Shown: positions 1-64,000 of the stretch, piece by piece
Layout of the letters: each line of letters begins with the position of its first letter
Position numbering within the stretch: the first letter of the stretch is position 1
Assembly: GCF_003999255.1 (NCBI RefSeq)
Contig: NZ_CP034791.1
Coordinates: 1,032,501-1,096,500, forward strand
Direction: 5' to 3'
From: Caldicellulosiruptor changbaiensis
Lineage (GTDB): Bacteria > Bacillota > Thermoanaerobacteria > Caldicellulosiruptorales > Caldicellulosiruptoraceae
Length of the DNA stretch: 64,000 bases
Made by a program: the position numbers and the translations under genes
The notes under the pieces: model-generated
Databases searched by the model: none
What the model was told of the DNA's origin: nothing
The model's input: only the letters and a program-made list of their open reading frames with translations

Positions 1-1820
<1,820 letters not shown>

Positions 1821-1902
1821 GAAAAAAACCAGTCTTACCCTATTCACTTGCGAGGCTGCTGATAAAAAGGAAGAAAGAAGAGGAAGAAAGAAGAGGTAAC
1901 AA

Positions 1903-2020
<118 letters not shown>

Positions 2021-2054
2021 TTTTTATTTTTAATAAGTGTGTTAAATGTTTAAC

Positions 2055-2122
2055 AATTCTCATATTCTACTTAACCATCTTTACATATGGTAGCATATAA
2101 AAAATTCCTGTGTATGAGAATT
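2055..2122. repeat. Inverted repeat at end of sigY-type operon
   Basis: AATTCTCATA at 2055-2064 is the reverse complement of TATGAGAATT at 2113-2122. It sits just past the stop codon of the last operon gene on the minus strand. The loop is about 48 bases and no clean T-run follows, so it may be part of a weak terminator or chance. Confidence 0.35.
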
Positions 2123-2880
2123 CAATTTAATTTCAAGTTATTAAATCGAGAAATGGTTGTTACTAAGAATATAAGAGTTAAAAAAACGGTAATTAACATT
2201 GCTATTTTTGCATCTTGTAAGTCAACACTGTTTGTAAGCAAAATTAAATTATATGGACTGAACTTCTTAAGTTTTTCAAACTGAGAGAGTAGAGCAGTAG
2301 AAAAAGAGGCTGCACATGCCAAAATTCCAGCTGAGATATTTTTCTTTGTAAAGCTGCTGAAAAGTAGTGTAATCGAAATCACAAACAGGTAATAAATACA
2401 CAAAAGAAAATAAACAAGAATTGTATCGGAGATAGCAATTTTTTGTCCTTCAAAAAGAAGATTAGCGTAATATCGGTTGAGGAATAAGCCTACAAACAAG
2501 AAAAAGCAAACTGCAACTAAAAAATGTAAAAACTTTGCCATAACAATTTGAGATTTACTTGCACCTTTTGTGAGAGGAAAAACTATTTTTTGAGAATATA
2601 CTTCCTCATTTATACTACCTGCAGCAGTGAATATTACAAATAGCGTACCAATTTGAAAAAGATCTTTGATATAATTTGCCAATGCGTCTTTAGTCTTAAA
2701 CTCAAATAGCTTGTGTATTAAATTGGCAGGAATCTTGTTACTAACAAAAGTTGGAAGAAGTTTTAACATTATTGGATCTAAGATAGAGAACAATATTATA
2801 CCGGTTGCAAGAGCAATGTATTTATACTGTCTTATCCCTTCAATGAATTCTTTTTTAAAATATGCTTTAAATGTCGTCAC
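2122..2880 (-). CDS. ABC-2 type permease, YxlG-like
   Basis: This 252-residue integral membrane protein has about six hydrophobic segments (near residues 22-40, 85-105, 120-140, 160-180, 190-205 and 225-245) and a short basic N-terminus, as in ABC-2 permeases. It overlaps the upstream ATPase gene by 14 bases, so the two are probably translated together as one transporter. Its place at the end of a sigma-factor operon matches yxlG of the B. subtilis sigY operon. The substrate is unknown; in B. subtilis this operon is linked to stress and toxin protection. The family call rests on topology and context, not on a diagnostic motif. Confidence 0.8.
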   Translation of the reverse strand: MTTFKAYFKKEFIEGIRQYKYIALATGIILFSILDPIMLKLLPTFVSNKIPANLIHKLFEFKTKDALANYIKDLFQIGTLFVIFTAAGSINEEVYSQKIVFPLTKGASKSQIVMAKFLHFLVAVCFFLFVGLFLNRYYANLLFEGQKIAISDTILVYFLLCIYYLFVISITLLFSSFTKKNISAGILACAASFSTALLSQFEKLKKFSPYNLILLTNSVDLQDAKIAMLITVFLTLIFLVTTISRFNNLKLN

Positions 2881-3796
2881 TTTTATCTACCACCCTTATG
2901 AAGATATCTTCCAGCGAGGGCTTTTTTAAATAAAAGGATAAAATGGGCTTATCTATCTGTGCCAATACTTTTATTAATTCTCTTTTTGCAATTTCAACAT
3001 TGTTAACATAAATTGAAACTTTCCCGTAGTTGTCAATATCGATTTTTCGAATATAAGGAAACTGAGACAATTTTTCTTCCAACTTGTTAGGAATACTTTC
3101 AAACTCAACACAAAAAACAGGTTGAATATATCGTTTTTGAAGGTTTTCTAAACTGTCACTGACAATTATTTTACCTTCATGCAATATTGTTACGTAGTCA
3201 CAAATTCTTTCAACATCGTTTAATATGTGTGTTGAAAAAAATACTGTAATTCCTTCTTCTTTCAAGGATCTTATATGTTCCAAAACTTCAGCTCTTCCTT
3301 CTGGGTCTAAAGAAGCGGTTGGTTCATCAAGAAGCAATAGTTTAGGCTTATTAAATATTGCGACAGCTATTCCAAGTCTCTGAAGCATTCCGCCTGAAAA
3401 AGTTGAGATTTTTCTTTTAGAAACGTTTGAAAGTTTTACAATCTCAAGGACTTCTTCAGTCCTCTTTTTAATAGTTCTACTTTCAAAATTGCAAATTTGT
3501 CCTATTAAGCTTAAATACTCAACTGGTGTGAGATAACCATAGAATACAGGATTTTGAGAAAGGAATCCAATTTGTTTCACTATGGCTTTTTTGTTTGCCT
3601 TAAAATTAAGATTGTCAAATAAGATTGTTCCTTCATCAAAACTAATTAGTCCAGAAAGAATTTTCATTGTGGTTGTCTTACCTGCTCCATTCGGTCCAAG
3701 AAAACCATGGATTGTAGCAGGTTTTACTTCAAATGATATGCCTTTTAAAGCTTTTACCTTTCCAAAGCTTTTGTGAAGATTTATCACTTTCAGCAA
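2867..3796 (-). CDS. ABC transporter ATP-binding protein, YxlF-like
   Basis: This 309-residue ATPase has Walker A GPNGAGKTT near residue 36, signature FSGGM near 136, Walker B LLLLDEPTASLD near 156 and an H-loop STHI. The C-terminal 80 or so residues form the accessory domain common in ABC-2 drug-export ATPases. The start is TTG, two bases after the stop of the PLDc_N gene; GGAAGAGAG just upstream is the likely ribosome site. It pairs with the permease at 2122-2880. Length and order match B. subtilis YxlF. Confidence 0.88.
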   Translation of the reverse strand: MLKVINLHKSFGKVKALKGISFEVKPATIHGFLGPNGAGKTTTMKILSGLISFDEGTILFDNLNFKANKKAIVKQIGFLSQNPVFYGYLTPVEYLSLIGQICNFESRTIKKRTEEVLEIVKLSNVSKRKISTFSGGMLQRLGIAVAIFNKPKLLLLDEPTASLDPEGRAEVLEHIRSLKEEGITVFFSTHILNDVERICDYVTILHEGKIIVSDSLENLQKRYIQPVFCVEFESIPNKLEEKLSQFPYIRKIDIDNYGKVSIYVNNVEIAKRELIKVLAQIDKPILSFYLKKPSLEDIFIRVVDKSDDI

Positions 3797-3798
3797 AC

Positions 3799-4005
3799 TT
3801 AATCACGCTCTCTTCCAAGTAACAAGTAAACTATAGGACCCACAAAGTTGAAAATAATTATTATTAGCGCCCACGTCCATTTTGGGAGATATTTTACTTT
3901 GTCATTTTTCAACTTAACAAGACAGAAAATCATAAGAACAAACTGCAGTACAATTACAGGTGTAAGCAATTTTAGCATTTCTTCTATATCCATATTTCCG
4001 AGCAT
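3799..4005 (-). CDS. Small PLDc_N-type membrane protein, YxlE-like
   Basis: This 68-residue protein has two hydrophobic segments (about residues 14-30 and 44-62). The second ends in the W-x(9)-FNFVGPIVYLLLGR pattern of the PLDc_N family, which is found at the N-terminus of cardiolipin synthases and in small negative regulators such as YxlE. AAAGGAG lies 9 bases before the ATG. In B. subtilis, YxlE helps to restrain SigY; that role is inferred here from the matching gene order. Confidence 0.75.
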   Translation of the reverse strand: MLGNMDIEEMLKLLTPVIVLQFVLMIFCLVKLKNDKVKYLPKWTWALIIIIFNFVGPIVYLLLGRERD

Positions 4006-4021
4006 CCCGAAACACTCCTTT

Positions 4022-4318
4022 TCAGTAAGTTGTTTTATTTTTATCTTTTAGAATTACCCTTGTGATAAGAAGATATATTATAAGACTGCTAGGAAAATTT
4101 AAAAGTCCAAATAAACCCCAGAGAAAATAGTATTTTTCGCCTCTGTTTTTAGCATCAAAGAATATATATACAGCCTGAGCCATCAATAAGAAGAATAAAA
4201 TTATCAAAAGACCCATTGATATTTTTTCATCAGAAAACTGCTGGACTAAAAAAAGCAAAAAGCTCAAGCAAATAGTAGCTGTAATGAGAAAAAATACAAA
4301 TGTTTTATTAATCTTCAT
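4022..4318 (-). CDS. Small membrane protein, YxlD-like position
   Basis: This 98-residue protein has three hydrophobic segments (about 8-26, 36-54 and 68-88). It starts with ATG in a 4-base ATGA overlap with the stop of the upstream gene, so translation is coupled. It holds the position of yxlD in the sigY operon but is longer than YxlD. I see no catalytic motif. It is probably a membrane partner in sigma-factor control, by context only. Confidence 0.6.
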   Translation of the reverse strand: MKINKTFVFFLITATICLSFLLFLVQQFSDEKISMGLLIILFFLLMAQAVYIFFDAKNRGEKYYFLWGLFGLLNFPSSLIIYLLITRVILKDKNKTTY

Positions 4319-4722
4319 GTTCTCACACCTTTCTCCTTAGATATCAATGATGCAGGGATTAAAATCCATGGCAACAGCGTTTCGAAAAGTATCTGAAGCC
4401 TTATGAAAAATCCAAAACCATTGATGTTAATTAGCAAAATATAAACGGATAAGATAAGAAAACTCAAAAGCAAAAATAGTAGAAGATTAACCTTTTCCTG
4501 CTTTTTGGCTTTTGCTTCTATTGCATCTTCAATGACTTTCTGGATATCTATCTTCACCAAAGGAAATTTATTCATAGGCTCAAGTTTGTTTTTTAAAAGT
4601 TTTAACTTTTTCTCAAGCAAAGTATTATCGCAATCTATTTTTTCTAAAACTTCATTTTCTACTTCTTCATAGTATTTATCAATAATTAAATTTTGAATTT
4701 TTTCACTCTTTTTTGTTTTCAC
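4315..4722 (-). CDS. Putative anti-sigma factor, YxlC-like position
   Basis: This 135-residue protein has a charged, helical N-terminal half (about residues 1-75) followed by two hydrophobic segments (about 80-98 and 110-128), the layout of a membrane-anchored anti-sigma factor. I chose the GTG at 4722 because AAAGGAG lies 9 bases before it; an in-frame TTG at 4746 has no ribosome site. It overlaps the end of the sigma gene by 20 bases. Sequence similarity to YxlC is not obvious by eye; the call rests on topology and position. Confidence 0.6.
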   Translation of the reverse strand: MKTKKSEKIQNLIIDKYYEEVENEVLEKIDCDNTLLEKKLKLLKNKLEPMNKFPLVKIDIQKVIEDAIEAKAKKQEKVNLLLFLLLSFLILSVYILLININGFGFFIRLQILFETLLPWILIPASLISKEKGVRT

Positions 4723-5254
4723 TTTCCAGCACTCCTTTCTTTTCAAGCTCTTTTACCAGAAACTTTATAGCAAAATGGAGCCTTGACCTTACTGTCCCGA
4801 TAGGACAGTTTAAAATTTTGGCAATTTCTTTATATTTATATCCATAAAAATGTTTCAGGACAAAAACAGCTCTGAATTTATAATCAAGCGACAAAATAGC
4901 TTTGCAAATGTCCTTGTATTCACTATTTGAAATGGCAGCATGTTCTGCGTCCTGCATATAATCTTTATATGATCCATCCAAGTAGGTATATCTTTTATTT
5001 TTTCTCAAAAAGCTTTTATATACGTTTATAGAGATTTTTATAAGCCATGTCGAAAACTTTACATCTGGTGAGAACTTATCTATGTTTATGATAGCTTTTA
5101 AAAGAGTTTCCTGGACAACATCCTGGGCAAGATGATAGTCTGCAGTCATCTTTATCACAAAACCAGAAAGAATATTTAGATTATTTTCAATAAGCTTGCA
5201 GAGAGCTTCTTTATTTCCTTTTTTTGCCTCATCTATTAATCTTTTTTCATCCAC
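4703..5254 (-). CDS. sigY: ECF sigma factor, SigY-like
   Basis: This 183-residue protein has the two ECF domains. Region 2 spans about residues 20-90, with DVVQETLLKA and FSTWLIKI. Region 4 spans about 120-170, with YKEIAKILNCPIGTVRSRL, a helix-turn-helix for the -35 element. The start is GTG with AGGAG 9 bases upstream. It leads a six-gene operon whose order (sigma, anti-sigma-like, two small membrane proteins, ABC ATPase, ABC permease) equals B. subtilis sigY-yxlCDEFG. An ECF-type promoter lies just upstream, which suggests autoregulation. The SigY label rests mainly on operon order; another ECF subgroup with the same neighbours is possible. Confidence 0.82.
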   Translation of the reverse strand: MDEKRLIDEAKKGNKEALCKLIENNLNILSGFVIKMTADYHLAQDVVQETLLKAIINIDKFSPDVKFSTWLIKISINVYKSFLRKNKRYTYLDGSYKDYMQDAEHAAISNSEYKDICKAILSLDYKFRAVFVLKHFYGYKYKEIAKILNCPIGTVRSRLHFAIKFLVKELEKKGVLESENKKE

Positions 5255-5279
5255 TACCTATCACTCCTGCTACAAATTA

Positions 5280-5305
5280 AACGCTCTGAAATACAAAAAA
5301 GTTCA
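5280..5305 (-). promoter_or_regulatory. Putative ECF-sigma promoter of the sigY-type operon
   Basis: On the minus strand TGAAC (5305-5301) is followed after 17 bases by CGTT (5283-5280), about 26 bases before the GTG of the sigma gene. SigY-type and other ECF promoters have a TGAAC -35 and a CGT(C) -10. The match and position suggest that the sigma factor transcribes its own operon. Confidence 0.6.
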
Positions 5306-5359
5306 AAGTGATTTGGATTACAAAAATATTAAAAAATCTTGTAAATTTGCTTATTAGTA

Positions 5360-5388
5360 TTGATACCCCTTTTTTGCTGGGGTATGAT
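5360..5388 (+). promoter_or_regulatory. Sigma-A type promoter
   Basis: TTGATA (5360-5365) and TATGAT (5383-5388) are 17 bases apart. They lie 41 bases before the start of the exported protein gene and are divergent from the sigma operon. An ACCCC/GGGGT inverted repeat lies in the spacer. Confidence 0.6.
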
Positions 5389-5429
5389 TATAATTAGAAG
5401 GATAAACATTATGTAAAGGATGAACGAGA

Positions 5430-6272
5430 ATGCTCAGGAGAATAATAGCAAAAGCCCTGATATTACTTATAATTTCATTAATAATAGCCCTTATTATCGA
5501 AAGCTTGTTTATGGCAGCAAGTGCAAAAAATTTAAATAAGTTGCCTGCTTCAGTTCAAAAAGCGTCAAAATCTGTAAAGCAAAATATCCAAAAAGAATTG
5601 GTTTTCCAGCAGCAGGTTGATTTGAATTCAGATGCGCAGGTGGATACAATAAGCGTTTGGCTGGATAAAAACCAGAAAAAGTATGTACTAAGTGTAAACA
5701 GTGCCCTTTATCAACCAAAAGAAAATATTTTACAGGTAATTGGAACTGAAATAGTAGATATAGATAGCAGTGATCAATACAAAGAAATTCTGTTTCATTA
5801 TAGTTCAAATAAGGGTGAAAAGTATGTGATATTAGATTATAAAGGTAAAGCGCTTAAAGAACTTCTTACCTCAGATTCAAAACCGATCATTTTTGGAAAT
5901 AAAGAGGTTATCGTTGAAGTAAATATGGACTTTTGGATAAAAAAAGAAAAATATGTCTTAAACCAGACACTTTCTGGTGTACGGACCTTAAAACTTTCTC
6001 CACAAGAGTTATACAATGTTGGTGTTTTTGCATATGTTAAAAAACCCTTTGTTTTATACTCTTACAGAGACCAAAAAAGCAAATTAACAATTACAAGGAA
6101 AGGAGAAAAGATAGAAATAGTAAGTTGCGACACTTCTAATTGGTTCAAAGACCAATCGAAGAAGAACAATAAGCTTTATGATTGGTACCTTATAAAAACA
6201 GAAAAAGGCTTGCAAGGATGGGCAATGCTTAAAGATTTTATGAACTGCATTGAGATTATAAAGACTCAATAG
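5430..6272 (+). CDS. Exported protein with C-terminal SH3-like domain
   Basis: This 280-residue protein begins with MLRR and a long hydrophobic stretch (about residues 8-30), a signal peptide or N-terminal anchor. The middle part (about 55-190) is a beta-rich region resembling VCBS/FG-GAP-like segments, with an LNSDAQVDTISVWL stretch. The end (about 205-275) looks like a bacterial SH3 domain, with WFKDQ and GLQGWAMLKDF. It is therefore probably a cell-surface or wall-associated protein. It has its own promoter and terminator and is divergent from the sigma operon, so it might belong to the same envelope response, but nothing shows that directly. No specific function is recognised. Confidence 0.7.
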   Translation: MLRRIIAKALILLIISLIIALIIESLFMAASAKNLNKLPASVQKASKSVKQNIQKELVFQQQVDLNSDAQVDTISVWLDKNQKKYVLSVNSALYQPKENILQVIGTEIVDIDSSDQYKEILFHYSSNKGEKYVILDYKGKALKELLTSDSKPIIFGNKEVIVEVNMDFWIKKEKYVLNQTLSGVRTLKLSPQELYNVGVFAYVKKPFVLYSYRDQKSKLTITRKGEKIEIVSCDTSNWFKDQSKKNNKLYDWYLIKTEKGLQGWAMLKDFMNCIEIIKTQ

Positions 6273-6298
6273 AAAGTGAGAAAGTAAAATATTTTTAA

Positions 6299-6332
6299 AA
6301 GGCCATTCGATTGTAAGAATGGTCTTTTTATT
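6299..6332 (+). terminator. Rho-independent terminator
   Basis: GGCCATTC (6301-6308) pairs with GAATGGTC (6317-6324) around an 8-base loop and is followed by TTTTTATTTTTT. It ends the transcript of the exported-protein gene. A TATAAT at 6356-6361, with no good -35, may be the start signal for aroK. Confidence 0.8.
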
Positions 6333-6413
6333 TTTTCAATGTAAAGATTTTATGGTATAATAAATACAAACTTTCACACCACACGGCTTATTAAAAAGGA
6401 AAGGTATATTAAA

Positions 6414-6932
6414 ATGAAAAACATTGTCCTAACAGGCTTTATGGGAAGTGGCAAGACAACTATAGGGAGATTAGTTGCAGAAAAATTGAATATTGATCTT
6501 GTTGATACCGACTCTGAGATAATAAAAGAGTTTGGACTGACAATTGACCAGATATTCGAAATACATGGCGAGAAAAAATTTAGAGAATGCGAAAAAAGAG
6601 TTATTGAAAGAGTTTCAAAGCTTGAAAACGTTGTTATATCAACAGGTGGAGGAGTTGTTTTAGATCCTGAAAATGTAAGACTTTTAAGAGAAAATGGAGT
6701 CATTTATTTTTTGTATGCATCTCCTGAAAGTATTCTAAAAAGATTAAAAGACGATAACACAAGACCGCTTCTGAAAAATGGTGACAAACTTAGCAACATT
6801 ATAAGACTTATGAACCTGAGAATGCCGTTTTATAAGAACTGTGATTTTGAGATAAACACAGATATCCTAAGTCCTGATCTTGTAGCTGAGAAGATAATTT
6901 CAATCCATATGGCAAAGGAGAGTTGGAAATGA
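6414..6932 (+). CDS. aroK: Shikimate kinase
   Basis: The 172-residue enzyme phosphorylates shikimate at O3 in the chorismate pathway. It shows Walker A GFMGSGKTT (residues 8-16), the DTDSEI shikimate-binding segment (32-37), FRECE with the conserved Arg (about 60), STGGGVV (about 78-84) and the lid RPLL (about 116). AGGAAAGG precedes the ATG. Its stop overlaps the next gene by ATGA. With aroQ two genes downstream and the trp operon beyond, this is an aromatic amino-acid block. Confidence 0.95.
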   Translation: MKNIVLTGFMGSGKTTIGRLVAEKLNIDLVDTDSEIIKEFGLTIDQIFEIHGEKKFRECEKRVIERVSKLENVVISTGGGVVLDPENVRLLRENGVIYFLYASPESILKRLKDDNTRPLLKNGDKLSNIIRLMNLRMPFYKNCDFEINTDILSPDLVAEKIISIHMAKESWK

Positions 6933-7789
6933 CAAGGTTTGGGCCTGCAGGTAACTCCCAGAGCTTTTACGATGCAGGATACAAGTCCAGTGTTGAAGCA
7001 CCAAAGTGGCTTCATTCTATAGGGCTTTCAGCATATGAATACCAGTGCAACAAAGGTGTAAATATTTCAAAGGAAAAGGCAAGACAAATAGGAGATGAAG
7101 CTAAAAAGTATGATATACTTGTGTCAATCCATGCTCCGTATTATATAAACTTTGGCAGTCAAGAGGAAGAGAAATTGCAAAAGTCCAAGGAATATATTTA
7201 TGAGTGCGTAGAGGTCGCAAAAGAAATGAAAGCAGAGAGGATTGTATTTCATCCCGGGTCTTGTGCAAAGGTTGACAGAAAACTTGCTTTTGAGACAGCT
7301 AAAAAAGCTATACTTGAGGTTGTAAATGTAGTCAAGGAAATGAAAGCAGAAGGAATTTTTTTATGTCCTGAGACAATGGGAAAGAAAAACAATCTTGGAA
7401 GTGTTGATGAAATAATAGAGATATGCAAAATTGACGAGATTCTTCTTCCAACGATTGACTTTGGACACATCAATGCATTTACTGGTGGAGGGTTAAAAAC
7501 CAAAGAGGATTTTGTGAATCTTTTAAAAAAATTTATAGACCAGCTTGGATACGAGAGAATGAGAAGATTTCACAGTCACTTTAGCAGAATTGAATACACA
7601 TCACAAGGAGAAAAGAAGCACTGGAATTATGAGGACAAGCAATATGAACCTGACTTTGAGCCGTTGGCAGAGGCTCTTGTTGAGCTAAAGCTTGAACCTG
7701 TCATTATCTGTGAGTCAAAAGACTACATGAGTGAAGATGCACTTGTGCTAAAGAAAATTTACTATGAAATATTAGAAAAGAGGATGTGA
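6929..7789 (+). CDS. Endonuclease IV-like TIM-barrel protein
   Basis: This 286-residue protein resembles endonuclease IV (AP endonuclease 2 / xylose isomerase-like barrel). Candidate metal ligands are in order: SIHAPYYINF (about 67-76), VFHPGS (about 108), CPETMG (about 149), TIDFGHINA (about 181), FHSHFS (about 215) and ICES (about 260). The start is ATG at 6929, with AAAGGAG 8 bases upstream; the TTG six bases earlier is too close to it. It overlaps aroK by four bases and is followed by aroQ. The likely role is abasic-site cleavage in DNA repair; a sugar isomerase role is the main alternative. Confidence 0.8.
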   Translation: MTRFGPAGNSQSFYDAGYKSSVEAPKWLHSIGLSAYEYQCNKGVNISKEKARQIGDEAKKYDILVSIHAPYYINFGSQEEEKLQKSKEYIYECVEVAKEMKAERIVFHPGSCAKVDRKLAFETAKKAILEVVNVVKEMKAEGIFLCPETMGKKNNLGSVDEIIEICKIDEILLPTIDFGHINAFTGGGLKTKEDFVNLLKKFIDQLGYERMRRFHSHFSRIEYTSQGEKKHWNYEDKQYEPDFEPLAEALVELKLEPVIICESKDYMSEDALVLKKIYYEILEKRM

Positions 7790-7797
7790 GGTACAAA

Positions 7798-8235
7798 ATG
7801 AAAAAGATTTTGGTTATAAATGGGCCAAATCTAAACCTTTTAGGTATCAGAGAGAAAGATATATACGGCAGTACAAATTACAATAAGCTTTTGGAGATAA
7901 TATCAAAAAAGGCAACTGAACTTAATTTAAATATACTCTTTTTTCAGTCAAATCATGAGGGTGAGATTATAGATAGAATCCACAGAGCTCTTGATGAAGA
8001 TATAGATGGAATAATTATCAATCCAGGTGCTTACACCCATTACAGTTATGCCATTCACGATGCAATAAAAGCTGTAAACATCCCAACAATTGAAGTACAT
8101 ATTTCCAACATCCATGCAAGAGAAGAGTTTAGAAAAAGAAGTGTAATTGCACCAGCATGTGTGGGACAAATCTCTGGTTTTGGTATAAAAAGCTATATAA
8201 TTGCACTTTACGCATTAAAGGAGATTTTAGATTGA
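7798..8235 (+). CDS. aroQ: 3-Dehydroquinate dehydratase, type II
   Basis: The 145-residue enzyme removes water from 3-dehydroquinate in the shikimate pathway. It has the type II signatures: INGPNLNLLGIRE near the start, YGSTNY with the catalytic Tyr (about 22), FFQSNHEGEIID (about 46), INPGAYTHYSYA (about 75), EVHISNIHAREEFR with the active-site His (about 100) and APACVGQISGFG (about 120). ATG 7798 is the family start, preceded by TGAGG; an in-frame GTG twelve bases earlier was rejected. Confidence 0.95.
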   Translation: MKKILVINGPNLNLLGIREKDIYGSTNYNKLLEIISKKATELNLNILFFQSNHEGEIIDRIHRALDEDIDGIIINPGAYTHYSYAIHDAIKAVNIPTIEVHISNIHAREEFRKRSVIAPACVGQISGFGIKSYIIALYALKEILD

Positions 8236-8269
8236 TCCAAAAAAGTTACAAAAGTGAGGGATATTATAA

Positions 8270-9334
8270 ATGACTGACAAGAGAATTGAGAAGGTTTTTG
8301 CAAGGGATGAAAAAATAGAGGCGGTATTTATCACAAAAAAAGAAAATGTGAGATATCTTAGCAATTTTAAAGGAGATGAGAGTTTTTTACTTCTCACCAG
8401 AGATAAAAAGAAATACCTACTTACAGATTTTAGATACGTTGAACAAGCAAAAAAAGAGGCAAGTGAATTTGAGATTATCGACTATAAGGGAAAGCTTTAT
8501 GAGGCCATTTTGGATATTCTCTCTCAGAATCATATAGATTCACTTTATTTTGAAGGATACAACCTTACTTTTTCAACATTTTCTGATATGAAAGAGAAGA
8601 TAGGGGATAGAATTTATCCTCTTTCCTTCAGCATTGATGAAATAAGAGCTGTGAAAGATGAAGAAGAAATTAAACTTATAAAAAGAGCTGTTGAAATAAC
8701 AGATAAGGCTTTTGAGCATATTTTAAAATTTATAAAACCGGGCGTATCGGAAAATGAGGTTGTTGCAGAGCTGAACTATTTTATATTGAAAACCGGGGCA
8801 AAAGGGTTTTCATTTGAACCTATTGTAGCATCTGGAAAAAGAAGTTCGCTTCCGCACGGCACAGCTACGAACAAAAAGATTGAGTATGGAGATATAGTAA
8901 CAATAGATTTTGGCTGCAGCTTTGACGGCTACATGTCGGATATGACAAGGACAATATTTGTTGGAAAGCCTGACAACTCGATGATTCGCATATACAATAT
9001 TGTAAAAGAAGCTCAGCAAAAGGCAGAAGAATTTATAAAAGAAGGGATGAAATGTCTTGAAGTGGACAAAATTGCACGTGATTATATAGGTTCCTTTGGT
9101 TATATAGAAAAATTTGGTCATTCATTAGGCCATGGAGTAGGGCTTGAGATACATGAACTTCCAAGGCTTTCGCCAAAGTCGGAGGCAATTTTGAAAGAGA
9201 ATATGGTTGTAACAGTTGAACCAGGCATTTATCTTGAAGAGGTGGGTGGTGTAAGAATAGAAGATTTGGTCGTTGTGAAGAAAAATGGATGCGAAATTTT
9301 AACAGGCTCGACAAAAGAGATGATAATATTGTAG
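8270..9334 (+). CDS. Xaa-Pro aminopeptidase, M24B family
   Basis: This 354-residue metallopeptidase probably cleaves N-terminal Xaa-Pro bonds in the cytoplasm. The N-terminal creatinase-like domain spans about 1-125. The catalytic pita-bread domain follows, with metal ligands in VTIDFGCSFDGYMSDMTRT (about 205-223), FGHSLGHGVGLEIHE (about 282-296), VTVEPGIY (about 315) and GGVRIEDLV (about 328). The gene follows aroQ by 34 bases and is the last before the trp promoter. No clear terminator follows it. Confidence 0.9.
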   Translation: MTDKRIEKVFARDEKIEAVFITKKENVRYLSNFKGDESFLLLTRDKKKYLLTDFRYVEQAKKEASEFEIIDYKGKLYEAILDILSQNHIDSLYFEGYNLTFSTFSDMKEKIGDRIYPLSFSIDEIRAVKDEEEIKLIKRAVEITDKAFEHILKFIKPGVSENEVVAELNYFILKTGAKGFSFEPIVASGKRSSLPHGTATNKKIEYGDIVTIDFGCSFDGYMSDMTRTIFVGKPDNSMIRIYNIVKEAQQKAEEFIKEGMKCLEVDKIARDYIGSFGYIEKFGHSLGHGVGLEIHELPRLSPKSEAILKENMVVTVEPGIYLEEVGGVRIEDLVVVKKNGCEILTGSTKEMIIL

Positions 9335-9459
9335 TTTGAAAGCAAAAAGGGGAAACGATGTATGTAGGTTACTAACAAAAGGTAAATGACCGACGAGATG
9401 TTTGAGGCAGAGAAATAGAGACTTTCACAGTTTAGCAGGCAAACTTCTAAAATTTTCTA

Positions 9460-9488
9460 TTGCCAGTTATCAGTTTTTTTGATATACT
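9460..9488 (+). promoter_or_regulatory. trp operon promoter
   Basis: TTGCCA (9460-9465) and TATACT (9483-9488) are 17 bases apart. Transcription would start near 9495, giving a leader of about 170 bases up to the attenuator terminator at 9666. Confidence 0.75.
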
Positions 9489-9554
9489 AAAAATAACAAT
9501 TAAAGGTGTAACCAAATTTATCATAAGCAGAATTTTAGAAAGAGAAAAGATTTT

Positions 9555-9617
9555 TAGTTTTTAAGTTGAGATGAGACGAGATGAGAATAGAAAAGATGAG
9601 AGGAGATGAGCTACAAG
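9555..9617 (+). promoter_or_regulatory. TRAP-type binding site (NAG triplet repeats)
   Basis: Ten triplets, AAG GAG GAG GAG GAG TAG AAG GAG GAG GAG, start at 9563 and recur every 5 bases through 9608. Further NAG triplets lie at 9555 (TAG) and 9615 (AAG). The trp RNA-binding attenuation protein TRAP, an 11-mer ring, binds about 11 (G/U)AG triplets spaced by 2-3 bases in Bacillus trp leaders. The last GAG lies inside the antiterminator strand, so bound protein would block antitermination. No TRAP gene is in the window. Confidence 0.85.
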
Positions 9618-9655
9618 ATGAATAAGGTGGCAAATATGCGCCCCGATAGCTCATC
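9605..9655 (+). promoter_or_regulatory. trp leader antiterminator
   Basis: GATGAGCTA (9605-9613) is the perfect reverse complement of TAGCTCATC (9647-9655). The second strand is also the loop and 3' arm of the terminator, so the two structures exclude each other. The first strand overlaps the final TRAP triplet, as in the B. subtilis trp leader. Confidence 0.8.
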
Positions 9656-10985
9656 GGGGCTTTTTTGCTATCAAGGTGTAAGTATAAATATTCCTTTCTT
9701 CGAAGAATATTTTGACAGTTCAGTTGACATATCTCATATTGATTTTGAGTCAATAGGGGAAGATTATTTCTATTTTGAAAATTCCCAAATATTGGCGTTT
9801 TGCTATGACACTCTTTTGGTCATAAAGGTGTTTGAAAATAGAATTGAGATTGAAGATGATTTCAATAAAGTGGTTGAACATGAAGGGGTTTTAGAAAAGC
9901 TCAATAAAATCTTAACGTATTTGATTGAGAAAAATGCATTTATATCAGCGCGTTTTAATTACCATGCTATAAATTTGATAGAAGACATTTACTCAACTGA
10001 TGAGCCATACATTGTATTTACTATATACAAAAAGAATTTCATAGTTGACAAAAACTTAGGGAATGGCAAAGTGCTTGTTCCCAAAGGCTTTGAGTTCAAA
10101 GGGGAAAACTTTAACAAGTTCAATGGGAAAAACCAAAAAGTCACGAGCAAGGTTTTGTACAATACTCCAAAAGATTACTATATCAGTATAGTTAAACAAG
10201 CAAAAGAGGATATAAGAAACGGAGAAATTTTTCAGATTGTACTGTCTCAAGTGATAAAGATAAAAAGCGATATTTCAACAAACCAGCTCTTTTACACAAT
10301 GAAAGAAAAGAATCCGTCTGAGTACTCTGTTGTAATAAATACCAAAGATGAGCAGATTATTTGTTTTTCACCAGAGACACTGATTAAAAAGGAGAAAAAC
10401 ATTGTAAAGACATTCCCTATTGCTGGCACATATAGAATCAATGATGGTGATGATGTTGCACAAAAAAAGATAGAGATATTAAAAGACAAGAAAGAAATCA
10501 GTGAACATGTGATGCTTGTAGACCTTGCCAGAAATGATTTGGGGAGAATCTCAAAAGCCGGCACAGTAAAAGTAGAGGAATATCTACAGATTAAAAAGCT
10601 TTATAACCTCATACACATCTATTCAGTTGTCACAGGTGAGCTTGAAGAGAAAAACCTTGTAAAAGCGATACTTTCAGTATTTCCAGCAGGCACGCTGACA
10701 GGTGCACCAAAGGTAAGAGCAATGCAACTAATAGAAAAATATGAAAGGCAAAGACGCGGACTTTATGGAGGTGCGATAGGTTACATCTTCAAAGATTGTT
10801 TTGACTTAGCAATTGCAATCAGAATGGCCATAAAGGACAAGAGGGAAAGTACATTTCTACTTCAAAGTGGAGCTGGAATTGTTAACCTTTCTGTTCCTGA
10901 GAATGAATACCAAGAGTGTTTGACAAAGCTGAGAGCTTTTTTGAAAATTATGGAGGTGGATGAAAATGATATTGTTAATAGATAA
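9636..10985 (+). CDS. trpE: Anthranilate synthase component I
   Basis: The enzyme makes anthranilate from chorismate with TrpG. PIAGT (about residue 260) carries the Ala typical of TrpE rather than the Lys of PabB. Other motifs are HVMLVDLARNDLGRIS, FPAGTLTGAPKVRAMQLIE (about 349) and LQSGAGIV. At about 449 residues it is short at the N-terminus: the LLES tryptophan-binding motif is not visible, and NPSPYMF reads NPSEYSV. The start is uncertain. ATG 9636 has AAGGTGG 5 bases upstream but lies before the attenuator, so the terminator would fall in codons 2-11. After the terminator AAGGTG (9673) precedes only ATA/ATT codons. Confidence 0.92.
   Translation: MRPDSSSGLFCYQGVSINIPFFEEYFDSSVDISHIDFESIGEDYFYFENSQILAFCYDTLLVIKVFENRIEIEDDFNKVVEHEGVLEKLNKILTYLIEKNAFISARFNYHAINLIEDIYSTDEPYIVFTIYKKNFIVDKNLGNGKVLVPKGFEFKGENFNKFNGKNQKVTSKVLYNTPKDYYISIVKQAKEDIRNGEIFQIVLSQVIKIKSDISTNQLFYTMKEKNPSEYSVVINTKDEQIICFSPETLIKKEKNIVKTFPIAGTYRINDGDDVAQKKIEILKDKKEISEHVMLVDLARNDLGRISKAGTVKVEEYLQIKKLYNLIHIYSVVTGELEEKNLVKAILSVFPAGTLTGAPKVRAMQLIEKYERQRRGLYGGAIGYIFKDCFDLAIAIRMAIKDKRESTFLLQSGAGIVNLSVPENEYQECLTKLRAFLKIMEVDENDIVNR
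9640..9666 (+). terminator. trp attenuator terminator
   Basis: GCCCCGAT (9640-9647) pairs with ATCGGGGC (9653-9660) around a 5-base loop, followed by TTTTTT (9661-9666). It is a strong rho-independent terminator between the leader and trpE. It should form when tryptophan-loaded TRAP masks the antiterminator. Confidence 0.9.
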
Positions 10986-11577
10986 CTACGATTCATTTAC
11001 ATTTAATATTTATCAGATGATTGCAAGCAAAACTCAGGTAGTAGTTTTTAGAAACGACAAGGTTACAATTGACACCATACAAAAACTAAACCCTGCAGGA
11101 ATAATAATCTCACCTGGGCCAGGAAGCCCCAAAGATGCAGGTATTTCATCAGAGGTAGTAAAGAAGTTCGCGGGGGTAGTCCCAATATTGGGGGTATGTT
11201 TGGGACATCAGGTGATAGGCGAATGTTTTGGAGCAAAAGTTGTGCATGCAAAATCTATATACCATGGGATGAGGTCTCGAGTTGACTTATTAGAAGCAGG
11301 TAAAAGAAGTCCACTTTACAAAGGTGTGCCAGACAGGTTCTTTGCAGGCAGATACCATTCTTTGGTTGTAGAAAAGACAGCATCATTGCAGGGACTCGAA
11401 ATAGCAGCAGTAAGTGAAGATGGTGAGGTTATGTCAATTTTGAATGATGAGCTAAAAATATATGGAATTCAATTTCACCCTGAATCAATATTGACACCTG
11501 ATGGGGAAAAGATATTACAGAACTTTTTAGATTTGTGTTATGGGCAGGTGAAAGAAGATGCTCAAAGAAGCGCTTGA
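10966..11577 (+). CDS. trpG: Anthranilate synthase component II (glutamine amidotransferase)
   Basis: The 203-residue amidotransferase supplies ammonia to TrpE. Class I GATase motifs are present: [12 protein letters not shown] at the start, SPGPGSP (about 50), the catalytic Cys in GVCLGHQ (about 79) and QFHPESI with the catalytic His (about 170). ATG 10966 has GGAGG 9 bases upstream; an in-frame ATG at 10960 is too close to it. The gene overlaps trpE by 20 bases. Such an enzyme may also serve p-aminobenzoate synthesis, as in B. subtilis. Confidence 0.95.
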
Positions 11578-12568
11578 GGTTATAACAGCAAAAAAAGATT
11601 TGGATTATGTCCAAGTAAAAAGACTTTTGGAAAGCATACTTGATGGCGAGCTTGATGAGATAAAGTTTGGAGCTTTTTTGGCAGCACTTAAAACAAAAGG
11701 AGAGACAAAAGAAGAAATCTCTGCTTTTGTTGATGCATTTTATGAAAAGGCTCAAAAGATTGAATATACTCATCCAAAGACGATAGACACATGTGGGACT
11801 GGTGGAGATGGCAAAGGTACATTCAATATTTCAACTGCAAGTGCGATAGTTCTCAGCTGCTTTGATTTAAAGGTTGCAAAACATGGTAACAGAAGTATTA
11901 CGAGCAATTCTGGTTCTGCAGATATTTTAGAAAATTTAGGCATAGATATCCAGGCACCACCCCAAAGAATTTTAGAAGGTTTGGAAAAGCTCAATTTTGC
12001 GTTTTTATTTGCTCCCAAGTACCATCCAGCAACGAAAAAAGTGGCAACTGTAAGAAAGTCACTTGGCATAAGAACAGTTTTTAACATCTTAGGTCCACTT
12101 TTGAACCCTGTAAGTTTGAACTATCAAGTTGTTGGTGCTTTTGATTTTGAAGCACAGGAAAAGATAGCTTCTGTTTTGAAAGGAAGAAGAAAAAGGGCGG
12201 CTGTTATTCACAGTCTTGATGGGCTTGATGAAATTTCGGTTTCACAGAAAACAAGAGTTTTAGAGTTGCAAGGTGATAATATCAAAGAATACTACATAGA
12301 CCCAAAAGAGTATGGTATAGAGTACACACTTGATGATATTAAAGGATATACCCCGCAAGAGAATGCGAAAATTTTTATGAGTATTTTAAATGGTGAGGTT
12401 TCTGCTTATTATTGGGCAGTTGTTCTAAATTCTGCTTTTGCTCTTTATATTGCCGAGGTTGCAAATGATATTGAAGAAGGTATTGCCTTGTGCCAAAGTG
12501 CAATAAAAAAGGGTGATGCGATGTTAAAGCTTAAAGATTTGCAACAACACTATAAAGTGGGGGCTTAA
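11558..12568 (+). CDS. trpD: Anthranilate phosphoribosyltransferase
   Basis: The 336-residue enzyme joins anthranilate to PRPP. It carries [15 protein letters not shown] (about 72-86) for PRPP and Mg2+ binding, [18 protein letters not shown] (about 107-124) and [10 protein letters not shown] (about 149). Length and motifs are typical of the family. It overlaps trpG by 20 bases, which implies translational coupling. Confidence 0.95.
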
Positions 12569-12572
12569 AAAA

Positions 12573-13355
12573 GTGAGTGTACTTGAAAAGATATTAGAGG
12601 TCAAGAAGAAAGAAGTCGAAAAGTGCAAACAATTAGTTCCAGTTGAAAAAATGAAGAAATTAGCTATTGAAAAGTGCACTTCTACATCTTGTGAGAACAA
12701 GTTCAGGAATATCTTTAAAAAAGAGAATTTTTGTATCATTGGTGAAATAAAGCGTGCATCTCCATCTGAAGGTATAATTTCTGAAAATGTTGATGTCAAA
12801 GGAATCGCAAAGCTTTACGAGAGCTTAGGGTTTTTTGCAATATCTGTGCTGACAGAAAAGAACTTTTTCAAGGGATCTGAACAGGACTTGATGGATGTCA
12901 AAAGTGCTACTTCTCTTCCTATTTTGAGGAAGGATTTCATCATCGACATATGGCAGCTGTACCAGACAAAGATGATAGGTGCAGATGCCGCTTTGCTTAT
13001 CACAAAAGCCTTGGGTAATAAGCAGCTCAGCATTTTTATAAAGGTGTTAGAGATTCTTGACATTGTTCCTCTTGTTGAAGTTGAAAACGAATATGAGATT
13101 GAAAAAGCTTTAAATAGCGGGGCTAAATTGATAGGGATTAATAACAGAAATTTGGATGATTTAACAATTGACCTTAAAAAAACAGAAAGACTTTTAAAAT
13201 ATATTCCAAAAGATGTAGCAGTTATAAGCGAAAGTGGGATAAAATCAAGAGAAGACTTTGAGTATATCCGTTCTTTGGGTGTGGATGGCTGTCTTATAGG
13301 AACATCTTTTATGAAAACTCAAAATCCGATCGAGATAATTGGTGAGAGAATATGA
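12573..13355 (+). CDS. trpC: Indole-3-glycerol phosphate synthase
   Basis: The 260-residue TIM-barrel enzyme closes the indole ring. It has IIGEIKRASPSEG with the catalytic Lys (about 52), LTEKNFFKGS (about 90), LRKDFIID (about 112), LVEVENE (about 163), GINNRNLDDLTID (about 183) and SESGIKSREDFEY (about 215). GTG is the start, four bases after the trpD stop, with only a weak upstream ribosome site, so coupling to trpD is likely. Confidence 0.95.
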   Translation: MSVLEKILEVKKKEVEKCKQLVPVEKMKKLAIEKCTSTSCENKFRNIFKKENFCIIGEIKRASPSEGIISENVDVKGIAKLYESLGFFAISVLTEKNFFKGSEQDLMDVKSATSLPILRKDFIIDIWQLYQTKMIGADAALLITKALGNKQLSIFIKVLEILDIVPLVEVENEYEIEKALNSGAKLIGINNRNLDDLTIDLKKTERLLKYIPKDVAVISESGIKSREDFEYIRSLGVDGCLIGTSFMKTQNPIEIIGERI

Positions 13356-13951
13356 TAGTAAAGTTCTGCGGAATAAGAAGAGAAGAAGATGTTGAGTACT
13401 GCAACATCTTAAATCCCACTATGATAGGCTTGATCTTTGCCGACAGTCCAAGGAAAGTTGAAAAAGACACTGCAAAGAGATTGCTGGCTATGAAAAATCC
13501 TTCTATAAAATCAGTTGGAGTTTTCAAGAACCAAACTCTCAGCGAAGTCTTAAGTATCAGTAAAGATTTAAAACTTGACTTTATACAACTACATGGCAAT
13601 GAAAGTATCGAGTTTATCACATACTTAAAAAGCCAAGGTTTCAAGATTATTAAAGCAGTCGAGGTAGAGAAGGTAAATGACATTGAAAGATCAAAAATTT
13701 ATAAGGACATAGTAGACTTTATCCTTCTTGACAGACCAAAGGGAAAGGAGATAGATATAGTTCAGCTTGCAAAAAATGCCGATTTTGATTTTATCATTGC
13801 AGGGGGAATTACGCCTGAAAATGTTGAAAGGTATCTTGCCCTTAATCCTCTTGGGATTGATATCAGTTCAGGGATAGAGACGAATGGATTTAAAGATTTT
13901 AATAAAATGAGGGCTATCGTAGAAAAATTAACAAAAATACAAGGTTGGTGA
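13352..13951 (+). CDS. trpF: Phosphoribosylanthranilate isomerase
   Basis: The 199-residue TIM-barrel isomerase converts phosphoribosylanthranilate to CdRP. It shows [11 protein letters not shown] with the catalytic Cys (residue 5), [20 protein letters not shown] (about 74), FILLDRPKG with the catalytic Asp (about 124) and [10 protein letters not shown] (about 148). It shares ATGA with the end of trpC. Confidence 0.94.
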
Positions 13952-13959
13952 AGTTAAGA

Positions 13960-15135
13960 ATGGATAGGTATTTTGGCAGGTTTGGTGGTATGTATGCGCC
14001 AGAGGTTTTGATGCCAGCACTGCTTCAGATAGAAAAAGAGTTTGAAAGGTTAATTGAAGACGAGAATTTTAAATCTGAATATGAGTTTTATCTCAAAAAC
14101 TATGTTGGAAGACCATCTCCACTCTACTTTGCAAAGAATCTGAGTAAACACCTTGGTGTCAAGATATACCTAAAAAGAGAAGATCTGAACCACACAGGTG
14201 CTCATAAGATAAACAACTGTATAGGCCAGGCACTTTTAGCAAAGCACATGGGCAAAAAGAGAATCATCGCCGAAACAGGTGCGGGTCAGCACGGTGTTGC
14301 AACAGCTACCGTCGCAGCTCTTTTTGGCATGGAATGTGAGATATTCATGGGCGAAGAGGATGCAAAAAGGCAGTATCATAATGTGCAAAGAATGAAGATG
14401 CTTGGCAGCAGTGTCAGAGTAGTTGACAAAGGTAGCAAAACGTTAAAAGATGCTATAAACGAAGCAATGCGTGACTGGAGTGAGACATATGATTACACTT
14501 TTTATCTTTTTGGTACCGCTGCAGGACCACATCCTTTTCCAAGGATAGTAAGGTATTTTCAAAGTGTCATTGGCAATGAAACAAAAAAGCAAATATTAGA
14601 GCAAGAGGGAAGACTACCTGACTATGTTTTTGCATGTGTGGGTGGTGGGTCAAACGCAATTGGTATTTTTTCTGCCTTTTTAAATGAGCCTGAGGTAAAG
14701 CTGATAGGTGTTGAAGGTGCAGGCGAAGGTGTGAATACCGGAAAGACTGCTGCAACACTTTGCAGCGGCTCTGTTGGCATCCTTCATGGTGCAAAGACGT
14801 ATGTACTGCAGGATGAAGATGGCCAGATTTTAAACACACATTCAATATCAGCAGGTCTTGACTATCCAGGGGTTGGTCCTGAACACGCTTACTTAAAAGA
14901 GATAGGAAGAGTTGAGTATGTGGGGATAGAAGATGAAAAGGCAGTAGAGGCATTTTTGCTTTTGTGTAAGCTGGAAGGGATTATTCCTGCTTTAGAGAGC
15001 TCTCATGCCATTGCAGAGGTTGTAAGAAGGGCAAGAAATGGTATGTTCAAAAAAGACGATGTGGTTGTTATAAATCTTTCTGGAAGAGGAGATAAGGATA
15101 TTGCTACTATTTTACAGTTTTGGAGGGAAGATTAA
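13960..15135 (+). CDS. trpB: Tryptophan synthase beta chain
   Basis: The 391-residue PLP enzyme condenses indole with serine. It has [15 protein letters not shown] with the PLP lysine (about 80-85), [15 protein letters not shown] with the catalytic Glu (about 105), [10 protein letters not shown] phosphate loop (about 228) and LSGRGDKD near the end. It is the standard TrpB1 type that works with TrpA. ATG 13960 is preferred; a GTG at 13948 is an alternative. The start lies eight bases past the trpF stop. Confidence 0.96.
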
Positions 15136-15137
15136 AG

Positions 15138-15899
15138 GTGAGTTTGATTGATAAGAAATTTGAGGATCTAAAATCGAAGGGGAAAAAGGCATTTATTGGT
15201 TATACAACATTTGGCTATCCAACTAAGGAGGAAACTCTTGAGTATATAAAGCTTATCTATTCTTATGTAGATGTTTTGGAGCTTGGCTTTCCATTTTCTG
15301 ATCCTATTGCAGATGGTGAGGTTATTCAAAGAGCGTCTGTTAAGGCCTTGAAAGAAGGTGTAAAATTAGACCATCTTTTTTATAGCATAGAAAAGTTTAA
15401 AAAGGACAAGCCCATTGCAATAATGCTTTATGCAAACACAGTTTACAAAAGGGGAATTGAAAAGTTTTTCAAAGACTGCAAAGACTTTGGTGCAGATGCA
15501 GTGATTATACCTGATGTTTCGTATGAAGAAAGCGCTGAGTTTAAGGATGCTTGCAGGGAAAATGGAGTGCATTATATTGACCTTGTATCTATAAGCTCAA
15601 TTGAAAGAGCAAAAATGATTGCAAGAACTTCAAAAGGGTTTGTTTACTGTGTTACAAGAAAAGGTGTTACAGGCTTTAAAGGCGAAATTGACAAAAGCAT
15701 TTATGAACTATTAAGTGAACTAAAAAAAGTTACTTCAACACCCCTGGCAGTAGGATTTGGAATCAAGAGCAAAGAAGATGTGCTGAGGTTTAAAGACTTA
15801 GCAGATGGCATTGTCATTGGAAGCGCTATTATAAATAAGATTGATGAGGGGAAGGAAAATTTGGTTAGATTCTTAGAAACAATTAGAAGTGTTTTATAG
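15138..15899 (+). CDS. trpA: Tryptophan synthase alpha chain
   Basis: The 253-residue TIM barrel splits indole-3-glycerol phosphate. It has ELGFPFSDPIADGEVIQRA with the catalytic Glu and Asp (about 42-56), YANTVYKRG (about 97), IPDVSYEE (about 125) and GFGIKSKEDV (about 208). GTG 15138 is chosen, two bases after the trpB stop, with GGAGG 11 bases upstream; a TTG at 15120 would overlap trpB. It is the last gene of the seven-gene operon. Confidence 0.94.
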   Translation: MSLIDKKFEDLKSKGKKAFIGYTTFGYPTKEETLEYIKLIYSYVDVLELGFPFSDPIADGEVIQRASVKALKEGVKLDHLFYSIEKFKKDKPIAIMLYANTVYKRGIEKFFKDCKDFGADAVIIPDVSYEESAEFKDACRENGVHYIDLVSISSIERAKMIARTSKGFVYCVTRKGVTGFKGEIDKSIYELLSELKKVTSTPLAVGFGIKSKEDVLRFKDLADGIVIGSAIINKIDEGKENLVRFLETIRSVL

Positions 15900-15914
15900 A
15901 AAACAAAACAATTA

Positions 15915-15959
15915 GGGCTCCATATCAGTTTTTTTAGTTGTTGATATGAAGCCCTTTTT
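15915..15959 (+). terminator. trp operon terminator, convergent with argF
   Basis: GGGCTCCATATCA (15915-15927) pairs with TGATATGAAGCCC (15942-15954) apart from one mismatch, and TTTTT follows. It ends trpEGDCFBA. On the minus strand the same stem lies past the argF stop, followed by a poorer T-rich run, so it may act in both directions. Confidence 0.85.
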
Positions 15960-15968
15960 CAAATTATT

Positions 15969-16895
15969 TCATATTCTTCCCAAACACACAAACACCATAA
16001 TAGCCTTGTGAGCATGAAGCCTGTTTTCGGCCTCATCAAAAACTTTGGATTGAGGACCGTCAATAACCTCAGGAGTAACTTCAAAACCTCTATAAGCGGG
16101 AAGACAGTGCAAGAATATTGCATCCTCTTTTGCAAGTTTCATTAGCTCTTGAGTTACCTGGTAACCTTCAAAATCTTTTATCCTCTTTTCTTTTTCCTCT
16201 TCTTGCCCCATCGAAACCCACGTGTCTGTGTAGACAACATCTGCATCTTTTACAGCCTCTTTTGGATTGTCGGTAAATATAAGATTGCTACCACTTCTCT
16301 TTGCCTCATCTTTAGCAAAGTCAACAACTTCTTTTTTTATTTCATATCCTTTTGGTGTTGCCACTGCTATATCAAGTCCAAGTTTACTTGCACCTACCAA
16401 AAGTGTTGCTGCAACATTATTTCCATCGCCAACGTAGGCAATTTTCAAATCTTTTAGTCTTCCTTTTTCCTCAAAGATTGTCTGAAAATCAGCTATTATC
16501 TGAGTTGGGTGATAGTCATCTGTAAGACCATTTATAACAGGGATTGAAGAATACTTTGCAAATTCTTCAACCTCACTTTGAGCATATGTTCGAATTACAA
16601 TCAAATCAAGATACCTTGACAAAACCTTTGCAGTATCTCCTATTGTCTCACCGCGACCAAGCTGCAAGTCATTTTTGCCAAGATAAAGCGAGTATCCACC
16701 CAGCTGATTGATTCCTACCTCAAATGATACTCTTGTTCGCGTAGAAGCCTTAGTAAAAATCAAGCCTAAAGCCTTATTTTTGAGGTAAGGAAAGAAAAAG
16801 CCTCTTTTTGCTTCACTTTTTAGCCTGCAAGCAAGGTCAACTAAGTACAGTATCTCATCTTTTGTCAAATCATTTAAGGAAAGAAAATGTCTCAT
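15969..16895 (-). CDS. argF: Ornithine carbamoyltransferase
   Basis: The 308-residue enzyme makes citrulline from ornithine and carbamoyl phosphate. It has the carbamoyl-phosphate loop STRTRVSFE (about 53-61), [17 protein letters not shown] (about 80-96), [16 protein letters not shown] (about 126-141), [12 protein letters not shown] (about 222) and HCLPAYRG (about 264). The start overlaps the carB end by 26 bases, so it is translated with the carbamoyl-phosphate synthase that supplies its substrate. Confidence 0.96.
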
Positions 16896-19800
16896 ACTGC
16901 TTCATCCTTTCTCCTTTGAATAAGTCATTTAAACAGTAGATATCCCTTTCAAGCTCATCAAGTGATGTCAGCACGTCTACATAGTAAGTTGCTGTATCTA
17001 TTGAGGTCAAGGTAGTGATGCCAAACTCAACAGAAAGTCTTCGCATTTTAAATCCAAATTCGTAATTTGAATTTTTTGATGGAATGTTTATAATAAATGA
17101 AAATTTATCTTCCATTAGCATTTTTTCAGCAATTTTCTCGTCTATAAACTGAACATTTAAACCTTTTACAATGTTTTTCATACTCTCAGGCATATATACT
17201 CTATAATTTATTTCGTATAATTTTCTTATAATTTGTAAGATTGAATCTCTTTCGCTCTCAGGTGCCATGATAAAACAGCTACCCTCTTTTACAAACTTAT
17301 GATTGGATGCAACAAAAGCTTTATAAAGAGCAACCTTAAGATTTTTAGAAATTCCAAGTACTTCACCTGTTGATTTCATCTCTGGTCCTAAATACGCATC
17401 CACTTTCGAGAGTTTTGAGAATGAAAATACAGGTGCTTTTACTGCGAAAAAGTCAGGCTCTTTTACAAGACCAGTTCTGTATCCCAAATCTTTAAGTTTT
17501 TTACCGAGTATCAATTTTGTGGCAATCTTTATCATTGGAATTCCTGTTACTTTGCTCAAGATTGGCACGGTCCTGCTTGCTCTTGGATTTACCTCGATGA
17601 CATATACATTTTCATCCTTGTCAATTACAAACTGGATATTGAAAAGTCCAACCACTTTCAAGCTACGTGCAAGTTTTATTGTATAATCAACAATCTTTTC
17701 TTTTACCCTTTCTGAAAGTGTATGAGGAGGGAAGACTGCCATACTGTCACCTGAGTGAACACCAGCTCTTTCAATGTGTTCCATAATACCAGGGATTAAA
17801 ACGTCTTCACCATCAGAAATTCCATCAACCTCTGCCTCTTTGCCAAGAATATATTTGTCAATCAAAATAGGGTGTTTTATAGAAATTTCCATTGCTGCTT
17901 TAATGTACCTTTCAAGTTCTTGTCTGTTATAGACTATTTCCATTGCCCTTCCACCAAGTACATAAGATGGTCTTACCAAAACAGGATAGCCAATCTGCTC
18001 TGCCACCTTTATTGCATCTTCTAAGTTGTAAGCAGAGCCGCCTTGGGGATAAGGTATCCCAAGAGATTTTAAAAGATTCAAAAATTTGTCTCTGTCCTCA
18101 GCGATGTCAATGCTTTCCATTGATGTTCCTAAAATCTTTACTCCATTTTTAGCAAGGTAAGAAGCCATATTGATAGCTGTCTGCCCCCCAAACTGGACAA
18201 TTACGCCCATAGGTTTTTCTTGCTTTATAATATCAAGTACGCACTCTTTTGTAAGAGGTTCAAAAAAGAGCTTGTCAGATGTGTCAAAGTCTGTTGAAAC
18301 AGTTTCAGGATTGTTGTTTATTATTATTGCCTCAACACCTTCTTCTTTGAGTGCAAATATTGAATGCACACAGCAATAGTCAAATTCAATGCCTTGCCCA
18401 ATTCTAATAGGACCAGAGCCAATAACTATTGCTTTTTTGTTTGAGCTAACCTGAAGGTCGGTTTCACTTTCATATGTTGAGTAAAAGTAGGGAGTTTTTG
18501 CCTCAAACTCACCCGCACATGTATCAACCATTTTAAATGAAGGTTTTAATTTACACTTTTCTCTTATTTCAATTACATCATCTACGTCTTCTTTTAGAAG
18601 GTTTGCAATATAAGAATCACCAAAACCAAGCCTTTTTGCCTTTTTTAAAAGGTCGTAGGGCAAAGAGTCAAGGTCATACTTTTTAAGCTGTTTTGACACC
18701 TCTACAATATTTTTGAATTTTTGTATAAAGAATAAATCAATTTTGCTAAGCTCACTTAAAAATTTGGGATCATAGTTTCTTGCCAGTGCTTCACAAATTG
18801 CAAATACCCTTTCATCATTAGGGATTTTTATATACTCCAAAAGTTCATCATCTTTCATTTCCTCAAATTTTTTAAGTCCAAGCTGGTAATTTATTTTGAC
18901 ATCTAATGAATCAATTGCTTTTAAAAATGCTTCTTCAAATGTTCTTCCGATTGCCATTACCTCGCCTGTTGATTTCATTTGTGTTCCCAATCTTCTATCA
19001 GCTTTTTCAAACTTGTCAAAAGGCCAACGTGGAACTTTTACAACTACATAGTCAATAGAAGGCTCAAAACTTGCATATGTGTTTTGAGTAATTGGATTTA
19101 TTATCTCATCAAGTGTAAGACCTATTGCAATCTTTGCTGCAATTCGAGCAATAGGGTAACCTGTTGCTTTTGATGCTAAGGCAGAAGAACGGCTCACCCT
19201 TGGATTTACTTCAATAACAACATATTCCATACTGTTTGGATTTAGGGCAAACTGCACATTGCAGCCACCTTCAATTTTGAGACTTCTGATAATATTTATT
19301 GCAGCGCTTCTCAGCATTTGATATTCTTTGTCAGAGAGCGTCTGGGATGGAGCAACAACAATACTGTCACCTGTGTGAATTCCAACTGGGTCAATGTTTT
19401 CCATGTTGCACACAGTAATACAGTTGTCTTGACTATCTCTCATCACTTCGTATTCTATTTCTTTCCACCCAAGAACGCTTTGCTCAATCAAAACCTGATG
19501 AATTAGAGAAAGTTTCAAACCTTTACTTGCGATATATTTGAGTTCTTCTTCATTATGAGCGATTCCGCCACCTGTGCCACCAAGAGTATATGCAGGGCGG
19601 ACAATTACAGGATACCCAACCTCTTTTGCAAATTCTAAAGCTTCTTCCACATTATGTGCAATGATACTCTTGGGTACTGGCTCGCCTATCTCAAGCATTG
19701 TCTTTTTGAAAAGCTCTCTGTCTTCTGCTTTTTTGATTGTTTCTAATGATGTTCCCAATAGTTTTACATTGTATTTATCAAGCACACCGGCTTCAGCTAA

Positions 19801-20103
19801 TTCAAATGCCATGTTTAAAGCAGTCTGTCCGCCAAGTCCTGCCAAAAGTCCCTGTGGCCTTTCTTTTTTTATTATTTCTTCAATATAGTCAACAGAGATT
19901 GGCTCAATATACACTCTGTCAGCTATTTCAGTGTCTGTCATAATTGTTGCTGGATTTGAGTTGACAAGTACAACCTCTATCCCTTCTTCTTTTAAAGCAC
20001 GGCAGGCCTGAGTCCCTGAATAGTCAAACTCAGCAGCCTGCCCAATTACTATTGGTCCTGAACCAATGATTAAAACCTTTTTTATATCTTCTCTCTTTGG
20101 CAT
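16870..20103 (-). CDS. carB: Carbamoyl-phosphate synthase large chain
   Basis: The 1077-residue enzyme makes carbamoyl phosphate from bicarbonate, ATP and ammonia passed from CarA. It has the usual duplicated layout. The first half (about 1-550) has [20 protein letters not shown] and an ATP-grasp domain with GGTGGGIA. The second half (about 560-940) repeats [18 protein letters not shown] and [10 protein letters not shown]. The C-terminal allosteric domain (about 945-1077) ends with the methylglyoxal-synthase-like fold. It lies between carA and argF, so the product goes at least to arginine; pyrimidine use is not excluded. Confidence 0.97.
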
Positions 20104-20109
20104 CTTTTG

Positions 20110-21180
20110 CTACACTCCATTCAAAAGCTTTGTATATTGGTCAAAGATGTATTTTGAATCATGTGGACCAGGGCTTGCCTCAGGGTGGTATTGAACAGAA
20201 ACAATTGGAAGGTCTAAATGAGCAAATCCTTCAACAGTTTTGTCATTGACATTTATATGGGTTATCTTTATTTTGTCATATTCTTTGTACTCAATTGCAT
20301 AGTTGTGATTTTGTGAGGTAATGTAGACTTTGCCAGTTGTTAAATCTTTTACGGGATGATTTCCACCATGGTGACCAAATTTTAGCTTATATGTCTTAAG
20401 TCCTAAACAAAGGCCCAAAAGCTGATGTCCTAAACATATTCCAAGGATAGGCTTTTTGAGGCTTATAATACTTTTTAGAGTATCAAATATTTCTTCAAGA
20501 TCAGTTGGATCACCCGGGCCGTTTGAAAATACAAATCCATCTGGATTTACTTTCATTACTTCATCAAGTGAAGCATTGTATGGAAAAACATACAGATCAA
20601 GTCCTCTTTTTGACAGCTCTCTTAATATATTCTGCTTTATTCCAAAGTCAAGGACGGCAACCCTCTTGCTATTTCCTTTTATTCTATACATTTCTTTAGT
20701 TGAGACTTCTTTTACTAAATGAGGTTTTTGATTCTTATATTCTGCAATTTTATTCAAAAGAAGCTCTTTGTTATCAGTTTCTGTTGAAATTATTCCAAAC
20801 ATAGAACCTTTGTTTCTTATATACTCTGTAATTGCACGTGTGTCAACTCCTTCAATTGCAACTATGTTGTGCTCTTTTAGATACTCGTCTAACGTCTTTT
20901 TTGATCTAAAGTTAGAAGGTGTTTTACATGCTTCTCTTACAATAAAACCCTCAACGTGGGGTTTGTATGATTCAACATCCTCATCGTTTATGCCATAGTT
21001 ACCTATTAAAGGATAAGTCATTGTGACAATCTGACCATTGTAAGAAGGGTCTGTGAGCACTTCTTGATAACCTGTCATACATGTATTGAAAACAACCTCA
21101 CCAATTGTTTCACCTTCTGCACCAAGTGAGATTCCTTCAAATGTAAGTCCATCTTCTAAAACAAGTATTGCTTTCTTCAT
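20110..21180 (-). CDS. carA: Carbamoyl-phosphate synthase small chain
   Basis: The 356-residue amidotransferase feeds ammonia to CarB. It has the N-terminal CarA domain (about 1-135, with NTCMTGYQEVLTDPSY) and a class I GATase domain with SNGPGDP (about 217), GICLGHQLLG with the catalytic Cys (about 245) and QYHPEASPG with the catalytic His (about 328). Of two ATGs six bases apart, the one at 21180 has AAAGGAG at proper spacing. It is the first gene of carA-carB-argF and is separated from carB by six bases. Confidence 0.96.
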   Translation of the reverse strand: MKKAILVLEDGLTFEGISLGAEGETIGEVVFNTCMTGYQEVLTDPSYNGQIVTMTYPLIGNYGINDEDVESYKPHVEGFIVREACKTPSNFRSKKTLDEYLKEHNIVAIEGVDTRAITEYIRNKGSMFGIISTETDNKELLLNKIAEYKNQKPHLVKEVSTKEMYRIKGNSKRVAVLDFGIKQNILRELSKRGLDLYVFPYNASLDEVMKVNPDGFVFSNGPGDPTDLEEIFDTLKSIISLKKPILGICLGHQLLGLCLGLKTYKLKFGHHGGNHPVKDLTTGKVYITSQNHNYAIEYKEYDKIKITHINVNDKTVEGFAHLDLPIVSVQYHPEASPGPHDSKYIFDQYTKLLNGV

Positions 21181-21262
21181 TTTCATTCTCCTTTTTGACT
21201 TTTTGTATATAAGAGTACCAAAATAACATCGTAACTTCAATACTTAAATATTGCCTGATAAA

Positions 21263-21291
21263 ATTATATCTCAAAGTGAATAAAAATACAA
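21263..21291 (-). promoter_or_regulatory. carAB-argF promoter
   Basis: On the minus strand TTGTAT (21291-21286) and TATAAT (21268-21263) are 17 bases apart, giving a leader of about 75 bases before carA. ARG-box-like sequences cover its -35 region. Confidence 0.72.
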
Positions 21292-21314
21292 CAACAATTT
21301 TATTTTTATTCGAA
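21275..21314. promoter_or_regulatory. Two ARG-box-like operators
   Basis: One site at 21275-21292 (plus strand, core TGAATAAAAAT followed by ACAA) matches about 14 of 18 positions of the ArgR/AhrC consensus CATGAATAAAAATKCAAK. A second site on the minus strand at 21314-21297 shares the GAATAAAAAT core and matches about 13 of 18. The first covers the -35 and spacer of the car promoter; the second covers the end of asnB. ArgR repression by arginine is the likely meaning. Confidence 0.6.
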
Positions 21315-23138
21315 GTTGACATTATAGTTTTTTATCCAAAAGTCAAGTTGTACAATATATCCAAAAAACTGAGGAAGTGTCATGAGCTGCCCAAACCATG
21401 GTTTTTCAAATGTAAAGTTAGGATTATCTAAAATTTCTTTGAGCTGCTCTTTGTTGATAATTTCAAAGATGGACGAAGAATTTATTATCTTTTCGACCTT
21501 TGCCCTTACATTTTTTAGATATCTTGGATTATAAGTTTTTGGATAAGGACTTTTTTTGCGACTTCTCACAATCTCAGGTATTAAGCCTTCAAATGCACTT
21601 CTTAAAAGTCCTTTTTCTGTATTGCCAAGATGTTTTACTTTCCATGGAATGCTGTAGAGAAGTTCAACAAGCCTGTAGTCTGCAAACGGAACTCTTACCT
21701 CAAGAGAATTTATCATGCTCATCCTGTCCTTTCTATTTAAAAGAGTGAGCATAAACCACTTTACATTTAAGTAGTAGAGTATCCTATGTCTTAGGTCTTG
21801 TTCTGAATCAGATTCTGGCAGGATAACCTTTGCAACTGATTGCTGATATTTAGAATTTACGTATTCTTTAAGCTCGTCTTTTGAATATTTTTGAGATAAA
21901 AGCTTTGACCTAAAATCCAAAGACGGTGACCATGGGAAGGTTTTGACATCTTTGTAGCTACTGCTCCAATACCATGGATATCCGCCAAAAATTTCATCAG
22001 CACATTCACCAGAAAGAGCTACTTTTGCATGTTTCCTTACTTCTTTTGTAAATAACAAAAGAGATGAGTCAATGTCAGCCATGCCTGGAAGGTCATTTGC
22101 AACTGTTGCTTGATAGAGACTTTCTGAGAGCTGGTCATTGTCAATTTCAACTATTATGTGATCTGTCCCAATTTCTTGGGAAGCCATCTTTGCAAAATCT
22201 GTATCCAGCGTTGGCTGGAACATATTGAATGTGTAGTAGTTTTTATTTTCTTCGTAATCAATAGAAAATGTCTTTAAAGTTTTACCTTGATTTTTCAAAG
22301 CTCTATTTGCAACAGTTGTAATAATTGTAGAGTCAAGCCCACCAGATAAGAAAGAACAGATTTCAAAGTCAGATACAAGTTGTCTTTTGATAGCATCAAT
22401 AACAAGATTTTTAACCATTTCTTTAATTTCCTCAATGTTTTTATCAAGGTTTTGAGGTTTTAATTTCCAATATTCTTCCATGGTAATACCTTTTGAATTG
22501 TATATAACATAGTAGGCAGGTGGTAGCTCTATTATGTCTTTAAAGATAGCACAGAAAGGCGACCTTGCGGGACAAAGTCCAATAAGTTCATATACTCCTT
22601 CTTTGCTGACTACAGGAGATATAAGGGGATGTTTTAGTAAAGCCTTGAGTTCCGAAGCAAATATGAAGTTACCGTTTTTTAAAGAAAAGAACAAAGGTTT
22701 TACTCCTAAGTGGTCACGAGCTAAAAAAAGTTCCTTGGTAGTTTCGTTATAAACTGCGAAAGCAAATATCCCATTCAAACGTTTTACACACTCTTCTTTC
22801 CAGTGAATATATGATGTTAAAAGTACTTCTGTGTCAGAGTAAGAAGAGAATGTATAACCTTGAGTTTGTAATTCTTTTTTAAGCTCTGGGGTATTGTACA
22901 ACTCTCCATTGTAAACTACGATATACTTTTGATTGTTGTACTCTTTTACCATTGGTTGTTTCCCACCTTCAGGATCGATTATGGTAAGTCGCCTGTGACC
23001 TAAAAGAGCATTTTTTGAAAGATAAAAACCACCTTCGTCAGGGCCACGGTGTAAGAGTGCATCTGCCATATTTTTTATGATGTCATCACAGTTTGAAATG
23101 TCCTTCCAGTAACATACCCAGCCACTAATTCCACACAT
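21306..23138 (-). CDS. asnB: Asparagine synthase (glutamine-hydrolysing)
   Basis: The 610-residue enzyme amidates aspartate using glutamine and ATP. The N-terminal Ntn-hydrolase domain starts with MCGISG, whose Cys2 is the nucleophile, followed by LLHRGPDEGG, LGHRRL and YNGELYN. The synthetase domain starts near residue 240, with the PP-loop SFLSGGLDSTI (about 263) and SGECADEIFGGY (about 352). AAGGAG lies 6 bases before the ATG. Its end overlaps an ARG-box-like site of the car operon, and no terminator is evident between them, so some read-through into carA is possible. Confidence 0.95.
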   Translation of the reverse strand: MCGISGWVCYWKDISNCDDIIKNMADALLHRGPDEGGFYLSKNALLGHRRLTIIDPEGGKQPMVKEYNNQKYIVVYNGELYNTPELKKELQTQGYTFSSYSDTEVLLTSYIHWKEECVKRLNGIFAFAVYNETTKELFLARDHLGVKPLFFSLKNGNFIFASELKALLKHPLISPVVSKEGVYELIGLCPARSPFCAIFKDIIELPPAYYVIYNSKGITMEEYWKLKPQNLDKNIEEIKEMVKNLVIDAIKRQLVSDFEICSFLSGGLDSTIITTVANRALKNQGKTLKTFSIDYEENKNYYTFNMFQPTLDTDFAKMASQEIGTDHIIVEIDNDQLSESLYQATVANDLPGMADIDSSLLLFTKEVRKHAKVALSGECADEIFGGYPWYWSSSYKDVKTFPWSPSLDFRSKLLSQKYSKDELKEYVNSKYQQSVAKVILPESDSEQDLRHRILYYLNVKWFMLTLLNRKDRMSMINSLEVRVPFADYRLVELLYSIPWKVKHLGNTEKGLLRSAFEGLIPEIVRSRKKSPYPKTYNPRYLKNVRAKVEKIINSSSIFEIINKEQLKEILDNPNFTFEKPWFGQLMTLPQFFGYIVQLDFWIKNYNVNFE

Positions 23139-23324
23139 GATGTTCTCCTTGTGCGTAGCTTGAAAAAGAATTTCATTTACAATATATTAAACAAGTAACA
23201 AATTTGTGATTTAAGGTTTTCTGATGCTTTGAACTTTTTAATTCCCTTTGGGGTTATTGACATATATGATAAGATGTTTTATAATAAATCTTGCTCTGAG
23301 AAAAAAATAGAATTGAAAATAAGC

Positions 23325-23415
23325 GGAAGGGTGTCCGAGTGGTTTAAGGAGCTGGTCTTGAAAACCAGTGACCCGCTTACGCGGGCCGTGGGTTCGAATC
23401 CCACCCCTTCCGCCA
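23325..23415 (+). tRNA. tRNA-Ser (TGA anticodon)
   Basis: A 91-base tRNA with acceptor stem GGAAGGG/CCCTTCC, anticodon loop CTTGAAA, a long variable arm typical of serine tRNAs, T-loop TTCGAAT and an encoded CCA. Confidence 0.97.
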
Positions 23416-23515
23416 TTAATTTTATAAGGGAGACTTTTTGGATGGAATGACTTAATAAAAAGGCTTGCAAGTCTTAAGATAGATAGTGTAATATTATAAT
23501 TGAGCATTATGTATT

Positions 23516-23545
23516 AAGACCATTAAGTAGAGTGGTCTTTTTTTA
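23516..23545 (+). terminator. Rho-independent terminator after tRNA-Ser
   Basis: AAGACCA (23516-23522) pairs with TGGTCTT (23533-23539), followed by a run of T. It lies about 100 bases after the tRNA. Confidence 0.75.
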
Positions 23546-23620
23546 TTACATTCCTATTCTTTAATTTTGGCACTTTGAATAAGATTTTTGATAAGCATTC
23601 CTAATATTTCTACAATTTTT

Positions 23621-23650
23621 TTGATAAAATAACTAAATAGAGAATACAAT
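23621..23650 (+). promoter_or_regulatory. Putative ispE promoter
   Basis: TTGATA (23621-23626) and TACAAT (23645-23650) are 18 bases apart, about 50 bases before the ispE start. Confidence 0.5.
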
Positions 23651-23699
23651 ATACAACATCTTGCTTTTAATTACATCATTGCGAAAGGTGTGGAATGAA

Positions 23700-24572
23700 T
23701 TGATACTAAAGGCTTATGCAAAGATCAACTTGACATTGGATGTGCTTTCAAAAAGAGATGATGGTTACCATGAAATCAGAACAATAATGCAAACAGTGGA
23801 TTTGTATGATATAATAAATATTGAAAAGATAGAAGAAGATAGTATAATTGTTACAACTTCAAGTGAAAACATTCCAACTGACAATAAAAACCATGCTTAC
23901 ATTGCAGCCTCTCTTGTCAAAGAACGTTTTGGTGTAAAAGAAGGAGTTAAGATACATATTCAAAAGAATATTCCAATTTCAGCAGGCTTAGCAGGTGGTA
24001 GCACTGATGCTGCGGCTGTTTTAAGAGGGCTAAACAAACTATTTGGCTTGAATTTAAGCCAAAATGAGCTAATTGAATTGGGAAGAGAAATTGGAGCTGA
24101 TGTTCCATTTTGTTTAGTTGGTGGTACAGCACTTTGTGAGGGAATAGGCGAAAAGGTTACAAAACTAAAATCAGCGCCAAAGATGAATATACTAATAGCA
24201 AAACCAGAGGTGTATGTATCGACTCAGGCTGTTTATGAGGCTCTTGACCTTAGCAAAGTCAAAAAAAGACCCAATACAGATGCTATGATTGTAGCAATTG
24301 AAGAGGGCAATATTCGTGAGATTGCAAAAAATTTGTGTAATGTTTTAGAAACTGTTACAGTCAATCAGTATCCTGTGATAAACAGAGTAAAAGACATTAT
24401 GAGGAACCACAACGCGCTTGGCACAGTCATGACAGGAAGTGGGCCTGCTGTATTTGGGATTTTTGCTAATAAATACGATGCACTAAAAGCTGCTGACAGA
24501 CTTAAAGTCTTTATCAAGGAAATAATTCTGACAACCACGTGTGAAAACGAATTTTTCAGTAATGAGGAGTAG
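23700..24572 (+). CDS. ispE: 4-Diphosphocytidyl-2-C-methyl-D-erythritol kinase
   Basis: The 290-residue GHMP kinase acts in the non-mevalonate isoprenoid pathway. It has AYAKINLTLDV (start), RDDGYHEI, the ATP loop PISAGLAGGSTDAAAVLRGL (about 97-116) and MTGSGPAVFGIF (about 254). TTG 23700 is chosen, with AAGGTG 9 bases upstream, because it places the conserved AYAKINL at the usual position; longer in-frame starts lack a ribosome site. ispD lies at 38929 in this window, so two genes of the pathway are present. Confidence 0.94.
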   Translation: MILKAYAKINLTLDVLSKRDDGYHEIRTIMQTVDLYDIINIEKIEEDSIIVTTSSENIPTDNKNHAYIAASLVKERFGVKEGVKIHIQKNIPISAGLAGGSTDAAAVLRGLNKLFGLNLSQNELIELGREIGADVPFCLVGGTALCEGIGEKVTKLKSAPKMNILIAKPEVYVSTQAVYEALDLSKVKKRPNTDAMIVAIEEGNIREIAKNLCNVLETVTVNQYPVINRVKDIMRNHNALGTVMTGSGPAVFGIFANKYDALKAADRLKVFIKEIILTTTCENEFFSNEE

Positions 24573-24577
24573 GAGTT

Positions 24578-25267
24578 GTGAGAAAAATGAATGAAAAAAA
24601 TGATTCACACTATTTTTTGATTGAAAACTATAAGCCTTTGAGGGAGATTGTGTTTGAAAAACTCAGAGATATGATTGTCAATGGAGATTTAAGACCTGGA
24701 GAGAGGCTGATGGAGATAAAGCTTGCAGAGATGCTTGGTGTTTCCAGAACGCCCATCAGGGAAGCTATCAGAAAACTTGAGTTAGAAGGACTTGTGGTTA
24801 TGCTTCCACGAAAAGGCGCTTATGTTGCGGATATTTCTAAAAAAGAGATTATGGATGTTTTAGAGATTAGAGCAGCTCTGGATAAATTAGCAGCAGGCCT
24901 TGCAACTCAGAGAATGACAAAGACTGAAAAAGAGGAACTCAAGAAAGTGCTTGCTTCATTTGAGAAGAATTTCAAATTGGGAAACATCGAAGGAATGATA
25001 ACTGATGATATTAGGTTGCATGATATAATATATATAGGAGCAAAAAATGAAAAACTGCAACACATTATAAATAATCTCCGTGAACAGATTACAAGATTTA
25101 GAATTATCTATTTAAAAGAAATATACAGAAAAAATGAAAAACTATTAGACGAACATAGAGAAATTGTAGATGCAATCTTAAGTGGTGATATAGAAAAAGC
25201 CCAGAAGATGGCAGAAGAGCATATAAAGAATCAAGAGATGGAACTTATTAAAAGCTTAAAATTTTAA
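24578..25267 (+). CDS. GntR-family transcriptional regulator (FadR/FCD type)
   Basis: This 229-residue regulator has an N-terminal winged helix (about 15-80), with LREIVFEKLRDMI, PGERLMEIKLAEMLGVSRTPIREAIRKLE and KGAYV, followed by an all-helical FCD ligand domain (about 85-225). Two ribosome-site-like runs precede GTG 24578 and an ATG at 24587; either may be the start. It lies six bases after ispE and nine before a nucleotidyltransferase gene, so the three may be one transcript. The ligand is unknown. Confidence 0.88.
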   Translation: MRKMNEKNDSHYFLIENYKPLREIVFEKLRDMIVNGDLRPGERLMEIKLAEMLGVSRTPIREAIRKLELEGLVVMLPRKGAYVADISKKEIMDVLEIRAALDKLAAGLATQRMTKTEKEELKKVLASFEKNFKLGNIEGMITDDIRLHDIIYIGAKNEKLQHIINNLREQITRFRIIYLKEIYRKNEKLLDEHREIVDAILSGDIEKAQKMAEEHIKNQEMELIKSLKF

Positions 25268-25284
25268 TAAAAAAGGTGAAAATT

Positions 25285-26034
25285 ATGGTAAATGCTATTA
25301 TATTAGCGGGGTCTGATAAAAACAAATCAGGCACCCCTTATGAATGCAAAGCATTGATAAAGCTAAATAATAAGTTCATGATTGAATATGTATTAGATGC
25401 GGTGTGCAGCTCAAGGCATGTATCGCGAATAGTTGTTGTAGGACCGAGGAAACTTAAAGATTTATTTGAAACAAAATATCCAAGGGTAGAATTTGTAGAA
25501 GAAGATACTTCGATAATGAAAAATGCAAAAAAGGGAATTGAGTATCTAAATGACACTAAAAAAATTTTATTTTTAACTTCAGATTTACCATTTATAACCG
25601 CTGAGGCGATAGACCATTTTATTGAGGAGTCAATAAAAACAGGTGCTGATATTTGCTATCCTATTGTTGAAAAAAGTATAAATGATGAGAAGTACCCTCA
25701 AATGAAAAGAACATATGGTACTGTAAAAGAAGGGACGTTTACAGGGGGAAATGCAATAATAATCAATCCTTCTATTTTTGACAGATGCTATAGTCTTGCC
25801 GAAAAGCTTGTAGAAAAGCGCAAAAACCCTATTGCGATGGCAAGATTGATAGGGCCAACCATTCTTTTACTCTTTTTGACAAAAAAACTTTCCATTCAAA
25901 AGGTTGAAAAGAGAGTTTCAAAGGTTTTTAAAGTGAAAGCAAAAGCCATAATCTCTACATACCCTGAAATTGGACAGGACGTTGACAAGGATTCTGATTT
26001 GACTGTGGCAAAATTCTATCTTGAAAAAAAATGA
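25285..26034 (+). CDS. MobA-like nucleotidyltransferase
   Basis: This 249-residue protein has the sugar-nucleotide/NTP transferase fold: NAIILAGSDKN at the start (nucleotide loop), KALIKLNNKFMIEYVLD (about 24-40), LTSDLPFITAEAI with the metal-binding Asp (about 94) and a C-terminal DVDKDSDL segment (about 233). That pattern is shared by MobA, IspD and GlmU-type enzymes; the exact substrate is not evident. ATG 25285 is chosen, with AAGGTG 6 bases upstream. It follows the GntR gene closely. Confidence 0.78.
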   Translation: MVNAIILAGSDKNKSGTPYECKALIKLNNKFMIEYVLDAVCSSRHVSRIVVVGPRKLKDLFETKYPRVEFVEEDTSIMKNAKKGIEYLNDTKKILFLTSDLPFITAEAIDHFIEESIKTGADICYPIVEKSINDEKYPQMKRTYGTVKEGTFTGGNAIIINPSIFDRCYSLAEKLVEKRKNPIAMARLIGPTILLLFLTKKLSIQKVEKRVSKVFKVKAKAIISTYPEIGQDVDKDSDLTVAKFYLEKK

Positions 26035-26053
26035 TAGAATTCCTATTGAAATT

Positions 26054-26063
26054 GTGGTATAAT
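26054..26063 (+). promoter_or_regulatory. Extended -10 promoter
   Basis: TGTGGTATAAT is an extended -10 element (TATAAT at 26058-26063) without a good -35, about 40 bases before the DUF1858 gene. Similar TGTGGTAT(T/A)AT motifs lie near 30323 and 46811. Confidence 0.55.
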
Positions 26064-26101
26064 ATTTACATGTCAATATCCAAATAAAGGAGGCAAAAAA
26101 G

Positions 26102-26317
26102 ATGCCAAGGATAACAACTGATACAATTATTGCGGATGTGCTCAGAATTGACAGAGGAACTATCCCTATATTTTTGAACAATGGACTTCACTGTTTGGGA
26201 TGTCCATCAGCGCAAGGGGAGAGCATTGAAGAAGCTTGTGCTCTTCATGGGATAGACGCACAAAAGCTTGTTGATGAGCTGAATGAATATCTCAAGAGTA
26301 AGGGTCTTTTAGATTAA
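26102..26317 (+). CDS. DUF1858 domain protein
   Basis: This 71-residue protein matches the small DUF1858 family (hybrid-cluster-protein-associated redox disulfide type). It has ITTDTIIADVLRID, then GLHCLGCP with a CxxC pair (about 37-40), a third Cys near residue 50, and a helical end. AAAGGAGG precedes the ATG. Such proteins are proposed to be redox or iron-sulfur accessories; the exact role is unknown. Confidence 0.85.
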   Translation: MPRITTDTIIADVLRIDRGTIPIFLNNGLHCLGCPSAQGESIEEACALHGIDAQKLVDELNEYLKSKGLLD

Positions 26318-26324
26318 AAAACTC

Positions 26325-26353
26325 TTTACATCTTCAAAAAATAGTATTAAAAT
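26325..26353 (+). promoter_or_regulatory. tRNA promoter
   Basis: TTTACA (26325-26330) and TAAAAT (26348-26353) are 17 bases apart. The TTAAAATATAATTGC region closely resembles those before the tRNA-Leu genes at 44997 and 58718. Confidence 0.7.
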
Positions 26354-26364
26354 ATAATTGCAGT

Positions 26365-26438
26365 GCGGGTGTAGTTCAATGGTAGAACACCAGCTTCCCA
26401 AGCTGGTAGCGTGGGTTCGATTCCCATCACCCGCTCCA
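26365..26438 (+). tRNA. tRNA-Gly (CCC anticodon)
   Basis: A 74-base tRNA with acceptor stem GCGGGTG/CACCCGC, anticodon loop TTCCCAA, T-loop TTCGATT and encoded CCA. Confidence 0.97.
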
Positions 26439-26486
26439 GATTTAAAAAAAGAAGGGGGAGTAAATAGCCCCTTTATTTTTGTAAAT

Positions 26487-26563
26487 GCCCACGTAGCTCA
26501 GTAGGTCAGAGCGTCACCTTGGTAAGGTGGAGGTCACCGGTTCGATTCCGGTCGTGGGCTCCA
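26487..26563 (+). tRNA. tRNA-Thr (GGT anticodon)
   Basis: A 77-base tRNA with acceptor stem GCCCACG/CGTGGGC, anticodon loop TTGGTAA, T-loop TTCGATT and encoded CCA. It lies in front of rpmG-secE-nusG and may share their transcript. Confidence 0.97.
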
Positions 26564-26746
26564 TTTTAGTTATTGACAATTTTAATTGTTTATGATAGAT
26601 TTAAAAAGTCAGACAAAGATGGCTTATTTTTTTTTGCTAATTTTTTGCTCTGATAGGTAAAAGGAAAATTGCAATACCAAATCTTAAAGAGAGTAAAAAG
26701 CAGCTTTTTTTCAAAGGTTTTAGATAGTGGAGGTGAATAGAATAAG

Positions 26747-26911
26747 ATGGCAGCAAAAGGAGCGAGAATGATAATCCATCTTGAATGTACAGAGTGCAAG
26801 AACAGAAACTACACAACAGAGAAGAACAAAAAGAACGATCCTGACAGGCTTGAACTCAGGAAATACTGTAAATTTTGCCGAAAGCACACCGTTCATAGAG
26901 AAACCAAATAG
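26747..26911 (+). CDS. rpmG: 50S ribosomal protein L33
   Basis: The 54-residue protein reads [19 protein letters not shown] and continues with [31 protein letters not shown]. The two CxxC pairs show the zinc-binding form. GGAGGTGA lies about 11 bases before the ATG. Its place before secE-nusG is the usual one in Firmicutes. Confidence 0.95.
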
Positions 26912-26932
26912 GAGAAAGAGGATGTGTGGATA

Positions 26933-27202
26933 ATGGTGGAGAAGAAGAAAATAGAGAAGCCAGTTACAAAGCCTAATACTAATAGGAAAAAAGTAACATT
27001 TAAAGAATGGTGGACAAAAACAGTAAAGTTTTTCAAAGATGTCAGAATTGAAATGAAGAAGGTTGTATGGCCTTCTCAAAAACAGGTTATTAAACACACC
27101 ATTGTTGTTTTGACATTTACATTATTTTTCACAGTGTTCATTCTACTTGCAGATGTGATATATGAACAGCTTATTTTCAAGTTCTTGCTAAAGATAAGAT
27201 AA
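26933..27202 (+). CDS. secE: Preprotein translocase subunit SecE
   Basis: The 89-residue protein has a charged N-terminus, the amphipathic helix FFKDVRIEMKKVVWPSQKQV (about 38-57) and one membrane segment (about 60-80), the single-span SecE form. The start may be ATG 26933 or GTG 26924, the latter with GGAG 9 bases upstream. It lies between rpmG and nusG. Confidence 0.93.
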   Translation: MVEKKKIEKPVTKPNTNRKKVTFKEWWTKTVKFFKDVRIEMKKVVWPSQKQVIKHTIVVLTFTLFFTVFILLADVIYEQLIFKFLLKIR

Positions 27203-27232
27203 CCAGCCCATTTTATTAACCAATTAAAGAAA

Positions 27233-27260
27233 AAGGAGGGCGGGCTTTTAGCCCTTCAAA
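27233..27260 (+). promoter_or_regulatory. nusG ribosome site with intervening hairpin
   Basis: AAGGAGG (27233-27239) is 21 bases before the nusG ATG, too far for normal initiation, and an in-frame stop between them excludes a closer upstream start. GGGC (27242-27245) and GCCC (27251-27254) can pair across 5 bases and would bring the site to about 8 bases. An alternative pairing, AGGGC 27237-27241 with GCCCT 27251-27255, would hide the site. Confidence 0.5.
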
Positions 27261-27788
27261 ATGAGTGATAAAAGAGCAAAATGGTATGTTGTTCATACCT
27301 ATTCTGGGTATGAGAATAAGGTAAAAGCAAATTTAGAGAAGATAATTGAAAATAGAAATCTTTCTGATAAAATATTAGATATTAGAATTCCTACTGAACT
27401 TGTAACAGAGATTAAAGATGGTAAAAAGATTGTAAAGGAAAAAAAGAAGTTTCCTTCATATGTGCTAATAAAGGCAGTAATGGATAATGATATTTGGTAT
27501 ACAATTAGGAATATCAGAGGCGTAACAGGATTTGTAGGACCTGAGTCAAAACCCACACCTCTTACTGATGAAGAAATTGAAGCAATGGGGATAAAGGAAG
27601 AAGAGGTTGTTGAGGTATTTGACATTGAAGTGGGGGATAATGTGAAAATTGTCGCTGGTCCATTTGCAGATTTTTATGGACCTGTTATTGATATAAACAA
27701 AGAAAGAAAAAAAGTGAAGGTAATGCTGAACTTGTTTGGGCGAGAGACTCCTGTTGAGTTTGATTATCACCAAGTAGAAAAGTTTTAA
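27261..27788 (+). CDS. nusG: Transcription termination/antitermination protein NusG
   Basis: The 175-residue protein has the NGN domain (about 1-110: WYVVHTYSGYENKVKANLE, FPSYVLIKAVMDND, GVTGFVG) and a KOW domain (about 122-175: GDNVKIVAGPFADFYGPV, VMLNLFGRETPVE). It binds RNA polymerase and links it to Rho or the ribosome. The start is fixed by an in-frame stop just upstream, although its ribosome site is 21 bases away. Confidence 0.96.
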   Translation: MSDKRAKWYVVHTYSGYENKVKANLEKIIENRNLSDKILDIRIPTELVTEIKDGKKIVKEKKKFPSYVLIKAVMDNDIWYTIRNIRGVTGFVGPESKPTPLTDEEIEAMGIKEEEVVEVFDIEVGDNVKIVAGPFADFYGPVIDINKERKKVKVMLNLFGRETPVEFDYHQVEKF

Positions 27789-27825
27789 CATAGACAAAAA
27801 GGATGATAGGAGGTGACAGCTTAAT

Positions 27826-28251
27826 ATGGCGAAAAAGGTTTTGACCCAGATTAAACTTCAGATTCCTGCAGGAAAAGCAACACCAGCACCACCAGTTGGA
27901 CCAGCATTGGGTCAACATGGTGTTAATATTATGCAATTTTGTAAAGAGTTTAATGAAAGAACAGCGAAAGATGCTGGGTTGATTATTCCAGTTGTTATAA
28001 CAGTATATTCTGATAGGTCATTTACATTTATAACAAAAACTCCACCAGCATCAGTTTTGCTAAAGAAAGCTGCAGGAATTGAAAGTGGTTCACCAAAGCC
28101 AAACAAGCAAAAGGTTGCTACTTTGAAAAGAGATGTAATTAGAAAGATTGCTGAACAAAAGATGCCGGACTTAACTGCTGCAACTTTAGAAGCAGCAATG
28201 AGGACTATTGAAGGTACTGCAAAGAGTATGGGAATTGTTGTAGAAGATTAA
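27826..28251 (+). CDS. rplK: 50S ribosomal protein L11
   Basis: The 141-residue protein has the proline-rich N-terminal domain ([21 protein letters not shown] split near residues 10-30) and the rRNA-binding C-terminal domain with [14 protein letters not shown] (about 80). GGAGGTGA lies 10 bases before the ATG. Standard order follows nusG. Confidence 0.97.
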
Positions 28252-28332
28252 TTTATCCTCGCACAGGTTTTTAGATGTGGGAGGTTATTTGAAATTAGCC
28301 GCAAATACCACAAAGGAGGTTTTAAAGTAAGA

Positions 28333-29025
28333 ATGTTCAGAGGCAAGAAGTATCAAGAAGCAGCAAAGCTTGTTGACAAAACCAAGTTATATGATCCAGA
28401 AGAAGCTATTGATTTGGCTTTAAAGACATCTTATGCTAAATTTGACGAAACAGTTGAAGTACATGTCAGATTAAACGTTGACCCAAGACATGCAGACCAG
28501 CAAGTAAGAGGTACAGTTGTCCTTCCAAATGGAACTGGAAAGAATGTAAGAGTACTGGTATTTGCAAAAGGTGACAAGGCAAAAGAGGCTGAAGAAGCAG
28601 GTGCTGATTATGTAGGTGCAGAAGAGCTTGTTGCAAAGATTCAAAATGAAGGTTGGACAGACTTTGATGTATGTATTGCAACACCTGATATGATGGGATT
28701 AGTTGGAAGGCTCGGTAAAGTATTAGGGCCAAAAGGTCTTATGCCAAACCCGAAATCGGGAACAGTAACAATGGACATTGCAAAGGCTGTCAAGGAAGCA
28801 AAGGCTGGTAGGGTGGAGTTTAGGCTTGACAAGACTGCAATAATTCACTGTCCGATTGGGAAGGTTTCATTTGGTAAAGAAAAACTTCTTGAGAACTATA
28901 GAACGCTTATGGATGCAATAATTAAAGCAAGACCAGCAGCAGCAAAGGGCCAGTTCATAAAGAGTATTACGGTTGCAACTACAATGGGTCCTGGCATAAA
29001 GGTAAATCCATTAAAACCTCTATAA
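28333..29025 (+). CDS. rplA: 50S ribosomal protein L1
   Basis: The 230-residue protein has the two-domain L1 fold with [20 protein letters not shown] (about 37-56), [31 protein letters not shown] (about 130-148) and [14 protein letters not shown] near the end. AAAGGAGG precedes the ATG. L1 commonly binds its own mRNA; an 81-base gap after rplK may hold that site, but I did not identify it. Confidence 0.97.
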
Positions 29026-29055
29026 TTTTCATTGAAGATTAAAAAGTGAATATTC

Positions 29056-29128
29056 TACAACCGAAGACAGTAGGTGCAAAGCACTTTTGAAAAAGTGCTT
29101 TGCTTAAAGTTTGCCTACCGAGGTTGTA
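29056..29128 (+). ncRNA. L10 leader (ribosomal protein leader RNA)
   Basis: TACAACC (29056-29062) closes with GGTTGTA (29122-29128). Inside are CCGAAGACAGTAGGTGC, a long AAAGCACTTTT hairpin and GCCTACCGAGG, the conserved kink-turn-like region bound by the L10(L12) complex in rplJL leaders of Firmicutes. It is followed by a terminator-like hairpin before rplJ, so excess L10-L12 probably represses its own operon. Confidence 0.85.
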
Positions 29129-29199
29129 ATTATTAAATCCGTCGGCTGATAAAAGCTTTTTTTAAGTGGTATTGTTAGCCGAGGGGAAGGGTAATTACA

Positions 29200-29240
29200 G
29201 CCTCTTTAAGGTAAACTTAAAGAGGCTTTAATAATTTTTA
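29200..29240 (+). terminator. rplJL attenuator hairpin
   Basis: GCCTCTTTAAG (29200-29210) pairs with CTTAAAGAGGC (29216-29226) around 5 bases and is followed by a T-rich run. It lies between the L10 leader and rplJ and is the likely attenuator. Confidence 0.75.
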
Positions 29241-29259
29241 TGGGTAGGAGGTGAGTTTA

Positions 29260-29784
29260 GTGCCAAAATCAAGAGCATTGAAAGAACAGCTTTTAAATGA
29301 GTACAAAGAAAAGCTCTCAAAGGCAAAAGCGGGCGTTATTGTATGTAATCATGGAATCACAGTTGAGCAGGATACAGCTTTGAGAAAAAAACTCAGAGAA
29401 GCAGGAGTGGAATACAAAGTAGTAAAGAAAACGTTATTTACCTTTGCAGTAAGAGAAAACAACTTGTCAGAACTTGAACAGTTTTTTGAAGGACCAATTG
29501 CAATTGCCCTTTCTTATGATGATCCTGTAAAGGTTGCAAAGGTTTTAAAAGAAGGTGCAAAAGACCTTGAAAAGTTAGAAATTAGAGGCGGGTTTATTGA
29601 AGGCAAAGTAATTTCTGCAAAAGAGGTTGATGCACTTTCAAAACTTCCGTCAAAAGAAGAACTTGTTGCAAAGATGCTTGGCGGCTTGAATGCGCCTATG
29701 TCTGGGCTTGTTTATGTACTCTCTGGTACTATTCGAAAGCTTGTTCTGGCACTCGATGCTATTGCTAAAAAGCAGAGTGCTTAA
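29260..29784 (+). CDS. rplJ: 50S ribosomal protein L10
   Basis: The 174-residue protein has the L10 N-terminal domain (GVIVCNHGITVEQDTALRKKLREAG as two adjoining segments near 27-52, FEGPIAIALSYDDPVKVAK near 80-98) and the C-terminal helix that carries L12 dimers. GTG 29260 is used, with AGGAGG 8 bases upstream; the earlier GTG at 29251 overlaps that site. Confidence 0.95.
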   Translation: MPKSRALKEQLLNEYKEKLSKAKAGVIVCNHGITVEQDTALRKKLREAGVEYKVVKKTLFTFAVRENNLSELEQFFEGPIAIALSYDDPVKVAKVLKEGAKDLEKLEIRGGFIEGKVISAKEVDALSKLPSKEELVAKMLGGLNAPMSGLVYVLSGTIRKLVLALDAIAKKQSA

Positions 29785-29823
29785 CATAAATAAAAAAATT
29801 TTAAAATGGGAGGTTGTTTAAAG

Positions 29824-30213
29824 ATGGCAAGCGAGAAGGTTCAAAAATTAATTGAAGAGATTAAGACTTTGACAGTTTTAGAGCTTTCTGAAATGGTAAA
29901 AGCATTAGAAGAAGAATTTGGTGTTACAGCAGCAGCTCCAGTTGCTGTTGCAGCAGCTCCAGTTGCAGGTGCTCAGGCAGCAGCTCCAGCAGCTGAGGAG
30001 AAGACAGAGTTCAATGTTATCTTAGCAGATGCAGGTAGCGACAAGATTAAAGTTATCAAGGTTGTAAGAGAGATTACTGGTCTTGGTCTAAAAGAGGCAA
30101 AGGACCTTGTTGATGGTGCTCCAAAGCCAATTAAAGAAAATGTTTCAAAGGACGAAGCTGAGCAGATTAAGAAGAAGTTAGAAGAAGTTGGTGCAAAGGT
30201 TGAGCTCAAGTAA
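29824..30213 (+). CDS. rplL: 50S ribosomal protein L7/L12
   Basis: The 129-residue protein has the N-terminal dimer domain (about 1-35), an Ala/Pro-rich hinge (about 38-60) and the C-terminal factor-binding domain with [20 protein letters not shown] (about 75-94) and LVDGAPK. ATG 29824 has GGGAGGT upstream; an ATG at 29806 is itself part of that ribosome site. A terminator follows; rpoB is not the next gene. Confidence 0.97.
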
Positions 30214-30252
30214 TAAAACACAAGTAGCGTAAGTAAAAAACATAGCTTTTTG

Positions 30253-30290
30253 AAAAAGGGTGGGGAGTTTTTTCTTCCTGCCCTTTTTTA
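30253..30290 (+). terminator. Terminator after rplL
   Basis: AAAAAGGG and GGGGAG (30253-30267) pair with CTTCC and CCCTTTTT (30274-30288) with small internal mismatches, ending in TTTTTT. It separates the ribosomal operon from the next gene. Confidence 0.8.
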
Positions 30291-30394
30291 ATTTTTGGGA
30301 TGAAATTTTACTGAGATTGTGGTATTATAAAAGCATATAAAATTAGCCTTAAGTAAATTTAGAAATTATCAAAAGAAAGGTTGAGACAAAGAAG

Positions 30395-30766
30395 ATGAAT
30401 GAAAGGTACTTAGAAATTGTCCGAAGGATAAATGAGCTTACATCGACAATGTCAGAGGCTTTCGACCACATTGTAAATATCCAGATTCCAGAGCTCAGGT
30501 TTGAAGACTCTTTTTATCTTCTAAACGATATTATTGAGGCTTTTTTGAGTATTTCAAATGCCTTGAGAATAATTCAAGATGAGTTTGAGTTGCAAAATGT
30601 TATGTCTTTGGGAGATAAGCTGCATCAGAATTTAGAGGAACTTCTTGAACTATACAAAGAACCTGTTGAGGAAAGACTTTTGAAAAAATATAAAGATGAC
30701 ATAATTCCATCGTATGAAATGTGGCTAAACGAGCTTTTGGTCTCTATAAACAAATATCAAGCTTGA
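30395..30766 (+). CDS. Small helical protein of unknown function
   Basis: This 123-residue protein is acidic and almost all helical by composition (MNERYLEIVRRINELTSTM start, then leucine-rich helices), with no membrane segment, cysteine pair or known motif. A ribosome site AAGAAAGG precedes the ATG. An extended -10 TGTGGTATTAT (30323-30328) lies about 65 bases upstream and a terminator follows, so it is a single-gene unit. I do not recognise the family. Confidence 0.7.
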   Translation: MNERYLEIVRRINELTSTMSEAFDHIVNIQIPELRFEDSFYLLNDIIEAFLSISNALRIIQDEFELQNVMSLGDKLHQNLEELLELYKEPVEERLLKKYKDDIIPSYEMWLNELLVSINKYQA

Positions 30767-30818
30767 AAAAATTTGAAAGCTTAGAAGATATCTGAAGGAC
30801 TTAAATAAAAAACAAATG

Positions 30819-30851
30819 GGCTGCACAAAAGTGAACTTGCAGCCTCTTTTT
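30819..30851 (+). terminator. Terminator between convergent genes
   Basis: GGCTGCA (30819-30825) pairs with TGCAGCC (30838-30844), then TCTTTTT. On the minus strand the stem is followed by CATTTGTTTTTTATTT, so it can serve the ABC exporter operon too. Confidence 0.8.
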
Positions 30852-30873
30852 AAATAAAATCTTCTGCTCTTTT

Positions 30874-32667
30874 TCATTTTTCAAAGTATTTAAACTGTGA
30901 TGTGTACAAGTTATAATAGAAGCCTCTTTTTTCAAGAAGCTGTTGATGATTTCCTTCTTCCACAATCTGTCCATTGTGTATTACGAATATCCTATCAGCA
31001 TTTCTGATTGTTGAAAGCCTATGGGCAATAATTATTGAGGTTCTATCTTTTGTGAGCTTTTCAATAGCCTCTTGAATGAGAACTTCTGTTTGAGTATCCA
31101 CAGCAGATGTTGCCTCATCCAGTATCAAAATCTTTGGGTCTGCTAAAAGAGCTCTCGCAAATGCAATGAGCTGTCTTTGACCGATAGAAAGCCTGCTTCC
31201 TCTTTCATTTACTTCTGTGTCATATCCATTTTCCATTTTCATTATAAATTCATGAGCATTTACAGTCTTTGCAGCCTTTATTACTTCATCCATGGTGGCG
31301 TCAGGTTTTGCGTATCGAATATTGTCTGCTACCGTTCCAGAGAAGATAAAAGTGTCTTGAAGCATAATTCCCATCTGTTTTCTTAGGGACTTTAAGGTTA
31401 CATTTCTTATATCATGTCCATCAATTAGTATCCTTCCCATTTGTGGGTCATAGAATCTTGCGAGGAGGCTTATTATAGTTGTTTTTCCCGCACCAGTTTC
31501 GCCAACTAAAGCTATTGTCTCTCCTGGTTTTATTGTAAATGACACATCTTTTAATACAGGCTTTCCTTCTTCATACGAAAAAGAGACATTCTCAAACCTG
31601 ATTTCGCCTTTAATTGGGGGCAAATCATAAGCATGAGGGCTATCTTTAACATCAGGTTGGATATCAAGTATTTCAAATATTCTCTCTGTTGAGGCCATAG
31701 CAACAAGAAGCTGATTATAAAAGTTTGAGATATTGTTTATCGGCTGCCAGAACATACCCATGTAATTTGAAAATGCTATAACTGTGCCAAGTGTTGTATA
31801 CCCTCTTTTCATCATCCACACACCAAATAGAAATATAAGAACAGTTGAAAGTGTTCCTGTAAAGTCAATTGTGGGCCAGAACAGGTTGTTTACCCTGATT
31901 GCTTTCATCCATGTATTTTTAAATATGGTGTTAAGTTCTTTAAAGATTTGCAAGTTTGTCTCTTCTCTGACAAAGGCTTGTGTTATCTTCATTCCTTGAA
32001 TACTCTCGTGTATGTATGCATTCAACGTGGAAGACTTTTTCCTCACATCTTGCCATCTTACTCTTATAGAGTTTTTCAAAAACATGATTACTACTATTAA
32101 AAAAGGTAGAACAAAAAAAGCAACCAACGACAGTTTGACATCAATAGAAAGCATTATTATTATGATAAAAGAAAGACTTAGTGTGTCAATCAGCACATTT
32201 AAAATACTATTTGACAAAAGCTCTGACAGAGAGTCTACATCATTCATCACTCTTACCATAATCTTCCCAGCAGGGCGGTTATCAAAAAAGTTAAGAGACA
32301 ATTTCTGAAGGTGAGTAAAAAGATGCATTCGTATATCTGAGACAACATTGTTACCAAGTTTTGTCATAAAGATTGTACGAATTCTCAGGCTCAGGACATA
32401 CAAAAGCGTCAATGTAATATAAAAAGAGGCTTTGTAAAAAAGGCCATGGATATTTCTCTTCGGAATGTCAATGTCAATTACAAGTCTTATCAAATAAGGT
32501 CCAGCAAGGTTGTAAAAGGTAGCAAGAATCATCAATAAAAATGAGTACAAAAAGTATTTTTTGTATGGTTTAATATAACTTAGTAACCTTATGAACTGAC
32601 TCCAGTTGAAAGGTTTTGTTATAGGTTCATCTTCTTCAATTCTGAGTCTTTTTGATGTTGTGCTCAA
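30874..32667 (-). CDS. Heterodimeric ABC exporter, subunit B (permease-ATPase)
   Basis: This 597-residue half-transporter has a six-helix membrane domain (about 45-330) and an ATPase domain (about 355-590). Walker A is GETGAGKTT (about 390) and Walker B ILILDEATSAVD keeps the catalytic Glu (about 517), but the signature is LSIGQ instead of LSGGQ. The start is TTG, with AAGGTGA just upstream at the end of the partner gene. With the 32671-34410 protein it should form a heterodimer with one canonical and one degenerate ATP site, like TM287/288 or BmrCD. It probably exports drugs or lipids; the substrate is unknown. Confidence 0.9.
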   Translation of the reverse strand: MSTTSKRLRIEEDEPITKPFNWSQFIRLLSYIKPYKKYFLYSFLLMILATFYNLAGPYLIRLVIDIDIPKRNIHGLFYKASFYITLTLLYVLSLRIRTIFMTKLGNNVVSDIRMHLFTHLQKLSLNFFDNRPAGKIMVRVMNDVDSLSELLSNSILNVLIDTLSLSFIIIIMLSIDVKLSLVAFFVLPFLIVVIMFLKNSIRVRWQDVRKKSSTLNAYIHESIQGMKITQAFVREETNLQIFKELNTIFKNTWMKAIRVNNLFWPTIDFTGTLSTVLIFLFGVWMMKRGYTTLGTVIAFSNYMGMFWQPINNISNFYNQLLVAMASTERIFEILDIQPDVKDSPHAYDLPPIKGEIRFENVSFSYEEGKPVLKDVSFTIKPGETIALVGETGAGKTTIISLLARFYDPQMGRILIDGHDIRNVTLKSLRKQMGIMLQDTFIFSGTVADNIRYAKPDATMDEVIKAAKTVNAHEFIMKMENGYDTEVNERGSRLSIGQRQLIAFARALLADPKILILDEATSAVDTQTEVLIQEAIEKLTKDRTSIIIAHRLSTIRNADRIFVIHNGQIVEEGNHQQLLEKRGFYYNLYTSQFKYFEK

Positions 32668-32670
32668 AGC

Positions 32671-34410
32671 TTAATCACCTTCTTTTTGTGTGCTATAGAT
32701 GTCTTTGTATTGCTGGACAAAGATGTTATAATATTTGCCTCTCATTGCCAAAAGCTCATTGTGAGTACCTTGCTCCACTATCTTACCATTTTCAAGATAA
32801 AATATGATATCACAATCTTTGATCATTGAGATTCTGTGAGCAATTATAAAAACTGTACAATCTTTAAAATACTCTTCCAAAGCCTGATGAATAAGATATT
32901 CTGTTTCCATGTCAACTGCAGAGGTTGCATCATCAAGTATTAATATCTTTGGCTTTATTAAAAGAGCTCTTGCAATGGCAATTCTTTGTTTTTGTCCACC
33001 TGAAAGTCCAATTCCTCTCTCACCAACAAGTGTCTCATATCCTTCTGGAAACTCCATAATAAAATCGTGAGCTTGGGCAAGCTTAGCTGCCTTTACTATA
33101 TCCTCAAACGTTGCATTTTCAACACCATAAGCAATGTTATTGGCAATTGTATCAGAGAACAAGAAAGTCTCTTGAGGAATAATAGATATCGCACTTCTTA
33201 GTTTTTTTAAGTCATAATCCCTTACATCAACCCCGTCCACCAAAACTTTTCCTGCTGAAACATCATAAAAACGAGGTATTAGATTTACAAGTGATGATTT
33301 TCCTGAGCCAGTTGGGCCTATTATGGCTACTTTCATTTTAGGTTTTATATCAAAATTGATATCTTCTAAAACAATGTTTCCAAAGTGTTTAAAGTACACG
33401 TTTTCAAATTTGACAGAACCTTCTTTCACTTCATATTGTGTAGGTTTTCCTTTGATTTTAATTGGTGTGTACAGAAGACTAAAAACTCTTTCGCATGAAG
33501 CATTTGCTCTTTCAACCATACTAATAATCCATCCCAAGGACCTGAGTGGCCATACAATTGCCCACAAATAGCCTTGAAAGGCCATAAGAGTGCCAATTGT
33601 GATTGATTTATTTATGACCATAAAACCCCCCAGTGCAAAGATAATCAAAACAAGCAAAGAGGTCACAGCTTCAATCATTGGAAAAAATCTTCCCCAGATA
33701 AGTCCCACTGTGATGTTCTGTTCTTTGTAGTCTCTATTTGCAGACGAAAACTTTTCAATTTCAAAATCTTCTTGGGAAAATGCCTTTACAACCCTTATAC
33801 CAGTTATATTCTCTTGTGTTGCTGTGTTTAGTTTTGAATACTTTTCGCGGATCTTAATAAATTCAGGTCTTATTGTCTTATCAAAAAAGTAAACAAGGAC
33901 CAGCAAAAGTGGAGTTGAAAGAAGCAATGCAAGAGTGAGCTTAACATTTAAAAGGAACATTATTGTAAGGGAAATAGAAAAGTTTAAAATGTTTTCAACA
34001 AGCAGGGATATAGCGGTTGAAAAAAACATCCTGATGCCTTCTAAATCTCCTGTCATACGTGCCATTAGTTCACCCGTTCGTGTTTTATCATAAAATTCAT
34101 ATGTTTGCCTTTCCAAAAATTTGTAAAGACTTTCTCTTAAATCATATAGAATATTCTGGGAAACGCTCTCAAATATATAAGAGTGTGTATAACGAATCAA
34201 ACCCCTGATAAGACTCACAAGAAGCATGCTCATTAAAAGTGGAGCAAGTAAATTATATTTTCTTTTAGTGATTGCTTCGTCAATTACCATTTTTGAGATG
34301 TAAGGATTTATCATACCGAGGGATATTGATAAAGCAATTAAAGTAAATCCAATTACTAAAAGCTTTTTGTATTTTTCAAAATAAGGTGATAGTTTTTTTA
34401 AATTGTCCAC
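32671..34410 (-). CDS. Heterodimeric ABC exporter, subunit A (permease-ATPase)
   Basis: This 579-residue half-transporter has six membrane helices (about 15-310) and an ATPase domain (about 335-575) with GPTGSGKSS (about 367), a full LSGGQ signature (about 473) and Walker B ILILDDATSAVD, in which Asp replaces the catalytic Glu. Its own ATP site is therefore the degenerate one, completed by the LSIGQ of the partner. The start is GTG. It is the first gene of the two-gene operon and is divergent from the P-type ATPase gene. Confidence 0.9.
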   Translation of the reverse strand: MDNLKKLSPYFEKYKKLLVIGFTLIALSISLGMINPYISKMVIDEAITKRKYNLLAPLLMSMLLVSLIRGLIRYTHSYIFESVSQNILYDLRESLYKFLERQTYEFYDKTRTGELMARMTGDLEGIRMFFSTAISLLVENILNFSISLTIMFLLNVKLTLALLLSTPLLLVLVYFFDKTIRPEFIKIREKYSKLNTATQENITGIRVVKAFSQEDFEIEKFSSANRDYKEQNITVGLIWGRFFPMIEAVTSLLVLIIFALGGFMVINKSITIGTLMAFQGYLWAIVWPLRSLGWIISMVERANASCERVFSLLYTPIKIKGKPTQYEVKEGSVKFENVYFKHFGNIVLEDINFDIKPKMKVAIIGPTGSGKSSLVNLIPRFYDVSAGKVLVDGVDVRDYDLKKLRSAISIIPQETFLFSDTIANNIAYGVENATFEDIVKAAKLAQAHDFIMEFPEGYETLVGERGIGLSGGQKQRIAIARALLIKPKILILDDATSAVDMETEYLIHQALEEYFKDCTVFIIAHRISMIKDCDIIFYLENGKIVEQGTHNELLAMRGKYYNIFVQQYKDIYSTQKEGD

Positions 34411-34616
34411 TTAAGCAACACCTACCAACATCTGTTTTGTGATCTTATTTGTAAACTTTCACTACTTTAATACATTATAACCTCACAGTTTTTAAAAATA
34501 AATATAAGGATTTTAATATTTAGCGCAATTTTTTAAGACACACTTTGTTCATCATAAAAGTTTAAGTCCTTTAATAATATTGTTTATAGATACTTGCAGG
34601 GATATGAATTTTAGAA

Positions 34617-37172
34617 ATGGTGAATAAGCTACTTGAATTTCATGGAAGTGGACTTTCATCAAATGAGGCAGAAAAGAATATTGAAAGATTTGGGCTAAAC
34701 GAGATAAAGCTTGAGAACAAAAAAAGTGCTCTCTCAATATTTTTTGACCAATTCAAAGACATTTTAGTTGTAATCTTAGCCCTTTCTACGGCTGTGTCAT
34801 TTTTGCTTGGTGAGTTTTTAGATGCTGTGGTCATCTTTTTCTTGATAATTCTAAATGGAATATTAGGGTTTGTGCAGGAATTTAGAGCAGAAAGGGCTGT
34901 AGAATCGCTCAAAAACTATATCTCGTACAAAGCAAAAGTAATAAGAGATAGAAAGGTAGATGTGATAGAGACAAAATTCGTAACAATAAATGACATTGTA
35001 ATAATTGAAGAGGGGGACAGAGTTCCTGCAGATGGCATTTTAGTCGAGGGTTTTTCTTTGTCTATAGATGAATCAATTTTAACTGGCGAGTCAGTTCCGG
35101 CTGAAAAGGACGTAAAAGGCGAAAACAAGCTTTATATGGGTACTTATGTTATAAAAGGGAAAGGTGTAATGAAAGTAACATCAATAGGCCTTGACACGAA
35201 AATGGGCAAGATAGCTAAAGCTTTAACAGAAATTAAGGAAACTAAAACTCCGCTGGAGCTGAGGCTGAATCAACTTGGAAAGTTATTGGCCTTGATTTGT
35301 CTTAGCGTATGTGCCATTATAGTTATACTGGGGATTTTAAGAAAGCAGAACATTTATGAAATGTTTATGATAGGCATTTCTTTGGCAGTTGCAGCAATTC
35401 CAGAAGGGCTTCCTGCTGTTGTGACAATAACCTTAGCAATAGGTGTTCAAAGAATGGCAAAAAAGAATGCCCTTATAAGAAAACTTTCATCAGTTGAAAC
35501 CTTAGGATGTGTGAACATTATCTGTTCAGATAAGACAGGAACATTGACAGAAAACAAGATGACAGTTAAGAGAATAGAAACAGTTGATATGAGCATTGAA
35601 GTTGAGGGTACAGGATATGACTTAAAAGGAAGAATATTGTCAAATGGACGAATTGTAAAAAATCAATTACTTGACTACATAATGCTGTGTGCAATTAATT
35701 GTAACAATGCTGAATTTGAAGATGATAAAAATGAACAATTTAAAATTTCAGGTGATCCAACAGAAATAGCACTTTTAGTTCTTGCTAAAAAGTATCGCGA
35801 AAATTTAAATAAGGGTGTCAGAATTATAGAAATTCCATTTGATTCTCATAGAAGGTATATGGGGGTTGTTGTCAAATATGATCAAAATAGTATTTTATTT
35901 GTCAAAGGGGCCTTTGAAAAGCTAATTGATAAGTGCAAATATTACATGTCTGAATGTGGTACAATAAAACAATTAGGGTATAATGAAAAACGAATTATTA
36001 CCAAGAAAAATGAGTCAATGTGTATGTCTTCTATGAGGGTTTTGCTTTTGTGTATGAAATATGGTTCAGATACAGTAGATGGCATGATTTTGTTAGGGCT
36101 TGTTGGAATGATAGACCCAGCAAAAAGAGGTGTTAAATTGGCAATTGAAAAGGCGAAAAGAGCAGGGGTAAAGACAATTATGATTACAGGTGACCACAAA
36201 CTAACAGCCTTTTCAATTGCAAAAGAGCTTGGTATTGCATCTTCATTTGAAGAAGTAGTAGAAGGAGAAGAGTTAGAGAAAGACGAAAAAGTATTTGAGA
36301 GAAATATAGATAAGATTTCAGTATTTGCGAGGGTTGACCCATTGAACAAATTAAGGATTGTAAGAATGCTCAAGAAAAAAGGGAATATTATTGCAATGAC
36401 AGGAGATGGAGTAAATGATGCTCCGGCAATCAAAGAAGCGGATATAGGAATTGCAATGGGAATAAGCGGTAGTGATGTTACAAAAGAAGCAGCGTCAATG
36501 ATTTTGCTTGACGATAACTATACCACCATTGTCCATGCAATTGAAGAGGGAAGACTTATTTATAACAATATAAAAAAATTTATAAAATACCTACTTGCCT
36601 GCAACATTGGAGAAGTTTTGATAATGTTCTTCACATCCCTTTTGAATCTGCCAATTGCGCTTTTGCCAATGCAAATTTTATGGATAAATCTTGTGACAGA
36701 TGGTTTTCCTGCAGCAGCTCTTTCAATGTCAAAGAGTGAAGATAGTCTCATGAGACAAAAGCCAAGACCAAAAGATGAAAGCATTTTTGCAGGAGGGCTT
36801 TTAAAAGAAATAGTTTTAAGAGGTTTTGCAATTGGCTGCTTTGCAACTTTGTCATTTTACCTTCCTATTATGAAAGGATATGATATAAAAATGGCAAGAA
36901 CGATTGCATTTGCAACACTTGTTTTGTCACAGCTGATTTATTCATTTGAGTGTTCAACACAAAAAAGGAATATCTTCAACATGTTATTTGGAAATTTATA
37001 TCTACTATTTAGCGTAATTATATCATTTGTATTATTTTTACTGGTAATATATATACCACAGCTGGGTATAGTATTTGAGGTAAATTGTTTGGGATATCTG
37101 GAGTGGGGGATTATCATAATTTGTTCATTATTTCCTTCTCTGCTTCATTCTATATTTGCAAAAAATATCTAA
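34617..37172 (+). CDS. Cation-transporting P-type ATPase, Ca2+ type (IIA)
   Basis: This 851-residue pump has the cation-ATPase N-domain (about 5-60), the actuator TGES (about 158), PEGLPAVVTIT in helix M4 (about 262), the phosphorylated Asp in CSDKTGTLTENKM (about 303), the hinge MTGDGVNDAPAIKEADIG (about 594-611) and the C-terminal helices with NLVTDGFPAAALS. PEGLP and these helices fit type IIA calcium pumps. The N-terminus is slightly shorter than usual and no good ribosome site precedes ATG 34617 or GTG 34620; an in-frame stop upstream rules out extension. Confidence 0.9.
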   Translation: MVNKLLEFHGSGLSSNEAEKNIERFGLNEIKLENKKSALSIFFDQFKDILVVILALSTAVSFLLGEFLDAVVIFFLIILNGILGFVQEFRAERAVESLKNYISYKAKVIRDRKVDVIETKFVTINDIVIIEEGDRVPADGILVEGFSLSIDESILTGESVPAEKDVKGENKLYMGTYVIKGKGVMKVTSIGLDTKMGKIAKALTEIKETKTPLELRLNQLGKLLALICLSVCAIIVILGILRKQNIYEMFMIGISLAVAAIPEGLPAVVTITLAIGVQRMAKKNALIRKLSSVETLGCVNIICSDKTGTLTENKMTVKRIETVDMSIEVEGTGYDLKGRILSNGRIVKNQLLDYIMLCAINCNNAEFEDDKNEQFKISGDPTEIALLVLAKKYRENLNKGVRIIEIPFDSHRRYMGVVVKYDQNSILFVKGAFEKLIDKCKYYMSECGTIKQLGYNEKRIITKKNESMCMSSMRVLLLCMKYGSDTVDGMILLGLVGMIDPAKRGVKLAIEKAKRAGVKTIMITGDHKLTAFSIAKELGIASSFEEVVEGEELEKDEKVFERNIDKISVFARVDPLNKLRIVRMLKKKGNIIAMTGDGVNDAPAIKEADIGIAMGISGSDVTKEAASMILLDDNYTTIVHAIEEGRLIYNNIKKFIKYLLACNIGEVLIMFFTSLLNLPIALLPMQILWINLVTDGFPAAALSMSKSEDSLMRQKPRPKDESIFAGGLLKEIVLRGFAIGCFATLSFYLPIMKGYDIKMARTIAFATLVLSQLIYSFECSTQKRNIFNMLFGNLYLLFSVIISFVLFLLVIYIPQLGIVFEVNCLGYLEWGIIIICSLFPSLLHSIFAKNI

Positions 37173-37260
37173 AGTGATAAAATGATATGAGAAGCTCATT
37201 TGATAAAAAAATGTCACATTCAAAATAAAAAACACTGTGAGAAGGGAGATTTGTAAGAGA

Positions 37261-38913
37261 ATGAAGATTGTCATAATTGGAGGCGTTGCAGCTGGAGCAT
37301 CTGCTGCTACAAAAGCACGCAGAACTAATGAAAATGCTCAGATTATTCTCTTTGAACAAGGTGAATATGTATCTTTTGCAAACTGTGGGCTTCCTTATTA
37401 TGTTGGTGGTACAATTCCAAAAAGGGGAAGCCTTTTGGTGGTAAGAGAAGAGCTGTTTAGGAAAAGATACAATATTGATGTGAGGGTGCTGTCTCAAGTT
37501 ACAAAAATCAACCGAGACAGAAAAACAGTAACAGTTTTTGATAAGAAAAACAATACAACCTATGAAGAGAGTTATGATAAACTGATTATAGCAACTGGTG
37601 CAAGGCCTTTTGTTTTGCCATTTTTAAAGGATTGTGAAAACTCTTATACCTGTTTTACACTATATGATGTGGATAAAATTAAAGAAACTCTTACAAACAA
37701 GCTGATAAAAAAAGCTGTAGTAATTGGTGCTGGGTATATTGGTATGGAACTTGCTGAGCAATTACGTGAGATAGGGCTTGAATGCACAATTGTAGAGTTA
37801 AAAGATTCAATCTTGCCACAGTTTGACAAAGAGATGACAAATCCAATTTTGGATACACTAAAGACCAAGGGGATTGAGGTTAAAACTGGTGTTTCTGTAA
37901 TTGATGCTAAAATTGAAAATGGCGTTGCAAAGAAATTGATACTTTCAAATGGTGAAGAGATAGAATGTGATGTAGTATTTCAGACAGCAGGGGTAATTCC
38001 AAATGTAGAGCTTGCAAAAGAGGCAGGGCTTGAAGTTAATAGGGGTATTGTTGTCAATAGCAAAATGCAAACATCTGACCCTGACATATATGCAGCAGGA
38101 GATGCAGTTGAAGTCAAAAGCATTATAACAGGCAAAAATGTATGGATACCACTTGCAGGTCCTGCTAACAAACAAGGAAGAGTTGCAGGGTGTAACGCAG
38201 CAGGTGGCAATTTGGAGTTCAAGGGCGTTATAGGTAGCTCTATTATTAAAGTGTTTGATTGGGCATTGGCAAAGGTAGGTCTTAGTGAGAATGAATGTGA
38301 ATCTCTGGGGCTTGACTACAATGTAACAATTGTTCATCCTCTTCACCATGCAGGGTACTATCCAGGTGGCAAACAACTAACCATAAAACTTATGTTTGAT
38401 AACAAAACAGGTAAGATTTATGGTGCAGAGATTGTTGGAAAAGAAGGAGTGGACAAGCGCGCAGATGTAATTGCAACTGCAATATATGCAGGGCTTACAG
38501 TATTTGATTTAGAAAATCTTGACCTTGTTTATGCACCGCCTTTCTCTTCAGCAAAAGACCCTGTTATAATGGCAGGGATGACAGCTGCAAATATCATAAG
38601 AGGTGAGGTCAAGAATATCTTACCTGATAGAGTATATGACCTTCTTGATAACAAAGAATATTTTATACTTGATGTCAGAACTCCAGAAGAGTATGAATTT
38701 GGGCACATTAAAGGTGCAGTGAATATTCCAGTTGATGAGCTAAGAGGAAGGATAAATGAGCTTCCGAAAGACAAAAAGATAATTGCTTATTGCGGTGTTG
38801 GGTTTAGGTCATACCATGCATGTTTGATTTTAAAGGCAAATGGATTTGACTGTCTGAATATGAGTGGTGGCTGGACTTCGTGGAGAATGTACTATCCTGA
38901 TTTGGTAGAATAA
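37261..38913 (+). CDS. CoA-disulfide reductase with C-terminal rhodanese domain
   Basis: This 550-residue flavoenzyme has the FAD loop IIGGVAAGASAA (about 5-16), the single active Cys in SFANCGLPYYVGG (about 40-52), an NAD(P)H loop VIGAGYIGMELAEQL (about 152), AAGDAVEV (about 280), and a rhodanese domain (about 460-550) with active Cys in AYCGVGFRS (about 515). Such fusions reduce CoA disulfide or CoA-persulfide and protect against oxidants or handle sulfane sulfur. ATG 37261 is the family start, with GGGAG 11 bases upstream. Confidence 0.92.
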   Translation: MKIVIIGGVAAGASAATKARRTNENAQIILFEQGEYVSFANCGLPYYVGGTIPKRGSLLVVREELFRKRYNIDVRVLSQVTKINRDRKTVTVFDKKNNTTYEESYDKLIIATGARPFVLPFLKDCENSYTCFTLYDVDKIKETLTNKLIKKAVVIGAGYIGMELAEQLREIGLECTIVELKDSILPQFDKEMTNPILDTLKTKGIEVKTGVSVIDAKIENGVAKKLILSNGEEIECDVVFQTAGVIPNVELAKEAGLEVNRGIVVNSKMQTSDPDIYAAGDAVEVKSIITGKNVWIPLAGPANKQGRVAGCNAAGGNLEFKGVIGSSIIKVFDWALAKVGLSENECESLGLDYNVTIVHPLHHAGYYPGGKQLTIKLMFDNKTGKIYGAEIVGKEGVDKRADVIATAIYAGLTVFDLENLDLVYAPPFSSAKDPVIMAGMTAANIIRGEVKNILPDRVYDLLDNKEYFILDVRTPEEYEFGHIKGAVNIPVDELRGRINELPKDKKIIAYCGVGFRSYHACLILKANGFDCLNMSGGWTSWRMYYPDLVE

Positions 38914-38928
38914 ATGGGGGACTCTAAA

Positions 38929-39603
38929 ATGACAACTTTTGCTCTTGTATGTGCTGCAGGTAGCGGCAAAAGGTTTGGGGGTAGCACCCCCAAACAATTT
39001 TTGTTTTTAGAAGACAAAATGGTAATTGAATATTCACTTTGCGTATTTGAAAACTCACCTTTTATAGACGGTGTTGTAATTTTAATTCCAAACGGTTATA
39101 AAGATATTGGAGATGTACTCAAAGAAAAATACAAGAAAGTGCTCTTTTGGGATTATGGAGAAGATGAGAGAGCAAAGACGGTGAAAAAAGGCCTTGAACT
39201 TATAAAGGGTATGTGTAATTTTGTTGCTATACACGATGCTGCCCGTCCTTTTATTGATCTGGAATTAATAGAAAAATTAATTTTAGAGGTGAAGAGCAGC
39301 TTTGCAGTTGCACCAGCTGTGTCAGCAAAGGATACTGTAAAGTATGTAGTTGATGGATATGTACAAAATACAATTCCAAGAGAAAATGTCTATTTGGTCC
39401 AGACGCCACAGGTTTTCAAGTTTGATTTGATATATGGGGCGTATGAAAAGTTTAAAGACACCTGTTTTACTGATGATCTGCAATATGTAGAGGCGCTTGG
39501 CATAAAACCAAAGATAGTGGAAAATAGCAGTTTGAATTTTAAGATTACCACAAAAGAGGATATGGTTTTTGCAAAGGCCATTGTGGAGCAGTTTTTAAAA
39601 TAG
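38929..39603 (+). CDS. ispD: 2-C-methyl-D-erythritol 4-phosphate cytidylyltransferase
   Basis: The 224-residue enzyme makes CDP-ME in the non-mevalonate pathway. It has ALVCAAGSGKRFG (about 4-16), TPKQFLFLEDK, VAIHDAARPFI (about 103), VSAKDTVKYV (about 135), RENVYLVQTPQVF (about 151) and FTDDLQYVE (about 180). ATG 38929 is chosen, with GGGGGA 9 bases upstream; an ATG at 38914 overlaps that site. Its conserved GGSTPK codons form a strong hairpin (38973-38995). Confidence 0.94.
   Translation: MTTFALVCAAGSGKRFGGSTPKQFLFLEDKMVIEYSLCVFENSPFIDGVVILIPNGYKDIGDVLKEKYKKVLFWDYGEDERAKTVKKGLELIKGMCNFVAIHDAARPFIDLELIEKLILEVKSSFAVAPAVSAKDTVKYVVDGYVQNTIPRENVYLVQTPQVFKFDLIYGAYEKFKDTCFTDDLQYVEALGIKPKIVENSSLNFKITTKEDMVFAKAIVEQFLK
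38973..38995 (+). repeat. Terminator-like hairpin inside ispD
   Basis: GTTTGGGGG (38973-38981) is the perfect complement of CCCCCAAAC (38987-38995) around TAGCA, followed by AATTTTTGTTTTT. It lies in codons 15-23, which encode the conserved FGGSTPKQ segment, so the protein motif alone may partly explain it. Confidence 0.7.
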
Positions 39604-39647
39604 TAAAATATCTTTTGAGAAATCTTTCAAAAAGAGGTAGTTTGATA

Positions 39648-40463
39648 GTGAAGGTATATGCACTGGTTGGACCAAGCGGTTCAGGGAAGAGCTATAAAGC
39701 CTTGATTGTTGCTAAGATGATAGATGCAAACGCCATCATTGATGATGGCATTTTGGTGTATAATTCAAAGTTAATAGCAGGAAAATCGGCCAAAAAAGAG
39801 CCTACATATTTAGCATCCATAAGAAGAGCTCTTTTTATGGAGGATGACCATGCAAATGAGGTAAAGGAGGCTATAAAGAGGCTTAACATTGACAAAATAT
39901 TGATTTTGGCCACTTCAAAGCAGATGGCACAAAAGATTGCGCAGCGTTTAGAGCTTGGTAGAATTGAAAAATTTATTGACATTCATGAGGTTTCGACCGA
40001 CTCAGAGATTAAAAAAGCAATGACAACAAGAAATAAAGAAGGAAAACATGTGGTGCCAGTGCCAACATTTGAGATAAAAAAGGACTTTTCGGGGTTATTA
40101 ATATATCCTTTGAGAGTTTTTAAAAGAATAAATTTAAACGACTACATTATTGCTGAAAAAACAATTGTAAGACCCACATTTAGTTATCTTGGAGAGTATA
40201 CAATTTCTGAAAATGTTTTGATTGCCTATATAAAAAATGTATTAAAGAAAAATCCAAATATTGCAAGAATACTATCCATAAATCTTGCTATAAAAAACAA
40301 CCTTTTGTATATAAAAGTAGAACTTATCTTGAAATTTGGTTGCAATATTAAATTGGTACTTGAAAAAGTTCAGAGAGAGATAAAGGAAGAAATAGAATAT
40401 TATACATCAATAAATGTTGAATACATTCATCTTATTGCAAAGGGTGTCCAAGTTTTAACTTAA
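39648..40463 (+). CDS. P-loop protein with Asp23-like C-terminal domain
   Basis: This 271-residue protein starts with VKVYALVGPSGSGKSYKAL, a Walker A loop, and continues with ATIIDDGILV-like segments and KILILATSKQMAQKIA (about 80). After about residue 170 a different domain follows, with TISENVLIAYIKNVL and VELILKFGCNIKLVLEKVQ, which resembles the Asp23/YloU alkaline-shock fold. GTG 39648 has AGAGGT 9 bases upstream. It may be an adenylate-kinase-like or regulatory NTPase; the role is unknown and the second-domain call is by pattern only. Confidence 0.65.
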   Translation: MKVYALVGPSGSGKSYKALIVAKMIDANAIIDDGILVYNSKLIAGKSAKKEPTYLASIRRALFMEDDHANEVKEAIKRLNIDKILILATSKQMAQKIAQRLELGRIEKFIDIHEVSTDSEIKKAMTTRNKEGKHVVPVPTFEIKKDFSGLLIYPLRVFKRINLNDYIIAEKTIVRPTFSYLGEYTISENVLIAYIKNVLKKNPNIARILSINLAIKNNLLYIKVELILKFGCNIKLVLEKVQREIKEEIEYYTSINVEYIHLIAKGVQVLT

Positions 40464-40470
40464 AGAATTT

Positions 40471-41229
40471 TTATTTGTATTTTCCCAATTTTTCTGTTGC
40501 ATTTATCAGTGAGTTTCTAACCTCAAACGAGACAACGTTATTTGCATTTCTATAATCAAATTGTTTGTTAAACTCACATATGTTTTGATAAAGGCGAGAA
40601 ATTGCATCAAGCTCAATTTTACAGATTTTTTCAACAAAATTGTCAAGTTCTTTTGAGCGCAGATGGTTTTGAGAAAACTTTAATAAATCGCAAAAATGGT
40701 AGAAACAAAAGCCTTTTGAGCTAAGTACCTTTTGCTGAAACTCCTTTTTTGTTCTCCACATAAAAAAGAACACATCAAAATAATTTTTCATTCTTGCATT
40801 AATTCTTTCACATATGACACATTGAGAGTTTATATTTTCTAAAAATTGAAGCAAATTATTTAAAAGAGCTTCTTTTGAGGTATGGTTATTTAAGATTCGC
40901 TTTAAAAACCCTTCTTTTTTTTGAAAATTTAAAAGCATAAAATGTGAAGAAAGAATCTTTTCGAAATTAGTTTTTATTTCATGAAGATGAGTCTCTAACA
41001 TAAGACCGTAAGGAAGCTTATTTTTTTGCTCAAGCAACATGTGAAAATGTCGGGAGCAAAATCCTTTTTTATTTGTTTCAAGCCGTGAATCAACTTCCAT
41101 GACACTTTCACCTAAGACAATTTCCAAACACTGTTTTTCAAAGTTGTTTTCAAGATAACAAAATGCACATTCACAATCAACTGAGAAAGCATCATTTACA
41201 GGAATCATGTATATCTTTTCGTCACCCAT
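40471..41229 (-). CDS. Cysteine-pair protein, probably DUF6062 family
   Basis: This 252-residue soluble protein has two similar halves, each with a CxxC pair followed by a C-x(3)-H pair: CAFC (about 21) with FCSRHFH (about 57), then CVIC (about 117) with FCFYHFC (about 155). This suggests two metal sites of a kind shared by a repeated module. AAAGGAG precedes the ATG. It is convergent with the P-loop gene. The function is unknown. Confidence 0.65.
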   Translation of the reverse strand: MGDEKIYMIPVNDAFSVDCECAFCYLENNFEKQCLEIVLGESVMEVDSRLETNKKGFCSRHFHMLLEQKNKLPYGLMLETHLHEIKTNFEKILSSHFMLLNFQKKEGFLKRILNNHTSKEALLNNLLQFLENINSQCVICERINARMKNYFDVFFFMWRTKKEFQQKVLSSKGFCFYHFCDLLKFSQNHLRSKELDNFVEKICKIELDAISRLYQNICEFNKQFDYRNANNVVSFEVRNSLINATEKLGKYK

Positions 41230-41418
41230 TTGTTTTCAGCTCCTTTTTGAACTTGTATGCTCACTTTTTAATTTTTGCCATTTGATAAAAATATGATAAC
41301 TTTAATTTTACAGTTTTTGTGATGGTAACTCAATATTGAATTGTTTTAATAGAATATTTATAAAAAAATTGGGTATAAAACTTTTAAGATAAATATAAAA
41401 GCTGGAGTGAGAAATTTG

Positions 41419-43791
41419 ATGAAAGTTACACCCGACAAATTAAAAAGGTATGTAAACTTGTCTGAATTCAATTTTACTACTACTGATGAAGTTGAGCCAT
41501 TGAGATCAATAATTGGCCAAGAAAGGGCAAGAAAAGCGTTTGAGTTTGGCCTTAAGATTAACACAAAAGGTTATAACATTTATATGTGTGGTCCAACAGG
41601 TACAGGCAAGACAAGTTTTGCCGAAAGCTATCTTAAAGAAGTTGCAAACCAAAAACCTGCTCCAAATGACTGGGTATATGTATATAATTTTTCCAACCCT
41701 GACTCACCAATTGCAATTGGTCTTCCAAAAGGAATGGGAAGAGTTTTTAAAAAGGATATGTCAGATTTTGTTGAATCTGTTGTAAACGACCTAAAAAAAG
41801 TGTTTGCAAGCGAAGAGTATGAAAATGACAAGAATAATATCTATAACGAGTATCAGGAAAAAAGGACTCAGCTTTTAGATGACTTAGCTGAAGAAGCAAG
41901 AAGGTATGGCTTTGAAATAAAGTATACACCAAGCGGTGTATATTTTATCCCAATTGTGGATGGAAAAGCTATTTCAGAGGCTGAGTATCCTGAGCTTGAT
42001 AAATCTATAAGAGATGAGATGGAGAAAAAGATTAAAAAGCTTCAGCTTGATACGCAAGAGGTACTAAAGAAGATAAAGCTTCTTGAAAAAGAGTCAAAAG
42101 AAAAGATAAAAGAACTTCAAAAGAGAATTGCAGTGTTTACTATAAGTCATTATGTCTATGAAATCAGAAACAAGTACAAAGAAAATCAAAAGATACTTGA
42201 CTTTATTGACGGTGTTACTAATGATGTAGTGGAAAATCTTGAAGAATTTTTGGACAGAGACGATGAAGAACAAGGCTTATCTTTTCAGTTTCTTCAATCT
42301 AAAAAGACTCCTAATTTAGACAAGTACAAGGTGAATGTAATTGTAGACAACTCAGATTTAGATGGTGCACCTGTTGTATATGAGGTAAATCCAACTTACT
42401 ATAATCTCATAGGGAAGATTGAATATGAAAATGAAATGGGGAATGTTTTAGTCACTGATTTTACAAAGATAAAAGCTGGGGCAATTCACAGGGCAAACGG
42501 CGGGTATTTGATACTCCAAGCGAAAGACATTTTAAGCTATCCTCAAGCATGGGAGGCCTTAAAAAGAGTCTTAAAAACAGGTGAGATAGTCATTGAAAAT
42601 CTAAAAGATATTTATGGACTTTTTATTACATCAACTCTAAAACCAGAACCAATACCGGTGGATTTAAAAGTAATTCTGATTGGAAATGAATACATCTACA
42701 ATATCTTATATGCTTATGACGAAGATTTCAGAAAACTTTTTAAGATTAAAGCTGATTTTGACAGTGAGATGGAGTATACTCAAGAAAATGTATACAAGAT
42801 GATTCAATTCATAAGTTCATTTTGTAAAAAGGAAAATGCTTTGCCATTTTCAAAAGAAGCGGTTGAAAAAGTGGTTGAGTATTCATGTAGGCTTGTTGAA
42901 AATCAAGAAAAGCTCTCAACACGCTTTAATGACATTGTTGAGATATTGGCAGAGGCAAGCACATGGGCACAGCTTGAAACAAGCGATGTGGTAAAGAAAG
43001 AACATGTCATAAAAGCAATTTGCGAAAAGGAATACAGAAGTTCAAGATATGAAGAAAAGATAAATGAGATGATTGAAGATGGAACAATACTTGTTGATGT
43101 TGACGGCTATAAGGTTGGTCAGATAAACGCACTTGCAATTTTGGATGTGGGCGATTATGTGTTTGGGAAACCTTCACGTATAACAGTTACCACCAGCAGC
43201 GGCAGAAGTGGTATAATAAATATTGAACGCGAGGTGCAGATGTCAGGCAAGACTCACAGTAAAGGCATAATGATAATCTCAGGGTATATTGCTGAGATGT
43301 TTGCTCAAGATATGCCGCTTACACTAAATGCTACAATATGCTTTGAGCAGCTGTACTCTGGCATTGAAGGTGATTCAGCATCGGCTGCTGAACTGTGTGC
43401 TCTTCTTTCTGCCTTGAGTGATGTTCCAATTTACCAGGGAATTGCAATCACTGGTTCGATCAATCAAAAAGGAGAGATTCAGCCTGTTGGTGGTGTGACT
43501 AAAAAGGTAGAGGGGTTTTATTATGTCTGCAAGAAAAAAGGGTTTACAGGTAAGCAAGGTGTGATAATTCCTTATCAAAATATAAAGAATTTAGTTTTGT
43601 GTGATGAGGTTATAGAGGATGTTAAAGATGGCAATTTTCATATCTGGGCTGTAAAATCAATTGATGAGGCTATGGAGATTTTAACAGGTAGGAAGTTCAA
43701 AGAGATTGTGATGCTTTCAAAACAGAAGCTTAGAAGATATTTAGATAATCTTACAAATATAAATCAACAAAACAAAGAAAAGGAGGCGTGA
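41419..43791 (+). CDS. LonB-like ATP-dependent protease
   Basis: This 790-residue protein has an AAA+ ATPase region with Walker A GPTGTGKTSFAE (about 58), a long coiled-coil insert (about 180-260, rich in Lys/Glu heptads), and a C-terminal Lon (S16) protease domain with catalytic Ser in GDSASAAELCALLS (about 655) and Lys in GGVTKKVEGF (about 697). This is the cytosolic LonC/AAA_32 type of Lon relative. ATG 41419 fits GGAG 11 bases upstream; TTG 41416 is possible. The stop overlaps the potential GTG region of the nitroreductase gene. Confidence 0.9.
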   Translation: MKVTPDKLKRYVNLSEFNFTTTDEVEPLRSIIGQERARKAFEFGLKINTKGYNIYMCGPTGTGKTSFAESYLKEVANQKPAPNDWVYVYNFSNPDSPIAIGLPKGMGRVFKKDMSDFVESVVNDLKKVFASEEYENDKNNIYNEYQEKRTQLLDDLAEEARRYGFEIKYTPSGVYFIPIVDGKAISEAEYPELDKSIRDEMEKKIKKLQLDTQEVLKKIKLLEKESKEKIKELQKRIAVFTISHYVYEIRNKYKENQKILDFIDGVTNDVVENLEEFLDRDDEEQGLSFQFLQSKKTPNLDKYKVNVIVDNSDLDGAPVVYEVNPTYYNLIGKIEYENEMGNVLVTDFTKIKAGAIHRANGGYLILQAKDILSYPQAWEALKRVLKTGEIVIENLKDIYGLFITSTLKPEPIPVDLKVILIGNEYIYNILYAYDEDFRKLFKIKADFDSEMEYTQENVYKMIQFISSFCKKENALPFSKEAVEKVVEYSCRLVENQEKLSTRFNDIVEILAEASTWAQLETSDVVKKEHVIKAICEKEYRSSRYEEKINEMIEDGTILVDVDGYKVGQINALAILDVGDYVFGKPSRITVTTSSGRSGIINIEREVQMSGKTHSKGIMIISGYIAEMFAQDMPLTLNATICFEQLYSGIEGDSASAAELCALLSALSDVPIYQGIAITGSINQKGEIQPVGGVTKKVEGFYYVCKKKGFTGKQGVIIPYQNIKNLVLCDEVIEDVKDGNFHIWAVKSIDEAMEILTGRKFKEIVMLSKQKLRRYLDNLTNINQQNKEKEA

Positions 43792-43796
43792 AGTTG

Positions 43797-44300
43797 ATGG
43801 ATGTATTAGAAGTTTTGAGGGGAAGAAGAAGCATAAGAAAATACAAAAAGAACATGCCACTTGACAAGAAGACTATTGAAAAGATAATTGATGTTGCACG
43901 TTTTGCGCCAACAGCCCGCGGGAATCAAGGATGGGAGTTTGTTGTTGTAACAGATGATGAGCTAAAAAAACAGATTGCGCAAAAAGCGCGTTATGGAAGG
44001 TTTATAGAAGATGCTTCGTGTTGTGTTGCAGTTTTGTATGAAAAGGGATTTGAGTATATTTTAGAAGATATGGCAGCAGCCTCAACTTATATCTTAATCG
44101 CAGCAAAGGCGTTGGGACTTGGTAGTTGTTGGGTTGCAAGCTATAAAAAAGAACACTCTGAGGATGTGAAGAGGCTTTTGAATGTACCTGAGCATTTAGA
44201 GCTATGTGCGCTAATTAGCATAGGATATCCCGACGAAGATCCTGTGAGAAATAAAAAGGAGCTATCTTCAATCTTGCACTGGAATAAATACAAAAGATAA
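43797..44300 (+). CDS. Nitroreductase-family FMN oxidoreductase
   Basis: This 167-residue protein has GRRSIRKYKKNM near the start (FMN phosphate contact), ARFAPTARGNQGWEFVVV (about 36-53), DMAAASTYILIAAKALGLGSCWV (about 88-110 in two segments) and ISIGYPDEDP near the end. It is a short single-domain nitroreductase; the substrate is unknown. AGGAGG lies 10 bases before ATG 43797, so it is coupled to the Lon-like gene. Confidence 0.88.
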   Translation: MDVLEVLRGRRSIRKYKKNMPLDKKTIEKIIDVARFAPTARGNQGWEFVVVTDDELKKQIAQKARYGRFIEDASCCVAVLYEKGFEYILEDMAAASTYILIAAKALGLGSCWVASYKKEHSEDVKRLLNVPEHLELCALISIGYPDEDPVRNKKELSSILHWNKYKR

Positions 44301-44331
44301 GCTTAATTTTTTAGAATGGGGGGTTAAAAGA

Positions 44332-44724
44332 GTGTTCAAAGAACTTGAGATAAGGACAAAAGATAGGATTGACTTTGTAGACATTACAAGTAAACTTAAA
44401 GAGATTGTAAGACAGTCAAATATTGAAGAAGGGCTTATGACTGTGTTTGTTCCTCACACCACAGCAGGTGTTACAATCAATGAACATGCTGACCCTTCAG
44501 TTGTGAGTGATATCAAAAAACAACTTGAAAAATTAGTACCTGTAAATAACGGGTATAGCCACAGCGAAGGTAATTCTGATGCACATATAAAAGCAAGCTT
44601 GATAGGCTCATCTGTCAATATAATAATTAGAAACGGTGAGCTTATGCTTGGTACATGGCAGGGGGTATTTTTCTGTGAATTTGACGGACCGAGAAGAAGA
44701 AAAATATACGTGTATATAAAATGA
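44332..44724 (+). CDS. YjbQ family protein (UPF0047)
   Basis: This 130-residue protein matches the YjbQ/UPF0047 family: VFVPHTTAGVTINEHADPSV (about 43-62), NSDAHIKASLIG (about 83) and GTWQGVFFCEFDGPRRRKI (about 106-124). E. coli YjbQ has weak thiamine phosphate synthase activity, but the real role is unsettled. GTG start with GGGGGG upstream; it follows the nitroreductase by about 30 bases. Confidence 0.9.
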   Translation: MFKELEIRTKDRIDFVDITSKLKEIVRQSNIEEGLMTVFVPHTTAGVTINEHADPSVVSDIKKQLEKLVPVNNGYSHSEGNSDAHIKASLIGSSVNIIIRNGELMLGTWQGVFFCEFDGPRRRKIYVYIK

Positions 44725-44761
44725 TATATTGCAAAAGAATATTAAAGTGATAAAAGACTAC

Positions 44762-44817
44762 GCCTGAACACCTGCCAAAAATATAATTGCTTTTTTAAAA
44801 CGGCGGGTGTTCAAGGC
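44762..44817. repeat. Long inverted repeat upstream of tRNA-Leu
   Basis: The arm at 44762-44776 (GCCTGAACACCTGCC) is complementary, with one bulge and one mismatch, to the arm at 44802-44817. The 25-base loop has an internal T-run, and no T-run follows the stem. It may be the terminator of the YjbQ gene in an unusual form. Confidence 0.5.
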
Positions 44818-44828
44818 TTATATTATAT

Positions 44829-44857
44829 TTGACAAAGCACAAACCTTGTGCTAAAAT
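44829..44857 (+). promoter_or_regulatory. tRNA-Leu(TAG) promoter
   Basis: TTGACA (44829-44834) and TAAAAT (44852-44857) are 17 bases apart and lie 17 bases before the tRNA. Confidence 0.8.
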
Positions 44858-44874
44858 ATAATACGCAAAAACAA

Positions 44875-44959
44875 GCGGGTATGGCGGAATTGGCAGACGC
44901 GCTAGACTTAGGATCTAGTGGCAACAGCCGTGGGGGTTCAAGTCCCTCTACCCGCACCA
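44875..44959 (+). tRNA. tRNA-Leu (TAG anticodon)
   Basis: An 85-base tRNA with acceptor stem GCGGGTA/TACCCGC, anticodon loop CTTAGGA, a long variable arm, T-loop TTCAAGT and encoded CCA. Confidence 0.96.
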
Positions 44960-44994
44960 AGAGTAAAATCCTCTTGACAAGTGAGAAGGAAGAG

Positions 44995-45054
44995 ATTAAA
45001 ATATATAATTGCGATGCCGGAGTGGCGGAACTGGCAGACGCACAGGACTTAAAA
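44995..45054 (+). repeat. Left attachment repeat (attL), 60 bp
   Basis: These 60 bases are identical to 58716-58775. They cover the -10 region and the first 39 bases of tRNA-Leu(TAA), ending exactly with the anticodon loop. A TTGACA at 44974-44979 with a 17-base spacer to TAAAAT (44997-45002) shows that the original promoter is still here. Confidence 0.93.
45016..45054 (+). pseudogene. Truncated tRNA-Leu(TAA), 5' half
   Basis: The first 39 bases of tRNA-Leu(TAA), from GCCGGAG to the loop CTTAAAA, are followed by unrelated CTACCAAATATGG instead of the stem TCCTG. The complete gene is at 58737. The fragment still has a promoter but cannot make a tRNA. Confidence 0.93.
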
Positions 45055-45234
45055 CTACCAAATATGGATATAATTAGAAACCAAGAATTATCAAGGCTTT
45101 GAACATTTTAAATTTACACAATTGAGTAAAAAGGTCTGTTATGGTCATGAAATAAAAACAGGAGAACAAAGTATTATCCAAACGCAGCCACCAAACACCG
45201 AAAGAATAAAAGTAGGTGTGAGGTGGTTTTTATT

Positions 45235-46194
45235 ATGCCTAAACAACTCAAAGTCAACAATTCAAATTCAGATTGGGAAGACGCATTACAGCTTTTCTTA
45301 TCTTACAAAAAAGCACAAGGTAGAAGTGATTTAACGATTAGGGACTATGAACGTCACATCAGTTCATTTTTTAAACGTTACCCAGATTGTTTTAATGACA
45401 CAGAGAAGTTAAGAAAGTGTTTGATTGAGTATTTATCACAACCTATGAAACCAGTGACTTACAATCTAAGAATGAAAAACTTGAAAGCATTTTTGAATTG
45501 GTGTGTTGAAGAGGGTATTATTCCGACAAATCCCATTGCTAAATTCAAGCCAAGAAAGACAGATGACAGAATTGTTGAAATTGACATTGAAACACTTCAA
45601 AAGTTACTCCAGTTGCCAGATAGAAAGACATTTGCTGGTTTACGTGATTATGCATTGATGTTATTGACACTTGACACAGAAATAAGACCTAAAGAAGCCT
45701 TTTCATTGCTAAAAGACCATTTTGATTTTAAGAATTTGCAGGTTGTAATTCCTTCAGATGTGGCAAAGACAAGAGTATCAAGAGTGCTGCCAATCTCACC
45801 AGTAACAGCAAATGCAATTAAAAAACTCATCTCTTCAAGACATCCCCAATGGGATGACAGCGTTCCTGTATTTTGTTCAGTATCAGGAAAGCCTTTAAAC
45901 AGGTATAGATGGAATGAAAGAATGAGAGAGTATAGTAAACAATTAGGTGTGAAAATAAGACCATATGATTTAAGGCATATGTTTGCTTTGCTGTATCTCA
46001 AAAATGGTGGTTATGAATTGAGTTTGCAAAAGATAATGGGACATACAACATTGGAAATGACAAAAAAGTACGTCCACTTTACCCAGAAAGACCTACAAGA
46101 AATTCATGCAAAGGTAACACCGATTAACAGTTTGCTAAAACAACCCTTAAACAGGGTTGGAAATATAAAAAATCAAAATAAAAAGAAGGAGTGA
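45235..46194 (+). CDS. Tyrosine recombinase (integrase)
   Basis: The 319-residue protein has a SAM-like N-terminal DNA-binding domain (about 12-100, SDLTIRDYERHISSFF) and a catalytic domain (about 125-300). The first Arg lies in TEIRPKEAF (about 156), then RPYDLRHMFALLYL (about 240), in which Tyr takes the place of the usual first His of H-x-x-R, then MGHTTLEMTKKYVHF (about 266-280) with the second His and the Tyr nucleophile. GAGGTGG lies 8 bases before the ATG. Being about 180 bases from attL, it is surely the element's integrase. Confidence 0.92.
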   Translation: MPKQLKVNNSNSDWEDALQLFLSYKKAQGRSDLTIRDYERHISSFFKRYPDCFNDTEKLRKCLIEYLSQPMKPVTYNLRMKNLKAFLNWCVEEGIIPTNPIAKFKPRKTDDRIVEIDIETLQKLLQLPDRKTFAGLRDYALMLLTLDTEIRPKEAFSLLKDHFDFKNLQVVIPSDVAKTRVSRVLPISPVTANAIKKLISSRHPQWDDSVPVFCSVSGKPLNRYRWNERMREYSKQLGVKIRPYDLRHMFALLYLKNGGYELSLQKIMGHTTLEMTKKYVHFTQKDLQEIHAKVTPINSLLKQPLNRVGNIKNQNKKKE

Positions 46195-46202
46195 GTTTAA
46201 AG

Positions 46203-46532
46203 ATGTTATACCATTTTTATGATGAGGAAAGCAAAATAGACTTCTTTGTTGGCTACAGTGACGTGTTTAAAGACAATCAGGTTGCAGGTGGTGGTTGTTT
46301 AATTTTAGAGGAAATGGGCATTAAAAATGTTTATCTTCAAGTGAACAGAAAAATTGACAAAGACAAAAGAATAAAAGCGTGGTTTAAGCTATTAGAAGGG
46401 ATTGATAAGGCTTTAGGAATGTTACCATTTCAAAGTAGTGTTGTAAGAGTGTATGCCGACGAGGACAAGCTTTCAGGTGTAATTGCTGTAGTGGACGAAA
46501 AAGAAGACGCAGAAGTTGTTATGACATACTGA
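46203..46532 (+). CDS. Element-borne protein of unknown function
   Basis: This 109-residue protein begins MLYHFYDEESKIDFFVGYSD and contains VAGGGCLILEEMG (about 24) and VVRVYADEDKLSGVIAVVD (about 79). It is a soluble alpha/beta-like sequence with no motif that I recognise. ATG 46203 has AAGGAG 10 bases upstream. It follows the integrase within 8 bases, so both are probably one transcript, and it may be an accessory such as an excision factor, but this is a guess from position. Confidence 0.6.
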   Translation: MLYHFYDEESKIDFFVGYSDVFKDNQVAGGGCLILEEMGIKNVYLQVNRKIDKDKRIKAWFKLLEGIDKALGMLPFQSSVVRVYADEDKLSGVIAVVDEKEDAEVVMTY

Positions 46533-46805
46533 GACAAAAAAGTTGTATGCACAAGTTTAAAAGCAACCTGTTTTATGTAAACTTTGTCAAGTAGAACACA
46601 TGTTTGAGTATACCTTAATAGGGTATGGTATTAAGAAAAGAAATCAGCAATACCAAGCATTTGAATTGATAGCAAAATGCACAACAAAAATGTAGTATTC
46701 ACTATCATGTGACGTTATCACTACCTTTTATTTCAATAGTATCAAGCCTTTTAAAATAGTGCATTTTTCACAACACAGCTAAAAAATAGGGTTTTTTACA
46801 ACATT

Positions 46806-46816
46806 TGTGGTATAAT
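46806..46816 (+). promoter_or_regulatory. Extended -10 promoter
   Basis: TGTGGTATAAT, with TATAAT at 46811-46816, lies in the otherwise gene-free 46533-46940. A terminator follows 50 bases downstream. Confidence 0.55.
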
Positions 46817-46863
46817 AGTATATAGAAGGGTAAAAAGTGAACACGCAAAATTGAAAAAATTAG

Positions 46864-46908
46864 GCTGCCTTAAAGAAGTTTTAAAACTTCTTTGGGGCAG
46901 CTTTTATT
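46864..46908 (+). terminator. Terminator or attenuator upstream of XRE gene
   Basis: GCTGCC (46864-46869) pairs with GGGCAGC (46895-46901), with AAAGAAGTTTT/AAAACTTCTTT as the upper stem, and TTTTATTTTTG follows. It ends a transcript of roughly 85 bases from the extended -10 at 46811, or attenuates the XRE gene at 46941. The rest of 46533-46940 shows no gene. Confidence 0.75.
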
Positions 46909-46940
46909 TTTGAAAAACACTGGAAAGGAGTTGATTTGAG

Positions 46941-47154
46941 ATGACGAAATTAGAGTATTTGAAGAAACAGCATAATTTATCATCAGCAAAGCTATCTTTG
47001 GCAGCTGGTATCAATTACACTTTGTTGACTTCAATTGAAAGAGGGGAAAGAAAAGCATATCCAAAGGTAAAAAAAGAGATTGGCTGAGTTTTTCAATGTG
47101 GCAGAAGATGAGTTGTTCAATGAAGATGGGTCGTTGAAAGAGATTGAGGATTAA
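46941..47154 (+). pseudogene. XRE-family regulator, frameshifted
   Basis: From ATG 46941 (AAGGAG 10 bases upstream) the frame gives a helix-turn-helix (SSAKLSLAAGINYTLLTSIE) and then stops at 47087. Removing one A from the A7 run at 47069-47075 restores VKKRLAEFFNVAEDELF and an end at 47154, about 70 residues, closely parallel to the intact XRE protein at 47449. It is either broken by one extra base or restored by transcript slippage on the A-run. Confidence 0.8.
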
Positions 47155-47448
47155 TCTTTTTTCAAGTAACAATTGTGCAAAATCACGATTTTTAGAGGCA
47201 ATTTATAGCTTCCTAAAAGGAAAATCAGAAAGTAATTTAAGAAAAAAGTAGTTTTTTTCAAGCACTAAAACATTTGTGTAAAATATGATTGTAAGGTGAG
47301 TATAAAAGTGGGAAATTGTTAACAACTATGAGTTGTTTTGCTACACTATATTTAGGTTGAAGTAATTTTTAAAAAACAAGATATTGATGTTGCACATTAT
47401 TTTGAATATATTAAGTAGTGGTAATTAAAAAAGGAAGGAGTGATATTT

Positions 47449-47670
47449 ATGACAGTTTTAGAAAAAATTAGAAAAGACAAGGGATTATCTCAAAGCAAGT
47501 TAGGACTTGCTATTGGGGTCAATCCTAATATCCTTTCCCAAATCGAAAGGGGTTGGAGAAAGCCTTATCCCAAGTTGTTACAATCTTTGGCAGCATATTT
47601 TGGTATATCTGTCGAGGAGATAGCAAATCCTGATGGAACATTAAAAAAAGTCAACGACCAAATTGCATAA
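47449..47670 (+). CDS. XRE-family transcriptional regulator
   Basis: This 73-residue protein is a single helix-turn-helix: LEKIRKDKGLSQSKLGLAIG then NPNILSQIERGWRKPYPKLLQ and a C-terminal EIANPDGTLKK. It resembles the broken gene at 46941, so the two are paralogues. AAGGAG lies before ATG 47449. It probably represses element functions. The 295 bases before it are AT-rich with no gene. Confidence 0.88.
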   Translation: MTVLEKIRKDKGLSQSKLGLAIGVNPNILSQIERGWRKPYPKLLQSLAAYFGISVEEIANPDGTLKKVNDQIA

Positions 47671-47713
47671 AAAACGGTGGCTTTAAACCACCTAACAAAG
47701 TGGGGTGTTTGGA

Positions 47714-48046
47714 ATGGTTATGTATGCTTACAACAAAATTCTAAATAAAAAAGTTAAAGCAGGGTCGTTTGACGCAAAAACAAAAATTTTTAACAAAACA
47801 GTCAAACTAAAAAGCAAATGTTGGAAGTATAACACCTATGGTATAGAACAAGAAATTATCGACAAATTAAAAATGCTAGACTGTCAAGAAATTGTTATTA
47901 AAGAACAAGATACAGCCAAAGAATACCATATTCCCTTTAATGAATATATCAAACATGCTTTTGTTGATGTTTTAGGAAATTCGACACCGCAATATTATTT
48001 GTCATTGAAATACTTTACTTGCATAAACAAAAAAGAAGCAGTTTGA
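47714..48046 (+). CDS. Element-borne protein of unknown function
   Basis: This 110-residue basic protein begins MVMYAYNKILNKKVKAGSFD and ends with YYLSLKYFTCINKKEAV. It has no membrane segment, and I see no known motif. GGGGTG lies 6 bases before ATG 47714. It follows the XRE gene by about 40 bases and precedes the primase-helicase by 200 bases of AT-rich sequence, so it may belong to replication control, by position only. Confidence 0.6.
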   Translation: MVMYAYNKILNKKVKAGSFDAKTKIFNKTVKLKSKCWKYNTYGIEQEIIDKLKMLDCQEIVIKEQDTAKEYHIPFNEYIKHAFVDVLGNSTPQYYLSLKYFTCINKKEAV

Positions 48047-48248
48047 TATTGTATCGGGCGGTTGGGGGCGGGGATTTTATTTTAAAAAGGCAAAAACTTT
48101 TTATTATTTTTCACATTTTCACGTTAAACTTCACTACTTAAATTTTAAATCATTTATTTACAAAAGACAATATCTTTTTTGAAGTGTTAGCGTTAAATTT
48201 TGAATTAACACAAACAAATACAAATTAAGCAAATAGGGAGGGGTTGCA

Positions 48249-50060
48249 ATGCAAGGTATTGTAAAGGCAATCAAAGACAAAATAGACATTATCGACTACA
48301 TAGGAAGATACCTACCTTTGCAAAAGGAAGGTAGTAACTACAAAGCTTGCTGTCCCTTCCATCCTGATAAAAACCCATCATTCTACATTAAACCCAGCGA
48401 ACAGTTTTTTCATTGCTTTGGCTGTGGCGTTGGTGGCGATGTTATCAAATTTGCACAGCTTTACCATAAAATATCTTTTGGGGAGGCGGTAAAAATGTTA
48501 GCTGAGGAAATAGGCTTGTCTATTGGCAGCAAGCAAACAGAAGAAAACACGCAAGAAGAAAAGCCTTCTATTGACCAGATTATAGCATATGTCGAGACAT
48601 GCCATCAATACGCAAGTTTGACAAGTTACTTTGCTGATAGGGGGATTCCCACTTCTCTAATTGACAAATACAAGATGGGCTTTGATGTGGAAAACAATGC
48701 AATTGTTTTACCCATCTTTCAAGACGGGCAGATAATAAGCTATGTGCGTCGCAATCTTGATGATAACAAGCCACGCTATGAATTTCCTAAAGGACACAAA
48801 GGTATACCGTTTAATTTGGACATACTCAAAGACGACCTGCAAACTAACGTTTTTATCACTGAATGAATTTTTGACGCATTAACAATTGAAGCAGCGATTG
48901 GACAGCCAGCAATCGCACTAAATGGCTGCGAAAATCAAAGCGAGTTTATACAAACCCTAAATCGTATCAAACCACAGAACAAGAAATTTTACATCCTGTT
49001 TGACAACGACGAGGCAGGCAGCAAAGCAGCAAAACAACTTTTTGATAAGATGAAAAACCAGTATGAAGTGGCTATTTGCAGATGGGAAGGTGCACCTTAC
49101 AAAGACATCAACGAGTTTTTGCAAAACTCTCAAGACGAGTGTATAAAGTTTTTAAAATGGCAGCTTAAAGCGGCTTTTTATCCCTATGCACTCATTAATT
49201 TTGCTGCCCAGTATGTTGATTTTCTCAAGTCTGATAAATTCAAAGCTATTTCCACAGGATTTAAGCAATTAGACGATGTGTTAAATGGTGGTTTTGTAGC
49301 AGGAAACCTGTATGTCTTTGGTGCAAAGCCCAGCGTCGGTAAAACAACATTCTTGTTGCAGCTTATAGACAACTTCTTACAGCAAGGTTATGAATGCGTC
49401 TTCCTATCGGCTGAAATGCCCAAAGAAGAGATTTTGACAAGGATTTTCTGTCGTGAATATGGACTCAAAAAAGTTAATGTTAAAGTAGCTGGATTCGATT
49501 TTTATCGAAAACTTAGAACAAGTACAGCAACTCAAGAGGAAATGCAAGAGTTCATGTCTGTTATGCAAGACTACATCATGCGTTATGCTTTCAAGCTTCA
49601 CATTTTAGAAGGACAAAGACTTGACGAGGTCTATTATGTCCTTGACCGCTTGCAAAAGCCTATCCTGTTTGTTGATTACTTACAGCTTTTGCAACCAGCA
49701 AAACCATATCAAAGCGATAAGCAAAGAGTTGACCTGATAATGCAAGAGTTGTTTGAGATTAAAAACAAGTTTTTAATCCCAGTTGTCGCTATCAGCAGCT
49801 TGAATAGGGAAAGCTATGACGACGATGATATAAAAGCTTTCAAAGAATCTGGGTCAATTGAATATGGAACAGCAGCCGCTTTCCTAATGAAAAGAGATGA
49901 CGACAAACCTATTCACGATGACTACAAAGGCAATGGTTATACAATCAAATTCAATTGTGTCAAAAACAGATATGGCAGCATAGGAGAAAACATCACAATG
50001 AGATTTTGGGGCGGGATTTACTTGTTTGAAGAAATAGCCGACAATGACAACAGCTTATAA
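48249..50060 (+). pseudogene. Primase-helicase with one in-frame UGA
   Basis: The frame runs 603 codons with one stop, TGA at 48864-48866 (codon 206). Before it is a DnaG-type zinc finger (CPFH about 36, CFGC about 56) and the start of TOPRIM. After it the same frame continues with IFDALTIEAA, FDNDEAG (TOPRIM metal site) and a DnaB-type helicase (Walker A GAKPSVGKTT about 358, Walker B ILFVDYLQLL about 475). The TGA replaces the conserved Gly of TOPRIM EG, one base from GGA. It would be the replicative primase-helicase of the element, like phage gp4. No ribosome site precedes the ATG at 49050, so the second part is probably not translated separately. Confidence 0.88.
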
Positions 50061-50136
50061 TCCAAACACGCTGCCTTGTACGGTAATCGGCAAGGCGGCG
50101 TGGTAAAACAAAAACCACAAATAGGAGGGGTCAAAA

Positions 50137-50940
50137 ATGATGAACAGCCAAAACAATGAAAACTTTTACATCACAGACGCAAACTTGCCTATCAACATCT
50201 TTTCCCTATTGGAAGACAGTATACAACCACGGCAAGGGCGAGAATGCAAGCTTGTTTATGAGTATGAAACAAATGACGGCGGCAAAGTACAAATCGGTAC
50301 AAACTACTACATGCTAACACCAGCCGACATAAACACATTATACATCTTGACCACCTATAGGCAGGAAACAGGACAGACAGGAGATACTTTTGAAATACCG
50401 CTAAAGTACATCATGGAGAAGCGAGGAATGGATGTAAACCAACCAGAAAATATTAAGCTGGTCTTGCAATCACTTGACCGTTTAATGATGACAAAAGTTG
50501 TTGTGGAAAGATACGGTTTTGCTAATGGAAAAGAATTTAAGCGGGATATGGCAAAGTTTGTGCTTTTGCCTTCCTATCGCATATCACAGAAAGGCAGCAA
50601 AGGGCGGGGATACAAAACAAAGCTTACTGTAACACTTGCTAAAGAAATTTGTCGCAATTTAGATAATGGCTATGTTGCACGTGGAGATTTGGACGTTGCA
50701 AAACAGCTTGTTAAATACAAGATAGCACACAGGCTTTATCACTTCCTAATGGGAAAATGTACACGCAACAAGACCTACAAACGCAACTTTGCACAGTTTG
50801 TGCAACAAGATATTTGCCCAGAACTACCATTAGAGGAAGGCAAAGAAAAGGTAATAAACGCACTTATAAAACTGGAAAGCATGGGTCTAATAACCTACAA
50901 AATTGACAGGAATATTATCTGCATAAATATACGAAAATAA
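50137..50940 (+). CDS. Putative replication initiator (Rep)
   Basis: This 267-residue protein has a central and C-terminal pair of winged-helix-like regions (YYMLTPADINTLYILTTYRQ about 68-87, KYKIAHRLYHFLMGKCTRN about 200-218, LIKLESMGLITYKID about 246-260), similar to iteron-binding Rep proteins of the TrfA/RepA kind. The strongest support is the four 23-bp iterons that begin 42 bases after its stop. AGGAGGGG lies 6 bases before the ATG. The alternative is a general plasmid-encoded DNA-binding protein. Confidence 0.65.
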   Translation: MMNSQNNENFYITDANLPINIFSLLEDSIQPRQGRECKLVYEYETNDGGKVQIGTNYYMLTPADINTLYILTTYRQETGQTGDTFEIPLKYIMEKRGMDVNQPENIKLVLQSLDRLMMTKVVVERYGFANGKEFKRDMAKFVLLPSYRISQKGSKGRGYKTKLTVTLAKEICRNLDNGYVARGDLDVAKQLVKYKIAHRLYHFLMGKCTRNKTYKRNFAQFVQQDICPELPLEEGKEKVINALIKLESMGLITYKIDRNIICINIRK

Positions 50941-50981
50941 TTGCATAAGTATACAAGAAAAAACGGCTGGTATCGATTGGA

Positions 50982-51069
50982 AAAACCATAGTATATACCT
51001 ACAAAAAACCATAGTATATACCTATGAAAAACCATAGTATATACCTGCCTAAAACCATAGTACGCAAAA
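50982..51069 (+). repeat. Iterons, four copies at 23-bp period
   Basis: AAAACCATAGTATATACCT starts at 50982, 51005 and 51028 without change, and a fourth copy at 51051 keeps the first 12 bases. The period is exactly 23 bases. Each full unit contains the palindrome GTATATAC. They lie directly after the Rep-like gene and probably are its binding sites at a plasmid origin or in copy control. The stretch 51070-51239 has no gene. Confidence 0.9.
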
Positions 51070-51239
51070 TAAAGAATGCAGATAGGACAAGGCTTTGCGG
51101 GCACAAAAACGGGTAAAATTAAAATTAAAATTAAAAGAGAGAGTTTTACAACTCTCTCTATTAGCTAAAAATTGGTTTTGTATTTATGCATATTCCCCAT
51201 CTGCATGAATTTACAAACTTACAACTGGAGGTGTGCGTC

Positions 51240-51950
51240 ATGCGACCATGGGAGTGGCTTTCCCTAATCGAAAAGCCAGAAAATCTTGAAAGTAATGTTG
51301 GTGTTGCTGTTGGCTTGCCGACGTTTGCGGCTGGTAGGAAAGGCAAGATTGAAACAGTGTTTGTTAAGCAAGCCGACCAAAACAAGCAAGTCAGCCGCAC
51401 AATCCGACTTATGACTGAACTTGAGATAAGGGAACTTGCTGCCAAGCAAAAGCCTCCCTACTTTGCAAAGCTGAAAAAGAAGGCTTATGACAGGCAACTT
51501 TGCAGCAAGGAAGGGCATTTTTGGGCAATGTTAGAGAGGCTTTCTCAAGAGTTTACAAAGAAGAATCCTAATAAACTTGACCTGCGGCTTTGGGCAAAGT
51601 TTGTAAAGTGTGCACAGCGAGACTGGGAAATCGAAAAGCTGCAATCTTCCCTAAATGCAAAGTGTCCTGTATGTGGCAGCAAGGATTTTGAGTTTGCCGA
51701 GAAAGGACAGGAAAAAGGCTTTGTGTGTTTGCCGTGTTTAAAGGCAAGTGGCAACGTTGATTTTATAGCTTGTGTGTTAATTGAAAATGATGTGCCAGAG
51801 TGGGAAAATCGTATAACATTGGGGACTGGGGAACTTGTTCCTAACAGTTTGTGTACACGTTGCGGGCAATCTTTTAAATGGTTTAGTAGCGATGATTGGG
51901 AAGGCTGGCTGTGTAGTGGTTGTGGAGAAGAATTCTATTCTTTGGGATGA
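51240..51950 (+). CDS. Zinc-ribbon protein of the element
   Basis: This 236-residue protein has two C-terminal cysteine clusters: CPVC with CLPC (about 142-164) and CTRC with CSGC (about 206-227), each a zinc ribbon. The N-terminal part (MRPWEWLSLIEKPENL, about 1-130) is not recognised. GGAGGTG lies 7 bases before ATG 51240; an earlier ATG at 51186 lacks a site. It is perhaps a DNA-binding or repair accessory of the plasmid; no partner is evident. Confidence 0.65.
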   Translation: MRPWEWLSLIEKPENLESNVGVAVGLPTFAAGRKGKIETVFVKQADQNKQVSRTIRLMTELEIRELAAKQKPPYFAKLKKKAYDRQLCSKEGHFWAMLERLSQEFTKKNPNKLDLRLWAKFVKCAQRDWEIEKLQSSLNAKCPVCGSKDFEFAEKGQEKGFVCLPCLKASGNVDFIACVLIENDVPEWENRITLGTGELVPNSLCTRCGQSFKWFSSDDWEGWLCSGCGEEFYSLG

Positions 51951-52043
51951 ATTAGTACTTGCTGGAAGTGAAAAATGTTTAGAGAATCCCAGACATTTAA
52001 ATTAGCCTACCCATCGGGGTTTTAAAAACAACAGCATACAAAG

Positions 52044-52068
52044 GCAGCCAATAATGGCTGCTTTTTTG
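52044..52068 (+). terminator. Rho-independent terminator
   Basis: GCAGCCA (52044-52050) pairs with TGGCTGC (52055-52061) around four bases and TTTTTT follows. It ends the transcript of the zinc-ribbon gene. Confidence 0.85.
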
Positions 52069-52244
52069 TTTTAAAAACACATCAATAACAAAAGACAAAC
52101 GGTATAATGTCAAGGGGGTTTTTTAAAAAATTTTTTTAGATAATTAGGGCAAAAAAGACAATAAAATACCGAGCCGCTCAGCATGGAAAAATTTAACTGG
52201 CAGCTTGTTTGGGAAAGATTATTAAATTAAAAAATTGGGACTAA

Positions 52245-53490
52245 CTAAGTATTGTAAACATCACCTCTTTCTTGATATATTTGACCTTTGCTGAGCATGG
52301 CAAAGATCAAAGGAATTAAGCGTCTTGCGGTTAGGACGAGGGCACGTTTATGCTGATGCTTGGTAACCTCTGAGAACTTCTTGTTGTAGAAGGCTTTGTA
52401 GCGTACTGTGTGCACCCTTACACAGTTAGCAGCTTCAACAAGATAGTATCTCAGGTATTGGTTACCACACTTAGCTAATGAGACATCTTGGGCATTGAAG
52501 TTGCCTGATTGGTACTGAGTCCAAACAAGGCCAGAATACTTTGCCAAAGCAGCTTCATTTTTGAAGCGCTTGATATCACCGATTTCAGCGATGATGCCGG
52601 CTGCAAGAACATCTCCTATGCCAGGGACGGTTGTTAATGTTTGAGAGAAAGCTTTAAGAAGTTTTGAGATTTCTTTGTCGAGTTTTTTAAGTTGTTCTTG
52701 CATAAATCTAATGTTTTCAAGGGTCATAGACAAAGCTAAGTCATTTGCCTCAGCCAACAGAGGATGTAATCTGTATGAACGCTTGAGCCTCGGTTTTAAG
52801 TATTTCAGCGATTTTATTGACATCTGAGAGTCTATTGTTGCCGTTATCGGATACGAATTTAATTAAGTCTTCTAAAGGCATAGAAGCGATATCATCAGGT
52901 GTAAAGTTTTCGATGATAGCACAAGAAGCTTTACCGAAGATATCTGAAAATGGACAGTCTTGAGAATAAGTAGAGAATTTAAGGTATATGAGATTGAGAG
53001 CTCTGTTTTTTTCGCGAGTTAGATTGTGAACAAGATGATAGCGCATTCTGGTAAGGCGTTGTAGTGCAGCATATTTAAAATCAGGCAAAGGTGTTGGGTT
53101 GAGTTTGCTGAACCTGACACATTCAGCGATGATAATTGCATCGATGCTATCTGTTTTAGGCAAGAAAGTGTAGATTTTTTTGAAGCCTTTGACTATGCTT
53201 GGGTTGAGAACATAAAAAGTTGGTTTATATGGCAGCAGTTCAGATGAAGAAGCAAGATACAAGTGCAGATGCCAAGCGTAATGTGAAGTTGCTTCCATGC
53301 CAAACTTAATACAGGATAGATTATACTGGCTGAGGCAGTCAATAACTCTTTTGATTAATTCGTTAGCGCCTTCTTGATCATTAGGCAAGGAAAAAGGTTT
53401 TTTAATCAAGTGATTACCGGCATCATCGATGAAGAAGATAGAATTTGACTGACTACTGATATCAATGCCCACGATTAAAGTATTTGGCAA
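52245..53490 (-). pseudogene. IS110-family transposase, frameshifted
   Basis: Two frames together make one IS110 transposase. The first (start ATG 53490, 246 codons) has the DEDD RuvC-like domain: GIDIS (about 9), GMEATSHYAW (about 63) and KTDSIDAIIIAE (about 113). The second, in another frame, has the C-terminal Transposase_20 part with TVPGIGDVLAAGIIAEIGDI and the active-Ser region. The frames cross near 52778-52790, where removing one T (minus strand GCGTTCATAC) would restore ASYRLHPLLAEA. It is therefore inactive unless slippage occurs. Confidence 0.85.
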
Positions 53491-53554
53491 TTTGAAGACC
53501 TCCTTTTTGCAAGTAGTGGTAAGAAAAAGTGTTAAGCCCTTTATCCTTGGGGAT

Positions 53555-53690
53555 TACATGTAATGCAGCCTCGCCGATATTAGAGCTACGGAGCAGTTTA
53601 CAGGGTGCACACATCTGATATGCTCAAATCAGATGTGGTAACCTGACCGTGCACAGCAAACGAGTAAACATTACTCATGTAATCCTTTGG
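53555..53690 (-). ncRNA. Structured non-coding end of the IS110 element
   Basis: The region just upstream of the IS110 transposase has no gene but strong pairing. GGATTACATG (53561-53570) pairs with CATGTAATCC (53676-53685), enclosing a perfect 10-bp hairpin, CACATCTGAT/ATCAGATGTG (53610-53619 and 53628-53637), and other GC-rich stems. In IS110-group elements the 5' non-coding end encodes a bridge RNA that directs target and donor choice, so this is a candidate. The exact RNA limits are not known. Confidence 0.55.
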
Positions 53691-54045
53691 GGTTCAGTCT
53701 TTCGCAAGCTGTGGCGTGCAGATGTCAAAGCACGTCCAGCAGGAGGTGTTCAAAATATATCCAAATAAACTAAATCAGGCTTAAACTTTTTCTGATTTTA
53801 GTTTACCAAAGATAAAGGGCAAATTTAAACTGTAGCAGTCAATTTTAATATTCAATTTTTGAGAAATGAGTGTTTTAAGAAAGGTGCATTATCAAAATGA
53901 ATTTCCAGTAATCAATTGGTACTGATAATTAAATGTACCAATTGAGATATGAAGTTTTAAGTGATTTGATAATCATATTATACGAGCATTCCTGTAATGA
54001 ACGAAAATGAGTGAAAATGAAGAGAAAAGAGATTTGAAAAGATAA

Positions 54046-54113
54046 GGTACCTCCTGATAAAATTAATAAAGTAAGTTGTACAACTTACGAAAAAACACAA
54101 CAAAGGAGGTACC
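54046..54113 (+). promoter_or_regulatory. Ribosome-site-masking hairpin of IS1111-type transposase
   Basis: GGTACCTCCT (54046-54055) is the perfect complement of AGGAGGTACC (54104-54113), which is the transposase ribosome site. Between them is an 18-bp perfect palindrome, GTAAGTTGTACAACTTAC (54071-54088). A transcript entering from outside would hide the ribosome site, a known way for insertion sequences to limit transposition. Confidence 0.7.
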
Positions 54114-54117
54114 CTCT

Positions 54118-55404
54118 TTGAAGTATACACAAAATGAAAAGATATTACAAGTCACAGAAAGAACTTTAGTTGTAGGAGTAGATATAGCAAAGGAAAGGCA
54201 TGTTGGTAGAGCATTTGACTTCAGAGGAGTGGAGCTTGGTAAGAGAATAGAATTTGAGAATAGGAAAGAAGGTATGGAAAAATTTCTGGATTGGGCAAAT
54301 AAGATAATGAAAGCAAATGGCAAGGAGAGTATGATAGTTGGGATAGAACCTACAGGGCATTACTGGCTGTGCTTTGAGCAGTACTTAAGAGAGAATGGCA
54401 TAAAAGTGGTATTAGTGAATCCTTTTCACGTGAAGAGGAGCAAGGAGCTTGATGATAACACGCAAACTAAGAGTGATATAAAGGATCCGAAGACGATAGC
54501 AATGCTTGTGAAGGATGGAAGATACACAGAACCAAATATACCCGAGGGTATATATGCTGAGATGAGAGTAGCGATGAACATATATGAAAGGCTTCAAAAA
54601 CAGCTGAATGTTTTAAAAAATCAAATAATCAATTGGCTTGATATATATTTTCCAGAGTTTTTAGGAGTATTTTCTGATTGGGAAGGCAAGACAGCAATAG
54701 CGACGCTGAGAGAAATGCCATTGCCTTGTGATGTAGTAGGGAAGGAAGTAGAAGGGATTATAGAGTACTGGCGTGACAAAGTAGATAAGCGAGCGATTAG
54801 TCGCAGGAGGGCGATGGATTTAACAGAAGCTGCCAAAAGAAGTATAGGTAAAAAAGAAGGTAGAAAGCTGGCAAGACAAGAGATAAAATATTTGCTTGAA
54901 GAATATGAGCTTTTAAACAAGCAAGTAGAAGAGATAGAAGCCGAGATGGCAGAGCTTTTGAAAGAGGTGCCGAATGGCGATAAGCTTCTTGAAATAAAAG
55001 GTGTTGGAGTGAAGACAGCAGTTGGATTTATTTCAGAGGTTGGAGATATAAAGAGGTATGAGGATTCGAAGCAGATACAGAAATTAGCGGGACTCAATAT
55101 AGTTGAGAATAGTTCTGGCAAGTACAAGGGTCAGACGTGTATAAGTAAAAGAGGGCGAGGAAGGCTCAGAAGTAGCTTGTTCAAGGCCATGATTACAATA
55201 GTAGCAAAGAATGAAGAATTTAAGCAGCTGCACAGGTATTACACCACGCGAGAGAACAATCCCTTGAAGAAGAAGCAATCATTAATAGCACTGTGTTGTA
55301 AATTGATAAGGGTGTTTTATGCGATTTTGAAAAAAGGCGTAAAGTATGATGGGAACAAGATGTTGAGCGATATAAAGAGAGAGGCTTTAGCAAGGACAGC
55401 GTGA
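54118..55404 (+). CDS. IS110-superfamily (IS1111-like) transposase
   Basis: The 428-residue protein has the DEDD domain: VVGVDIAKERHVGRAF (about 17), GIEPTGHYW (about 75) and SDIKDPKTIA (about 118). A coiled region follows (about 245-280), then Transposase_20 with LLEIKGVGVKTAVGFISEVG (about 295-314) and the active-Ser SSGKYKGQTCISKRGRGRLR split near 340-360. TTG 54118 has AAAGGAGG 7 bases upstream. The gene is intact. About 580 bases of structured non-coding DNA follow, as in the IS1111 group. Confidence 0.9.
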   Translation: MKYTQNEKILQVTERTLVVGVDIAKERHVGRAFDFRGVELGKRIEFENRKEGMEKFLDWANKIMKANGKESMIVGIEPTGHYWLCFEQYLRENGIKVVLVNPFHVKRSKELDDNTQTKSDIKDPKTIAMLVKDGRYTEPNIPEGIYAEMRVAMNIYERLQKQLNVLKNQIINWLDIYFPEFLGVFSDWEGKTAIATLREMPLPCDVVGKEVEGIIEYWRDKVDKRAISRRRAMDLTEAAKRSIGKKEGRKLARQEIKYLLEEYELLNKQVEEIEAEMAELLKEVPNGDKLLEIKGVGVKTAVGFISEVGDIKRYEDSKQIQKLAGLNIVENSSGKYKGQTCISKRGRGRLRSSLFKAMITIVAKNEEFKQLHRYYTTRENNPLKKKQSLIALCCKLIRVFYAILKKGVKYDGNKMLSDIKREALARTA

Positions 55405-55471
55405 AGTGAAGCGAAGTGAGAAAAATTGCTTGAACATTCTTAGTTTAAAGCAGGAGAAATAGTTTGAGTGA

Positions 55472-55860
55472 TTCACATCTTGAGGGGGTAAAGAAATTCT
55501 TAGCTTTGCGAGGAGATTAAGTCATGTCGAGTAGCAAAGCGCCCCTTTTAATAATAGTTCACATCTTAGAAAATGTATTGATGGTTAAGAAATGAAGGAG
55601 AAAGGATTAAATGATTTTTTATAGAAAGTAGATTGAAAAATGTGAGCGGGTGGTCAGAGTACATCCTCCATACGGGCGAAGACCCTGCATACGAGCATAA
55701 CTGACGTCCACGCCATGGTAGATGGGACGAGGGAATTGAGGGCAAGTGAGAAAAGACCCTGAGAGACATGAGAGGGTAAACACCATGGTTGTTGTGGATA
55801 GATACCCGCCGTAATATGGTAGAGCAACAAGATAAATACAAGAGAGAGGCTGAGTCTAAG
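55472..55860 (+). ncRNA. Structured non-coding 3' end of the IS1111-like element
   Basis: No gene is supported in 55405-55985. GCTTTGC (55503-55509) pairs with GCAAAGC (55534-55540) inside a GGGGG/CCCC outer pair (about 55483 and 55542), and TTCACATCTT is repeated at 55472 and 55558. Further on come GGGCGAAGACCC and ACCCT/AGGGT hairpins and two CCATGG palindromes. In IS1111-group elements the bridge RNA is encoded in the 3' end, so this stretch is a candidate. Limits are approximate. Confidence 0.5.
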
Positions 55861-55989
55861 CTAGGTATGGTAGAATAAAGCAATAATAACAATATCAAGA
55901 ACAAAATTATTTGTTTCGATAGCGAATTTTAAAGAAATCGCGAGATATTTTGAGAAAATCAAAGGTATATTGAGAGAGAGGTGTTTTAA

Positions 55990-56226
55990 ATGATATGGAT
56001 TTTAGCTTTGTATTTTATTACTCTTTTAGTCTTTCTACCAGCTTATTTCTGGTACAAACGAAAAGATATTGTTTGTTCACTTCAACACAGCTTGTTTTTG
56101 GCAATTAGTGCTATGTTTGACAATGTGTTTTTAATTGCAGCTGGGATTTGGGTTGTGATTATTTTAACAGTGTCTCTAATTGGGCTAATACAAACAAACA
56201 GAAAACAAAGGGGGTCTTTATCATGA
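55990..56226 (+). CDS. Small two-span membrane protein
   Basis: This 78-residue protein has two hydrophobic segments (about 2-20 and 45-68) and a basic end (NRKQRGS). GAGGTG lies before the ATG. Its stop overlaps the next ATG as ATGA. No family is recognised; it is a plasmid-type accessory. Confidence 0.6.
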   Translation: MIWILALYFITLLVFLPAYFWYKRKDIVCSLQHSLFLAISAMFDNVFLIAAGIWVVIILTVSLIGLIQTNRKQRGSLS

Positions 56227-56384
56227 TGACAAAAACAAAGAGAAATTACATTGATGAGTGGTATTTTTTCAAAAACGACAAGGGTAAAATTCAATACCAT
56301 TCTCTTTGTGAGAAGTGTAAAAACAATTGCAAACAGAGTTTTAGAGTGAAAGAAATACATTGTCCAAAATATATTGCCAAGTAG
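56223..56384 (+). CDS. Small cysteine-rich protein
   Basis: This 53-residue protein begins MMTKTKRNYIDEWYFFKND and contains CEKCKNNC followed by a distant Cys, a likely metal site. AAAGGGGG lies before the ATG, which overlaps the stop of the membrane protein gene by four bases, so the two are translated together. A terminator follows. The function is unknown. Confidence 0.6.
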   Translation: MMTKTKRNYIDEWYFFKNDKGKIQYHSLCEKCKNNCKQSFRVKEIHCPKYIAK

Positions 56385-56387
56385 TAA

Positions 56388-56422
56388 GAGACCACCTTAG
56401 TTGTGGTCTCTTTTCTTTTTTT
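56388..56422 (+). terminator. Rho-independent terminator
   Basis: GAGACCAC (56388-56395) pairs with GTGGTCTC (56403-56410) around seven bases, followed by TTTTCTTTTTTT. Confidence 0.88.
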
Positions 56423-57102
56423 AGCCACTTTGTAGAATTGCATACCCCACCAGTTTGAAATGTGCTTAAAAACTGAATGTGGCAGGGAAAATAAAGGTAG
56501 TAGCAAAAACAAAATCAAAAGTTGATAGAAATTATCAAATCAAAACTTTAAAGTAAATTATAGCATAGATTAAGTTTTAAGACTTCAAAAATTCAAGCAG
56601 CATTTATCTTCTAAATCAAGAAAAAGTAAAATAATGGAATTCAAGAATTTATTCATGTTGTGAATGTCAATCTATTTGATTGGTTTACTTTAAATTGTGC
56701 TAAATGGCTTGAAAATTGAAGGTTGGTAATTAAATACATTAACAGATTATCCACTGCAAAGAATTATTATGCACTAAACTTTGAATAATTATGAAAATCA
56801 ATTGCCAAAGATAAATTTAGAATAAAAGCCTTAAATTAAGCAAGCTAAAAATAAAAAGAAATTAAACTTGAACAAAGAATTTGTGCAGCTTAAAACAAGT
56901 ATTTCTTATTCTAAACAGCAAATAAGATTTAAAGAATCACAGTTAAAATTTTAAAAACCTGGACTTTATTTTGCATTGTTCTTTGTGGTCTAAATGTGGT
57001 TATGACTTATTTTATCCTGCCCACATCTTTTGAGTCAAATCTATTCTTTGGCTGCTGATTTTAGCTTGACAAATTAGTCATGAGATTTTTAAAAAATATC
57101 AT

Positions 57103-57210
57103 ACGAAAAAAAACGAAAAAAGGGTAAAAAGTCGGTTGACATTGGAAATATCAAGGCTTTTAAGACATAGCCCTTTTACGAAAAAAGAACGAAAAAAGTA
57201 CGAAAAAAGT
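57103..57210 (+). repeat. ACGAAAAAAG short repeats
   Basis: ACGAAAAA occurs at 57103, 57113, 57178, 57189 and 57200. The last three are at an exact 11-base period, close to one DNA helical turn, which suggests phased A-tracts (bent DNA) or protein sites. Confidence 0.75.
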
Positions 57211-57758
57211 CCAAAGGCATGTCATTTCTATGTTTGTGGTAATTCTCATTGATTTTACAAAGTATATTCCCGATTTTAAGGCTGAAAATCTAAAGTGTAT
57301 TTGGAGTTATCAAGATTTTAAAATACAGCCTCATAGAGAAGCGAAATTTTGAAAGGTGGTATAAAGATATTACCCAGCTATTTTTTGAAGCTTATAAAGG
57401 CTTTATACACAAATCTTATTGTGAAAATGGCTTTTATTGTAGATGTATCAAGGTTTTGCAGAAAATCATTTCAAGTTAAGCAGTATCAAGGTTTTGACAG
57501 GATTTTTTACTTTTTGTTTTTGGTTATCTTATAAAGGTATCCCTAACTTATGAATACCTTGGAACATTTTTGAAATTTCAAAAACCATAGCGAACATATA
57601 GCGAACAAAGTTAAGGGTAGTATAAAAATATTACCCATTGAATTTTGAATCAAAAGAAACAGATTTCAAAGGATTTTGTTTTGAAAAATTGCCTTTGAGA
57701 TTAGAAGTATCAAGGAATAGAAGGCAATTTAATTCTAAACAAGCAATATCAAGACTTT
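57149..57758 (+). repeat. TATCAAG-type dispersed boxes
   Basis: TATCAAGGCTTT (57149), TATCAAGATTTT (57308), TATCAAGGTTTT (57446 and 57484), TATCAAGGAATA (57708) and TATCAAGACTTT (57747) all lie on the plus strand. An identical TATCAAGGCTTT lies at 45089, 35 bases inside attL. They could be arm-type integrase sites or sites for another element protein. Confidence 0.65.
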
Positions 57759-58715
57759 TCAGGTTTTGTTGTAAAATGGTATTTGTAATATAGGGACTGA
57801 ATTGTTATGTTATGGTGTGAAGGTTATAAAAAACTGGTGAATTTAAAAGTAGGTTACCTTAATTGGTTGTTTGGATATTGATTTGAGATAGAGAAAGACA
57901 GGATTGAATTTGGATGGTATAATGCGACATTTTTGCGCAAAATGGGTAAACCTTGATTGGGTATTAGGTTTACACATCCAAGCCTTGAGAGATGGCTAAT
58001 TGAGGATGATTTTCAATTAGGAAAAATAGGGTCAAAGTGTGCTATTTTGTAAGTGGTAAAGAAGGAGATAGGGCAGTTTACAGAACAGAAAATAAATTAC
58101 AACAAAGATGATAATTAGCATTTGGAAAGCCAAAACCATGGCATAGTAAAACAAATAAGGTGGCATTGTAAATTTATGTTTGCACAAAATAGCAATTTTG
58201 TGCAATGTTAAAATGTGGCAATTATTTAAAGTCAAAAGCTTTTGGTTTTAGGAAAGTTTATTCAATGGTTGTGTTATAGGTTCGCAAGTTGCGAGGTCGT
58301 CAATAGTGTTTGGATATGTCAAACTGCCTTTTCTTTGGTCTTTGTTTGCAAATAGAATTGATTTCTGGCAGCAATTAAAAGGAAAGTAAAGCCATGAAGC
58401 AGCCAAAGGCAAGGGGTAGGGGGCAAGAATTTGAAGAAGGTTCTTTGTTGCGTGCTGCCTTTAGCCGATATTTTGAAGCATAAAATTGGATGTTATGATA
58501 TGCTGTTATGGCAACAGATAGCAATTAAACACAAACAAATTTTCTCTATTGAGAATTCTTTACTTTGGGGTTAAACTGATAACGAACAAACCATACAGGA
58601 TTTTTGAATGTTTTAATTTGAGAACACTTAAAAGTCCTGTTCGGTAAATGAGTTTTTTAAAGGTGTTTGGTGGTTTTTGCGAGTAAAAAAACTCTTGACA
58701 ATGCTTGAAAACCCT

Positions 58716-58775
58716 ATTAAAATATATAATTGCGATGCCGGAGTGGCGGAACTGGCAGACGCACAGGACTTAAAA
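58716..58775 (+). repeat. Right attachment repeat (attR), 60 bp
   Basis: Identical to 44995-45054. It covers the -10 region and first 39 bases of the intact tRNA-Leu(TAA). TTGACA at 58695-58700 with a 17-base spacer to TAAAAT (58718-58723) gives a complete promoter whose -35 and spacer come from element DNA. Confidence 0.93.
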
Positions 58776-58826
58776 TCCTGGGACCTGAATAAGGTCGTAC
58801 CGGTTCAAGTCCGGTTTCCGGCACCA
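58737..58826 (+). tRNA. tRNA-Leu (TAA anticodon)
   Basis: A complete 90-base tRNA with acceptor stem GCCGGAG/TTCCGGC, anticodon loop CTTAAAA, a long variable arm, T-loop TTCAAGT and encoded CCA. Its first 39 bases lie inside attR and are duplicated at 45016. Confidence 0.97.
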
Positions 58827-58831
58827 GATAT

Positions 58832-58907
<76 letters not shown>

Positions 58908-58927
58908 AATATAAATATAATGGGAAT

Positions 58928-59004
58928 GGCGGCGTAGCTCAGTTGGCTAGAGCATGCGGTTCATACCCGCAGTGTCAGCGGTTCGAATCCGTTCGCCGCC
59001 ACCA
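58928..59004 (+). tRNA. Elongator tRNA-Met (CAT anticodon)
   Basis: A 77-base tRNA with acceptor stem GGCGGCG/CGCCGCC, anticodon loop TTCATAC and encoded CCA. It resembles elongator Met tRNA; an Ile tRNA with a lysidine-modified CAT is less likely. Confidence 0.9.
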
Positions 59005-59027
59005 TTTTATGTCTAAAAAAGGTATAT

Positions 59028-59102
59028 GGCCCCGTGGTCAAGTGGTTAAGACACAGGCCTTTCACGCCTGTAACAGGGGTTCGAATCCCCTCGGGGTCAC
59101 CA
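59028..59102 (+). tRNA. tRNA-Glu (TTC anticodon)
   Basis: A 75-base tRNA with acceptor stem GGCCCCG/CGGGGTC, anticodon loop CTTTCAC, T-loop TTCGAAT and encoded CCA. Confidence 0.96.
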
Positions 59103-59119
59103 AAACAGAAAATATGAGC

Positions 59120-59150
59120 AAAAAGGGCTTTGTTAAAAGCCCTTTTTTAT
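59120..59150 (+). terminator. Terminator of the tRNA cluster
   Basis: AAAAAGGGCTTT pairs with AAAGCCCTTTTTT around GTTA (59120-59148). It ends the Leu-fMet-Met-Glu transcript. Confidence 0.88.
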
Positions 59151-59155
59151 TTTAG

Positions 59156-59209
59156 TTGTAAAAAATACAAAAATTTTTTATAATAAAAGTAAGTAAGTAA
59201 GTACTTACT
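59156..59209 (+). promoter_or_regulatory. Promoter and palindromic operator of the efflux operon
   Basis: TTGTAA (59156-59161) and TATAAT (59179-59184) are 17 bases apart. AGTAAGTACTTACT (59196-59209) is a perfect 14-bp palindrome about 12 bases past the -10, and an extra AAGTA repeat extends it on the left. It is the likely operator of the TetR protein encoded next. Confidence 0.75.
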
Positions 59210-59240
59210 AAAAAACTTAGGGGAGGGAGAGATATTAAAA

Positions 59241-59852
59241 TTGAGGAAAAGTGAAGATACTAAGAACAGAATAATTCAATCAGCCATAAAGTTGATTTCA
59301 CAAAATGGTTATGCTGCCACAACAACAGCACAAATAGCAAAAGATGCAGGGATTTCTGAAGCTACACTGTTTAAGTATTTTAAAGATAAGGAGAATTTAC
59401 TTCATAAAGTTGTAAGTGTTGCCCTGACACAAATCTTAGATTCTGTTGCTCTTTCTCCTCTTAAAGAAAATATCAAAAAGAACAAGGATTTAAAAGCTTC
59501 TGAATTTTTGAGGTCTATAATAAATGAAAGACTTGAAATGCTGGACAGAAACATTGACCTTTTTAAGATTATTCTAATAGAGATTCAGTATAATGACTCT
59601 CTCAAAAATGAGGTTATAAAAAATATGGTGCCTAAAACCTGTGAGGCAAAGGGTTTGATTGAGAGGATACTAATACGAAAAGGGAATATTTCAAAAGAGA
59701 TGGCAAAAGGCATTTCAAGAATGATGATAGGCACTCTTCTTACTTTTTTATTCCAAAAATATATTCTGGGCATTGAGACAACAAGTGATGAGATTAAAGA
59801 GGAGATAGAAAATGTATTAAATGTGATAAAAAAGTCTATTGGGGAGGAGTAA
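59241..59852 (+). CDS. TetR-family transcriptional regulator
   Basis: This 203-residue repressor has the TetR helix-turn-helix (about 8-54: TKNRIIQSAIKLISQNGYAA, TTAQIAKDAGISEATLFKYF) and a helical ligand domain. The start is TTG, with GGGAGGGAGAG upstream. It leads the operon with HlyD, ABC ATPase and permease genes, with an operator-like palindrome in front, so it probably autoregulates and senses a toxic compound exported by the pump. Confidence 0.9.
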   Translation: MRKSEDTKNRIIQSAIKLISQNGYAATTTAQIAKDAGISEATLFKYFKDKENLLHKVVSVALTQILDSVALSPLKENIKKNKDLKASEFLRSIINERLEMLDRNIDLFKIILIEIQYNDSLKNEVIKNMVPKTCEAKGLIERILIRKGNISKEMAKGISRMMIGTLLTFLFQKYILGIETTSDEIKEEIENVLNVIKKSIGEE

Positions 59853-59856
59853 AAGG

Positions 59857-60966
59857 ATGATAAAGGCGATATTGCAATCTAAAAACTTTAAGGTATTTTT
59901 TACTGTCCTTTTTTTAATTTCAATTTTTACTTTCTTTTTGACAGGGTGCAGAGAAGAAAATGCTGAAGATGTGTACTCATCAACTGTAGAGGTATCGACT
60001 ATTGATATAAACACTGAGATTGCTGGGAGAGTAGAGAAAGTCTTTGTTGAAGAAGGCTCTAAAATTAAAAAAGGTGATATAATAGCAAAGATTGATTCAA
60101 GCCTTTATGAAATTCAAAAGAATATTGCACAGGCAAACCTTGAAGTTGCTAAATTGTCTGCGGATATCGCTGAGCAAAATTGGGAATTAGCAAAGCTAAA
60201 ATATCAGCTTCTTTCTAAAAAACCATCGAAATACCAGATTAATCAGATAAAAGAAAATATTCTACAGCTAAAAGATATAAAATCAGGAAATGAAAATAAC
60301 ATTGAATTTTTGGAAGAAAACATAAAAAGTTTAGAAAAGATGAAAATGGCTGATTTGGACACAATAAAGCTATTATCAGAGCTAAAAATGCAATTAAATT
60401 CCCTAAAGGCTCAAAATAGTAGTCTGACACATCAGATTAATTCATTAGAAAACCAACTTGAAATGGTGAAAAACGAATCTGTTACAGATGAGGATAAAAT
60501 GATTACTGAGATTTCTGTTGACATTGCAAAGAGAAACTATTTGCAAGCTCTCTCTTATGTAAATATGGCAGAGCAGAACTTAAAAATTGCTAATTTGAAT
60601 CTGAGAAAGACCACAATTACCTCACCTGTTGATGGTATTGTTTTAACAAAAGGGGTTGACCAAGGACAGTTTGTTGGTATTGGTACGTTTATAGCTCAAA
60701 TAGGCTTAAGCGACTACTATCTTAAGATATATGTTCCTTCAGCACAGCTACAAAAACTTTCGCTTGGTAAGAAGGTTGAGATTATCTTAGATAGCAACAA
60801 AAAAGCGTATGGTGAGATTGTGTTTATTTCTGATAAAGGAGAGTTTACACCAAGGAACGTAGAGACAAAAGAGGAAAAACAAAAAGTGGTTTTTATGGTC
60901 AAGCTAAAGATAATAAAGAATAAAGATATTTTAAGACCTGGGATGCTTGTTGATGTAAAGATTTGA
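59857..60966 (+). CDS. HlyD-family membrane fusion lipoprotein
   Basis: This 369-residue protein has a signal peptide ending in the lipobox FFLTGC (Cys near residue 30). Biotinyl-lipoyl halves flank a coiled coil: AGRVEKVFVEEGSKIKKGDIIAKID (two segments about 52-76), coil about 85-230, TITSPVDGIVLTKGVDQGQF (about 250-269), and a beta-barrel end. It links the ABC pump to the outside of the cell. ATG 59857 has GGAGGAG upstream. Confidence 0.9.
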   Translation: MIKAILQSKNFKVFFTVLFLISIFTFFLTGCREENAEDVYSSTVEVSTIDINTEIAGRVEKVFVEEGSKIKKGDIIAKIDSSLYEIQKNIAQANLEVAKLSADIAEQNWELAKLKYQLLSKKPSKYQINQIKENILQLKDIKSGNENNIEFLEENIKSLEKMKMADLDTIKLLSELKMQLNSLKAQNSSLTHQINSLENQLEMVKNESVTDEDKMITEISVDIAKRNYLQALSYVNMAEQNLKIANLNLRKTTITSPVDGIVLTKGVDQGQFVGIGTFIAQIGLSDYYLKIYVPSAQLQKLSLGKKVEIILDSNKKAYGEIVFISDKGEFTPRNVETKEEKQKVVFMVKLKIIKNKDILRPGMLVDVKI

Positions 60967-60992
60967 TTTTACAAAATTTGGGGTGATGATAG

Positions 60993-61715
60993 GTGGAATA
61001 TGCAATCAAGGTAGAGGGGCTTACAAAAAGGTTTGGAGAGTTTGTTGCGGTAAATGACATATCATTTAGTATTCCCAAAGGTAGCCTCTTCGCCTTGCTT
61101 GGGCCAAATGGGTCTGGGAAGACAACTACAATTAAAATAATATGTGGTGTTTTAAGAGCAACAAAAGGATACGTAGAAGTACTTGGAAATGATGTCTTAA
61201 AATATCCAGAACAAGTAAAGCAAAATATAGGTTATGTTTCTCAAAAGTTTAGTCTGTATGAGGATTTAACAATTGAAGAGAACATTGAATTTTATGGTGC
61301 GATATATGGCCTTTCTAGGGACGAGATTGAAGAGAAAAAGGCAAAGCTACTTAAATTTTTTGGGTTTGAAGGCAGAGAAAAATCGCTTGTCGGCACGCTT
61401 TCTGGCGGAATGAAACAAAAACTTGCCTTTGCCTGTGCCACACTTCACAATCCACAAATCTTAATTTTGGATGAGCCAACAGCTGGAGTTGACCCTATTT
61501 CAAGAAAAGAGTATTGGGAGATGATAAGAGTTTTTTCTCAAAGTGGTGTTACGGTATTAGTAACCACCCATTATATGGATGAGGCTGAAAGGTGTGACTA
61601 TGTTGCTTTTATGTTCAATGGGATTTTGAAAGAGGTAGACACACCTGCAAATGTCAAGACAAAGTATTCGTCACATAGTATTGAAGATGTGTTTGTGAAG
61701 GTATTCTCACAGTAA
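60993..61715 (+). CDS. ABC transporter ATP-binding protein
   Basis: The 240-residue ATPase has Walker A GPNGSGKTT (about 37), Q-loop YVSQKFSLYEDLT, signature LSGGMKQKLAFA (about 136), Walker B ILILDEPTAGVDP (about 156) and H-loop TTHYMDEAE. It is of the drug-export (ABC-2) type. The start is GTG. It drives the permease encoded next. Confidence 0.93.
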   Translation: MEYAIKVEGLTKRFGEFVAVNDISFSIPKGSLFALLGPNGSGKTTTIKIICGVLRATKGYVEVLGNDVLKYPEQVKQNIGYVSQKFSLYEDLTIEENIEFYGAIYGLSRDEIEEKKAKLLKFFGFEGREKSLVGTLSGGMKQKLAFACATLHNPQILILDEPTAGVDPISRKEYWEMIRVFSQSGVTVLVTTHYMDEAERCDYVAFMFNGILKEVDTPANVKTKYSSHSIEDVFVKVFSQ

Positions 61716-61747
61716 AAAGATTGCTTAAGATAGAGGTGAGATTTAAA

Positions 61748-62857
61748 ATGAATGGTTTCTCAATAAGAAGATTTGTTGCCATTGCGAAAAAGGAGTTTAT
61801 TCAAATTAAAAGAGATAAGGCAAGTTTTGTTTTAGCATTTGTGGCACCATTTATTATGCTTATGCTCTTTGGCTATGCTGTCAAGATGGATGTCGAAAAT
61901 GTGAGCATAGGAATACTTGACATGGCAAAGACACAAGAGAGTAGAGAACTTATAAGAAAGCTTCAGAACACAAGGTATTTTAAGCCAACCTTTTTTGCAC
62001 AAAATCAGGTAGAGATAGAAAGTAGTCTTGACAGTGGAAAAATCAAAGCAGCTTTGATTATCCCTTCTGACTTTACAAAACTTCTTAAACAAAACAAAAG
62101 TCCTGAGGTACTTTTCATAGTAGATGGGACAGACCCCACAATTGCAAAGACAGTATTTTCAAGCGGTATTTTGACAATGCAAAACTTTGCACAGAAAAAC
62201 TATTTTGTAAAACCTATTGTTGATGTCAGAACACGTGTAAAATACAATCCTTCTATGAAAAGCGAACTTTTTACAATCCCTGGTCTTATGGGACTTATTA
62301 TGCAAAATATAACCATAATACTTACAGCCTTCGCAATTGTAAGAGAAAGAGAAAAAGGTACAATGGAACAGTTAATAGTAACTCCAATAAAATCTATCGA
62401 GCTAATTTTAGGGAAACTTGTTCCTTATACATTTCTTGGACTGGGTGACTTTTTAGTTGCGCTCCTGTTTGGAATACTATGGTTTAAGGTACCTGTGAGA
62501 GGCAATATTCTTTTGCTGTTTATCTTGGGGATGGAATTTGTCATTTGTGCGCTCGTGATAGGAATGCTCATATCTTCTGTCTCGAAAACACAGCTTCAGG
62601 CAATGCAGCTTGCACTTTTGTTTTTGTTGCCAAGTGTGCTGCTTTCAGGTTTTATGTTCCCCCGCGAAGCAATGCCAGCTGTGATAAGGTTTGTAGGTAA
62701 TTTTGTTCCTCTTACTTACTTTTTGATAATATTAAGAGGCATTGTTCTCAAAGGTGTCGGGATAGAATATCTGTGGGATGAGGTCTTGGTGTTGATATTT
62801 TTAGGGCTTGTACTTCTTTTTATTTCAATAAAGAGATTTTCAAAGAGGCTTGACTGA
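61748..62857 (+). CDS. ABC-2 type permease
   Basis: This 369-residue permease has the YhhJ/YbhR layout: one N-terminal helix (about 22-45), a large extracellular part (about 46-175), then five helices to the end. REREKGTMEQLIVTPIKS (about 199-216) is the family motif. GAGGTGAG lies before ATG 61748. It closes the TetR-HlyD-ABC operon; substrates are probably toxic organic compounds. Confidence 0.9.
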   Translation: MNGFSIRRFVAIAKKEFIQIKRDKASFVLAFVAPFIMLMLFGYAVKMDVENVSIGILDMAKTQESRELIRKLQNTRYFKPTFFAQNQVEIESSLDSGKIKAALIIPSDFTKLLKQNKSPEVLFIVDGTDPTIAKTVFSSGILTMQNFAQKNYFVKPIVDVRTRVKYNPSMKSELFTIPGLMGLIMQNITIILTAFAIVREREKGTMEQLIVTPIKSIELILGKLVPYTFLGLGDFLVALLFGILWFKVPVRGNILLLFILGMEFVICALVIGMLISSVSKTQLQAMQLALLFLLPSVLLSGFMFPREAMPAVIRFVGNFVPLTYFLIILRGIVLKGVGIEYLWDEVLVLIFLGLVLLFISIKRFSKRLD

Positions 62858-62892
62858 TTTAAGCATCTTGGAAAAATTGAAAATCTTTTTGG

Positions 62893-62922
62893 TTGACATC
62901 TGGTGGGAGTTTGGCTTAAAAT
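62893..62922 (+). promoter_or_regulatory. tRNA-Leu(CAG) promoter
   Basis: TTGACA (62893-62898) and TAAAAT (62917-62922) are 18 bases apart, 32 bases before the tRNA. Confidence 0.65.
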
Positions 62923-62954
62923 ATTATAATGTAAAGAAGAATTTATAAGCTTTT

Positions 62955-63041
62955 GCGGATGTGGCGGAATTGGCAGACGCGCAAGACTCAGGATCTTGTG
63001 GGGCTCTCCCCATGGGGGTTCAAATCCCCCCATCCGCACCA
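62955..63041 (+). tRNA. tRNA-Leu (CAG anticodon)
   Basis: An 87-base tRNA with acceptor stem GCGGATG/CATCCGC, anticodon loop CTCAGGA, a long variable arm and encoded CCA. It is the third leucine tRNA of the window. Confidence 0.96.
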
Positions 63042-63062
63042 GATGAGAAAATATAAAAAATG

Positions 63063-63101
63063 ACCTCACCAGGGAACAAAGCTGGTGAGGTTTTTATTTT
63101 T
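63063..63101 (+). terminator. Terminator after tRNA-Leu
   Basis: ACCTCACCAG (63063-63072) pairs with CTGGTGAGGT (63082-63091) around nine bases and is followed by TTTTATTTTTT. Confidence 0.9.
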
Positions 63102-63160
63102 TGGAGTAATAAAAATAACTATTACTACCATGCAAAACATTTACCAAAGCCAATTTTATT

Positions 63161-64000
63161 CTACTTATTCAAAAATTTTTCACAAGTTCTCTCTATTCTT
63201 TTTACAACCTCTTTCTTACCAAGTACCTCCATCATCTCAAAAAGCCCGGGAGTAACTGTTCTTCCACTTATACAAACTCTGATTGTATGAATAATGTTTG
63301 CCGCCTTTACATTTAAGCTTTCGGCTTTTTTGCGAACAAGACTTTCAATCTCAGGAGCTGAAAAAGGTTCTAAGTTTTTTAGCTCATCTGAAAGAGATTT
63401 AACGATATTGAGATTTTCAGGTGTTAGGTATTTTTCAACTCCTTTTTGATCATATTCGTAGCTATCATCAAAAAAGTATGTGCTTGCATCCACAACCTCG
63501 ACTAAAGTCTTTACCTTTTCACGAACAAGTTTCAAAGCAGATTTTACATACTCTTTGTCAAACCTCTCAATTTCGATGCCTTTTTTAGAGTAGAAATATT
63601 TCATTCTTTCATACAAGTCTTCAATATGAATCTCTTTCAGATAATGACCATTTATCCATGTGAGCTTATTTATATCATATATAGCAGCATTTTTGGACAC
63701 TTTCTCAAGCTCAAATTTTTCAATAGCTTCATCAAGTCCAATTATTGTTCTATCTTCTCCAGGTGACCAGCCGAGCAACAAAAGATAATTCACAATAGCC
63801 TCTTTTAAATAACCATTTTCAAAAAACTCTTCCACAGAGGTTGCACCATGGCGTTTGCTCAATTTGCTTCTATCTGGCGCTAAAATCATTGGAACATGAG
63901 CAAATTGGGGCGGGGTTAGATTTAAAGCCTGATAAATAATAAGCTGTTTTGGCGTGTTTGAAAGATGTTCTTCAGCTCTTATTACATGTGAGATTTTCAT
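63161..64000 (-). CDS. gltX: Glutamyl-tRNA synthetase, C-terminal part
   Basis: The gene runs off the right edge, so only the last 279 residues are seen. They begin in the catalytic domain with ISHVIRAEEHLSNTPKQ, then the KMSKS-type loop SKLSKRHG, followed by the helical anticodon-binding end. The enzyme charges tRNA-Glu, whose gene is 4 kb away. The missing N-terminal part would hold the HIGH motif. Confidence 0.95.
   Translation of the reverse strand: MKISHVIRAEEHLSNTPKQLIIYQALNLTPPQFAHVPMILAPDRSKLSKRHGATSVEEFFENGYLKEAIVNYLLLLGWSPGEDRTIIGLDEAIEKFELEKVSKNAAIYDINKLTWINGHYLKEIHIEDLYERMKYFYSKKGIEIERFDKEYVKSALKLVREKVKTLVEVVDASTYFFDDSYEYDQKGVEKYLTPENLNIVKSLSDELKNLEPFSAPEIESLVRKKAESLNVKAANIIHTIRVCISGRTVTPGLFEMMEVLGKKEVVKRIERTCEKFLNK

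Follow-up and report, generated by a model that had tools for sequence, protein, structure and literature searches.

The trp operon of Caldicellulosiruptor changbaiensis follows a run of evenly spaced NAG triplets and a terminator-like hairpin, which raises the question of whether these elements form an attenuator controlled by TRAP and, if so, where that attenuator ends and trpE begins. An earlier note on this DNA had placed a complete TRAP-type attenuator in front of trpE. Judged from sequence, we hold it to be quite probable that the operon is controlled by a TRAP-dependent attenuator, but one in which both the terminator and the ribosome-binding site are merged with the 5' end of trpE. The window (the whole stretch of 64,000 nucleotides that was analysed) encodes the operon in the order trpE-G-D-C-F-B-A, as supported by NCBIfam (Table 1): TrpG, TrpD, TrpC, TrpB, and TrpA score over the curated cut-offs, and the matches of TrpE (best 307.6 bits against 512.05) and TrpF (139.2 bits against 215) fall below them. 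Transcription would start near 9495.

Table 1. Features of the trp leader and operon, in positions of the window.
Feature	Position	Strand	Basis or remark
Probable sigma-A promoter, TTGCCA-17-TATACT	9460..9488	+	2 promoter-like sites against a shuffled mean of 1.3, hence weak evidence
Upstream TAG triplet	9555..9557	+	Off the 5-nt period, 8 nt away
Putative TRAP-binding array	9563..9610	+	10 NAG triplets (7 GAG, 1 TAG, 2 AAG), exact 5-nt period
AGGAG, Shine-Dalgarno-like, inside array	9601..9605	+	Would serve ATG 9618
Antiterminator 5' arm GATGAGCTA	9605..9613	+	Overlaps last triplet (GAG 9608-9610 within arm)
Downstream AAG triplet	9615..9617	+	Off the 5-nt period, 7 nt away
trpE, anthranilate synthase component I, divergent N-terminal part	9618..10985	+	Family searches
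Most likely trpE start ATG	9618..9620	+	Invariant in 13/13 family genomes
AAGGTGG, second Shine-Dalgarno-like sequence	9624..9630	+	Could serve ATG 9636
Alternative trpE start codon	9636..9638	+	ATG or GTG in 11/13 family genomes
Intrinsic terminator stem-loop	9640..9660	+	Codons 8-15 of trpE numbered from 9618
Antiterminator 3' arm TAGCTCATC	9647..9655	+	Overlaps terminator
Terminator T6 tail	9661..9666	+	Direct reading and terminator scan
trpG	10960..11577	+	NCBIfam
trpD	11558..12568	+	NCBIfam
trpC	12573..13355	+	NCBIfam
trpF	13352..13951	+	NCBIfam, below curated cut-off
trpB	13945..15135	+	NCBIfam
trpA	15120..15899	+	NCBIfam

Direct reading confirms the ten triplets at an exact 5-base period that the earlier note had listed: in the order AAG GAG GAG GAG GAG TAG AAG GAG GAG GAG, they start at 9563, 9568, and so on to 9608, and the two extra flanking triplets are also real, both lying off the period. 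Eight of the ten are GAG or TAG; stable TRAP binding is reported to involve seven or more triplets, with 11 in B. subtilis (PMC4027176). A 10-fold AG pattern allowing up to three mismatches matches the window four times, each time at this array in another overlapping register, and never matches in 100 dinucleotide-shuffled copies of the window; a 7-fold AG pattern with no mismatches finds the trp leader as the sole place in the 2.9-Mb genome (four overlapping registers). The trpE array is also the top match in the genome (40.2 bits) of an array model, R1, which was built from 16 arrays (seven from the family) and contains the array itself.

A TrpE search of the family (Caldicellulosiruptoraceae) located the trp locus of all 13 genomes (L044-L056), and each of the 13 leaders carries an array as well as a hairpin whose tail is rich in T, along with the trpE frame. 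R1 ranks the trpE leader first in all 13 genomes, seven of these 13 leaders being in the model, and a strict 7 x DAG pattern matches 11 of them; the two missed, in G009 and G010, contain CAG and also a step of 6 nt. Outside the family, exact 7 x DAG matches away from trpE occur in three of 24 genomes, all within other long reading frames, and the one such match away from trpE within the family (G003, L185) also lies inside a reading frame.

The earlier note had further predicted an mtrB gene elsewhere in the genome, or else another ring protein that reads the same RNA code. The window's genome has one match to PF02081 (131.3 bits; G000:C1:1465927-1466130), not adjoining the trp operon, which scores above the cut-off of the NCBIfam equivalog NF009724 (138.2 bits against 117) and is close to solved TRAP crystal structures (E 1.3e-29 to 1c9s); with mtrB itself present, a different ring protein is rejected. 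All 13 family genomes carry the TRAP gene, which was found in none of 24 other genomes of the class (E up to 0.001). In the MtrB protein (P0001), E41, K42, K61, and R63 are invariant across the 13 family genomes and, by B. subtilis numbering, presumably align with Glu36, Lys37, Lys56, and Arg58. The latter four are reported RNA-contact residues of TRAP (PMC4027176). The mtrB search and the leader alignment therefore returned both a TRAP-like protein and a triplet spacing conserved in related trp operons, the two things on which the earlier note had staked its reading.

That the triplets are a chance periodicity of purine-rich, low-complexity DNA, with TRAP control absent, has a negligible probability. 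AG-rich DNA can mimic short arrays, and the 7-fold pattern allowing up to two mismatches is not commoner genome-wide than its reversed control (51 against 56 matches), so that weak arrays mean little; however, the array at issue is perfect, it lies in the trp leader of an mtrB-bearing genome, and it recurs throughout the family while being absent from the shuffled sequences. The presence of mtrB and the conservation largely refute a chance origin.

The remaining anatomy is also of the TRAP type. The two antiterminator arms are perfectly complementary over 9 bp, and the terminator stem pairs GCCCCGAT (9640-9647) with ATCGGGGC (9653-9660) in 8 bp around a 5-nt loop. Because 9647 and 9653-9655 are common to both helices, antiterminator and terminator are mutually exclusive, as the earlier note had read them, a pair that folding and conservation support; direct reading confirms the six T and the overlap of the last GAG with the antiterminator strand. 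In 9335-9720, two terminator-like sites were found, both belonging to the region of this hairpin, and shuffled sequence gave 0.1 on average. Among the 13 family leaders, antiterminator pairing is kept in 97.4% of cells and terminator pairing in 99.0%, against at most 50.9% and 51.0%, respectively, when the partner is slid. Pair covariation is thin, the terminator score being reached by eight of 500 shuffles and the antiterminator score by 64 of 500. In G012, which belongs to another genus, T9607->A, T9647->A, and A9653->T occur together, such that one 3' base shifts along with both of its alternative partners and this pair of each helix is kept; the G012 antiterminator keeps seven of nine pairs and has lost two others. 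G009 has one broken pair in each helix.

Where the locus departs from the earlier description is in the position of trpE. No stop codon interrupts the trpE frame between the last triplets and the end of the gene, terminator included, and four in-frame starts precede the terminator. AGGAG stands upstream of the ATG equivalent to 9618 in all 13 family genomes, at a distance that in the window is long (12 nt). The region 9618-9695 contains no indels in any of the 13, and the alignment before ATG 9618 has 1-21 gap columns per genome. After the terminator, the nearest in-frame ATG, GTG, or TTG is 31 to 77 codons on in all 13 genomes and falls within the family-conserved part of TrpE. The numbers of variable sites at codon positions 1, 2, and 3 (12 genomes) are 5, 1, and 5 in 9618-9639 and 9, 6, and 7 in 9661-9695, which is suggestive only as a sign of coding across the terminator. 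The terminator thus appears to lie within the first codons of trpE, and the AGGAG inside the TRAP site is likely to be the trpE Shine-Dalgarno sequence. An attenuator “in front of” trpE is therefore not borne out, and with an invariant upstream ATG and the first later in-frame start at least 31 codons past the hairpin, the terminator does not appear to lie in an untranslated leader of the B. subtilis type.

Two other start codons were considered. ATG 9636 has the better spaced Shine-Dalgarno-like sequence (AAGGTGG), and its position is occupied by ATG in two and GTG in nine of the 13 family genomes; it was demoted as the prime start given GTC in G010 and AAA in G012, against the invariance of ATG 9618. 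ATG 9606 lies directly against AGGAG and is absent in G012. The N-terminal part of TrpE is itself divergent (its sole Pfam match is Chorismate_bind, and TIGR00564 gives 286.5 against a cut-off of 517.7), and the tryptophan feedback site of this TrpE may be different from the usual one.

It is improbable that the attenuator is instead an ordinary one, as in B. subtilis, with trpE starting past the terminator, perhaps at a non-standard codon, and the open frame being accidental. An in-frame ATA at 9684 does follow an AAGGTG at 9673-9678, and the frame is also open through the terminator in seven of 20 array-plus-terminator loci outside the family that do not have the embedded layout (L152, L157, L161, L169, L170, L215, and L220; see below). 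However, the AAGGTG is not retained in most other family genomes, and the distance to the next standard start, the indel-free region, and the invariant upstream ATG speak against an accidental frame.

Folding indicates when the switch would have to operate. For the free RNA at equilibrium, the terminator is favored (-13.8 kcal/mol against -9.2 kcal/mol for the antiterminator), with a probability of 0.99 even without TRAP; because the terminator wins in this way, antitermination must be kinetic, taking place during transcription. Co-transcriptional folding at 37 C gives P(antiterminator) 0.98 with the RNA 3' end at 9655-9656 and P(terminator) 0.99 from 9660 on, and at 70 C the corresponding values are 0.78-0.84 and 0.87. 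At 70 C both helices are weak (terminator -6.0 kcal/mol, antiterminator -1.4 kcal/mol). When longer RNA was folded, the predicted accessibility of the start sites did not distinguish RNA masked by TRAP from unmasked RNA.

From these elements we infer TRAP binding, a response to tryptophan, termination in vivo, the start codon used, and a translational block, as follows. At low tryptophan, TRAP would be unbound and the nascent 5' arm would pair with the 3' arm of the antiterminator, such that the terminator would come too late and the polymerase would read on; ribosomes would then initiate at ATG 9618 (or 9636) and decode the terminator stretch as part of trpE. When tryptophan is ample, the NAG triplets would be wrapped by the TRAP ring, which would also take the antiterminator 5' arm, allowing the 9640-9660 hairpin to form, and transcription would end at the T run inside trpE. 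In transcripts that escape termination, the same TRAP ring would hide the AGGAG Shine-Dalgarno sequence in the array, and translation would be blocked.

That the hairpin mainly blocks translation at the trpE start, with TRAP control being translational and the terminator in a minor role, is unlikely in our estimation. Such an arrangement would accord with a Shine-Dalgarno sequence within the array and with the G012 tail, TTTCATTTT, a poor terminator. It would also accord with the leader of Halanaerobacter jeridensis (L153, ~1378-1425), where eight triplets end a few bases before the trpE ATG, no terminator scored above the script threshold within 190 nt, and the one hairpin seen has -8.3 kcal/mol; this is a possible case of a purely translational TRAP-trpE switch. 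Against it, the stem is followed by five or more consecutive T in all 12 genomes of the window's genus, and the antiterminator, which would be superfluous under pure translational control, is conserved. The attenuator merged with trpE may also be extended, tentatively, to include the ribosome as part of the antiterminator, in which case, in two groups of Firmicutes, whether trpE is transcribed and translated would depend on one competition between TRAP and the ribosome. On the nascent RNA, a 30S subunit initiating at 9618 or 9636 would itself sit over the terminator 5' arm (9640-9647), and TRAP, once on the Shine-Dalgarno sequence, would eliminate this ribosome along with the RNA antiterminator.

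Leaders outside the family provide the background for the embedded layout. A related-locus search yielded 108 TRAP-coding stretches, of which the best 80 were mostly from Clostridia by their titles; in 62 of these genomes searched for TrpE (TIGR00564, E up to 1e-100), it was matched in 24 of 29 genomes in a first set and 25 of 33 in a second. The best locus per genome (49 outside the family and the 13 family loci) was classified by an array of at least five triplets near the frame and a terminator within 190 nt, with second TrpE/PabB-like loci (L176-L181 and L237-L241) left out. Five of the 49 have no script-found TrpE, 14 have no array (among them L165 and L171, where an array lies further upstream), four have an array without a terminator (in L154, L155, and L216 a terminator is nonetheless visible on inspection), and 26 have both. 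In eighteen of these 26, the terminator is preceded by no standard in-frame start, and trpE has to begin downstream of it. Overall, 20 of the 26 look classic, including L152 and L169, which have starts on both sides of the terminator, and six have the terminator in frame in the embedded layout: L172, L227, L228, L229, L233, and L235. By their titles, the six are Thermosyntropha lipolytica, two Syntrophomonas, two Syntrophomonadaceae, and one Bacillota bin.

In all six of these Syntrophomonadaceae-type loci, the upstream ATG follows an AGGAG that belongs to the array, except that the AGGAG of L235 overlaps only the array end. L172 also has a script-listed TTG with AGGAG 57 nt past the terminator, L233 has a GTG 27 nt past it, and L228 has a GTG behind GGGG soon past the hairpin, the hairpin scored by the script in L228 being different from the array-linked one. 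These cases are good, on sequence grounds, but weaker than the 13 family cases; L174 and L225 show a similar layout by eye, with broken arrays. A quick TrpE tree was made from 56 rows out of the 62 loci, after dropping the five without a script-found TrpE and one shorter than 280 residues, and cutting the long rows L217 and L234 to 560 residues. The 13 family rows and nine Syntrophomonadaceae-type rows (the six classified loci plus L174, L225, and L230, assigned by eye) form two groups in this tree. Two independent origins of the layout are unsupported, since holding both groups together is not rejected (p-AU 0.602, the held tree being 4.6 log units better), and the family's place in the tree is unsure because its branch measures 3.37 changes per site.

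The attenuator is read as one of the TRAP type because its anatomy matches the B. subtilis system, with which it shares a TRAP homolog, a run of about 11 (G/U)AG-type triplets, and overlapping antiterminator and terminator (PMC3913778; PMC4027176). To that extent the earlier note was right to invoke the architecture known from B. subtilis trp; the layout, however, differs, as the same accounts place the B. subtilis antiterminator and terminator in a 203-nt leader upstream of trpE, with the terminator at +108 to +133 (PMC3913778; PMC4027176). Unlike B. subtilis (trpEDCFBA), the window has the terminator in trpE codons, the Shine-Dalgarno sequence likely in the array, and trpG in the operon. The classic Firmicutes TRAP leaders (L158, Heliorestis; L160, Clostridia bacterium 41_269; L167, Desulfofundulus) also have an array and then a terminator, and in L160 and L167 a hairpin CTCAT is complementary, by eye, to a triplet's ATGAG; in contrast to the family, trpE in these leaders has to begin, or in all likelihood begins, past the terminator.

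In Bacillus, TRAP-controlled termination upstream of trpE and the blocking of the trpE ribosome-binding site use separate RNA elements, the B. subtilis layout having a hairpin of its own to sequester that site. The B. subtilis genes trpG, trpP, and ycbK are translational TRAP targets, in which the TRAP site overlaps the ribosome-binding site and no attenuator is known. The TRAP site of the window likewise lies on the putative ribosome-binding site, but here one site would do both jobs. As in premature termination inside open reading frames as a means of regulation in E. coli, transcription would end within the coding sequence; the available part of that account mentions no TRAP or triplet switch (PMC7815308). 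No paper on TRAP or mtrB with Caldicellulosiruptor was found in the open-access literature, and no description of the embedded layout occurred among the matches listed for open-access literature on TRAP distribution and coding-sequence terminators, with publication elsewhere being possible. The embedded layout would be a new form of TRAP attenuation, the kind itself being known from Bacillus. Termination and ribosome-site blocking appear to be compressed into the start of trpE in the 13 family genomes and in six Syntrophomonadaceae-type leaders, such that a single RNA element could shut off trpE at the levels of transcription and translation alike. The locus lends itself to testing how TRAP and the ribosome compete on nascent RNA, and it warns gene callers that the trpE start may sit in a regulatory hairpin region.

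The window's genome also differs from B. subtilis in the accessory components of the system. Anti-TRAP (PF15777, E up to 1) had three weak matches in this genome, the best with 17.3 bits against a cut-off of 32 and situated in a 393-aa frame; these are regarded as noise because the same threshold gives matches in 13 of 14 control genomes. The T-box model (RF00230, E up to 0.001) had no matches in the genome and detected the B. subtilis positive control. Thus, anti-TRAP under a Trp T-box, as in B. subtilis, was not found above threshold, and the genome may have a simpler TRAP system.

A genome scan with R1, in which 150 of 1532 first-look candidates were scored and weaker targets may have been missed, gave eight matches at E up to 1 in the window's genome, of which trpE alone was below 0.01 and no other was convincing as a TRAP target. 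In a sister genome, nine in-phase NAG triplets (L255, ~1500-1546; G011:C1:419663-419704; 25.5 bits, E 3.1e-5) stop 3 nt short of the ATG of an amino-acid permease (PF13520), which is probably a second TRAP target, controlled at translation; in the window's genome a comparable leader carries an eroded array and is followed by a different gene (L030). In the stretch that separates an iorB-like from a paaK-like gene (L272-L283, before the match at 1501; ior gene naming by eye), a run of AAG and GAG, with about four to six triplets in phase, is present in all 12 family genomes with this gene; it could represent TRAP control of indolepyruvate metabolism, or simply a purine-rich Shine-Dalgarno sequence. 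Elsewhere in the window, a match to Rfam HPnc0260 (RF02194, 61.9 bits) on the - strand at 26525-26657 overlaps a tRNA antisense at 26487-26560 and is probably spurious, and an ordinary Ribosomal protein L10 leader (RF00557, 64.4 bits) lies at 29043-29241.

Follow-up and report, generated by a model that had tools for sequence, protein, structure and literature searches.

A tRNA-Leu-integrated island of Caldicellulosiruptor with a predicted double-winged-helix initiator, 23-bp-period iterons and a probable relationship to phage satellites

Introduction

What kind of mobile element places a putative replication gene directly before perfect short direct repeats inside a bacterial chromosome? This question is raised by a locus in a 64-kb stretch of Caldicellulosiruptor changbaiensis DNA (hereafter the window), for which a preliminary description, made from the letters alone, had proposed an integrative plasmid with an iteron origin. 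It bears on practice as well as on classification, as the pBAS2 replicon (PMC3643907) is one of those on which Caldicellulosiruptor genetics depends. Here we define the ends of the element, compare it with related islands in other genomes, model the fold of its putative initiator (Rep) and weigh the alternative readings of the locus.

Results

Island ends and the tRNA-Leu target site

Two 60-bp perfect direct repeats bracket 13,721 bp of the window (Table 1). The site of this island (44995-58775) is empty in nine congeners, and the joined flanks match the empty site of three relatives (G004, G010 and G003) end to end at 94-96%, indicating a clean site-specific insertion. A genus-wide search for the 42-bp core of the att repeat returned a single copy in nine genomes and two copies in the window genome (G000), G002 and G011, and no other copies of this tRNA 5' sequence were found in the genome when up to 2 mismatches were allowed. 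The tyrosine recombinase, the perfect att repeats and the empty sites bear out the earlier description of a chromosomal element with an integrase, to which exact ends are now added.

The three top-scoring promoter-like sites in this region, all TTGACA-17-TAAAAT, start at 44829 (before tRNA-Leu(UAG)), 44974 (before attL) and 58695 (before attR). The tRNA-Leu(UAA) promoter has its -10 element within the att repeat and its -35 element beyond it, so that an integrated island supplies the -35 of the reconstituted gene. The host promoter at 44974 would then face int after integration, reading into the left end of the island, and the island site at 58695 seems to provide the intact tRNA-Leu(UAA) gene with a promoter in place of the host's own.

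Table 1. Features of the island and its borders (window coordinates).
Feature	Position	Strand	Support
Chromosomal promoter-like site of tRNA-Leu(UAA), TTGACA-17-TAAAAT	44974..45002	+	11/12 match; function inferred
attL, 60-bp perfect repeat, 5' part of tRNA-Leu gene (truncated copy)	44995..45054		
Tyrosine recombinase (integrase)	45223..46194	+	PF00589 E 2e-26, phrog_1 E 6e-45
113-aa protein, common to other tRNA-Leu elements	46191..46532	+	no family match
Cro/CI-type HTH gene, frameshifted; intact (70 aa) in G011, G002	46942..47154	+	
Cro/CI-type HTH regulator, putative repressor	47440..47670	+	PF01381 E 8e-12
u113b, small protein kept in 8/8 elements	47705..48046	+	
Primase-helicase: CHC2 zinc finger, TOPRIM, DnaB-type helicase	48249..50060	+	PF01807 E 8e-34, PF03796 E 1e-31
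GC-rich inverted repeat between primase-helicase and rep, kept in five elements	50067..50102	+	
Rep, predicted tandem winged-helix replication initiator, 267 aa	50137..50940	+	models m80a685b2f8cc, m015cd2f847ad; Foldseek; VIA
Iteron 1	50982..51000	+	
Iteron 2	51005..51023	+	
Iteron 3	51028..51046	+	
Iteron 4, partial	51051..51062	+	
AT-rich tract (TAAAAT)n, candidate DNA unwinding element	51114..51136		TRF
Perfect 10-bp hairpin, terminator-like on minus strand	51136..51159		
Zinc-ribbon protein, kept in 6/6 Caldicellulosiruptor elements	51240..51950	+	
Inserted IS110-family DNA	52096..55974		PF02371, PF01548; alignment breakpoints
Island-borne promoter-like site, TTGACA-17-TAAAAT	58695..58723	+	11/12 match; function inferred
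attR, 60-bp perfect repeat, over 5' part of intact tRNA-Leu gene	58716..58775		
tRNA-Leu(UAA) gene, reconstituted	58737..58826	+	ARAGORN, Rfam

A family of related islands

A first search of 121 genomes identified Rep homologues in six further genomes and at a second locus of the window genome. Of these seven loci, four belong to other Caldicellulosiruptor genomes and two to Caldanaerobacter subterraneus DSM 13054 (G024) and Thermoanaerobacter thermocopriae JCM 7501 (G036); a metagenome-assembled contig (L011) carries one additional Rep locus. Extending the search by profile to 37 class-level and 398 phylum-level genomes brought in no further credible close member, and the weak phylum-level matches L028-L031 were discarded as unrelated (a Crp-like regulator, aspartate carbamoyltransferase and others). 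Counting the window island, the eight islands measure 7.6-13.8 kb, share the order int - HTH - u113b - primase/helicase - rep - iterons and without exception lie between perfect repeats, 43-120 bp long, in a tRNA-Leu, -Trp, -Arg or -Ser gene. The 25-kb contigs of G024 and G036 were considered as circular plasmids and rejected, as they have no terminal overlap and carry housekeeping genes around the tRNA-Ser island, and are chromosomal.

We refer to the window island as own1 and to the second island of the same genome, situated in tRNA-Trp (L016; G000:C1:868500-888000), as own2; the latter carries TerS-like and sigma genes, and its iterons are unlike those of own1. Divergent accessory genes with C-terminal CxxC-type motifs were also seen on the minus strand between int and the HTH gene at L012:9920-10978, and minus-strand CxxC-type genes occupy matching places in own2, G006 and G009. 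Past attR of the G009 locus (L017, from 16218) there is one more integrase gene, which is split, and a further gene on the minus strand; they are probably what is left of another island inserted in tandem at this tRNA-Arg.

Comparison with these relatives suggests that the window copy is probably impaired. An in-frame TGA at 48864-48866, beside the TOPRIM glutamate and with the same frame on either side, breaks its primase-helicase, a gene that is intact in own2, G004, G006, G009, G011 and G024 and broken differently in G036; the window copy is therefore probably not a fully functional replicon. To this are added the frameshifted second HTH gene and an insertion, missing from the G002 element at the same site, that holds two IS110 copies (52245-53490, with a split reading frame, and 54076-55404); without these two copies the island would measure about 9.8 kb. 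The copy may depend on own2, or may be dead. In none of the eight islands did we recognise a gene for a large terminase, a capsid or, among the main ORFs, a relaxase, nor any partition gene in the window element; a genus-wide search for Mob_Pre relaxases gave no signal but its controls were silent too, which makes it uninformative.

Iterons and origin anatomy

The repeats following rep consist of three identical copies of the 19-bp unit AAAACCATAGTATATACCT and a fourth, partial unit of 12 nt, AAAACCATAGTA, spaced at exactly 23, 23 and 23 bp, in agreement with the preliminary description. With a TRF score of 129 this is the top tandem array of the 64 kb, and 34/36 positions match at period 23 in comparison to at most 26 in 300 dinucleotide shuffles. 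The 2.9-Mb genome contains exactly three copies of the core ACCATAGTATATACC, all of them in this array, so that the repeats were found beside rep and not near unrelated genes. Elsewhere in the genome, ACCATTGTAAATACC is a dispersed repeat with exact copies at six places (e.g. G000:C1:504349 and 955926).

The palindrome GTATATAC, earlier ascribed to each unit, is present in the three full units and absent from the partial one, and relatives have GTATGTAC and GGAATTAC; it is thus incidental and was dropped as a key feature. The conserved feature of the repeats is the 23-bp period. Period-23 repeats were found at the rep end in 8/8 elements and after the Rep gene of contig L011 as well, and are co-inherited with rep in all homologous loci. 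Units are alike inside one element, which would follow if every copy were recognised by a single protein, and different between most elements. According to the bases that precede an AGTA..TACC-like half, the iterons fall into the classes CCAT (own1 and G009), TCGT (own2), TCGC (G004 and G006), GCGG (G011) and CTGT (G024 and G036).

After the rep stop codon the iterons are followed by a spacer, the (TAAAAT)n tract and a hairpin. The tract is the lowest-GC stretch 3' of rep and has comparable tracts in other elements, and the hairpin keeps 10/10 pairs in the five closest elements, with compensatory changes at 3 of them. The inverted repeat upstream of rep possibly serves in its control. In close relatives the origin has weak TTATGC/GCATAA motifs on its flanks, and inspection by eye revealed no clear DnaA consensus box. 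The locus displays traits of an iteron theta replicon, namely two winged helices (by prediction, see below), direct repeats in helical phase and an AT-rich candidate unwinding region.

Comparison of own1 with G011 indicated how this region may evolve. The two elements occupy the same site and their integrases are 98% and their primase-helicase DNAs 88% identical, yet nucleotide similarity is absent over 50033-51192 and returns at 51193. As the gap covers rep, iterons, AT tract and hairpin, initiator and origin were exchanged as one cassette. In G002 the whole replication module has been exchanged for a DnaB_N/AAA_25 helicase.

Predicted fold of Rep

AlphaFold models of the window Rep (mean pLDDT 68) and of its Caldanaerobacter homologue (pLDDT 72) both contain two predicted winged helices, and the best Foldseek match of both was RctB domains 2-3 (E 1e-9 and 1e-8). 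A VIA comparison of the Rep model gave Z values of 11.6 for RctB and 8.6 for RepE. Whole-chain superpositions were loose, with an rmsd of about 9-12 Å, and the first winged helix (WH1) alone fitted RepE to about 2.6 Å over 97 residues. The suggestion that a gene with winged-helix-like segments precedes the repeats is thus supported by two family models, in which the anticipated RepE-like match was found with RctB ranked above it and a fold lacking winged helices was not seen.

Sequence comparison placed the protein less readily. The window Rep matched no Pfam or NCBIfam family, the initiator families Rep_3 (PF01051) and RPA (PF10134) included; the Rep of locus L007 likewise has no Pfam family, and that of L011 gave one unrelated match at E 0.15. 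A phmmer search of Rep against the PDB returned chance matches to LptA only (E 0.1 or more), and no homologues were found in plasmid collections, phage collections or viral contigs. One strong match was obtained in a viral fold library, to an uncharacterised phage protein. A weak profile link (E about 1e-4 to 1e-6, C-terminal half only) connects the Rep family to L027, an RPA protein (PF10134) adjoined by repeats of 21-bp period. Rep resembles the Rep_3/RepE and RctB initiators in its predicted tandem winged helices and in the iterons beside its gene, but differs in having no detectable sequence similarity to them and no Pfam match. In the light of these missing matches, we describe Rep as a protein that would work like, yet is not filed as, Rep_3 or RPA.

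Rep residues that track the iteron class

With iteron classes defined from DNA and not from protein, the variable Rep columns that track them among five close Reps are 98, 101, 102, 103, 106 and 184. Five of these six columns fall in residues 98-106 (hypergeometric 1.2e-5; scan test 3e-5), although with five sequences and neighbouring columns that are not independent this correlation with specificity is a lead and not proof. In the model, residues 98-106 correspond to the turn and the start of the second helix of the predicted WH1 helix-turn-helix. Overall Rep identity does not follow the iteron classes (own1-G009, 89.8%; own2-G004, 94.4%). As own1 and own2 reside in one genome with different iterons, such a difference would avoid incompatibility between them.

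TerS-like genes in the relatives

A TerS-like gene is present in five of the eight islands (own2, G004, G009, G024 and G036), all of which are without TerL. These genes belong to two unrelated PHROG groups: in G024 and G036 a phrog_2538 member (E 1e-10 in G024) is followed by an ArpU-like regulator (phrog_36, E 1e-20), and in own2, G004 and G009 a phrog_1206 member (E 7.5e-8 in G009; 1.2e-5 in own2) is followed by a sigma-70 region 2 protein. The gene is absent from the window copy, G011, G006 and G002, with a remnant of the sigma gene kept in G006. The TerS-like protein of the G009 island is 44% identical to the product of a gene that, in a prophage of the same genome, directly precedes those for TerL, portal, scaffold and major capsid. 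This prophage (L042; G009:C1:909000-928900), a candidate helper, possesses tape-measure as well as TerS, TerL, portal, scaffold and capsid genes, and a search of 12 Caldicellulosiruptor genomes found its type of TerL in no other prophage; a TerL of this kind was not found in the window genome.

Further Caldicellulosiruptor loci (L036, L037, L038, L040, L041, L043 and L044) hold an intact or broken TerS-like and sigma pair with no TerL in the stretch read, and are probably further satellite lineages; some of them carry other replication genes. L039 (G007:C2) is the free C. bescii plasmid NC_012036.1 of 8,291 bp, in which the pair lies at 3117-4658 beside a Prim-Pol/AAA_25 protein and is 63% and 82% identical to that of own2. 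This plasmid may be a satellite in the plasmid state.

Discussion

Satellite, plasmid or remnant

Our analysis makes it highly probable that the locus belongs to a family of islands that replicate, and we hold this more firmly than the narrower reading, itself reasonably probable, that window positions 44995-58775 are a tRNA-Leu(UAA)-integrated island of a phage-satellite-type family resembling the phage-inducible chromosomal islands (PICIs). It is the homology of TerS together with the PICI-like gene order that favours phage satellites. Counting against this reading are the lack of a TerS-like gene in the window copy, G006 and G011, the single iteron set, the failure to find Rep homologues in the phage and plasmid collections or a G009-type TerL in the window genome, and the loose superpositions and moderate pLDDT of the Rep models. 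The preliminary reading as an integrative plasmid is consequently not retained in that form, as the gene set and the relatives are PICI-like and five of the eight islands carry a TerS-like gene with neither TerL nor capsid.

The closest competitor is nevertheless a plain integrative iteron plasmid that excises and replicates but is passed on by transformation or accidental transduction; the TerS-like genes of its relatives would then be cargo or have some other role. For such an element a Rep-iteron-AT origin, an integrase and att sites would suffice, own1, G011 and G002 do without TerS, and the related gene pair on the free 8.3-kb C. bescii plasmid means that the pair alone does not prove a satellite. 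We consider this reading unlikely, though deserving of real weight, given that five of eight close relatives have a TerS-like gene paired with a sigma- or ArpU-like one, that these TerS-like genes come from two unrelated PHROG groups, that one of them is homologous to a prophage TerS adjoining TerL, and that partition and relaxase genes were not recognised in the element.

Decay of a temperate prophage with loss of its structural genes could account for the phage-like Int, HTH and primase-helicase genes and for the pseudogenes and IS copies of the window island. This is very improbable, as the eight islands are separate insertions into four kinds of tRNA gene and yet agree in their short gene order and small size, and the primase-helicase is intact in six; independent decay to one gene set is unlikely. 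Hardly credible at all is the proposal that the repeats are merely transcriptional operators and the 267-aa protein a repressor: winged helices do occur in regulators and the repeats, besides following rep, precede the zinc-ribbon gene, but the best fold matches are the replication initiators RctB and RepE, a primase-helicase gene and an AT tract adjoin, and repeats immediately 3' of rep recall the PICI and SGI1 origins (PMC6092414, PMC7433901).

Relation to known systems

PICIs are laid out as int, regulator, pri, rep, an origin 3' of rep and terS; their origins have two iteron sets on either side of an AT tract, and TerS is found in some but not all of them (PMC6092414). The islands described here agree with PICIs such as the SaPIs and EcCICFT073 (PMC6092414) in the terminal integrase, the regulator, primase, rep, the origin 3' of rep, TerS in some members, a specific att site, small size and the lack of recognised capsid genes. 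They differ in a primase fused to a DnaB-type helicase, a separate RctB/RepE-like Rep without a Pfam family, one 23-bp-period array in place of two iteron sets, genes mostly on one strand, and thermophilic Clostridia as hosts. As the two flanking iteron sets are missing, we call the islands PICI-like and do not file them as PICIs.

Salmonella genomic island 1 is likewise an integrated island in which rep is followed by four direct-repeat iterons and AT-rich stretches, and was shown to replicate after excision (PMC7433901); unlike the window island it has 17-bp GC-rich iterons, a RepA_C-type Rep and a conjugative helper plasmid. The Vibrio cholerae PLE is a phage satellite with its own plasmid-like initiator and iteron origin, and differs from the window island in its RepA_N-family initiator, large serine recombinase and dependence on ICP1 (PMC7145576).

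A proposed cycle and its significance

From the arrangement of these parts we propose the following cycle. Int would recombine the 60-bp att sites to give an excised circle, and Rep, as a RepE/RctB-like double-winged-helix protein, would bind the iterons of 23-bp period that directly follow its own gene. Melting of the adjacent (TAAAAT)n tract would allow the island's own primase-helicase to be loaded for theta replication, a step at which the intact primase-helicase of own2 might serve the window copy in trans, and in the integrated state the HTH protein would hold replication off. In the TerS-bearing relatives the replicated DNA would be packaged by the large terminase and capsid of a helper phage.

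Our more specific proposals are tentative: that the islands form an undescribed satellite family of extreme thermophiles with a new family of double-winged-helix initiators, that rep-iteron pairs are exchangeable cassettes whose specificity is retuned through residues 98-106, and that the tRNA-Leu promoter is taken over. If true, tRNA-Leu islands splice in their own -35 and capture the promoter of the host's only recognised tRNA-Leu(UAA). The islands further suggest that extreme thermophiles harbour a satellite-phage economy, of which a limited literature search found no report. In addition, a compact thermophile origin with a natural range of rep-iteron pairs could yield compatible vectors. 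Residues 98-106 matched to a variable 4-bp iteron core would, if the proposal holds, let two islands share a cell without incompatibility. The family is in addition a natural experiment on shifts in the DNA specificity of an iteron initiator.
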